A stretch of 35,959 nt of DNA from Desulfobacterales bacterium (GTDB taxonomy: Bacteria > Desulfobacterota > Desulfobulbia > Desulfobulbales > BM004). Below are positions 1-35,959 of this stretch, piece after piece. The DNA is taken from the NCBI GenBank assembly GCA_021647905.1, contig JAKITW010000021.1, positions 1 through 35,959 of the forward strand. Reading direction: 5' to 3'. The position numbers were made by a program, and so were the translations under genes. The notes below the pieces were generated by a model, which was given only the letters and a program-made list of their open reading frames with translations, ran no database searches and was not told where the DNA came from. Numbering within the stretch: position 1 is the first letter of the stretch; each line of letters begins with the position of its first letter.

Positions 1-127
1 GGCCGACCAGTCTGTAAAAACGACTCATTCCTGAGGCGGTTTGAGTCAGACAACCTGGGGGTGACTGAGAGTTTTATTGTATCTTTCAGTGTCAGGAATT
101 AGCTGACAAAAGTGTTTGACAAGGACA
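1..127 (-). mobile_element. Possible end of an insertion sequence (partial)
   Basis: On the minus strand, recognisable methyltransferase coding sequence stops at about position 128 and is followed by sequence starting TGTCCTTGTCAAAC. TGTCA-containing blocks recur over the next 45 bases, and there is a TGTCAG/CTGACA inverted pair at about 90-108. A 5' TG and multiple short terminal repeats are typical of several IS families and remind me of IS21-type ends, but no transposase lies inside the window and the family cannot be fixed. The main support is the abrupt loss of Mod homology at this point. The alternative is a plain deletion junction. Confidence 0.35.
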
Positions 128-805
128 ATTAGGAGTGACGATTTCATACATTTGATTCGGTCGATATCCTTGAGCCGTCATCGGAATACCACGCCATCGG
201 CCTCGCGGATGATTGTTTGGGTTCTTGTAGACTTTAGCCTGTTCTTCCGTTATCGGAACGCGGTTTCTTGTTTTCTTAAACTGACCAGCTTGTTTTGCGT
301 AAAGCAATACATAGTCGTGTGCATCGCCTATGGCTTCACGGTTCTCCCGCGAGTATCGTTTTTGCCAGATATTGCTTGCAACAAAATTCGCCCGCCCAAA
401 AATCTCATCACATAAGACTTTCAGGTAATGGCACTCGTTATCGTCAATCGTAATCCATAAGGAGCCGTCCTCGGAAAGCAGCCGCCGAATTATCTCCAAT
501 CGATCCCGCATCAGGCTCAACCAAATGGAATGTTCCACCCCGTCGTCGTAATGGGTGAAGGCGGAACCGGTATTGTACGGCGGGTCGATGAACACGCATT
601 TGATCTTGCCGGTAAACTCCTGCTCCAGGGCCTTCAAGGCCAGCAGGTTGTCGCCGAAGATCAACCGGTTGTCGAAAATATCGTTCTTCGTCACCCGGTG
701 CGCAGCATGGTAGGACTTTTCCGGATCTTCCAGCAGAATGCGCGGCTCCAGCCGCGGTCGCTCCTCCTTGCCGATCCAGGTCAGTTCGAGTTTTTGTTTT
801 TTCAT
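92..805 (-). pseudogene. Truncated type III-style DNA adenine methyltransferase (Mod), N-terminal part
   Basis: Encodes 237 residues resembling the N-terminal third of beta-class N6-adenine DNA methyltransferases of type III restriction systems (normally 550-700 residues). The catalytic motif DPPYNTG is at residues 74-80, preceded by the typical FGDNLLAL segment (50-57) and followed by DGSLWITIDDNE (113-124). Homology runs to MYEIVTP (219-225); the last 12 residues look foreign and end at a TGA. In beta-class enzymes the SAM-binding FxGxG motif lies C-terminal to DPPY, so it is missing and activity is unlikely. The ATG start follows 98 bp after the stop of the upstream gene, so it looks like the last gene of the same operon. 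A res endonuclease gene would normally follow but is outside the window or lost. Confidence 0.85.
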
Positions 806-867
806 GGTCTCAGTTTGTGAATCTTAAAAAAACAAACTCACCTGTCTATTCTTTTTATCTTCATTTT

Positions 868-877
868 TAACATGTTA
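868..877. promoter_or_regulatory. Perfect 10-bp palindrome upstream of the truncated mod
   Basis: TAACATGTTA lies in an AT-rich 98-bp spacer between the 904-1545 gene and mod. The spacer also holds AGTTTGT/ACAAACT arms next to the mod start. It could be an operator or part of an internal promoter, but I can tie it to no known regulator. Confidence 0.2.
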
Positions 878-903
878 CCTTGTTTTGTCCGAAACGGCAT
901 TGT

Positions 904-1545
904 TTAAACAGCGTTTAAAGACGGGAACCAGGAAACCAGAATGTTTTTCAGTTTATGAAAGGCTGGATCATCGCAACGGGTGAAACCGACCCGCTGGGCA
1001 AGCTGTAGATATATCGAGGATGAACGCGGTTTACGCACAAAACGCAATGTCTCCTCCATGGCTTCCTTGGGGCGTAACGGTTTAGAACGGTCCGGTGACA
1101 GGAATCCTTTCGCGGCCAGCCATTGCCGGAGTTGCGGATCCCGCCCTCTCCAGCCCAACGCCATTTCGACTTCGGGTGAATCACTCCATATCCAGTTTTC
1201 CAGTTCCGGGTCGATTACTATGGCGGCGGCCCGCTCAGACCATCCCGACCGTGCCATGCTTTTTTCTATATCCTGTTCCAGTTCACTGCTGGTCCTTTGT
1301 TGCCGCCCGCATCCTTCACGATCCAGCATGACAATGGCGTGCAAGTATCTGTTTGCGAATGGCCGGAGAAATGCGTCGGCTCGAAGAAGGCATCCTGGAT
1401 CGCTTTCAGGGTGAACAAGCGATTTCCAGACAATCGGCCGGATCGATAGCGATTGAGGCCTGTTGAGAATACCATCGACCGCAAATAGCATGTTTTTATC
1501 CGCAACAAGCAAGACAAGATCGTCCGGGTCAGCAGGAATTGTCAT
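904..1545 (-). CDS. Unrecognised protein coupled to an AAA ATPase, possibly Toprim-like (DUF4276-like)
   Basis: Encodes 213 residues. The ATG at 1545 overlaps the TGA of the upstream ATPase gene as ATGA, so the two are probably translationally coupled and act together. I cannot name the family firmly. Visible segments are an N-terminal strand LVLLVADKN (9-17), a central HAIVMLDREG (about 69-78) with conserved-looking acidic residues, and DPELENWIWSD (about 110-120), which resembles the E-x-W-L-x-x-D pattern I associate with DUF4276 proteins. Acidic strands of this kind fit a Toprim-like metal-dependent nuclease, but that is inference. ATPase plus Toprim-type pairs are a recurring theme in phage defence (OLD/Gabija, PARIS). 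It also recalls the MAD3/MAD4 pair of MADS systems. No signal peptide or membrane segment is visible. Confidence 0.7.
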   Translation of the reverse strand: MTIPADPDDLVLLVADKNMLFAVDGILNRPQSLSIRPIVWKSLVHPESDPGCLLRADAFLRPFANRYLHAIVMLDREGCGRQQRTSSELEQDIEKSMARSGWSERAAAIVIDPELENWIWSDSPEVEMALGWRGRDPQLRQWLAAKGFLSPDRSKPLRPKEAMEETLRFVRKPRSSSIYLQLAQRVGFTRCDDPAFHKLKNILVSWFPSLNAV

Positions 1546-2804
1546 CCCAGCACTCCTCCGGCAAACAACACACCGAGATTCTCTTCGCCCCGCCAATCCC
1601 TGAGCGCCGGATGCTCGTCACCCCGGACAATATCCGCAGCCCCATCCGAAGTCTTGGCAAAACACAAAACATTAGCTGGCGCAACCATGCTGAGGATAAC
1701 CGGTGAATGGGTTGCCACCAGGATCTGGGCGTCATATACCGAAGAAAGTGATTGGAAAATCGTGTCAACAGCACGCGGATGAATGCCGTTTTCCGGCTCC
1801 TCAATCAAATACACGCCGCTGAAATTCGGCAGATACGCGAGAACCGTCAGGGCCAGAAGACGGAGTGTGCCGTCGGAGGCCATCCACGATGGAGTCTCGA
1901 GCCCACCATCATATTCCAGGATCAAATAACGATGCCGGTCGTCAGGACGTTCGACTGTCCGGACATTACACAGATCAGGAAGGGCCGTTCTCAGGTGGGC
2001 AAGCCAGTCACGGAATCTGTCCTTATCGATATTTTGAAAGTAATCAATTACCCAGGGAAGATTAGAGCCATCGGCGCGAAAACCTCGTCCCTGCCCGGGG
2101 GGGCTCGCTTTGCGGATCAGCAGGCTGTTCAAATTCAGCCGTTCCACTTTTTCGACCAGCAGGCTGTTCAACCAGGAGGTCACCGGGAAATTCGCCTCGT
2201 CCGCCGGAACATTACCCAAAGCGGATTTTTGTGGCCCCAGTTTAAAAGAGGGAGCCCAGCCTTTGCCCTTTTTCCGGTACACCTCGGAATAGAAGTTGTC
2301 ATTGCCATTGGCCACCTTATTGACAATCACCGTAGTTCCCTTGGCACGCGTGGGGGTGATAATGGTGGCAGGCGCCTCAACAGCCTCCGGGAAAAGCGTC
2401 CGCTGCCTTGCCTGGTGGGGTGGAGAAGACATTTTTAAGAGCACTTTCTCTGCCATGATCGATATCTCCTGGGAGCTTTCATCCAACTGAAGGGCGATTT
2501 CGTAGCGGACAGTGTCGTTCGCATGATCTCGTAGCATCTTACGAAGATGTTCCGGTATGGCTGCTTCAATTGCTATTTCAAACCTGTCCCCGCTCCGCCA
2601 CCAGAGCAGATCCTGAAAATTTCGCGTTCTGGCGGTGACGGCGGCCAGCGGCCCGTCGGTCACCAGATCGCCGAGGAATGCAATCACGTCAAGAAAGGTG
2701 GTCTTGCCGCTCGCATTGGGGCCAACCAAAACATGGAATGCCCCCAGCCGCTGCTTGATGTATCGAAGACAGCGGTAATTTTTTGCCTCAATTAGTGTGA
2801 TCAT
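1542..2804 (-). CDS. AAA family ATPase, OLD/SMC-like (AAA_15/AAA_21 type)
   Basis: Encodes 420 residues from the ATG at 2804, which has AGGA just upstream; an in-frame TTG 24 bases earlier is less likely because the family normally begins like MITLIEAKNYRC. The Walker A motif GPNASGKTT is at about 28-36, after an N-terminal beta-strand that follows the family pattern for an ABC/SMC-like head. An SDGTLRLLAL segment (about 310-319) is in the signature position, Walker B YLIEEPENGIHP is at about 332-343, and the switch histidine is in ATHSPV (about 364-369). Such stand-alone heads occur with nuclease partners in many defence systems. Its stop overlaps the start of the 904-1545 gene, so it probably regulates or powers that partner. 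The gene lies 117 bp after the SNF2 helicase gene and shares its strand. Confidence 0.88.
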   Translation of the reverse strand: MITLIEAKNYRCLRYIKQRLGAFHVLVGPNASGKTTFLDVIAFLGDLVTDGPLAAVTARTRNFQDLLWWRSGDRFEIAIEAAIPEHLRKMLRDHANDTVRYEIALQLDESSQEISIMAEKVLLKMSSPPHQARQRTLFPEAVEAPATIITPTRAKGTTVIVNKVANGNDNFYSEVYRKKGKGWAPSFKLGPQKSALGNVPADEANFPVTSWLNSLLVEKVERLNLNSLLIRKASPPGQGRGFRADGSNLPWVIDYFQNIDKDRFRDWLAHLRTALPDLCNVRTVERPDDRHRYLILEYDGGLETPSWMASDGTLRLLALTVLAYLPNFSGVYLIEEPENGIHPRAVDTIFQSLSSVYDAQILVATHSPVILSMVAPANVLCFAKTSDGAADIVRGDEHPALRDWRGEENLGVLFAGGVLG

Positions 2805-2921
2805 GATAAGGTCCTGTTTGTTTGCCAATTAATCCGGCTTGGTAACCCATATTTATTCCTATTGATCCGGATTATTTTGTTATTTTTGGTTCACGGGGTC
2901 TCCGGTAAGTATTTTTTTAAC

Positions 2922-5804
2922 TTACGCGGCCAACAAAGTCCATTGAATCATAAAAAGTGGATTCAATTCCGTTTTTTGCCGCAACTTACCTTCAATCTGG
3001 GCAATCAATTCCTCCCGTTGCCGGTCTACTTCGTCTTGGGCTTCAAAGAGTGACCGTCGCTTCTGATTGCGCTGGGATTCCAGGGCCTTTATCTGCTTCT
3101 GGCCGGCGAGTTTTTCTTCCAGGGTCAAGGCTGCTGTTGCAGCACGCCGGGCCTCCTTTATCTGGCGGTCCAACTCCTTCAGTTCACGTTCAAGGCCAAT
3201 TTTGAGGTCATCGGCCCAGCCGTCAAGCTTGTCGGCTTCGGCTTCGAAAAAACGGGCATTGCGCTCGGAAATATCCCTTTGGATGGTGGCCTGCCGCTTC
3301 CGGGTGTGTTCATCCAATGATACAAGTGCAGGAATTTTGAGGGCTGACCCTTTGACTGAGGCAGGCAGACTGAGCAGACGCCTGGCGCTTTCCTCATCCA
3401 GCATGCGGCCCTGGTCGGTGACAGCGGCGAGGATCATATAATCTTCCGCCTGGTCGAGTGCTTCGATGGTAAAGACCGAGGCCGTGAGCCAGCCCGATTC
3501 GCCGATAAATGGTTCAAGAGCGGTAATCTTGCCGTCATGCCGGCCATAATCGAAACGGATTTCAGCAGGTGGCAACTCTCGACTTTTTGCCTGGGCCAGG
3601 AGTGATTCGGCCAGCAGGTGATTTAATCGGAAAAGATGGGCCTCACCGGAACGGCGGGGCAACTCATAGAGCCCCAAAGGAATTTGGTCGGCCTGGTTCG
3701 GGAATGGTTGAGAGTTGAGCCGAAAAGAAGAGTCATTTATAAACTCGGCGTGGCCAGCCAGTTCGTGCCGGCTCATCTGCATCAGCAACCGTTCATAGCG
3801 GTTGAGATAGGCTCTGGAATCCTTGTCTCTGACCTTGAGTTTCTCTCTCACCTCGTCATCGAAATGCTCCATGAGCTGCCGGCGGGTACGGGTCATGGCC
3901 TCATTGATCTCCAGGCTCAGTTCGCGTTGGAGCTGATCAAAGGCCGTTTGAATTTCTTCCGGTTGGCGGCACTGCTGGTAGATGGCGGCAATGCGCTTTT
4001 CAAAATCAACCCCGCTCTCAATGGCCCCCAGAACCTCGTCACTGGCCCCGAAAACGCCCTCGAAGAGTTTAAATTTTTCAGAGAGGAGTTCAAAAACCCG
4101 AAGATCAGCGGCGTTGTTGCGGTTCAGAAAATTTACCACCACTACATCGCACTGCTGACCGTATCGGTGACAACGGCCGATGCGTTGCTCGATGCGCTGC
4201 GGGTTCCAGGGCAGGTCGTAATTAACCACCAGAGAACAGAACTGGAGATTGATCCCCTCGGCCCCCGCCTCGGTGGCGATCATAATTCGCCCCTCTTCGC
4301 GGAAGTAATCCACCAGGGCCGAACGTATATCGGCAGTGCGAGAACCAGACACCCGATCCGAACCTTGGTGACGTTCAACCCAGGCGGAATAGATCTGCTT
4401 AGAGCGTTTGTCAGTGTTTGACCCGTTAAAAAGAACTATGCCCTTGGAAAACTTGCTGTCGAGTAGAAGGCGCAAAAGATAATCCTGGGTACGGCGCGAT
4501 TCGGTGAAGATGATGGCCTTCCGGGCCGCCCCGGCCTGGGCCGCCTTGGCAAAGGCAACCTCCAAGGCAGTGAGCATGGAGCGCCCCTTGGCATTGTGAT
4601 CAATAGAGAGGGCAAGCTCGGTAAAGGCTTCCAGGTCATCGATTTCTCCGGCAATGGCGGAGCGATCTTCTTGGGAAAGCGGTGGTTCCGACTCGCCGTT
4701 GTTCCATTCCTCGGCGGTTTCATCAAGGGCTTCGTAATCCTGGTCCAGTTCGTCTTCAAGAGACGTAGCCGGTGCCTGGCGGCGAAGTTTATCTTTCAAA
4801 CGATTCGCAATAGAGGTCAAGGCCCCGGCAATGGCGAAGGATGAAGAGGCCAGGAGCTTGCGGAGGACCAGAGTCATCAATGTCCGCTGGCTGGCCGGCA
4901 GTGCCTGCAGGTTATCGCGTTGCAGATAGTTGGAAACCAGGTGATAGAGCCGGTCCTCACTTTCTTCCGGCGTGAACTCCTGGACCAGGGGCAGGCGTTG
5001 GGTGTATTTGATGTAGGGTAGGACCTGACGGCGCAGGGTACGATGACAGATCGGGCGCAGCCGGGCCTTCAGGGTATTGAAGACCTGCTTCTGGTTGAGA
5101 TTGGCATACTGCTCGCGGAAGCTCTTCAGATCACCAAAGGTATGTTCATCAATGAAACTGACCAGGCCGAATAACTCCAGCAGGGAGTTCTGCAGCGGGG
5201 TGGCGGTGAGTAACAGCTTGTCTTTGCCGGCCAGAGCCCATTTAAGGGTATTAGCGATGACGTTGGACGGCTTATACACATTGCGCAGACGATGGGCCTC
5301 GTCGATGACCACCAGATCCCAGGGGACGGCATGTACATCCTCAGCCTTGTTCTTGGCAAAGTGATAAGAACAGATGACGATCTCGTCCCCCTCAAAGGGT
5401 CGGAACCTGCCTTGTTTGATGGCAGCATTGTAAAACTTGGACTCCAGAAGCCGACATGGCAGGAAGAACTTCTCGGTCAACTCCTGGTACCACTGTTTGC
5501 GCAAGCTGGAAGGGGTAATAACCAGGATGCGGCGTTGCCGCTCCGCCCATTTCTGGGAGAGCACCAGTCCGGCTTCAATGGTCTTCCCCAGACCGACTTC
5601 ATCGGCCAGCAATGCCCCGGTTGAGAGGGGCGACGTGAAAGCAAATAGGGCTGCATCGACTTGATGTGGATTGAGATCGACCTGGGCGTCAACGAGGACG
5701 GCGGCAAGTTTTTCCACACTATCGGAAGGGCAGCGCCGGGTAAGCTCGTGGGCAATGAGTTTGCTTTGATAGTCGGTGAGACTCAAAATATCGGTAATTC
5801 CCAA
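2922..5804 (-). CDS. SNF2-family DEAD/DEAH helicase of a restriction/defence operon
   Basis: Encodes 960 residues. The helicase N-terminal lobe has Walker A DEVGLGKT (68-75), DEAH (168-171) and TATP (200-203). The C-terminal lobe has IIFTES (about 431-436), TEAGAEGINLQ (511-521) and motif VI QRIGRCHRYGQ (540-550). A highly charged region of coiled-coil character runs from about 840 to 955. This is the RapA/SNF2-type translocase layout. Similar proteins are found next to type III-like methyltransferase/restriction genes, where they are thought to move along DNA. The frame opens only two codons before a TTG at 5804, which is taken as start because an in-frame stop is immediately upstream; the ribosome site is weak. 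It is the first gene of the minus-strand island, preceded by AT-rich DNA that should hold the promoter. Confidence 0.88.
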   Translation of the reverse strand: MGITDILSLTDYQSKLIAHELTRRCPSDSVEKLAAVLVDAQVDLNPHQVDAALFAFTSPLSTGALLADEVGLGKTIEAGLVLSQKWAERQRRILVITPSSLRKQWYQELTEKFFLPCRLLESKFYNAAIKQGRFRPFEGDEIVICSYHFAKNKAEDVHAVPWDLVVIDEAHRLRNVYKPSNVIANTLKWALAGKDKLLLTATPLQNSLLELFGLVSFIDEHTFGDLKSFREQYANLNQKQVFNTLKARLRPICHRTLRRQVLPYIKYTQRLPLVQEFTPEESEDRLYHLVSNYLQRDNLQALPASQRTLMTLVLRKLLASSSFAIAGALTSIANRLKDKLRRQAPATSLEDELDQDYEALDETAEEWNNGESEPPLSQEDRSAIAGEIDDLEAFTELALSIDHNAKGRSMLTALEVAFAKAAQAGAARKAIIFTESRRTQDYLLRLLLDSKFSKGIVLFNGSNTDKRSKQIYSAWVERHQGSDRVSGSRTADIRSALVDYFREEGRIMIATEAGAEGINLQFCSLVVNYDLPWNPQRIEQRIGRCHRYGQQCDVVVVNFLNRNNAADLRVFELLSEKFKLFEGVFGASDEVLGAIESGVDFEKRIAAIYQQCRQPEEIQTAFDQLQRELSLEINEAMTRTRRQLMEHFDDEVREKLKVRDKDSRAYLNRYERLLMQMSRHELAGHAEFINDSSFRLNSQPFPNQADQIPLGLYELPRRSGEAHLFRLNHLLAESLLAQAKSRELPPAEIRFDYGRHDGKITALEPFIGESGWLTASVFTIEALDQAEDYMILAAVTDQGRMLDEESARRLLSLPASVKGSALKIPALVSLDEHTRKRQATIQRDISERNARFFEAEADKLDGWADDLKIGLERELKELDRQIKEARRAATAALTLEEKLAGQKQIKALESQRNQKRRSLFEAQDEVDRQREELIAQIEGKLRQKTELNPLFMIQWTLLAA

Positions 5805-6081
5805 ATGTCACTTTCGCGTGTCTTAAGTTATTCCGGTATCATAACAAACAAAAAGGGTCAGAAATATTTTTATAACATTCAGAGTCAACATATTTCCAAA
5901 ACATTTTGCCCCGTTAATTTAGGAACAAGTGCTCGGCAGAAGATAATTGTCTTGAATTTTCAGGCATGAAGGATTCCCACTAAAAGGAATACACCTGATA
6001 GTTATGCTGGTCAACAAAGAAAAAAAGACAAAACCAGGCCAGTTTAAAAGGAAGGGCATGGGAGTGGGAGAAGATGCGATA
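5805..6081. other. AT-rich boundary between defence island and core genes
   Basis: No gene is supported in these 277 bases. Composition is far more AT-rich than the DNA to the right, consistent with an island edge. The segment next to 5805 should carry the promoter of the helicase operon, and the segment next to 6081 carries a probable bioB terminator. I find no tRNA or obvious attachment-site repeat. Confidence 0.5.
6018..6045 (-). terminator. Probable intrinsic terminator of bioB
   Basis: Read on the minus strand 36 bases after the bioB stop: AAACTGGCCTGGTTT forms a short 6-pair stem (two G-U pairs), followed by TGTC and a run of T residues broken by one C. The stem is weak but the U-tract and position are right. 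Confidence 0.4.
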
Positions 6082-7173
6082 TTAGAAATCGCCGGGCCGC
6101 AGGTCCCGGGCCGACTTGATCACCACCCCCTCCCCTGTCCGTTCTTCTTCCGCCCCTTCCTTGCTCTCCCGGGCCAGCAATTCATCCAGGCCCTTGTCCG
6201 ATCTGATGGTAAAGCCCGCGTCCAATATCATCCGCAGGGTCTGCTCCCGGCTGTTGCCTTTTGTATTGAGGTAGCCGTCCATGAACAGGGAGTTGGCCGG
6301 ATAGAGGCTGAGCGGCTCCAGGCTGCGCAAATGGGCCTCCCGGCCGGCCGCCACCCGGATCTCGGCATCAGGATTCACCAACCGGAACATGCAGAGGATG
6401 CGCAGACAGTACTCCGGGGTCAGGTTGCGGGGAATGCTCATGATATTGCCTTCAATGGGCAATAAAAAATTAACCGGTATCGAGCGGGCGTCCACCTCGC
6501 GGAGCGCCAGGGCAAGCTCGATCAGCTCCTCCGGGGTCTCGCCCATGCCGGCGATGATCCCGGAACAGACCTCCAGCCCCACCTGACGGGCCGCCAGCAG
6601 GGTATTGAGCCGGTCCGCATAGGTATGGGTGGTGCAGATCGATGCGTAGCGGGAACGGGCGGTGTTGAGATTGTGATTCAACCGGTCCAGGCCCGCCTGT
6701 TTCAAGAGCGCCGTTGCCTCTTTGTCCATGATCCCGGCCGATACGCAGACCTCCAGCGGATATTTAGTCTTAATCTCCCGGACCAGGGCGGCAATTTTTT
6801 CCACCCGTTTGCGGCTCGCGGACCGGCCGGCATAAACCATGCAATAGCGGTGGGCCCCGGCCTCATAGGCCTGTCCGGCCTCGGCCAGGATCTCATTGTC
6901 GCTCTTGGTCGGGTATTCGGCGATCTCGGCCTTGCTGTCCCGGGACTGGGCGCAGTAGTTGCAATCCTCGGGGCAGAGTCCGTTCTTGACATTGTTGAGA
7001 ATATGGATGGTCACCTCGCGGCCGTGGAAATGTCTTCTTACTGTAAAGGCGGCATTGACCAGGGGCAGCAATTCCACCTCATTGCCGGTCAATACCTGCT
7101 GCAGGATCTTCTGATCAACAATCCCGTGGTTGATACCGGCGCGGGCCAGTTCTTGATACCACTCATGATTCAT
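6082..7173 (-). CDS. bioB: Biotin synthase
   Basis: Radical-SAM enzyme that inserts sulfur into dethiobiotin, the last step of biotin synthesis. The protein has 363 residues. The radical-SAM cluster motif CPEDCNYC gives C67, C71 and C74. The auxiliary [2Fe-2S] ligands match C111 (HRYCMVY), C143 (EVCVSAG) and C203 (EVCSGII), with R278 in AAGREAH as the expected fourth ligand. NHNLNT (167-172) is the usual family motif. A charged tail of about 25 residues extends past the common C-terminus. The start ATG overlaps the stop of the M48 protease gene as ATGA, so the two are co-translated. No bioA, bioD or bioF is present in the window. Confidence 0.97.
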   Translation of the reverse strand: MNHEWYQELARAGINHGIVDQKILQQVLTGNEVELLPLVNAAFTVRRHFHGREVTIHILNNVKNGLCPEDCNYCAQSRDSKAEIAEYPTKSDNEILAEAGQAYEAGAHRYCMVYAGRSASRKRVEKIAALVREIKTKYPLEVCVSAGIMDKEATALLKQAGLDRLNHNLNTARSRYASICTTHTYADRLNTLLAARQVGLEVCSGIIAGMGETPEELIELALALREVDARSIPVNFLLPIEGNIMSIPRNLTPEYCLRILCMFRLVNPDAEIRVAAGREAHLRSLEPLSLYPANSLFMDGYLNTKGNSREQTLRMILDAGFTIRSDKGLDELLARESKEGAEEERTGEGVVIKSARDLRPGDF

Positions 7174-8426
7174 GATTCTTCTCCAAGGGATGCCCCGGCC
7201 CGGGAAAGCGCCTGCAAACGCTGCCGCAGCGGGGGATGGGAATAATGCAGCATCACATAAAAAGGGGCCGGGGTCAGATTGGCCAGGTTCTGTCCGGACA
7301 ATTTCTTTAAGGCCGAGATCAGATCTTTTTCACCGCCCAGGGTCTTGGCGGCAAACCGGTCGGCCGCAAACTCATTGACCCGGGAAAGCTTGTTGAGCAG
7401 GGGCGTCAAGAGCAGCTCAACCGGCCCGAACAGCAGGCTGAAAAAGACCAGTCCGGTGTACACCGAGGGCCGGCTGACAAAAAAGGCGGCAAACAGTTCG
7501 TCGCGGGAGAGAAACAGCGAAAGTAAAAAGAACAGGATCCCGGCATGGAGAATGGCCAATACCATGGACTGGAGGATATGTTTTTTCTTGTAATGGCCGA
7601 TCTCGTGGGCCAGGACCGCCACCAGCTCTTTGACGGTATGGTTTTTGATCAGGGTGTCGAACAGGGCGATCCGCCGGTTGCGGCCGAACCCGGTGAAAAA
7701 GGCGTTGCTCTTGCTGGAGCGGCGGGAGCCGTCCATGACAAAGATATTGGCCAGGGAAAAGTTCACCTGCCGGGCATAGTCGAGGATCGCGGTTCGCAGC
7801 TCACCGTCGGCCAGGGGGGTGAACCTGTTGAACCAGGGCATGATCCAGGTGGGGGCGATATACTGGATTACCAGGAGAAAGAGCGAAGTCGCCAGCCAGC
7901 AGTACAGCCAGGCCCCTGGTCCACCGTACTGGAACAGGGCCAGCACCAGGGCCAGCAACGCGCCGCCCAGCAGCAGGCTTAGAAAAACGGTTTTAAGGAG
8001 ATCGGTCACAAAGGTCCGGACCGTGGAGCGGTTAAAGCCGTATTGTTCTTCGATCACAAAGGTGCGGTAACAGGAAAAGGGAATGGAGAGCAGGAATTTG
8101 CCAAGGGCCAGGATGGTGATGAAAAAGAGGCCGCTGACGATTGGCCCATTTCCCCAGCCCCGCACCAGGGAGTCGAGAAGTTCAAACCCGCCGGCAAACC
8201 AGAAGCCCACTAGAATCGCCAGATCGAAAACGCTGGCAACAAAACCGAACCTGGTCCGGACCCGGGTATACTCCTGGGACCGGCGGTACTCGGCCGGATC
8301 GTAGATATCCTCGCAGTCCCGGGGAGGTTCCGGGGAGAGGGCCCGCAGGTTCAGGAGCTCGGCCAGGGTCTCCAGGGCAAAGGCCCCGAGCAGGAGGAGC
8401 AGGACAAACAGACTGTATTCGTTCAT
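7170..8426 (-). CDS. M48-family membrane metalloprotease (Ste24/CAAX protease-like)
   Basis: Encodes 418 residues. An N-terminal hydrophobic helix (about 5-22) and further membrane segments at about 66-84, 96-115, 147-166, 176-192 and 284-303 match the Peptidase_M48_N plus M48 layout of Ste24-type proteases. The zinc site HEIGH is at 274-278, with the third ligand E352 in NEFAAD. EEQYGFNRST (126-135) is a typical family segment. These zinc proteases act in the membrane on membrane proteins or prenylated peptides; the bacterial substrate is unknown. No clear Shine-Dalgarno precedes the ATG at 8426. Its stop overlaps bioB, an unusual pairing. It is transcribed divergently from the PAS-GGDEF-EAL gene. 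Confidence 0.93.
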   Translation of the reverse strand: MNEYSLFVLLLLLGAFALETLAELLNLRALSPEPPRDCEDIYDPAEYRRSQEYTRVRTRFGFVASVFDLAILVGFWFAGGFELLDSLVRGWGNGPIVSGLFFITILALGKFLLSIPFSCYRTFVIEEQYGFNRSTVRTFVTDLLKTVFLSLLLGGALLALVLALFQYGGPGAWLYCWLATSLFLLVIQYIAPTWIMPWFNRFTPLADGELRTAILDYARQVNFSLANIFVMDGSRRSSKSNAFFTGFGRNRRIALFDTLIKNHTVKELVAVLAHEIGHYKKKHILQSMVLAILHAGILFFLLSLFLSRDELFAAFFVSRPSVYTGLVFFSLLFGPVELLLTPLLNKLSRVNEFAADRFAAKTLGGEKDLISALKKLSGQNLANLTPAPFYVMLHYSHPPLRQRLQALSRAGASLGEES

Positions 8427-8828
8427 GGGGTATTTTTTTATTTACTGTTTCTTCTTTTATTCGAAAGCGATAACTCCGGCGCCGCCAACGAGATACCGGA
8501 ATCGGAACCGGTAATATTACTCTACCCTTCCTGTCTTTTCCAATTAATCCGCCGGTGCCGACATTTTTCCCTTGACCGATTGCTTTTTTTTTGCTCCTCC
8601 GGGGGACGAATCGGCTATTGATTGACAGACAGCTGTTTTTCTGCCAGAGTAATTTTGTAAATTGCTTGTCAGGCCGACCTGTTACCACCACACCTCCGGC
8701 CGGCCGAAAGTGTAGATTCCTACTATTTTCACATTTGCACCATTTCCATTGCAGAAGATCACACCGGTCCGTCTGCCGCCCCGGCCGACCCCGTCACCGG
8801 CAACCATCGGACAGAGGGAGGGGGATCA
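8427..8828. other. Divergent intergenic region, 402 bases
   Basis: Should hold the promoters of the M48-bioB operon (left) and the GGDEF-EAL gene (right). A TTGACA hexamer at 8622-8627 could be a plus-strand -35 box, but no good -10 lies at the right spacing. A purine-rich ribosome site (GAGGGAGGGGG) ends just before the GTG at 8829. I recognise no c-di-GMP riboswitch and no other RNA. Confidence 0.45.
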
Positions 8829-11483
8829 GTGAAAATATCAACCAAGATCTATCTCAGTTATCTGTTCCTGGCCATCCTGGTCGGCGTTACCCAGTTTGTC
8901 GAACAGCGGGCCTTCTCCTTTGCCAGAACCACCTTTAACAAAATTTCAACGGAAACAACGCCGATGCTGCGGGCCATCGAGGACTTCAGGGCCGCCGGGC
9001 TGTTGATGCTCTCCTCCACCGGTCAATACGTGATGCTCCGGACCGAGGATGACGGCAGCGTTGAGCCGGCCGCCGCAACTGATGCCGCGGCCCGGGAACA
9101 GGAGGAGTTCTTCCGGGCCGAGACCGGTCTCTTCAACAATGCGATAAAACGGATCAAGGCCCATATCCAGGCCAAGTCCACCCTCGGCCATACCCACATG
9201 ATCGCCCGCAACGACCTGGGGCTGCTGCTGGAGAAAGGAAATCTCCTGCGTGACCGGTGCGAACGGTTGGTCCGGTTAAAAAAGAGCGGGGCCGCCACTG
9301 CCGCCACCCTGGAACTGCAGCAGGAACTGAGAAAGGCAAAGAGATCTTTCCTGGCCGCCACCGGCTCGACCCTGAAAAAGGAAACCGAGGTACTGGAACT
9401 CCACCGGCAGAACCTCTTCAATGCGATAAACAGGGCCCTGGACATTGTAAAAATCGCCGGTCTTGCCGCGCTCGGGCTGATCATCTTTTTCGGCCTGGCA
9501 ATCACCCGGGCCGTTTCAACCCCCATTCGGGCCCTGATGAATTCGGTGGCTGAAATCGGCCGGGGACGGCTTGAGGCCAGGGCGCCGATCATCTCCCGGG
9601 ACGAGATCGGCCAACTTGCCACTGCCTTTAACAAGATGGCCGGCGACCTGGCCGTGGCCCTTGACAAGGAAAAAAAGGCGATCCAGAAGGCCACCGCCGC
9701 CTCGGTGGCTGCCGAGCAGGAGCATAAACGGGCCACGGAGCTACAGGAGATTATCAAGATCCGGGACCAGGAGATAGCAAAACGCAAGGAGTATCAGAAA
9801 AAACTCGACCTGGCCGCCGAGATCATCGAGAACACCATCGAGGGAATCGTTCTCACCGACCCCGACGGGGTGATCGAACAGGTAAACCCCGGTTTCACCG
9901 CCATCACCGGTTATGGTCCGGCGGAGGTCCTGGGCCAGACCCCGCATATTCTCATGTCGGCCCATCATAAGCAGCGGTTCTATGAAGATATGTGGAACAC
10001 CCTGCTTGCCCACGGCTCCTGGCGAGGCGAGATATGGAGCAAGCGCAAAAGCGGCGAGGTCTATCCGCAGTGGCTCTCGATCACCGTGCTTAAGGATCAG
10101 GAGGGCGAAACAACCCATTACGTGGGCCTGTTCCATGATATCTCCGAACTGAAAAAGAGCCAGCAACGGCTGGAATACATGGCCTATTACGACACCTTGA
10201 CCGGGCTTCCCAACCGGACCTTGTTCAGCAACCGTCTTGAAAAGGCCTTTACCATGGCCAACCGCGGCCAGCAGATGATCGCGATCGTGTACCTGGACAT
10301 CGATGATTTCAAGAATATCAACGATACCCTGGGACATAATATCGGCGATCTCTTTCTCCGGGAAGCGGCCCGGGTGCTGAACGGTTTCTGTCGCAACGAG
10401 GACACCGTGGCCCGGACCGGCGGTGATGATTTTCTCTTCATGTTCCAGGGGGTCAACGATATCGACGGGGCCGCAACGATCGTCAGAAGAATCCTGGCCG
10501 CCTTTGAGACCCCGTTTCAGGTCCAGAACCATGAACTGTTCGTCAGCGCCAGCGCCGGCATAACCGTTTACCCGGACGACGGCAAGGACGTGGAGACCCT
10601 GATCCGCAATGCGGACATGGCAATGTACGGCGCCAAGGAGGCGGGCAAGAAGGGCTTTTGTTTTTTTACCAGGAAAATGGACGAGACCCTCAAGCGGAGA
10701 ATGATCCTGGAAAGATCACTGCGCAAGGCATTGGAGCAAGAAGAGTTCCGGGTCTATTACCAGCCCAAGCTGAGCGTGGCCGGCGGCCGGATCGAAGGGG
10801 CCGAGGCCCTGGTGCGCTGGCAGCGGTCCGACGGTTCCATTGTCTCGCCGCTGGACTTCATCCCCCTGGCCGAGCAGACCGGGCTGATCGTACCGCTTGG
10901 CCAGTGGGTGTTGCGGACCGCCTGCCGCCAGACCAGGGCCTGGCAGGAAGCAGGGTTTCCAATAAAGATAGCGGTCAACCTGTCGGCCCGTCAGTTTCAA
11001 CAGAAAAATCTGATGGAAATGGTGGAGCAGGCCCTGGTCGAGTCCGGGCTGGCCCCGGTTGATCTTGAACTGGAGGTCACTGAAAGCATCTTGCTGGCCA
11101 GTCACGAGGAAGCGGTCGAGATCCTGTCCCGGCTGCGGGAAATGGGGGTCAGCGTGGCCATTGATGATTTCGGCACCGGTTATTCCTCGCTTTCCTATTT
11201 AAAGAAACTGCCCATTGACACCATCAAGATCGACCGGGCCTTTATCCGGGACATTCCCGGGGATACCGATGATGTCGCCATAACCAGGGCAATCCTGGCC
11301 ATGTCCCACAGCCTGGGTCTGCGGGTGGTTGCCGAGGGGGTGGAGAGCAATGACCACCTGCTCTTTCTGCGGGAACACGGCTGCGAATCCATGCAGGGCT
11401 ATCTGTTCAGCCCACCCGTGCCTGCTGCTGATTTTCTGGAGATTCTGCGGCAGAAAAAGCGACTCGTCCCGCCGACAGAGTGA
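8829..11483 (+). CDS. Membrane PAS-GGDEF-EAL c-di-GMP turnover protein
   Basis: Encodes 884 residues from a GTG with a strong upstream GGAGGGGG. Order: membrane helix about 8-22; extracytoplasmic helical sensor about 30-200 with no recognised fold; membrane helix about 206-225; HAMP about 226-282; coiled coil about 283-327; PAS about 328-443; GGDEF about 445-610; EAL about 625-875. The GGDEF signature reads GGDDF (531-535), a conservative change from GG[DE]EF, and an inhibitory-site RxxD is at R522-D525. The EAL domain keeps its catalytic set: E659 (EAL), N717, E752, D779-D780, K800 and E836. It should hydrolyse c-di-GMP; cyclase activity is uncertain and the GGDEF domain may instead be a GTP-sensing regulator. 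It stands alone on the plus strand. Confidence 0.95.
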   Translation: MKISTKIYLSYLFLAILVGVTQFVEQRAFSFARTTFNKISTETTPMLRAIEDFRAAGLLMLSSTGQYVMLRTEDDGSVEPAAATDAAAREQEEFFRAETGLFNNAIKRIKAHIQAKSTLGHTHMIARNDLGLLLEKGNLLRDRCERLVRLKKSGAATAATLELQQELRKAKRSFLAATGSTLKKETEVLELHRQNLFNAINRALDIVKIAGLAALGLIIFFGLAITRAVSTPIRALMNSVAEIGRGRLEARAPIISRDEIGQLATAFNKMAGDLAVALDKEKKAIQKATAASVAAEQEHKRATELQEIIKIRDQEIAKRKEYQKKLDLAAEIIENTIEGIVLTDPDGVIEQVNPGFTAITGYGPAEVLGQTPHILMSAHHKQRFYEDMWNTLLAHGSWRGEIWSKRKSGEVYPQWLSITVLKDQEGETTHYVGLFHDISELKKSQQRLEYMAYYDTLTGLPNRTLFSNRLEKAFTMANRGQQMIAIVYLDIDDFKNINDTLGHNIGDLFLREAARVLNGFCRNEDTVARTGGDDFLFMFQGVNDIDGAATIVRRILAAFETPFQVQNHELFVSASAGITVYPDDGKDVETLIRNADMAMYGAKEAGKKGFCFFTRKMDETLKRRMILERSLRKALEQEEFRVYYQPKLSVAGGRIEGAEALVRWQRSDGSIVSPLDFIPLAEQTGLIVPLGQWVLRTACRQTRAWQEAGFPIKIAVNLSARQFQQKNLMEMVEQALVESGLAPVDLELEVTESILLASHEEAVEILSRLREMGVSVAIDDFGTGYSSLSYLKKLPIDTIKIDRAFIRDIPGDTDDVAITRAILAMSHSLGLRVVAEGVESNDHLLFLREHGCESMQGYLFSPPVPAADFLEILRQKKRLVPPTE

Positions 11484-11502
11484 TATCGATTTATACGGCT
11501 TT

Positions 11503-11527
11503 CAGGTGTCAGGTGTCAGGTGTCAGG
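11503..11527. repeat. 7-bp tandem repeat, CAGGTGT x 3.6
   Basis: Three perfect CAGGTGT units plus CAGG, 20 bases after the stop of the GGDEF-EAL gene in the 96-bp convergent gap before the DUF47 gene. Confidence 0.9.
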
Positions 11528-11579
11528 AAAAGATTAAATTCTAGCCACCGCCACCTGTTTTTTTCTGTCCTCTGTCTTC

Positions 11580-12251
11580 TCAGGCCCGTTCAATCATGGC
11601 CCGCATCACGTCACCGGTGTTCTCGGCGTGGTTGGCAATGGCGCCGATCCGTTCGGCCAGACCGACCATGTGCAGGACCACGATGGGGTCCGACACATGG
11701 GCGAATATGTTGAATTTCAACGAATCCTCCAGCTTGTCCGCCTCATGCTCGCATTTGTGGAGGTTGCGGATGAGGTCCTTGACGATCCGCTGCTGCCGCT
11801 CGCAATGGTTGTCAAAGTAAATGTGCGCCTCCCTGACCATGGCGCTTATTTCCTCGATCGGGGTGATAACCGCGTCGACCAGATCAAAAAAACCTTTTTT
11901 CAGATCATCGGACAGAACGGTATCGGGCCGATAGGACATCCAGTTCAAACAGTTCTCAACACAGTCAAGCACCTTGTCCTGCTCCTGGATATACAGGAAG
12001 AGCTGATACTTATCGACCTGCATCCGGGTCTTTTTGGAGATGATCCGGCGGATGGCGGTCTTTATCTCGTCCGCCTCGCTTTCCAGCCGGTCGACCTCGA
12101 ACAGATACTCGTCAAACCGGTCGCATGATTCCGAAAAGAAGCACTCCACCGCCTGTTGAAAGGCCCAGGCACATTCCTTGACCTTTTCCGCATGGTTCTG
12201 AAAGGCATCAAAGGGAAGTGCGGCAAGTTGAGAAAAGAACATTAAGCGCAT
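11580..12251 (-). CDS. PhoU-like DUF47 phosphate transport regulator
   Basis: Encodes 223 residues of almost entirely helical sequence matching the DUF47/PhoU-like family (TIGR00153), cytoplasmic proteins usually encoded next to PiT phosphate transporters. Typical segments are ESEADEIK (about 57-64), a metal-binding-type acidic pattern, and HKCEHEADKLEDSL (about 165-178). Length is normal for the family. The start has AGGAGAG upstream and lies 48 bp after the PiT gene, so the two form an operon. It probably controls the transporter by direct contact or by phosphate-linked metal binding; that role is inferred from family and context. The 3' end runs into a purine-rich block that recurs after the UspA gene. 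Confidence 0.92.
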   Translation of the reverse strand: MRLMFFSQLAALPFDAFQNHAEKVKECAWAFQQAVECFFSESCDRFDEYLFEVDRLESEADEIKTAIRRIISKKTRMQVDKYQLFLYIQEQDKVLDCVENCLNWMSYRPDTVLSDDLKKGFFDLVDAVITPIEEISAMVREAHIYFDNHCERQQRIVKDLIRNLHKCEHEADKLEDSLKFNIFAHVSDPIVVLHMVGLAERIGAIANHAENTGDVMRAMIERA

Positions 12252-12299
12252 TCTGCTCTCCTGTTTTTTTGGGGTTCTGGTTATAAATCCGCACCGTCG

Positions 12300-14576
12300 T
12301 CAGTCACCGTTACCGTCCTCAACAACGGCTGCCGCCCCGGCCTCGGTCCCGAAATGGTCCCTGAAGATGTCGAGCAGGTTCTGGGTCTGGCCGGAAATCT
12401 TTTCGCAGTTCTCCAGCAGCCCGTAGTAGAGAATGCTCAGCCGGGTCTTGGATTCAGCGCCCTGGATCCGGTTGATCTGCTTCTTGTTACATTCCATCAG
12501 GTAGTCGCTCATCCGGCGGCGCTGGCTCTCAATATAATCATAATCCACCTTCTTGTTCTTCAGCAGCATGATGGCCGTATTTTCCAGCAGCCGGCTCACC
12601 GATACCCTGATCCGCTGCAGCTCTTCCTTCTGCGAGTCAAGCAGGCCGCTGTGATAGTTGATCACATGGGTGTATGAGCGCATGACGATATCGCGATGGC
12701 TCTCAGCGATCTCCTGCAGGGTGGCGATGGTGCGCGAATACTTGTGGGTGGACTCAACATCGTCCCTGTCCAACAGGTACAGGGTCTTGAAAATATTGGC
12801 GATGATGGTATTGGCGACCTGCTGGATCTTGCTCGACCGGTCCTTCATCTCCCGCAGCCGCTGCCGGTCCTCCTGAAAGACCGCGTCAAAACTTATCCGC
12901 AGGGTTTTACTCACCTCGTTCAGAAAATAGCCAACCTGCTCAAAGGAGGTATTGACCGCATAATCGGCATCAATGCCGTTTTTCAAGCTCAGGTTCTTAA
13001 TAAGACCGGACTCTTCCTCCTGCTTGAGATGGTAGCGGAAACTTCGCATCACAACAAATGCCACCAGGGCGACCAGCCCGATAATTGCATACAGCTTGAG
13101 ATACATGATCAACAGGGCAAAGAGGGCTGACACCGTAAAAGCGATAAAGGCGGTGCAGAACCAGCCGCCGACCACGGTTAGCACCCCGGTGACCCGGTAT
13201 ACCGCGCTCTCCCGGCCCCAGGCCTGGTCGGCAAGCGAGGTGCCCATGGCCACCATGAAGGTCACATAGGTTGTTGACAGGGGCAGTTTCATCGAGGTTG
13301 CGTAGGAGACAACCGCGCTGGCCACGATCAGGTTGACCGAGGCCCGGAGCAGATCAAAGGCCGGCTCCCGGCCGTCGTAGGTGGCCACCGGCCTGCTCCG
13401 GGAGGGATCAAGGCGATTGGCCATCCCCTTGCGCACGGCAGCGGGCATGACCCTGTTCACCAGGTCGGCAAAAGAGGTGAACATGCCGACAATCCCCCGG
13501 GACAGGACGGAAGAACCGAATTTTTCCACGCCCTCTTCCTGACGGCTGAGATCCACCGAGGTCCTGGTGACCGAACGCGCCTTTCTGGAGACCCAAAGGG
13601 TAATAATCATGATTATCCCGGCGGTCAGGAGTAGAAACGTATTGGAATGAACAGTTTTCTGCAGGGCCTCCATGGTGATGTGCAGCGGGTCGGAACTGGC
13701 GGCCGCCACCTTATATGCCTGCACCCCGGCCAGGGGCACGCCGATAAAATTGACCAGGTCATTGGCGGCAAAGGCCATGGCCAGGGCAAAGGTACCGATC
13801 AGGACGATGGGCTTCAGGACGTTGACCCGGGTAAAGATGGCGAGGGCCTGAAATATCAGCCCGAACAGCAGAAAATTTACCGCCATGATGGTCCAGGCGT
13901 TGTGCTTGATCCAGAACACGGTTTCAGGGGCGAGAAAGGAGGCGCCCTTGGCCCCCTTGATCAGGATGAAGTAGGTGATGATGGAAAGGGAAATTCCGCC
14001 CCAGAGGCCGCCGTATCGTTTCAGTCTCGGCATATAATCAAAGGTAAAAAGAAGCCGCGACAGAAACTGGGCAATGACCCCGCAGATAAAGGCAATGACC
14101 ACGGAGAGCAGAATGCCGGTGATGATCGCCAGGGCCTTGCCGGTATTAATGTAGTTGACCAGTTCCTCGAAGCCGTTGCCAGCCGAATAGATCTTGAGCA
14201 GGGAGACGGCCACTGCGGCGCCCAGCAGCTCGAAGACGATGGACACGGTGGTGGAGGTGGGCAGGCCGAAGGTATTGAAGAGATCGAGCAGCAGGACATC
14301 GGTGAGCATCACCGCCACAAAAATGGCGAGCAGTTCGGGCATCATGAAAAGCTGGGGCTGGAAAATGCCTTTCCGGGCCACCTCCATCATGCCGCTGGAA
14401 AAGGTGACCCCGGCAAGCATCCCCAGGCTGGCAATAATCATTATCACGTTCCGGGGCGCCACCCTGGAACCGATCGACGAGTTCAAGAAGTTCACCGCAT
14501 CGTTACTCACTCCCACAATCAGGTCGAAGATTGCGAGGGACACCAGGATAACGATGATAACCAAGTAAATTTCCAT
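12300..14576 (-). CDS. PiT-family inorganic phosphate transporter with PhoU-like C-terminal domain
   Basis: Encodes 758 residues, much longer than ordinary PiT proteins (about 420-500). The two inverted PiT halves are marked by GVSNDAVN (22-29) and AANDLVN (270-276), and by the paired segments GLPTSTTVSIVFELLGAA (104-121) and LPLSTTYVTF. About ten or more membrane helices lie within 1-510. From about 515 to 735 the sequence is soluble, helical and charged, as in PhoU-like domains fused to some PiT transporters. It should import phosphate, probably as a metal-phosphate complex driven by H+ or Na+. The ATG has AGGAA upstream. It heads an operon with the DUF47 protein. Confidence 0.93.
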   Translation of the reverse strand: MEIYLVIIVILVSLAIFDLIVGVSNDAVNFLNSSIGSRVAPRNVIMIIASLGMLAGVTFSSGMMEVARKGIFQPQLFMMPELLAIFVAVMLTDVLLLDLFNTFGLPTSTTVSIVFELLGAAVAVSLLKIYSAGNGFEELVNYINTGKALAIITGILLSVVIAFICGVIAQFLSRLLFTFDYMPRLKRYGGLWGGISLSIITYFILIKGAKGASFLAPETVFWIKHNAWTIMAVNFLLFGLIFQALAIFTRVNVLKPIVLIGTFALAMAFAANDLVNFIGVPLAGVQAYKVAAASSDPLHITMEALQKTVHSNTFLLLTAGIIMIITLWVSRKARSVTRTSVDLSRQEEGVEKFGSSVLSRGIVGMFTSFADLVNRVMPAAVRKGMANRLDPSRSRPVATYDGREPAFDLLRASVNLIVASAVVSYATSMKLPLSTTYVTFMVAMGTSLADQAWGRESAVYRVTGVLTVVGGWFCTAFIAFTVSALFALLIMYLKLYAIIGLVALVAFVVMRSFRYHLKQEEESGLIKNLSLKNGIDADYAVNTSFEQVGYFLNEVSKTLRISFDAVFQEDRQRLREMKDRSSKIQQVANTIIANIFKTLYLLDRDDVESTHKYSRTIATLQEIAESHRDIVMRSYTHVINYHSGLLDSQKEELQRIRVSVSRLLENTAIMLLKNKKVDYDYIESQRRRMSDYLMECNKKQINRIQGAESKTRLSILYYGLLENCEKISGQTQNLLDIFRDHFGTEAGAAAVVEDGNGD

Positions 14577-14690
14577 TCAAATTCCTGTTTTTGTTACATT
14601 GGTAATTTGCCTTGACCCGGTTGGCCAGGAACCTGTCCACAATAAAGTTGAGCCACTATAAATGATTTCCATAGCCAAAACATCATAATC

Positions 14691-14708
14691 TTGACAAACT
14701 TTTAACAA
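14691..14708 (-). promoter_or_regulatory. Candidate PhoB box for the PiT-DUF47 operon
   Basis: On the minus strand TTGTTAA and TTGTCAA are separated by four bases, the 11-bp periodicity of PhoB half-sites (consensus CTGTCAT-N4-CTGTCAT). It is 115-132 bp upstream of the PiT start. Eleven of 18 bases fit the consensus, so this is suggestive only. Read on the other strand, the same bases contain TTGACA. Confidence 0.3.
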
Positions 14709-14840
14709 TTATTATTTTTGCCCGAACCTGCTGCACGCGCAACGTTTTTTTCTTTAATAACGGTATGTTGTGTTTTTGGGATTGGGCGTTGCCGGCAGTT
14801 GCGGCCCCGGGAGGTGCCGCTGAAATCCGCTGTCACGGAT

Positions 14841-14924
14841 TCGTGCAAGCAGGCCGGCGAATCCATAGTATGCCTATGTGAGCCGGCCTGATCGTGCGAA
14901 GATGGGGTGCTGGTGAATGGTTAC
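14841..14924 (-). repeat. Palindromic repeat, copy of the 26415 element (inverted orientation)
   Basis: A 9-bp perfect stem (CAGGCCGGC at 14850-14858, GCCGGCCTG at 14882-14890) is followed by 14898-14924, which matches the reverse complement of 26415-26441 at 24 of 27 bases. Aligned without internal gaps in the stem arms, the two copies differ at several stem positions while keeping the pairing. It ends five bases from the stop of the J-domain gene. Confidence 0.75.
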
Positions 14925-14929
14925 AACGG

Positions 14930-15256
14930 CTAAAGGGCGCCGCCCCTGCCCCACAGCGGATCATTGCCGAACCGGTTGAGCCACCATTCCTCGTCGGACA
15001 GGTGCTTGTTCACCGCTTCCTCGGTAAAGGAGAAGCGATAGCCGGCACAGTAGGCGATGATCAGCGCATAGGCATCGTTGAGCCGGGCGCTCACCTCCAG
15101 ACATCTCTGCCGCTCCTCCTGACACTGGTCCGGATGCCACTTTCTGATCAGTTTGCGGTAGCTGGTCCGGATCTCGTCAAGGGTCGCCTGTTCAGGCAGC
15201 TCGAGGAGCTTGCGCGCCCTGGTAATCTCCGCATAGGTGTTCTTTTTTTTCTTCAT
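14930..15256 (-). CDS. Small J-domain (DnaJ-like) protein
   Basis: Encodes 108 residues. A J domain spans about 12-70, with helix II basic residues SYRKLIRKW (32-40), the HPD motif at 41-43 that stimulates DnaK/Hsp70 ATPase, and the following helix LNDAYALI. There is no G/F region, zinc finger or substrate-binding domain, so it is not canonical DnaJ but a minimal co-chaperone or adaptor. The C-terminal 30 residues (EEWWLNRFGNDPLWG) are aromatic-rich and may bind a partner. The ATG overlaps the stop of the methyltransferase gene as ATGA, implying coupled translation. An AAAAAAGA-rich start gives a lysine-rich N-terminus. Confidence 0.88.
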   Translation of the reverse strand: MKKKKNTYAEITRARKLLELPEQATLDEIRTSYRKLIRKWHPDQCQEERQRCLEVSARLNDAYALIIAYCAGYRFSFTEEAVNKHLSDEEWWLNRFGNDPLWGRGGAL

Positions 15257-15897
15257 AACGGCTGGCCGTTGTTGCGGCCGCGGATCACCACAAAAGAACC
15301 CCGGTCATAACCCGGTTCCACCGGTTCCCTGGCGGTGATCTCGCTCATGTCGCTGAAAATTGTCTGGGTAAAACAAAAGTCCCTGAACCCGACCTGGCCC
15401 ATGACCGCCACAATGGTCGCCACCGAATAAAAGGTGGCCTCTTTATAAAAAAGGCTTTTGTGGCGTTGTTTCTCATATTCCATGCCCAGCGGGCTTTCCT
15501 TGTTGACCAGGGCGACCAGGCAATACCCGTCCCGGGTCAGCACTCTCGACGCCTCAATGAATGTTTTGAGCAGATCATCGACAAAGCATACCGTGGTCAC
15601 CATCAGGATATAGTCGCGGGTTGCGGTGCCAAGGGGCAGTTGTTCAGCCACCCCGCGGATCACCTGGATCCCGCGCGACTTGGCGACCTTGGCCATTTTC
15701 GCGGCCGGCTCGACCCCGGTTCCAACCCCCAGCGGCGCGGCGAACCGGCCGGTGCCTACCCCCACCTCCAGGCCGCGGCCGGTTTTGGGCAGCAACATTC
15801 CCACGGCCTTGAGTTCAGCCACATAGGCCCAGCGGTTGACCTCGAACCACTCCTCATACTGTTTGACATGTCTTTGAAATACAGCGGTTTTCGCCAT
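15253..15897 (-). CDS. Class I SAM-dependent methyltransferase
   Basis: Encodes 214 residues with a Rossmann-type methyltransferase fold: motif I EVGVGTG (44-50), an acidic residue ending strand 2 in GVEPA (E63), and motif IV-like YILMVTTVCFV (about 95-105). Closest in style to the UbiE/Methyltransf_11 group that acts on small molecules. The substrate cannot be read from sequence. It is the first gene of a two-gene unit with the small J-domain protein. The ATG is preceded by only a weak ribosome site. It is separated from the floA operon by 38 bp on the same strand, so read-through is possible. Confidence 0.9.
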   Translation of the reverse strand: MAKTAVFQRHVKQYEEWFEVNRWAYVAELKAVGMLLPKTGRGLEVGVGTGRFAAPLGVGTGVEPAAKMAKVAKSRGIQVIRGVAEQLPLGTATRDYILMVTTVCFVDDLLKTFIEASRVLTRDGYCLVALVNKESPLGMEYEKQRHKSLFYKEATFYSVATIVAVMGQVGFRDFCFTQTIFSDMSEITAREPVEPGYDRGSFVVIRGRNNGQPL

Positions 15898-15935
15898 GAG
15901 GATTCAGTGCCGGTAAACTCATAACAATAAAACAA

Positions 15936-16274
15936 TCATTCCTTGCGAAGTCCGACTGGCGGCGCCAGGAGTTCGGCCCAGACAACCGCCCGGCGCAGCT
16001 GTTGCCGTTTGTTCAACCGGTTGGTCGCGCCAGCCACCGGGATGCGCTTTTGCCGCCGGCCCGGTCTTACCGCCCGTTCCCGGTCCAGCGGTAAATCCTG
16101 AAAACCAGGGTCTGGAAGAGGGACGGACCGGTCAGTGGAAACACCGGCAGATCCGGACGGCCCACTGTCCGGGGCCGGAGCTGCCCGTCTTTCCAGCAGG
16201 ACCTTGCGGAACCGTTTGAGAATTGACCAGGCCGCCCATAAAAACAACAGGGTAACAATGCCTTCACCACTCAT
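15936..16274 (-). CDS. Small membrane-anchored protein of the NfeD-FloA operon
   Basis: Encodes 112 residues of unknown function. An N-terminal hydrophobic helix (about 5-19) is followed by basic residues, then a low-complexity Pro/Ser/Gly linker (about 32-75), then a basic C-terminus ending RQQLRRAVVWAELLAPPVGL (about 90-109). That last block resembles a short conserved motif I have seen at the end of small deltaproteobacterial proteins (R-x-A-x-x-W/Y-x-E-I/L-L-x-x-P). Start ATG with GAGG nine to twelve bases upstream. It lies 47 bp after floA on the same strand, so a membrane-organising role with FloA is plausible but unproven. Confidence 0.7.
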   Translation of the reverse strand: MSGEGIVTLLFLWAAWSILKRFRKVLLERRAAPAPDSGPSGSAGVSTDRSVPLPDPGFQDLPLDRERAVRPGRRQKRIPVAGATNRLNKRQQLRRAVVWAELLAPPVGLRKE

Positions 16275-16321
16275 CGCTTTGACCTCGAATATAAATCGTT
16301 TAAACGTTTGAGCGTTTGGAC

Positions 16322-17302
16322 TTATTCCTCATCCATGGTTGATTCCTGCTCGCCGATGCTGTCGCGCATCTTGGTGTCGGCAACGATATTCTTCATCTTA
16401 TAATAGTCCATGATCCCCAGGTGCCCCTTGCGAAAGGCCTCGGCCATGGCCATGGGCACCTCGGCCTCGGCCGCCACCACCTTGGCCCGCATCTCCTCCA
16501 CCCGGGCCTTCATCTCCTGCTCGACGGCAATGGCCATGGCCCTTCTTTCCTCGGCCTTGGCCTGGGCTATTTTCTTGTCCGCCTCGGCCCGGTCGGTCTC
16601 CAGCTCGGCGCCGATATTCTTGCCCACGTCCACGTCGGCGATATCAATGGAGAGAATCTCGTAGGCAGTGCCGGCGTCCAGCCCTTTTTCCAGGACCCGC
16701 TTGGAGATAGTGTCCGGGTTTTCCAGGACCTGCTTGTGTGAATCCGCCGAGCCGATGGTGGTGACGATCCCCTCCCCTACCCGGGCCAGGATGGTCTCTT
16801 CGCCGGCGCCACCCACCAGCCGTTCGATATTGGCCCGGACCGTGACCCGGGAGATCGCCTTGAGCTGGATGCCGTCCTTGGCCATGGCCGCCACCAGCGG
16901 CGTTTCAATGACCTTGGGGTTAACGCTCATCTGCACCGCCTCCAGCACGTTGCGGCCGGCCAGGTCAATGGCCGCGCCGCGGTTGAAGTCAAGCTCGATA
17001 TTGGCCTTGTCCGCGGCAATCAGGGACTGCACCACCCGGAGCACATTGCCCCCGGCCAGAAAATGGGATTCAAGATCATTGGTCGATATATCCAGCCCGG
17101 CCTTGACCGCCATGATCTTGGACTCAACGATCAAGTTGGGCGGCACCTTGCGGAACCGCATGAAGATGATGTTCAGCAGTCCCACCCGGGCTCCGGAAAC
17201 CAGGGCCTGGACCCACAGGGACAGGGAGGAGCCGATAAAAATAAACAGGGCGACAACCGCGGCGATCAGGATAAAAAAGGCGATGGTGCTAAAATTTGTC
17301 AT
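16322..17302 (-). CDS. floA: Flotillin-like membrane-scaffold protein FloA
   Basis: Encodes 326 residues, close to the 330 of Bacillus FloA (YqfA, UPF0365). A single N-terminal membrane hairpin (about 5-32) precedes an SPFH-type domain and a long Ala/Glu/Lys-rich coiled coil (about 225-295, for example [20 protein letters not shown]). The segments [18 protein letters not shown] and VKAGLDIST are characteristic. It oligomerises in membrane microdomains. The ATG has AAGGAG six bases upstream. It begins 13 bp after the short NfeD gene, the classic nfeD-floA pairing. Confidence 0.96.
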
Positions 17303-17315
17303 GACGGGCTCCTTG

Positions 17316-17795
17316 TTAGGGTTGCATGCTGCGGACGATTATCTGGTTGCCGGTTACTGCAATCACCTTGATCGCACTGTCCCTGGCAATGAATTCACCG
17401 CGGCTGACCACATCCCGGCGCTGGCCGTCAATGAGCGCCACCCCGCCGGGTCGCAGGTGGGACAGCGCCTTGCCGGGGCGATTGAGCAGGTCGGCCAGGT
17501 CCGGGGACTGGGAGGTAACCCCTTTGCTTCGGGAGAGGCGGGTTCGAAGGGTTACCGGGGAACGGGCCAGGAGTTTCAGGCCGACAATGATCAACACCGG
17601 GATCAGGATCAGATCCAGGGTGAGAAAAACCGCGCCCATGGTCACCGACACCTTGTTGAACACCATGAACAACGAGTAACCGAACAGGCCCAGGGCAAAG
17701 ATCGACAGAATCCCGCCCGAGGGGATGATGATCTCGGCAATCACCACCGCCACCCCGGCCAGCTGCAATAGAATCGACAGGGCCAGGATGTTCAT
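17316..17795 (-). CDS. Short NfeD-family membrane protein (no protease domain)
   Basis: Encodes 159 residues. Membrane helices at about 3-22, 27-48 and 52-74 precede a C-terminal OB-fold NfeD domain (about 95-155, with [20 protein letters not shown]). This is the short NfeD form that normally accompanies flotillin-like proteins. The ATG overlaps the TGA of the long NfeD gene as ATGA, and floA follows after 13 bp, so the three are one translational unit. It probably supports FloA assembly. Confidence 0.93.
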
Positions 17796-19258
17796 TCTTC
17801 CTCCAGCGGCGCAACCACGATCCGGTTGCCGGTTATGGCCGTAACCCTGATCCGGCGGCCCTTTTCGAGAAACTCACCCTGGCTGACCACGTCATGCACC
17901 CAGCCGTTGATCTCGGCCTTGCCGGCCGGCCGGAGCGGGGTGGAGACCGTGCCGGTGCAGTTGACCGCCACCGGGCTGTCCGCCGCCGCCGTGACCCGGG
18001 CGTCTTCAAGGGTGGCGGCAAGATAGGGTCCGTCAACCAGCCGGCCCATTCTCGGTAACAGATAACGCAGAACCAGCAATGATGCCAGCAAGGCACAGAT
18101 AAAGGAGATCAGCACCCGGAGAATATTGTTGACCAGGAGTTTACCCTGCCAGGGCATGGCAGGGTCTGGCAGGACAAAGTCCTGAAACGAGAGGACCATT
18201 CCCACCCCGATAAAGACGAACCCGGCGATCCCGGCCAGGCCGAAACCGGGAATTACAAAAACCTCGAAACCGAGCAGCACCAGCCCCAGGGCGATGATCA
18301 GCATCTCGGTATGGTCGGCCAGCCCAAGCAGGTACTGGTTGAAAAAAACCAGCCCCAGGCAGATTATGCCGACGAGCCCGGGGATGCCGAAACCCGGGGC
18401 CTTTAACTCGGTATAGAGCGCCGCCATGCCGATCATCAGCAGGACCGGGGCCATCCCGCCGATCAACCGGCCCAGTTTCTCGGACCAGGTCGGTTGCAGC
18501 CGTATCACCCGGCCGGGCGCGACCCCAAGGGCAATGAAAAGATCGTCAAGGGAAGAGACCGTTTTTCTGGAAAAGCCAAGCTCGGCCGCCTCGCGGTCAT
18601 CCATGGTCAGCAGTTCTCCGGCCGCCACCACCGTTGTCTTCCGGTAGCCGCGATTCTCTTTCCTGCTGCTGAACTCCCCGTAATCCCGGGCATCGATATA
18701 ACGTATTTCACCGTCTTCGCCCTCCAGCCGATAGACCTCCATATCCGCGCTGACCATGGCCTCGGCCAGTACCGGCGGGTAGCCGTTTCTCCTGGCCAGG
18801 GCCCGGAACTTGGCCCGGAGCGGCGACTGGAACTTTTCACCCATCATCTTGACGCCCTCGCTGGAATAGCTGATCGGGGCCACGTCGCCCAGGGTGGTGT
18901 GCGGGGCCATATAGAGATCGTTGCAGGCCAGGGCGATCAGGGCCCCGGCCGAAATCGCCTTGTCGGCGATAAAGGCCACGGTCCGGCCCCGGGGGTCGCG
19001 AAGCAGGGTGTTGACAATGGAAAGAGCCGCATCGACCCGGCCGCCGAAGGTGTCGATCTCCAGGATGAAAAGGGTGGCTGGCCTATTGTCCGCATCCCGG
19101 ATCGCCCGGCGGATAAAGGCGGCCATCCCCGGATTCACCTCCCCGGACACCGGGATCAGGTAGACCGCGGATTCCAGGGGCTTATTGTCCGCGGCCCGGG
19201 ATGAGGGGATGATCACGGCCAGGCAGCAGAGGGTGGCAAGAAAAAGGACTCGTATCAT
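17792..19258 (-). CDS. nfeD: Long NfeD protein with ClpP-like serine protease domain
   Basis: Encodes 488 residues from the ATG at 19258 (a TTG directly before it is also in frame). Order: signal/anchor helix about 5-22; ClpP/SppA-like protease about 30-245; four to five membrane helices about 265-400; C-terminal OB-fold NfeD domain about 425-488. The protease has the oxyanion segment DTFGG (about 69-73) and nucleophile Ser103 in KAISAGALIA; Lys150 is the likely base, by analogy with the Ser-Lys dyad of archaeal PH1510. The family cleaves membrane proteins such as stomatin. The gene heads the nfeD-nfeD-floA operon. AGG lies eight bases before the start. A 105-bp repeat lies 21 bp upstream. 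Confidence 0.95.
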   Translation of the reverse strand: MIRVLFLATLCCLAVIIPSSRAADNKPLESAVYLIPVSGEVNPGMAAFIRRAIRDADNRPATLFILEIDTFGGRVDAALSIVNTLLRDPRGRTVAFIADKAISAGALIALACNDLYMAPHTTLGDVAPISYSSEGVKMMGEKFQSPLRAKFRALARRNGYPPVLAEAMVSADMEVYRLEGEDGEIRYIDARDYGEFSSRKENRGYRKTTVVAAGELLTMDDREAAELGFSRKTVSSLDDLFIALGVAPGRVIRLQPTWSEKLGRLIGGMAPVLLMIGMAALYTELKAPGFGIPGLVGIICLGLVFFNQYLLGLADHTEMLIIALGLVLLGFEVFVIPGFGLAGIAGFVFIGVGMVLSFQDFVLPDPAMPWQGKLLVNNILRVLISFICALLASLLVLRYLLPRMGRLVDGPYLAATLEDARVTAAADSPVAVNCTGTVSTPLRPAGKAEINGWVHDVVSQGEFLEKGRRIRVTAITGNRIVVAPLEEE

Positions 19259-19278
19259 CAATGGACCTGTAAGAAACC

Positions 19279-19383
19279 TGATGAACTCGTAACAACCCGA
19301 AAGGCTTCAAATGCCACCCAATAAAATCAACAAGTTACAAGACGAATCACGTCCGTCGAGCGGGTTGTTGCGAGACCGACAAA
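19279..19383 (+). repeat. 105-bp hairpin repeat, copy 1
   Basis: Identical to 33104-33208 at 104 of 105 positions, same orientation. Terminal arms CTCGTAACAACCCG (19286-19299) and CGGGTTGTTGCGAG (19361-19374) are complementary at 13 of 14 bases. It fills most of the gap between the DUF3108 stop and the long nfeD start. It has no coding capacity. Confidence 0.95.
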
Positions 19384-19399
19384 CCTGGTCGAGCCGGGA

Positions 19400-20284
19400 T
19401 TATTCAGCGTCTGTCACCCGGTTGCCGTTGTTGTCCCGGGCCAATAGTACCGGCACGGTGCGGGAGTCGACCAGGTCGGCGATAAAGCTGCCCACCACCA
19501 CCTTACTCTTTATCCGGACCGGGATCTTGGCCGCATCGGCGGTGACCCAGATCTTGAGCTTGGCGTCCTTGCTCTTTTCAAACACCCCGCCCACATGTTT
19601 CAGGTCCGGCTCAATGAGAAAGGTGTCGTATTCACGGCCGGCAACCGTGATCGTTTCCCGTTTTCGCACCCAGACGATCCCGATCACGTTTTTGTTGCCG
19701 TCGCTGATCGGCCGGGAGATCTCCATGCCCTCGCGAAGATCCAGGCTGCGCACGTAATAGAAACCGGACATGGGGTCAAAGGAGCCCTCCATCAGGGGTG
19801 AGGTCCGGTGGTCCTTGTCAAAGTTCGAATAGCGGGCCACCTTTTCGCTCCAGTCAAAAAAGACCTTGATATCTCTTCTTGCCCGGCCCTCCTGCTGGTC
19901 CTTTTTATAGAACAGCGAGTGGGTCATATCGATGTTGACAATGGAATCGACCTTGTCGCGCACCTTGTAAAAAAGATCCAGGACCTTGTTCGAGGTGGCG
20001 GTCATTCGAAAATGATGGGCGGGCTGGCCCTGAAAGGATGCCCCGGGCAGCACCTCGAGTACCGCCGTGCCGGCCGGCACCATCTGCCAGCGAAGCTGAT
20101 AGGTAAGCCTTTCCCCGGCAAGAAAGGGGACCTGCCGGCCGCTTGCCCCGGCCGGAGCGACGGCGGGGAGGAGCAGGAGAGCGCCGGCCAGAACGGAGAC
20201 AACCAGAATGACCCAGTCCCGGCCCGGCCGGGTCGCACCTTGCCGCGGCCCGGCAAGGTGATTTATTTGATCCGCTATCAGCAT
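19400..20284 (-). CDS. DUF3108 domain protein, exported
   Basis: Encodes 294 residues from the ATG at 20284 (a TTG two codons upstream is in frame). An N-terminal basic region followed by a hydrophobic helix VILVVSVLAGALLLLPAV (about 24-41) ending in AGAS gives a signal peptide or anchor. The remainder fits DUF3108, a beta-rich periplasmic fold: GERLTYQLRW near the mature N-terminus, the Phe-Tyr pairs of MSGFYYVRSLDLREG, and GREYDTFLIEP. The function of the family is not established; related folds suggest lipid or lipoprotein handling at the envelope. It is monocistronic, with the repeat copy 1 at its 3' side. Confidence 0.88.
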   Translation of the reverse strand: MLIADQINHLAGPRQGATRPGRDWVILVVSVLAGALLLLPAVAPAGASGRQVPFLAGERLTYQLRWQMVPAGTAVLEVLPGASFQGQPAHHFRMTATSNKVLDLFYKVRDKVDSIVNIDMTHSLFYKKDQQEGRARRDIKVFFDWSEKVARYSNFDKDHRTSPLMEGSFDPMSGFYYVRSLDLREGMEISRPISDGNKNVIGIVWVRKRETITVAGREYDTFLIEPDLKHVGGVFEKSKDAKLKIWVTADAAKIPVRIKSKVVVGSFIADLVDSRTVPVLLARDNNGNRVTDAE

Positions 20285-20478
20285 AAACAACCCGCTTGTT
20301 CCCCGCGGCCGACAGGCGGGCCTTTATCCGGGAATTCATATTATTTCACAATCATTCTGATTTACCCGCCTTTGCCGGCCCTGTCAACAGAAACGGATGA
20401 TACGGGCAATGGGTGAACCGTACAATGCCGGGACCGGTATCAGGTTCCAGGACAAGCTGCCGCCACTGCCCACGGTCC

Positions 20479-20514
20479 CCTGTTTTTCCCGTCCCCTCTC
20501 TTCTGTCCTCAGGC
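20479..20514. repeat. Pyrimidine-rich block shared with 11554-11585
   Basis: CCTGTTTTT, then GTCC and TCTTCT blocks, then CAGGC; the same order of words occurs at 11554-11585. Both copies sit at or just beyond the 3' end of a minus-strand gene (UspA here, DUF47 there). The remainder of the gap 20291-20516 shows nothing I recognise. Confidence 0.4.
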
Positions 20515-20516
20515 AT

Positions 20517-20972
20517 TCATCCCACCACCCAGACGGTGAAACCCTTACTTTCCCGGACCACGGCGTTGGAGATGGAACCGAACAGAAACTCCTCGGCCTT
20601 GCTCACCCCGCGCTTACCCACCACCACCGTGTCAAACCCTCCCTCCTCCTGCATCTTGATGATTGTCCGGCTGGGTGGTTCGGCCGCGCTCTGCCGGCAG
20701 ATGGTGGTGATCCGCTCCGCGGGAATGGCAAAGCCGGCCAGCTTTTCCCTTGCCCGGGCAAAGATTTTTTCCGCTGCCGCTTCCTTTTCCCGGATATATT
20801 CGGCCAGGGTGTGGCCCTGCTGAAAATAATAGGGCGGCGGCTCAGGGTAGACGTTAAACAGGCAGATGGTGAATCCCTCGGTACTGCCCACGATTTGGCC
20901 GACGTAGTCCACCGCCCGCATGGATATCTCATTGTCGTCCACGGCAATGAGAAATTTTTTCCCGGTATCCAT
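20517..20972 (-). CDS. Universal stress protein (UspA family), ATP-binding type
   Basis: Encodes 151 residues, normal for a single-domain Usp. It begins KKFLIAVDDNEIS, the family's first strand and acidic turn. The nucleotide motif G-2x-G-9x-G-[ST] is present as GKRG(9)GS (about 119-133), which marks the ATP-binding class. The insertion with EPPPYYFQQGH (about 44-54) is typical of deltaproteobacterial Usp proteins. GAGGG lies just upstream of the ATG. Such proteins sense energy or redox stress; the partner here is not indicated. Its upstream neighbour ends 180 bp away. Confidence 0.94.
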   Translation of the reverse strand: MDTGKKFLIAVDDNEISMRAVDYVGQIVGSTEGFTICLFNVYPEPPPYYFQQGHTLAEYIREKEAAAEKIFARAREKLAGFAIPAERITTICRQSAAEPPSRTIIKMQEEGGFDTVVVGKRGVSKAEEFLFGSISNAVVRESKGFTVWVVG

Positions 20973-21067
20973 CTGATTGCCCTCAAATTTTCTTTACCCG
21001 TCTTGCATTCACAAGCCCTTGCTCTGTTTCGCTCCGAACCAGCATGGCTGGACCGGATTTCAGGCCC

Positions 21068-21138
21068 CAGCCACAACGAAACAATGAAAGTCGCCCCGGA
21101 CGAAGCTCCGGGTCCGGGGCGACTTTCATATAAACCTG
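21068..21138 (+). repeat. 71-bp hairpin repeat, copy A
   Basis: Starts CAGCCACAAC and ends ATATAAACCTG. A perfect 18-bp stem (21084-21101 with 21112-21129) has a 10-base loop. It lies 14 bases past the stop of the 21153-22100 gene and, read on the minus strand, is followed by TGTTTCGTTG, so it may also terminate that transcript. Copies B (22447) and C (26326) have the same orientation. Confidence 0.9.
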
Positions 21139-21152
21139 GCGAGAAATGCGGA

Positions 21153-22100
21153 TCAGGTATCAACGATGTAGCATTGATCCCATTTTTCCACCAGCTTGAC
21201 CAACTGCACCATGGTCTGCTGGGTGGGAGTGGCCACCCGCTGTTCGGTCCCATATGCACAGAGCATCCCGTTCAAGGCATCCACCTCGGTGCGCTTGCGG
21301 TTGACCACGTCCTGGAGCATGGAGGACATGTTGGCGGCGGTCCGGTTGCAGATATCAAAGAGCAGTTCATAGAGATCCTGCCGGATATCGATATCGCAGG
21401 CCTCGGCCACGGCCCGGCCCTCGTCCACCAGCCGTTTCATCAGGGTGATGGACTCCATGTTCTGGAGAAGCATCCCGTTTCTCATCCGCAACACGGCGGA
21501 AACACTGTTGATGGCCGAATATACGATCACCTTGCACCAGAGCTTCTCCTTAACCTCCCGGGTCACCTCGGTGGGGATCCCGCTCCGGGTCAGGACCTGG
21601 CTCAGCCGCTCGATCCGGGGAGTGGGCTGACCGGTCAACTCGCCGATCAGGGTGTCGCCCAGGCCGCTGTGTTTGACCCGGCCGGGGCCCAGGCCGATGC
21701 CGGCCATGAAGGTAAAGCCGCCGATGATATTATCGCGGCCCACCACCTTTTCCATGATCTCCAGGTTGCCGAGCCCGGTCTGCAGGCTCAGGACCGGCGA
21801 ATCCTCGGCAACCAGGTGGGCGACCCCCTTTACCGCGGCCCGGGTATCAAAGGATTTTACCGCCAGGATCACAAGATCGCACTGCTTGATCTCCTGACCG
21901 TTGTTCACCGCCCGGGCCGGGACACGGGTCATGGCACCGGGGTCTTCCACCCCGATATCCATGATCTCGATACCGTTCCGGTTGATCGCCTCAACAACGT
22001 CCTCGCGTGTTTCCACGAACCAGACCCGGTGACCGCCCCGGCTGAGCAGGGCCCCGAACACCCGGCCGATGGCGCCTGCGCCGACAATGACTATCTCCAT
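21153..22100 (-). CDS. Ketopantoate reductase family protein (PanE/ApbA-like)
   Basis: Encodes 315 residues from the ATG at 22100, preceded by AGGAGAG; an in-frame GTG 18 bases upstream is less likely. The Rossmann dinucleotide motif GAGAIG is at 7-12, so NADP(H) is expected. The ApbA C-terminal domain follows, with catalytic-type Lys190 in EKLWCKV, Asn198 in SAINSV and Glu272 in RKRTEVDALNG. The family reduces 2-dehydropantoate to pantoate for pantothenate/CoA synthesis. Paralogues with other 2-keto substrates are common, and no panB or panC is nearby, so I leave the gene name open. It diverges from the yej operon. Confidence 0.88.
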   Translation of the reverse strand: MEIVIVGAGAIGRVFGALLSRGGHRVWFVETREDVVEAINRNGIEIMDIGVEDPGAMTRVPARAVNNGQEIKQCDLVILAVKSFDTRAAVKGVAHLVAEDSPVLSLQTGLGNLEIMEKVVGRDNIIGGFTFMAGIGLGPGRVKHSGLGDTLIGELTGQPTPRIERLSQVLTRSGIPTEVTREVKEKLWCKVIVYSAINSVSAVLRMRNGMLLQNMESITLMKRLVDEGRAVAEACDIDIRQDLYELLFDICNRTAANMSSMLQDVVNRKRTEVDALNGMLCAYGTEQRVATPTQQTMVQLVKLVEKWDQCYIVDT

Positions 22101-22246
22101 GGCCCTCTCCTGTTTCACGGTTTTTCAGATCCACCCCTGGTAATCGGATTACAACACTTGGGCCTGCTTGTCAATCAATGGCCCCGCCTTTGCGCCAGGG
22201 GTCCCGGCGGGCCGGCCCGTTTCCGCGTGCTGGTTGCAGCCGGAAC

Positions 22247-22307
22247 GTAAGCGATCACAGGCCTGGAGTTTACCGGGTTGCCGGCGCCTTACCCTGTGAT
22301 TGATTAC
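22247..22307. repeat. Imperfect 15-bp inverted repeat
   Basis: GTAAGCGATCACAGG (22247-22261) pairs with CCTGTGATTGATTAC (22293-22307) at 13 of 15 positions, including an uninterrupted 8-bp core. The left arm starts like the outer arm of the 26415 element (GTAAGCGTTCAC), so it may be a distant relative. There is no T-run on either side. Confidence 0.5.
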
Positions 22308-22446
22308 GCTGGAACTTATTGTCACCGCCCCGGGCCGGGCCGGCCGGTTGTCTCCCCGGTCAATCCACTTGCCGTAGCCGGTTCGCCCTGGTATGTTTGG
22401 CAATCTCCGTAACCGGACATCGGGCCGGACCATAACTTTTGGACCG

Positions 22447-22517
22447 CAGCCACAATCAATAATAAAAATCTCTCCGGACAACGATCTTGGTCTGGAACGA
22501 TTTTACATATAAACCTG
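22447..22517 (+). repeat. 71-bp hairpin repeat, copy B
   Basis: Same length and same end sequences as copy A (CAGCCACAA at the 5' end, ACATATAAACCTG at the 3' end). The stem has diverged, but two pairs changed on both sides (G-C to A-T and C-G to T-A), one became G-T, and two or three are mismatched. It lies 32 bp before the yejB start. Confidence 0.85.
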
Positions 22518-22549
22518 TTACCCCTGTCCGCCGACGCCACTCGACAAAC

Positions 22550-23626
22550 ATGGCCGCCTATATCCTGAAACGCATCCTGTTGATGATCCCCACCCTGTTC
22601 GGGATCATGCTGATCACCTTTATGGTGACCCAGTTCGTGCCCGGCGGTCCGGTGGAGCGGATGATGGCTGAAATCGAGGGCCATGGCGCCAAGACCGCCC
22701 TGGGCGCCACCGGCGAGGTCCGGGCCGGCACCACCAGTGGTCTCTACCAGGGCAGACAGGGACTGGACCAGCAACGGATAGAGCAACTTAAAAAACTCTA
22801 CGGCTTTGACAAGCCGCCGCTGGAACGGTTCCTGATCATGATGAAGAACTACCTGGTCTTTGATTTCGGCACCAGTTATTACCACCACCAGAGCGTGGTC
22901 CAACTGGTGATCTCCAAGCTGCCGGTGTCCATGTCCCTGGGACTCTGGTCCTTTCTGATCGTCTACCTCACCTGCATTCCGCTGGGCATCTCCAAGGCGG
23001 TACACCACGGCGACCGGTTCGATGTCATCTCCAGCAGCGTGATCCTGGTCGGCTACGCTATCCCCGGTTTTGTCCTGGCCATCCTGATGATCGTCCTGTT
23101 CGGCGGCGGCAGCTTCTGGAGTATTTTCCCGCTCCGGGGCCTGGTCTCCGACAACTGGTCCGAGATGAGCCTCATCGCAAAGATTCTCGACTATCTTTGG
23201 CACATGGTCCTGCCGGTCACCGCCAGCACCGTGGGCAGCCTGGCGGTGATGACCCTGCTGACCAAGAACAGTTTTCTGGAGGAGATCCGCAAGCAGTACG
23301 TGCTCACCGCCCGGGCCAAGGGGTTGGGGGAAAACCAGGTCCTCTACCGCCATGTGTTCCGCAATGCGATCATCCCGATCATCACCGGCTTTCCCGGTTC
23401 CTTTATCACCGCCTTTTTCACCGGCAGCCTGCTGATCGAGACCATCTTCTCGCTGGACGGGATGGGGCTGCTGGCCTACCAGTCGGTAATGAACCGTGAC
23501 TACCCGGTGGTGCTGGGCACCCTTTATTTCTTTACGATCATCGGTCTGATCTCCCGCCTGCTTTCGGATCTGAGCTATGTGCTGGTGGATCCGCGGATCA
23601 CCTTTGAGAGCGTGGAGCAGAAATGA
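22550..23626 (+). CDS. yejB: ABC transporter permease YejB (peptide/microcin C type)
   Basis: Encodes 358 residues. I place the start at MAAYILKRILLMIPTLFG, the standard opening of this permease; the longer frame from 22487 runs through repeat B. Six membrane helices are expected, the first at about 9-28. QFVPGGPVERMM (about 29-40) and the insertion around LKKLYGFDKPP are YejB-type, distinguishing it from plain OppB. The EAA loop (YVLTARAKGLGENQVLYRH) that contacts the ATPase is present near 245-265. It imports oligopeptides with YejE and YejF. The stop overlaps yejE as ATGA. There is no strong ribosome site before the ATG. Confidence 0.93.
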   Translation: MAAYILKRILLMIPTLFGIMLITFMVTQFVPGGPVERMMAEIEGHGAKTALGATGEVRAGTTSGLYQGRQGLDQQRIEQLKKLYGFDKPPLERFLIMMKNYLVFDFGTSYYHHQSVVQLVISKLPVSMSLGLWSFLIVYLTCIPLGISKAVHHGDRFDVISSSVILVGYAIPGFVLAILMIVLFGGGSFWSIFPLRGLVSDNWSEMSLIAKILDYLWHMVLPVTASTVGSLAVMTLLTKNSFLEEIRKQYVLTARAKGLGENQVLYRHVFRNAIIPIITGFPGSFITAFFTGSLLIETIFSLDGMGLLAYQSVMNRDYPVVLGTLYFFTIIGLISRLLSDLSYVLVDPRITFESVEQK

Positions 23627-24672
23627 GCCGCCGCCCGGGAACAGGCCTGGCCCGGCGACGCTGGCGGCGGTTTAAAAGCAACCGCCGGGGCTTCTACAGC
23701 CTGGTTCTTTTTTCCATCCTTTTTATCCTCGGCATGAACGCCGAGTTGATCAGCAACGACAAACCCTTTCTGCTCTGCTATCAGGATTCTTTTTACTATC
23801 CGGTCTTCAAGTCCTATCCCGAGACCCTGTTTGGCGGAGATTTTGATACTGAGACCGATTACCGCGATCCTTATATCCTGGAAAAGCTCACCACCAACGG
23901 CAACTGGGTCCTTTTCCCGATCAATCCCCACTCCTACAACTCCATCAACCAGGCGATAGAGGGACCAGTGCCCTCGCCGCCCACCCGGGCCAACTATCTC
24001 GGCACCGATGACCGCGGCCGGGACGTGCTGGCCCGGCTCATTTACGGGTTTCGACTGTCAGTGCTGTTCGGCTTCTGCCTGACCCTGGTGGGTACCGGAC
24101 TGGGGATCATTGCCGGCGCGGTGCAGGGCTATTTCGGCGGCAAGACCGATCTTTTTTTTCAACGCTTCATCGAGATCTGGAGCGCCATGCCTGAACTCTA
24201 TCTGCTGATTATCTTTGCCTCGATTTTCAAGCCCAGCGTCCTGCTGCTGATCATCCTGCTGTCCATGTTCGGCTGGATGGGGCTTTCCGACTATGTGCGG
24301 GCCGAGTTCCTCAAGGGCCGCAACATGGACTACGTCACTGCGGCCAAGGCCCTGGGGGTGGGCAACCTGACCATCATGTTCCGCCACCTGCTGCCCAACG
24401 GCATGACCCCGGTGATCACCTTTCTGCCCTTTCGGATGTCCGGCGCGATCCTGGCCCTGACCAGCCTCGATTTTCTGGGCCTCGGGGTGCCGCCCTCCAC
24501 CCCGAGCCTGGGCGAACTGCTGGCCCAGGGCAAGAGCAATATCGAGGCCTGGTGGCTGTCGCTCTCCACCTTTGTGGTGCTGGTGGGCACCCTTGTCTTG
24601 CTGGTCTTTATCGGCGAGGCCCTGCGTGAAACCTTTGATCCCCGCCAATCCCTGGTCGCAAAGAAAAAATGA
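23623..24672 (+). CDS. yejE: ABC transporter permease YejE (peptide/microcin C type)
   Basis: Encodes 349 residues. The first membrane helix at about 25-42 is followed by a large extracytoplasmic segment (about 43-140) containing NYLGTDDRGRDVLARLIYG, the family hallmark. Five further helices follow, and the EAA loop YVTAAKALGVGNLTIMFRH is at about 225-243. The second half-channel of the importer, paired with YejB. Both ends overlap neighbouring genes in ATGA junctions (23623 and 24669), so the three subunits are made from one message in fixed proportion. Confidence 0.94.
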   Translation: MSRRPGTGLARRRWRRFKSNRRGFYSLVLFSILFILGMNAELISNDKPFLLCYQDSFYYPVFKSYPETLFGGDFDTETDYRDPYILEKLTTNGNWVLFPINPHSYNSINQAIEGPVPSPPTRANYLGTDDRGRDVLARLIYGFRLSVLFGFCLTLVGTGLGIIAGAVQGYFGGKTDLFFQRFIEIWSAMPELYLLIIFASIFKPSVLLLIILLSMFGWMGLSDYVRAEFLKGRNMDYVTAAKALGVGNLTIMFRHLLPNGMTPVITFLPFRMSGAILALTSLDFLGLGVPPSTPSLGELLAQGKSNIEAWWLSLSTFVVLVGTLVLLVFIGEALRETFDPRQSLVAKKK

Positions 24673-26345
24673 TGAACTTGCTGGAACTCAAGGAGCTTTC
24701 GCTGACCATCCACACCGAGACCGGCCCGGAACAGGTGCTTGATTCGGTGTCCCTGACCGTTGCCCCGGGCCAGACCGTGGCCCTGGTGGGTGAGTCCGGC
24801 TCCGGCAAGTCGGTAACCGCCTTGTCGATCCTGAGACTCCTGGAACGGACCGCCACGGTGAGCATGCGCGGGGAGATTCTGTTCGAGGAGCAGGACCTCC
24901 TGACCAGCAGCGAGGAACAGGTCCGCAGGCTGCGCGGCAACCGGATAGCGATGATCTTCCAGGAGCCGATGACCTCGCTCAACCCGGTCTACACCATCGG
25001 CGCCCAGGTAATGGAATCCCTGATTCTCCACCAGGGACTTGCCAGACAGGAGGCCCGGGACAAGGCGATCAACCTGCTGGCCCGGACCGGGATTCCGGAC
25101 CCGGAACAACGGCTGGCCAGCTATCCCCATCAACTCTCCGGCGGGCAACGGCAGCGGGTGATGATCGCCATGGCCCTGGCCTGCCGGCCGGCCCTGTTGA
25201 TCGCCGATGAGCCGACCACCGCGCTGGACGTCACCATCCAGGCCCAGATCCTGGCCCTGATCAAGGACCTGCAACGGGAAATGGGCATGGCCGTACTCCT
25301 GATTACCCATGATCTCAACATGGTGCGCAAGATTGCCGGCCAGGTTCACATCATGCGCCAGGGCCGGATAGTCGAGCAGGGAGATACCGAACAGATCTTT
25401 ACCAACCCGGTCGATTCCTACACCCGACATCTGCTGGCCAGCGTGCCCAGGGGCTTCCCGGAGCCAAGACCCCGGGGAGCCCCCCTGCTCACAATTAAGG
25501 ACATGCGCTGTCATTTTCCGATCAAGGCCGGGTTCTTTAAAAAAACCGTGGGCCTGATCAAGGCGGTGGACGGGATCTCGCTCACCATCCGCCAGGGATC
25601 CACCTATGGGGTGGTGGGCGAATCTGGCTCGGGCAAGTCCACTCTGGGGATGTGTCTGTTGCGACTCACCGGCTGCCAGGGCCGGATCCGTTACATGCGG
25701 GAGAACGGGGAAATCGATCTGCTCGCCCTTGACATCGCCGGGATGAGGCCCCTGCGCAAGGAGTTGCAGGTGGTGTTCCAGGATCCTTTTTCCTCGCTCT
25801 CGCCCCGGTTGACCGTTGAGGAGATCATCAACGAGGGGCTCAAGGTGCATGGAATCGGCAGAGATAAAAGAAAACAGCGGCAACTGGTGGAACAGAGTCT
25901 GCTGGAGGTGGGGCTTGTTCCGGAGATGGCGGACCGCTATCCCCATGAATTCTCCGGGGGCCAGCGGCAGCGAATCGCCATTGCCCGGGCCGTGGCCCTG
26001 AAACCGCGGTTTCTGGTGCTGGACGAGCCCACCAGCGCCCTGGACATGACCATCCAGGCCCAGATCATCGAGCTGCTCAAGGACCTCCAGACAAGACTCG
26101 GAATGACCTATCTGTTCATCTCCCATGACCTGCGGATAATCCGGGCCCTGTGTGACGAGGTGGCGGTGATGAAGGAAGGGCTGATCGTGGAATCAGGACC
26201 GGCCGGCGAAATCTTCCGCAACCCCACCCATCCCTATACCCGCAAACTCTTTGCCGCGGCCTTTGGGCTGGAAACGGATGAGCCGGGAACTGGAGAAACA
26301 ACCAGCATGGCCGGCCAATATGGTCCAGCCACAACAAAAGAATGA
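24669..26345 (+). CDS. yejF: Duplicated ABC ATPase YejF
   Basis: Encodes 558 residues with two complete nucleotide-binding domains. Domain 1 has Walker A GESGSGKS (41-48), signature LSGGQRQR (156-163) and Walker [10 protein letters not shown]. Domain 2 has Walker A GESGSGKS (317-324), signature FSGGQRQR (428-435) and Walker B LVLDEPTS. Both keep the switch histidines (THD, SHD). This fused arrangement is that of YejF, which energises YejB/YejE. The C-terminus runs about 25 residues past the conserved end; its last six codons and the stop fall in repeat copy C. A second ATG directly follows the first; either gives the same protein bar one residue. Confidence 0.95.
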
Positions 26346-26400
26346 AAGATCTCCCCGCCATGGCGAGCGCGGCGCTTTGTGGCGACTTTCAGAGAACCTG
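26326..26400 (+). repeat. 71-75-bp hairpin repeat, copy C
   Basis: Starts CAGCCACAAC and ends GAGAACCTG, 75 bases. The outer stem (GAAAG with CTTTC) and a GGCGAC block are kept, while the centre has diverged and is 4 bases longer than in A and B. It contains the yejF stop codon (TGA at 26343). Confidence 0.75.
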
Positions 26401-26414
26401 TCCCCTGACAACGA

Positions 26415-26566
26415 GTAAGCGTTCACCAGCACCTCATCTTCACCCATTTGGGCCTGCTCGAATAGCACCAGTATGCTTCGCTGTCCCAAATGAACGAATC
26501 TAAGCCACTGGTAAACGCTTACGGGCATGAGGTTACCGTAAATCCGTACCCCCGGTGAACGGTTAC
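26415..26566 (+). repeat. Nested palindromic repeat in the convergent yejF/asmA gap
   Basis: Outer arms GTAAGCGTTCACCAG (26415-26429) and CTGGTAAACGCTTAC (26508-26522) pair at 14 of 15. The inner arms CATTTGGG (26445-26452) and CCCAAATG (26485-26492) are perfect. A further GGTGAACGGTTAC lies at 26554-26566. A related inverted copy is at 14841-14924 and a 13-base fragment at 31449. The remainder of the 245-base gap is repeat copy C. Confidence 0.85.
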
Positions 26567-26590
26567 GACAACGATAAATTGCAGCCCGGT

Positions 26591-28651
26591 TTAACGGCCG
26601 AACAGTTTCTCCAGTGTTCCGCCGATCTCTCCGGCATCCCCGTCCAGGGGGGCGCCGCTGTTTTTTATCGCACCCTTGTCCCTGTCTCCGGGTTTGGCGG
26701 CAGCGCCTTTTTCAACCTTTGCCAGTGCCGTCAGGCAGGGATTTTCGTCAGTTTCGTCCTTGCCGGCCAGGACCGCGGCAATACCCACCGGCCCGAACAG
26801 GGCGATACCGCCCGCTGCCTTGCCGATGGCCAGCGCGGTCTGGCCCGGATCAATGACCAGGGCCGGCCTGGCCAGGGTGCCGCCCAGCTTGAAGGATCTG
26901 GCCAACTCAGCGAGATTGAGATTGAAACCGGCCACCCCTTTCTTGGGCAAAGGCTTAAGCGCCAGGCTCAGTCCCTCGGTCTTCAGGTTGATCCTGCCGT
27001 CCCCGATAACGCTCATCCGCGGGGTGTCAAGGAGCAGGGCCGTGGACCGGGCCAGGCCGTTCTTGACTGCAAAACCGCTGACAAAACAGTTGGCCTCGGT
27101 GTAGTCGGATTTCTCTGCAAGCGGATTGATCATCCGTGTCAGGGAGCCGGCCAGGTCAACGCCGATGCGACCAAGCTGTTTGTTATTAATCCTGCCCTTG
27201 CCCATCACCAACCTGGTCCTGCCGTCAAGGCTTGCCATCAGCGCGGCCACCGAACCGCCGCTGCCGGCCAGATCGGCCTCGATATCCAGCTTGCCCGCAA
27301 CCATTTCCCTGGCCCCGATCTCCTTGAGCAAACGGTCCAGATCGAGCTTTTCGATTTTAAAGGCAGCGGCCAGCACCGCCTTGTTGCCCTGTTCACGCAA
27401 GGCAAGCCGGCCGGTCATCGAGCCGCCGGCGATCTTGGCGGTCATGGGGTCCAGTTTGAGACGGCCGTCTTTCAAGATGATCCTGACGGAAAGATCGTCC
27501 ACCATTGCCCGACGCAGGACCAGGCGACCGATTTTGACGATAGCGGTGAGATCCGCGGCCTTTAAGCCGGCCAGTTTTAACGGGGTATCAGGAAAGACCT
27601 TTTTCTCTTTTTCCGTGGCCGCGACTTCGGCCTTTTCTTCTGCCGGCTGCAGGGGGCGCAAGTCGAGCCTGTTCGAGGTCAGATCGGCGGTGAGCCGGGG
27701 CCGGGGACCGCCCAGGGCAACCGATGCACTGCCCTTGAGATCGGATTCACCAAGGCGGACCTCCAGACCGGTTATGGCAAGGGAACCGGCCGGATTACCG
27801 CCAAGGCCGGCCGACAGTGCGACCGGGCCGACATCAGGTATCCCTTTTATTCCGGCCAGACCGGCAAGCCGGCCCAGGGACGGCGAATCAAGGGAAACCG
27901 CCAGGTCAAGTTCCAGCCCCTTTTCGGCCAGGGCCATGGTTCCGGCCGCCTTGATGGTGGAACCGGCAGCAGTCACGGTCAGGTCCAGGGGCCAGGGTTC
28001 GGCCCTTGCCAGCAGGGCATCGAGCCCGGCAACGGTTCCATTGACACTAAAAGCGTTCCGGTTATAGCTCCCGTTCAGATCCAGGGCCAGCCGGTCCTGT
28101 GGTGCCGGGGCAATGGTCATATCATCCAGCAAAAGCGTGTAGGTTTTACCGGTCCGGCCGTCCAGATAGGTAACCCGGCCGTTCTTGATCCGCACATTCT
28201 CGAGCCGGATCCCCGGCCCGGCGCCCCCTTTCTTGTCCGGCGCAGTCTCTTTTTTCCTGGCGCTGAAAACCCAGTTGCCCTGGCCCTGCTTGTCGGTCTC
28301 AAGCAGGATATCCGGCTCGATCAGGATAAACTCCCGAACAACGATGTTTCGTGACAGCAGGGGCAGAAGGGCGACCTTGACCTGCAGTTTTTTGAGGCTA
28401 ACCAGCTCCGGCCGCGAACCCCAGGCCGCGTTTTCAAAACCAACATCATCAACCACCAGGCTGGGGGTCAAGCCAAGCCGCAGACGGACCGGACCGGCAA
28501 TGGTAAGGGTCCGGCCGGTGGCAACGGCGACCTGTTCCTCGAGTACCGGTTTGAGGTTGGCGTAGTCATAGGTGGAAATAAAGATGAAGACCGCCCCGGC
28601 CAGGACGACCAGAAAAACAACCGGAATCCCAACAGCCTTTTTCCATCCCAT
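26591..28651 (-). CDS. AsmA family protein
   Basis: Encodes 686 residues from the ATG at 28651, which has a strong GGAGGAGG; an in-frame upstream extension lacks one. One N-terminal membrane helix (about 6-26) is followed by the AsmA opening (YANLKPVLEEQVAVATGRTL, then GPVRLRLGLTPSLVVDDVGF) and long beta-rich repeats typical of the AsmA/TamB-like group. The C-terminal AsmA_2 region includes LDIEADLAGSGGSVAALMASLDG. These proteins span the periplasm and are implicated in phospholipid movement to the outer membrane and in outer-membrane protein assembly. Length is within the family range (about 600-750). It ends convergently with the yej operon. Confidence 0.93.
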   Translation of the reverse strand: MGWKKAVGIPVVFLVVLAGAVFIFISTYDYANLKPVLEEQVAVATGRTLTIAGPVRLRLGLTPSLVVDDVGFENAAWGSRPELVSLKKLQVKVALLPLLSRNIVVREFILIEPDILLETDKQGQGNWVFSARKKETAPDKKGGAGPGIRLENVRIKNGRVTYLDGRTGKTYTLLLDDMTIAPAPQDRLALDLNGSYNRNAFSVNGTVAGLDALLARAEPWPLDLTVTAAGSTIKAAGTMALAEKGLELDLAVSLDSPSLGRLAGLAGIKGIPDVGPVALSAGLGGNPAGSLAITGLEVRLGESDLKGSASVALGGPRPRLTADLTSNRLDLRPLQPAEEKAEVAATEKEKKVFPDTPLKLAGLKAADLTAIVKIGRLVLRRAMVDDLSVRIILKDGRLKLDPMTAKIAGGSMTGRLALREQGNKAVLAAAFKIEKLDLDRLLKEIGAREMVAGKLDIEADLAGSGGSVAALMASLDGRTRLVMGKGRINNKQLGRIGVDLAGSLTRMINPLAEKSDYTEANCFVSGFAVKNGLARSTALLLDTPRMSVIGDGRINLKTEGLSLALKPLPKKGVAGFNLNLAELARSFKLGGTLARPALVIDPGQTALAIGKAAGGIALFGPVGIAAVLAGKDETDENPCLTALAKVEKGAAAKPGDRDKGAIKNSGAPLDGDAGEIGGTLEKLFGR

Positions 28652-28776
28652 AATTCCTCCTCCCGCTCTCCCCTGCCGGACCATACGCCCTTTATCAGGA
28701 AAGGGCATAGAAGCGCGGCAAACCTGGAAGCTCGCTGTGCTGTGTTATGATAACCGTCTATTACTCACGGTCCGGT

Positions 28777-29397
28777 TCATCCGCTTCTTCGGATCATTCC
28801 CCAGTTCCAGGCAAGCACCGGGGTTTTGTTCGATAAAGCAAATATTTGAAACTCCATCTCGGGAAGGCTGAGGATCGCGCAGGTATGGTTGAACTTCGTG
28901 CTTCCCGGATTGATCACCAGAACATTGCCCAACTGTTCGGCAAAAACCTGGTGGGTATGGCCAACCACCAGTACATCGAATTCAGATCCTTCCAGTTCAT
29001 CGGTCCATCGCTCTTTCCGGCTTGTCAGGAGCTGTGCATGTTCATCCAACAGGGTGATTCCCTCCATGAGTGACTGTGGAGGACTTGCATGAACCAGGTA
29101 GACACGCTTCCCTTTGAGGGTTACTTCCAGCCATAAAGGCAGTTTCTCGAAAAATGTAACAACCCGCGCTGATTTCCGGTCAGCAGGGCGGTTCAGATAC
29201 CAGAGATCATGGTTACCCGGAATCGTTTCACATCCACTCCCAATAAGCAGGTCAACGGTTTGCTCCAGCTCCGTCCCGTAGCCGGCAATGTCTCCACCAC
29301 AGAGAACACGATCCACCCCCTGCCTCTGAAAAACAGCCAGGGCTTCCCGCACGGGACCTGCCGTGGCATGCAGATCACTGATTAAGCCGATTTTCAT
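28777..29397 (-). CDS. Calcineurin-like metallophosphoesterase (YfcE/MJ0936 type)
   Basis: Encodes 206 residues from the ATG at 29397; a GTG two codons upstream is also in frame. All five metal motifs are present: D8-x-H10 (SDLHA), D36 (GGDIAGYG), N62-H63 (GNHD), the histidine of VHASPP, and GHTH. Compact size and the ending INPGST place it with YfcE-like phosphodiesterases, which hydrolyse simple phosphodiesters with Mn or similar metals. The physiological substrate is unknown. It lies between AsmA and the CBS-HD-GYP gene on the same strand, with gaps of 125 and 154 bp, so it may have its own promoter. Confidence 0.93.
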   Translation of the reverse strand: MKIGLISDLHATAGPVREALAVFQRQGVDRVLCGGDIAGYGTELEQTVDLLIGSGCETIPGNHDLWYLNRPADRKSARVVTFFEKLPLWLEVTLKGKRVYLVHASPPQSLMEGITLLDEHAQLLTSRKERWTDELEGSEFDVLVVGHTHQVFAEQLGNVLVINPGSTKFNHTCAILSLPEMEFQIFALSNKTPVLAWNWGMIRRSG

Positions 29398-29501
29398 GGA
29401 CACGGTTCATTGGCCAGTCTTATGGCGCAGCAGTGAAAAAATCGTCTATCCGATTGTCCGGCTGGAGGGGCAGACCCTCGAAATTATCAATGTCAACGCC
29501 G

Positions 29502-29531
29502 GGGCCGGAACCACCAGGGCCCTGTTTTTTT
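29502..29531 (+). terminator. Terminator-like hairpin on the strand opposite the flanking genes
   Basis: GGGCC (29502-29506) pairs with GGCCC (29518-29522) and is followed by TG and seven T residues on the plus strand. The nearest plus-strand gene upstream ends 3.1 kb away. It may stop antisense transcription or end a small RNA. Confidence 0.35.
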
Positions 29532-29551
29532 ATAATCGTGCGGTTACCGGC

Positions 29552-31432
29552 TCAGAGCGACTCTGATTCTTCACGGAAATGGGAAGGGAACTGATATTTT
29601 TTATTGGTAAACAGTTCGACACAGGCGTCCACTGCGGCGGGCTCGTAGCAGGTGCCGCGTTTTGCGCTGATCTCCCTTAAGGCATGTTCCACCCCCAACG
29701 CCGGACGGTATGGCCGGTGGGAGGACATCGCCTCCACCACGTCGGCCACGGCGAGAATCCTTGCCTTGAGCAGAATCCGGCCGTTTTTGAGTCCATGGGG
29801 ATAGCCGCTGCCATCGAGCCGTTCATGGTGCTGGAGTACGATTTCGGCAAGCGGCCAGGGGAACTCGATTCCCTTCAGGATATCATAGCCCACGGCAGGG
29901 TGCGGTTGCAGGATCCCGAACTCAGCCTCGGAGAGCCGGCCCGGATGGCAGAGGATACCGGACGGCACCCGTATCTTGCCGATGTCATGGATGACTCCGG
30001 CCATGTAGACCCCTTCGACCTTTTCCCGGGACAGCCCCATTTCCCTGGCAATGGCCGCGGCCAGATCGGCCACTCTCCGCTGGTGCCCGGAGGTATAGGG
30101 GTCGCGCATCTCAACGGTCAGGGCCATGGCCTCAACCGCCCCGTTCATCGCCTTGGACAGTTGCCGGGTTCGCTCCACGACCCGCAGCTCAAGCTCTTCA
30201 TGGACCCTTTTCAGTTCCTCCTCGGCCTGCCGGCGCTTGGTGATATCCCTGACCATCAGGAAGAAACCGACCAGGCGCTCCTGTTTGTCCCAGATGCCGG
30301 AGGCCCTGGCGCTGATACTCTGCCGCTTGTCGCCCTGACAGCGTTCGATGAGAAATGCCTCCCGGCCGCCCTTGCCGATGCTGTTGAGCACAAACTTTAC
30401 CTGAGTCAACAGCGTTTCGTCGTTCTGGTGGACAGCCCCGATATCCAGGCCCAGGACCGCATCCTTGCCTACCCCGAAGATATGTTCGGCGCCGGGATTG
30501 AAATAAACGACCCGATGGTTGAGGTTAATGGCGATTATCCCGTAATCGATTGCCGAGTGGAGGATATTGTCGAGATAGGCTGTCTTTTCGGCAAGATCCC
30601 GGGTGGTGCTCTGGATAACGCTGTCCTTTTCCCGGATGATCTCGCTCAAGGCCTGGATATACTTGCCCTCAAGACCCTTGACGATATCAGACTGGGTGGT
30701 CAGCCCCTCGATCCGGCCCTTGCTGTCAATCACCACCAGGCGACGCAGCTTTTTTTCCTTCATGATCGCAACGGCCGTGGACAGGGAGGTGTCGCCATGG
30801 ACCGTTTCCAGGGAGTCGCTCATTACCTCGGCCACCGTGAGGCGGGAGAGATCGGGGTGCTCGATGAGCAGATGGGAGGCATCGCGTTCGGTAATAATGC
30901 CCAGTGGTTGACGGCCATCCGTCACCACGATACAACTCATCGATTTTCTGGACATTTCGATCAGGGCCTTTCTGAGTCCCGCATCCCGGTTTACAGTGAA
31001 AACAACCCTGGTCATCACCTGGGACACCCGCTTGATGACCACGAACGACTCGTAGGTCAGGTGCTCGACGATATTGGACAGGGTAACGACCCCGACCGGG
31101 CGTTGATCCCCGTCCGCCACCACCAGATGGCGCATTCCCTGGGTGGAGAGCAGGTTGTAGGCCCCGAAGATGTCCATGTCCGCCGGGGCCGTAACCACCG
31201 GGGAACTCATCATCTCCCGTACCGGGCCGTCGTGAAACCGGTCCCATTCAGCGGCAACCAACTTGACAATGTTTCGCTCGGTAACAATGCCCACCGGCCG
31301 GTCCTGGTCCAGCACCACCACACAGCTGATGTTGTTGCGGGTCATCAACCCCATGGTTTCGGAAATCAAGGTGCCGGGCGAGACCCCGACAATGTCGGGA
31401 GTTAAAATATCCGCCAGTTTCTGTTTCTCCAT
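29552..31432 (-). CDS. Four-CBS, PAS, HD-GYP cyclic-di-GMP phosphodiesterase
   Basis: Encodes 626 residues from the ATG at 31432 (MEKQKLADILTPDIVG), with GAGG upstream; the frame stays open to 31501. Order: CBS pair 1 (about 5-125) and CBS pair 2 (about 130-255), each repeat marked by G[IV][IV]T-E/L-x-D/N blocks; a short coiled linker; PAS (about 282-400); coiled coil (about 400-430); HD-GYP (about 430-610). The catalytic set is complete: H450, HDIGK (482-486), HHE (535-537) and GYP (543-545). It should hydrolyse c-di-GMP, with activity set by adenine nucleotides at the CBS pairs and by the PAS ligand. No membrane segment or receiver domain is seen. Confidence 0.95.
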   Translation of the reverse strand: MEKQKLADILTPDIVGVSPGTLISETMGLMTRNNISCVVVLDQDRPVGIVTERNIVKLVAAEWDRFHDGPVREMMSSPVVTAPADMDIFGAYNLLSTQGMRHLVVADGDQRPVGVVTLSNIVEHLTYESFVVIKRVSQVMTRVVFTVNRDAGLRKALIEMSRKSMSCIVVTDGRQPLGIITERDASHLLIEHPDLSRLTVAEVMSDSLETVHGDTSLSTAVAIMKEKKLRRLVVIDSKGRIEGLTTQSDIVKGLEGKYIQALSEIIREKDSVIQSTTRDLAEKTAYLDNILHSAIDYGIIAINLNHRVVYFNPGAEHIFGVGKDAVLGLDIGAVHQNDETLLTQVKFVLNSIGKGGREAFLIERCQGDKRQSISARASGIWDKQERLVGFFLMVRDITKRRQAEEELKRVHEELELRVVERTRQLSKAMNGAVEAMALTVEMRDPYTSGHQRRVADLAAAIAREMGLSREKVEGVYMAGVIHDIGKIRVPSGILCHPGRLSEAEFGILQPHPAVGYDILKGIEFPWPLAEIVLQHHERLDGSGYPHGLKNGRILLKARILAVADVVEAMSSHRPYRPALGVEHALREISAKRGTCYEPAAVDACVELFTNKKYQFPSHFREESESL

Positions 31433-31448
31433 TTTCTGACCTCGAGCA

Positions 31449-31461
31449 CTGGTGAACGCTT
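31449..31461 (-). repeat. 13-base fragment of the 26415 palindrome
   Basis: CTGGTGAACGCTT matches exactly the reverse complement of the left outer arm of the 26415 element. It is followed by a GGACAGG/CCTGTCC palindrome in the gap between the CBS-HD-GYP start and the pepA stop. Confidence 0.45.
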
Positions 31462-31541
31462 TCAGGGACAGGCCCTGTCCTTTAAATCTCCCTGTTGTCA
31501 CTCCATATAAGCCCAGCCGGAGACACCGGGCCGGGGTGTTG

Positions 31542-33023
31542 TTACTTCCAGTTACGGATCAGTTCAATAAAGGTTCTGGCCCCGATACCGGAAGGTCCTT
31601 TCGGTATATATGACTTTTCGGTAAAATTCCAGGCCGTGCCGGCAATGTCGAGATGGACCCAGGGGATATCGTTGACAAATTCCTGGAGAAATACGGCCGC
31701 GGTAATGGTGCCGCCGGCCCGGTTGCCCACGTTCTTGATGTCAGCCACCTCTGATTTTATCTGCTTGCGATACTCGGGACCCAGGGGCAGCCGCCAGACC
31801 GGTTCGCCGCTGCGCCCGGCAGCATCAGCCACCCGGGCGGCAAGATCGTCGTCATTGGCCAGCATCCCGGTCCGGTGATGCCCCAGGCCGATAACCACCG
31901 CGCCGGTCAGGGTGGCGATATCGATCACTGCCGCGGGTTTGAACTTTTCGATGGCATAGGCCAGGGCATCGGCCAGTATCAACCGTCCTTCGGCATCGGT
32001 ATTGACCACCTCAACGGTTTTACCGTTGTAAACAGTGATGATGTCTCCTGGTTTAAGGGCCGCCGGGCCGGGCAGATTCTCGGTGGCCGGAACCACGGCC
32101 ACCACGTTGACTTTTCCGGGCTTTTCCGCGGCCACCGCCTGCATGGCCGCCAGGACCGCGGCGCCGCCGCACATATCATACTTCATCTCTTCCATCTTGG
32201 CCGAGGGCTTGATGCTGATCCCGCCGGAATCAAAGGTAAGCCCCTTGCCCACCAGGAGCAGGGTCGGCGCTTTTTTCGATACCCGGTATTCAACGATCAC
32301 CAGGGCCGGCGGCCGGGCCGAACCGCTGTTGACCCCGAGAATCCCGCCCATGCCCATTTTTTTCATCTCGTTCTTGCCCAGCACCGTGCAGACCAGGCTC
32401 CCGTCCCGGGCCAGCATCTCGCCGAACTCGGCAAAACTGGCCGGGGTCCAGACGTTTCCCGGTTCATTGGCCATGTCCCGGGCCGCGCAGCCGGCGGCCG
32501 CGGCTGCCGCGCCTCTCTTTATTCCCCTGGCCGTTGCAGCCCCGGTCGCACTGCTCAACAGTATGCTCTCAATCCTGCCCGGCGCCTCATCCTCCGGTTC
32601 AACGGTCATATATTTGCGGAATTGATAGGCGCCCAGCAAGAGCCCCTCGGTAAGACATTCAGCCATTTCGGCTGGATCAAAATCGAGCCGGCCGGGCAGG
32701 ACCGCCATCATCTTTGTCGCCCTGGTCTTCTGGCCGGCGGCCGCTGCCGTACCGCCGGCCAGCCGGAAAAGCTCCCGGTCAAGTGGTTCCCGGCCCAGCC
32801 CCACCACCAGCAATCGATTCGCCTTGACCCCCTGTTGCGGATAGACCAACAGGGTCTGGCCGGCCTTGGCCGTGAAATCACCGCTCCGATAGGCCCGGTC
32901 GATAACCGGGTCCAGCACGGGATTGCCGCATACAGGTATGTTGTTCTCGGCCGGCCGGCGGACAAAATAGACCAGCAGGTCGCCGCTGAATGTTTCCGGC
33001 CTCCGTTGTGACGCTTTGATCAT
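31542..33023 (-). CDS. pepA: Leucyl aminopeptidase, M17 family
   Basis: Encodes 493 residues, close to E. coli PepA (503). The C-terminal catalytic domain has the two-metal site K260, D265, D283, D343 and E345, and catalytic-type K272 and R347, in the family signatures GKGLTFDSGGISIKP (259-273) and NTDAEGRLILADAL (341-354). The N-terminal domain (about 1-165) is the usual variable macrodomain-like half. It removes N-terminal residues from peptides in the cytoplasm and in some bacteria also binds DNA. ATG with AAGGAG upstream. It is the first gene of the minus-strand run down to AsmA. Confidence 0.97.
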   Translation of the reverse strand: MIKASQRRPETFSGDLLVYFVRRPAENNIPVCGNPVLDPVIDRAYRSGDFTAKAGQTLLVYPQQGVKANRLLVVGLGREPLDRELFRLAGGTAAAAGQKTRATKMMAVLPGRLDFDPAEMAECLTEGLLLGAYQFRKYMTVEPEDEAPGRIESILLSSATGAATARGIKRGAAAAAAGCAARDMANEPGNVWTPASFAEFGEMLARDGSLVCTVLGKNEMKKMGMGGILGVNSGSARPPALVIVEYRVSKKAPTLLLVGKGLTFDSGGISIKPSAKMEEMKYDMCGGAAVLAAMQAVAAEKPGKVNVVAVVPATENLPGPAALKPGDIITVYNGKTVEVVNTDAEGRLILADALAYAIEKFKPAAVIDIATLTGAVVIGLGHHRTGMLANDDDLAARVADAAGRSGEPVWRLPLGPEYRKQIKSEVADIKNVGNRAGGTITAAVFLQEFVNDIPWVHLDIAGTAWNFTEKSYIPKGPSGIGARTFIELIRNWK

Positions 33024-33103
33024 TCCATGCTCCTTTTTTCTTTGGACTTTCCCGGCTATTGACTAAGGTATTGCAATCGAAAAAACTCGTTTGCCGGTAA
33101 AAT

Positions 33104-33208
33104 TGATGAACTCGTAACAACCCGAAAGGCTTCAAATGCCACCCAATAGAATCAACAAGTTACAAGACGAATCACGTCCGTCGAGCGGGTTGTTGCGAGA
33201 CCGACAAA
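33104..33208 (+). repeat. 105-bp hairpin repeat, copy 2
   Basis: Matches 19279-19383 with a single A/G difference (33150), with the same terminal CTCGTAACAACCCG and CGGGTTGTTGCGAG arms. Sequence on both sides outside the 105 bases is unrelated to that around copy 1. Confidence 0.95.
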
Positions 33209-33209
33209 A

Positions 33210-33237
33210 TTGTCAACCCGTGTAACCCCGTTATAAT
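33210..33237 (+). promoter_or_regulatory. Sigma-70-type promoter for the DUF21 gene
   Basis: TTGTCA (33210-33215), 16-bp spacer, perfect TATAAT (33232-33237). It would start transcription near 33244, giving a leader of about 94 bases. The -35 box begins two bases after the end of repeat copy 2. Confidence 0.6.
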
Positions 33238-33321
33238 AACACCGGTATTTTTTACCATAAATCCATGGTTGCGGAAAAAAAATTTACCGCTGCCAGGGCA
33301 AGTCATCAGACCCAAGATCAC

Positions 33322-33328
33322 AAGGAGG
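33322..33328 (+). promoter_or_regulatory. Ribosome binding site that fixes the GTG start at 33338
   Basis: AAGGAGG, nine bases before a GTG. The frame stays open upstream to a TTG at 33269, but only this position has a strong Shine-Dalgarno and gives the normal family N-terminus. Confidence 0.75.
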
Positions 33329-33337
33329 CCGCCGGTC

Positions 33338-34384
33338 GTGTACTTCCAGCTTTATCTCTCCGTCTTTCTCGCTGTTTCCGTCTCAGCGCTGTGCAGCATC
33401 TTCGAGGCCACCCTTTATTCACTGTCCGTCTCCCAGATCGAGGTGCTGGACCAGTCCGGCAAGAAGTCCGGCGCAATTCTCAAGAAACTGAAAAAAGACA
33501 TCCATCGGCCGATCACCGCCATTCTCACCCTGAACACCATTGCCAACACCATGGGCGCGGCCGTGGCCGGGGCCTCCTTTATCGCGGCCTTCGGAGACCA
33601 TTATCTCGGCCTCTTTTCCGCTGTTTTCACCCTGTTCATTCTGCTCTTCTCCGAGATCCTGCCCAAGACCGTCGGGGTGGCCTATGCCCGGGAACTGGCC
33701 CCGTGGGTCGCCGCGCCCATCCAGTGGATGATCAGGATTCTCGCCCCGGTCGTCTGGCTCTGCCGGGCAGTGACCCGCCTGATCCCGAAACGGAAAAAGG
33801 AACACTCGGTCTCCCAGGAGGAAATCCTGGCCATCGCGGTCCTCAGCCGCGAGTCCGGAGTGATCGACCCGGAACAGGAAAAGGTAATCGCCAATATCCT
33901 GAAACTCAGGAACAAGATCGTCCGCCAGGTGATGACCCCGCGCACGGTAACCTTTTCCCTGAGCGAACACCTGACCGTGGCCGAGGCCCGGGAGATGCAG
34001 GAGCAGTGGAATCGCCACAGCCGGGCCCCGATCTATGCCACCGACCCCGACGACGTGGTCGGCATCGTCCTGCGCAAGGATGTCTTCCTGGGCTCGAGCC
34101 CAGACTGCGGCGACAAACGGCTTGCCGAGCTGATGCAGCCGGTCCATTTCGTACCCGAGGCCGCCCCGCTCAACCGGATACTGCTCGACTTCTTCGAGCG
34201 GCGGCAGCATCTCTTTGTGGTGGTGGACGAATATGGCAGCGTCACCGGGGTAATCAGCCTGGAGGATATTATCGAGGAGATCGTTGGCCGGGAGATCGTT
34301 GACGAGACCGACCTGGCCAGCAATATGCGGGAGTTTGCCCGGAGAAAAAGAAAAATGCTCCAGGCCGGGACAAAAAAGGTCTAA
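33338..34384 (+). CDS. DUF21 and CBS-pair membrane protein (CNNM/CorC-like)
   Basis: Encodes 348 residues from the GTG at 33338. A DUF21 transmembrane domain (about 1-150) contains the family words SIFEATLYSLSVSQIE and LFSEILPKTVGVAYA. A CBS pair follows (about 190-305), starting IVRQVMTPR and ending VVDEYGSVTGVISLEDIIEEIVG. The C-terminal CorC/HlyC domain found in longer members is absent. Proteins of this family are linked to magnesium or cobalt efflux. The stop codon overlaps that of mgtE (convergent, 34381-34384), placing two CBS-containing magnesium-related genes tail to tail. Confidence 0.93.
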   Translation: MYFQLYLSVFLAVSVSALCSIFEATLYSLSVSQIEVLDQSGKKSGAILKKLKKDIHRPITAILTLNTIANTMGAAVAGASFIAAFGDHYLGLFSAVFTLFILLFSEILPKTVGVAYARELAPWVAAPIQWMIRILAPVVWLCRAVTRLIPKRKKEHSVSQEEILAIAVLSRESGVIDPEQEKVIANILKLRNKIVRQVMTPRTVTFSLSEHLTVAEAREMQEQWNRHSRAPIYATDPDDVVGIVLRKDVFLGSSPDCGDKRLAELMQPVHFVPEAAPLNRILLDFFERRQHLFVVVDEYGSVTGVISLEDIIEEIVGREIVDETDLASNMREFARRKRKMLQAGTKKV

Positions 34385-35763
34385 AGATCCAGGAGCAGCT
34401 TGGCCACGCTGAAGTAGACCGACACCCCGAGGATGTCGATTGTGGTGGTGACAAAGGGTCCGGTGGCCACTGCGGCGTCGATGTCGAGCCGTTTCAGGGT
34501 CAGGGGGACGATGGTGCCCACGGTGGCGGCCAGGGTCATGGAAAAAAACACCGACAACCCGACCACCAGGCCGAGAAAGGCCGGGTCGCGATAGCCCAGG
34601 CTGGCAACAACTCCGAGCAGGGAGCCGTAGATGGCGCCCAGGATGATCCCCACCCGCATCTCCTTGAAGATCACCCGGGACAGTTCCTGCATGTTTACCC
34701 GGCCGGTGGCCATGCCGCGGATGACAATGGTGCTGGACTGGGTGGCGATATTACCGCCCATCCCCATGACAATGGGAATAAAGGCGGCCAGGGCCAGGAC
34801 CTTCTGCAACTCGCTTTGAAAGCTGGTGATGATCAGCATTGCGGTAATCCCGCCCAGCCAGCTGGCAAACAGCCACGGCACCCGGGTCATGGCATTGGCC
34901 AGGGTGGGTTTCAACAGGATCTCCCGGTCCTTGCCGGCCCCGGCCATCTGGAGAAAATCTTCGGTAGCCTCTTCGCGGATAACGTCGATGATATCATCCA
35001 CGGTAACGATCCCCACCAGATTGTAGGAGGGATCAACCACCGGCACGGCCAGGATATTGTACTGGGAGATGACATGGGCCACCTCTTCCTGATCAGTATC
35101 GGTTGTCACCGAGATCACCGAGGGGTTCATGATGTTTTTCAACTGCCGGTAGGGCGGATGGAGGAGCAGCTCCCGCAACGAAACCACTCCGGCCAACTGG
35201 TCCTCGCCATGGGTGATGTAGAGATAAAAGGCCATCTCCTTCTCTTCGCTGCGCTCCTGCACCTTGCGGATCGCGTCGCCAACGGTCAACTCCTCGTCCA
35301 GGGCCATGAAGTCCGGCGACATCAGGCCGCCGGCACTCTCGGGATGGTACTGGAGCAGTTCGTCAACCTCTTCCCGGTCCTCCTTTTCCATCAACCGCCG
35401 GATCTCATCGGCCATCTCCTGGTCAATGGCCTCAAGGAGATCGGCAACGTCGTCGGAGGGCATCTCCGCAACCACCGCGGCCATGAACTTGGGGGTGAGA
35501 TCCTGGACAAGTTCCTGGATCAGGGACTGGTCGAGTTCGCTCAGAAACTCGCCCACCGCATCGGTCTGGATAATGATATTGAAGATACTCTTGCGGTCAC
35601 CAGGGGTAAGGTGACGAAACACCCAGGCAATATCCGCCGGATGGGTCTTGTTGATCAGCTTGATGAGATGGGCGACCGCACCACGACGATTCAACCGCCG
35701 AAAGGTGTCCAGCAGGACCAGCCCTTCATTGCCGATTAATTCTCGCTTGGTTTGCCGTTCCAT
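34381..35763 (-). CDS. mgtE: Magnesium transporter MgtE
   Basis: Encodes 460 residues, typical of the family. A helical MgtE_N domain (about 20-130) has repeated acidic motifs (AEMPSDDVADLLEAID). A CBS pair (about 140-260) contains HPESAGGLMSPDF and VDPSYNLVGIVTVDDIIDV. A plug helix is followed by five membrane helices (about 285-458), with the pore segment MGMGGNIATQSSTIVIRGMA. The N and CBS domains close the channel when magnesium is high. ATG with AGGG upstream. I recognise no magnesium riboswitch in the 196 bases before it. Confidence 0.97.
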   Translation of the reverse strand: MERQTKRELIGNEGLVLLDTFRRLNRRGAVAHLIKLINKTHPADIAWVFRHLTPGDRKSIFNIIIQTDAVGEFLSELDQSLIQELVQDLTPKFMAAVVAEMPSDDVADLLEAIDQEMADEIRRLMEKEDREEVDELLQYHPESAGGLMSPDFMALDEELTVGDAIRKVQERSEEKEMAFYLYITHGEDQLAGVVSLRELLLHPPYRQLKNIMNPSVISVTTDTDQEEVAHVISQYNILAVPVVDPSYNLVGIVTVDDIIDVIREEATEDFLQMAGAGKDREILLKPTLANAMTRVPWLFASWLGGITAMLIITSFQSELQKVLALAAFIPIVMGMGGNIATQSSTIVIRGMATGRVNMQELSRVIFKEMRVGIILGAIYGSLLGVVASLGYRDPAFLGLVVGLSVFFSMTLAATVGTIVPLTLKRLDIDAAVATGPFVTTTIDILGVSVYFSVAKLLLDL

Positions 35764-35846
35764 ATCACTGCCCTGTAGTGGTCAACCGGTTTGCATCAGG
35801 CCCGGGAAAATCCAGGACCGGGGAGATAGCATCGTAAACATTCAGT

Positions 35847-35875
35847 AAACCCCCTCCTATCGGGAAAGGGGTTTT
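35847..35875. terminator. Probable intrinsic terminator upstream of mgtE
   Basis: AAACCCC (35847-35853) pairs with GGGGTTT (35868-35874) and TTTTCTTCT follows on the plus strand. On the minus strand the mirror arrangement ends in GGGGGTTTAC, so it may work both ways, for example ending a minus-strand gene to the right of the window. The other bases of 35764-35959 show nothing I recognise. Confidence 0.45.
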
Positions 35876-35959
35876 CTTCTACCAACGGCCGCTCCATTGA
35901 GAAGGGCCGGCTGTTCATAAACAGGCTATCAAGCAGGAACTCGCTTCGCCGCAACGGCG

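Follow-up and report, generated by a model that had tools for sequence, protein, structure and literature searches.

Among the described repeats that resemble the element reported here are the Correia elements of Neisseria (CREE/NEMIS): they are ~105–155 bp long, have inverted ends, duplicate their target and occur at high copy number. The 155-bp Correia form contains an internal IHF site and binds IHF in vitro (PMC2229807), and Correia elements with an IHF site influence the expression of mtrCDE (PMC10969869). QMITE1 of Coxiella burnetii is likewise a MITE: it combines inverted and direct repeats with the IHF consensus WATCAANNNNTTR (PMC5896051). The Chunjie MITE comes from a host formerly classified as deltaproteobacterial, Geobacter uraniireducens (PMC10969869), but is 235 bp long. 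On the transposase side, the IS1182 family, to which the presumed mover of our element is related, includes IS1272, which reportedly targets inverted repeats or replaces them (PMC5678879).

The element that we describe is 101 bp long and differs from both Correia elements and QMITE1 in its ends, duplication and fixed length, in having a right end that covaries, and in occurring throughout an order and outside it. Correia elements generate a TA duplication and have other ends, and their ~107-bp form lacks the IHF insert, whereas the 101-bp element keeps its IHF site and a fixed length across the order. QMITE1 is ~400 bp long, has another sequence and belongs to a single species. New insertions of IS1272 leave no duplication, in contrast to the regular 6–7 bp duplication of the 101-bp element, which carries no gene. 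No description of this element was found in the literature searched.

The window, meaning the whole 35,959-nt stretch analysed, is one contig (C21) of a draft genome of 2.73 Mb in 118 contigs that is 98% complete. As the original prediction stated, it contains two directly repeated copies at a distance of 13,825 bp, which differ at a single base (A at 19324 in copy 1, G at 33149 in copy 2). The repeat had been taken as a 105-bp unit; it is real, but its length is 101 bp, the surplus T and AAA coming from the flanking duplications. Its ends, GATGAACTCG on the left and CGAGACCGAC on the right, are fixed because these duplications delimit the element in 106 copies. Copy 1 occupies 19280–19380 on the plus strand, between two AAACCT duplications (19274–19279 and 19381–19386) that are supported by the sequence and by the genome-wide statistics, and begins with the left terminal repeat GATGAACTCGTAACAACCCG (19280–19299, plus strand), of the same end class as IS1182-like elements. 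Copy 2 lies at 33105–33205 on the plus strand, between two AAAATT duplications (33099–33104 and 33206–33211). Neighbouring gene coordinates bore out that both copies are located on the 5' side of genes. A minus-strand gene (17792–19261) starts ~18 bp from copy 1, which lies upstream of it and just beyond the end of another gene (19400–20290), and copy 2 lies between divergent genes, one on the minus strand (31542–33023) and one on the plus strand starting at ~33.27–33.34 kb. The 14-bp inverted arms described earlier are present with 13 of 14 positions paired, but they start 6 bp inside each end. The flanks are unrelated overall except for the 6 duplicated bases, which are shared. The earlier reading omitted two further features, the central IHF consensus and the right-end hairpin.

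The repeat had been thought to be present twice. A 19-bp left-end pattern, allowing up to two mismatches, matched the genome 143 times, while the reversed pattern used as a control gave no match; the genome contains at least 143 copies. The genome stretches around the listed copies held 107 complete copies, 106 of which were analysed with their flanks. Perfect target-site duplications of 6–8 bp bordered 100 of these 106, against ~4 expected from shuffled flanks (6 bp or longer). The duplication measured 6 bp in 79 copies, 7 bp in 19 and 8 bp in two, was absent in six, and had the consensus AAWNWT. About 16 copies adjoin another element, the duplication being shared between them. More than half of the full-length copies (55 of 105) equal the consensus exactly and the rest mostly deviate by one or two bases, although an older minority exists. 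The copy number, near identity, perfect duplications and unrelated flanks uphold the proposed recent movement and indicate that the repeat multiplied very recently in this genome by transposition. Gene conversion, named earlier as an alternative, and a segmental duplication holding the only two copies are both ruled out as the source of the copies by their number and by the duplications at each end.

A 101-bp sequence without a coding gene, with terminal inverted repeats, target-site duplications and many copies, is by definition a MITE, a non-autonomous DNA transposon; the further hallmark of ends shared with an autonomous element was found in related genera and not within the same genome. 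The high copy number, the hairpin and the intergenic bias would also suit REP/BIME-type repeats spread by a REP-associated tyrosine (RAYT) transposase. Single-strand HUH transposition, however, leaves no target-site duplications, which here accompany nearly all copies, and we give this origin practically no credence.

The MITE is not peculiar to its host. In relatives of the same order, first-pass partial matches turned out to be entire elements bordered by duplications of their own, and they aligned nearly without gaps. A covariance model found matches, nearly always of exactly 101 bp, in 81 of 160 genomes of the order and in 40 of 56 genera. The 54 aligned examples, drawn from 33 genomes, measured exactly 101 bp in 41 cases and 99–103 bp in the others. 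Their interiors have diverged past recognition around four conserved blocks at positions 1–4 and 8–16, 45–59 (the centre), 71–74 and 80–81, and 83–101, and the only peaks of conservation are the two ends, the IHF motif and the right hairpin. Scanning the contigs of named genomes by end sequence alone revealed the same ends at more than 118 loci, nearly all in Desulfobacterota (Desulfobacterales, Desulfobulbaceae, Syntrophaceae) and some in Nitrospirae, with element lengths mostly near 99–101, 130–136, 143 and 151–155 bp. The best periodicity of these lengths was ~10.5 bp over 43 clusters and 11.8 bp once the 99–103 bp class was removed; this is a weak test, and steps of about one helical turn are suggestive only. 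Viral contigs gave no match with the first pattern and 14 loci with the TIR pattern, and the element was unmatched in the plasmid search.

Several other families were seen alongside. Two genomes (G014 and G036) carry a related 152–153 bp family with duplications (L166, L182, L183); the difference between 153 and 101 bp is about five helical turns. In the window's own genome, other MITE families of ~54, 114 and 150 bp have the same left end and different interiors (L229 at 1500 on the minus strand, L231 at 1501, and C17:13334–13387), the L231 element having a 6-bp duplication, AACTGT. The repeat GTCATTCCCGCGAAAGCGGGAATCCAG occurs inside 130–136 bp elements with the same ends and duplications (L242, L301, L313, L349 and others), and part of this repeat class may belong to the same transposon system.

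A transposase with the same ends was present in relatives. The MITE shares its type of ends (GATGGNCTCGTAAAAAGTC) and its 6–7 bp duplications with IS1182-like elements, ~1.9 kb long, that occur in related genera. These elements were reached by searching the order with the ISNCY transposase profile, the weak C-terminal matches of which led to an element in G088. This element is 1,893 bp long, ends in GATGGCATCGCAAAAAGTC and GATGGCTAGGCAAAAAGTC and has the duplications AGAACTT and AAAGATT; its 573-aa protein is closest to the NCBIfam IS1182 model (E=1e-44) and matches Pfam DDE_Tnp_1_6, DDE_Tnp_1 and DUF772. Since its score of 152.9 bits lies below the curated cut-off of 270, even though IS1182 is the best family by far, we call the candidate mover IS1182-like and not IS1182. 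Transposase homologues were found in 32 of 258 genomes of the order, and like ends with 6–7 bp duplications also in G076, G065, G133, G240, G241 and G141; duplications of the IS1182-like elements include AACCTT, AACTTT, AAACAT, AGAACTT and AATTTT. The IS in G240 has the rare end variant CTCGTAACAAC that the MITE of the present genome also carries. In G076, one IS copy and 101-bp elements form a tandem array with nothing between them but 6-bp direct repeats, of which the outer ones have one mismatch, and G193 carries one IS1182-like copy flanked by two 101-bp elements. Because ends and duplications are shared, these comparisons strongly support that the 101-bp element belongs to an IS1182-like cut-and-paste system and was probably moved in trans.

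The transposase did not turn up in the host itself. No IS1182-like transposase was found in this draft genome or its family, nor any long element or IS end in the genome that matches the ends of the 101-bp element. Five element-rich genomes (G036, G063, G075, G094, G154) likewise gave no IS1182-like match, and the right outer end of the element, GTCG, is unlike the GATG ends of the IS. These observations would fit a MITE with a different mover: a transposase distant from the IS1182-like enzyme, and either missing from the assembly or since lost. In contrast, the ends, the duplication length, the A/T-rich target and the tandem arrays all agree with IS1182-like elements, and we regard a different mover as unlikely. 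We favor the IS1182-like system, and the mover of the copies in this particular genome may be unassembled, lost or more distant.

Other candidates were rejected. The sole DDE gene found in this genome (contig C6, 616 aa) lacks matching inverted ends, and it has no relatives in 37 other genomes. This gene (L129, C6:52559–54406), the only DDE_Tnp_1 gene found in the genome, is weakly similar to IS1380 and IS481 models, is present as a single copy plus a fragment on C33 and is missing from relatives. ISNCY_1 was dismissed as well, its full-score members having other ends (GTGTCC...) and TAACTA-type duplications. ISNCY-like elements of ~1.47–1.49 kb at L378, L383, L384 and L394 are bordered by 6-bp duplications such as TAATTA, and their ends, GTCGNNNNTGAAAAA, resemble the right end of the MITE. 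Searches of the own genome by ends alone returned the other MITE families and IS66-like insertions and no autonomous partner, and no convincing pair of long TIRs with duplications emerged from G075, G014 or the contigs of named genomes.

The centre of the element, AATCAACAAGTTA, fits the IHF consensus WATCAANNNNTTR (PMC5896051) exactly. It occupies element positions 46–58, which correspond to 19325–19337 in copy 1 and 33150–33162 in copy 2 (both plus strand). Of 43 independent element clusters with little interior sequence in common, 25 carry the consensus (at most one mismatch) no more than 10 bp from the centre, against 0.9 expected from shuffles. Clusters retrieved by their ends alone were also enriched (7 of 22 against 0.5 expected), even though some letters of the IHF motif were excluded by the pattern used; therefore, the search model does not account for the central motif. 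The element thus shares with IHF-site Correia elements the IHF consensus itself. The genome encodes four HU/IHF-family proteins, two alpha-like and two beta-like, which all score best to IHF models at values below the curated cut-offs. IHF is predicted, from the motif, to bind at the element centre. Five of eight IS1182-like elements also have an IHF-like site 17–75 bp from an end (1.6 expected, P ~0.01), recalling Tn10, which has an IHF site.

These observations lead us to the following model, to which we assign a probability of about 0.75: the repeat is a recently multiplied MITE, moved in trans by an IS1182-like transposase, with a centre bent by IHF. The transposase (DUF772 plus DDE) would recognise GATGRNCTCGYAAAAAG-type ends and move the 101-bp element, while IHF bound at the central consensus would bend the DNA sharply. 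The bend may bring both ends together in one transpososome although the fragment is shorter than the persistence length of DNA, and folding by IHF would lock the element length at 101 bp. A need for the IHF bend would explain why length and central motif persist as the remaining sequence drifts.

The central motif could instead have nothing to do with transposition and be an IHF-regulated or other regulatory module, brought to promoters and retained for its benefit to the host. The insertions do prefer AT-rich stretches (flank GC 41% versus 57%) and avoid long open frames (48% of insertion sites versus 70% of random control sites), and the effect of IHF-site Correia elements on mtrCDE offers a precedent. 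However, the motif is central in unrelated families of differing length, which points to a structural need and not to host regulation, and every genome has young copies of its own, too recent for host selection to have retained the motif. We therefore consider a regulatory origin of the motif quite improbable and retain the role in transposition.

At the right end, positions 72–82 form an inverted repeat with 91–101. In copy 1, the inner arm lies at 19351–19361 and the outer arm and right terminal repeat at 19370–19380; in copy 2 the hairpin spans 33176–33205 (arms 33176–33186 and 33195–33205), all on the plus strand. Across 26 elements, 83.6% of cells pair versus 69.3% after shuffling, and 31 cells are doubly changed versus 9, a value reached by 0 of 500 shuffles. 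The terminal repeats (positions 1–16 with 86–101) pair in 78.8% of cells across genera, most strongly at 8–16 with 86–94, and show no left–right covariation at their variable outer positions. Since the hairpin covaries and these positions do not, the right end has a structure of its own, and this structure, be it a hairpin, a cruciform or a two-fold transposase site, probably marks the end.

Compensatory changes of this kind, together with a duplication that varies from 6 to 8 bp, raise the question of an RNA-based, SINE-like element in which the hairpin is an RNA structure and the copies arise by reverse transcription. The element has no match in Rfam, its inverted terminal repeats are common to DDE elements, an IHF site works on double-stranded DNA, and the duplications are mostly of one length, as with DDE enzymes; we judge this origin highly improbable and hold to DNA transposition. 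A broader generalisation, a phylum-wide class of minimal transposons with an IHF-folded centre, a locked length, lengths stepping by ~10.5 bp and a covarying right hairpin, is tentative, and we place it at somewhat below even odds; the helical steps in it are suggestive only.

This study gives a name to a very abundant intergenic repeat class of sulfate-reducing and related bacteria, undescribed in the literature searched, and ties it to a transposase family, the IS1182-like one. The fixed length and central IHF site provide a test case for the transposition of DNA too short to bend unaided, and the ~140 natural insertions can be used for target-site and promoter studies.

The element is itself a target of insertion. 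An element that we term IS66-like from its end sequence only (ends GTAAACATTCAGTAAACCCC and GTAAGGTTTCGGTAAACCCC) has repeatedly entered the right hairpin at one and the same site, mostly at contig breaks: L194 (C24:30996), L197 (C43:96), L201 (C71:139), L203 (C79:13075), L204 (C86:892), L198 (C46), L205 (C107) and L200 (C68), and also on C35 and C70. C86 carries a 65-bp miniature of it with the 8-bp duplication CACGAGAC, and at L188 the end GTAAGCGTTCACC lies at the same kind of place. Within the window, a 110-nt direct repeat (25206–25315 and 26022–26131, 72% identity, 816 bp apart) is probably a duplicated domain or gene segment.
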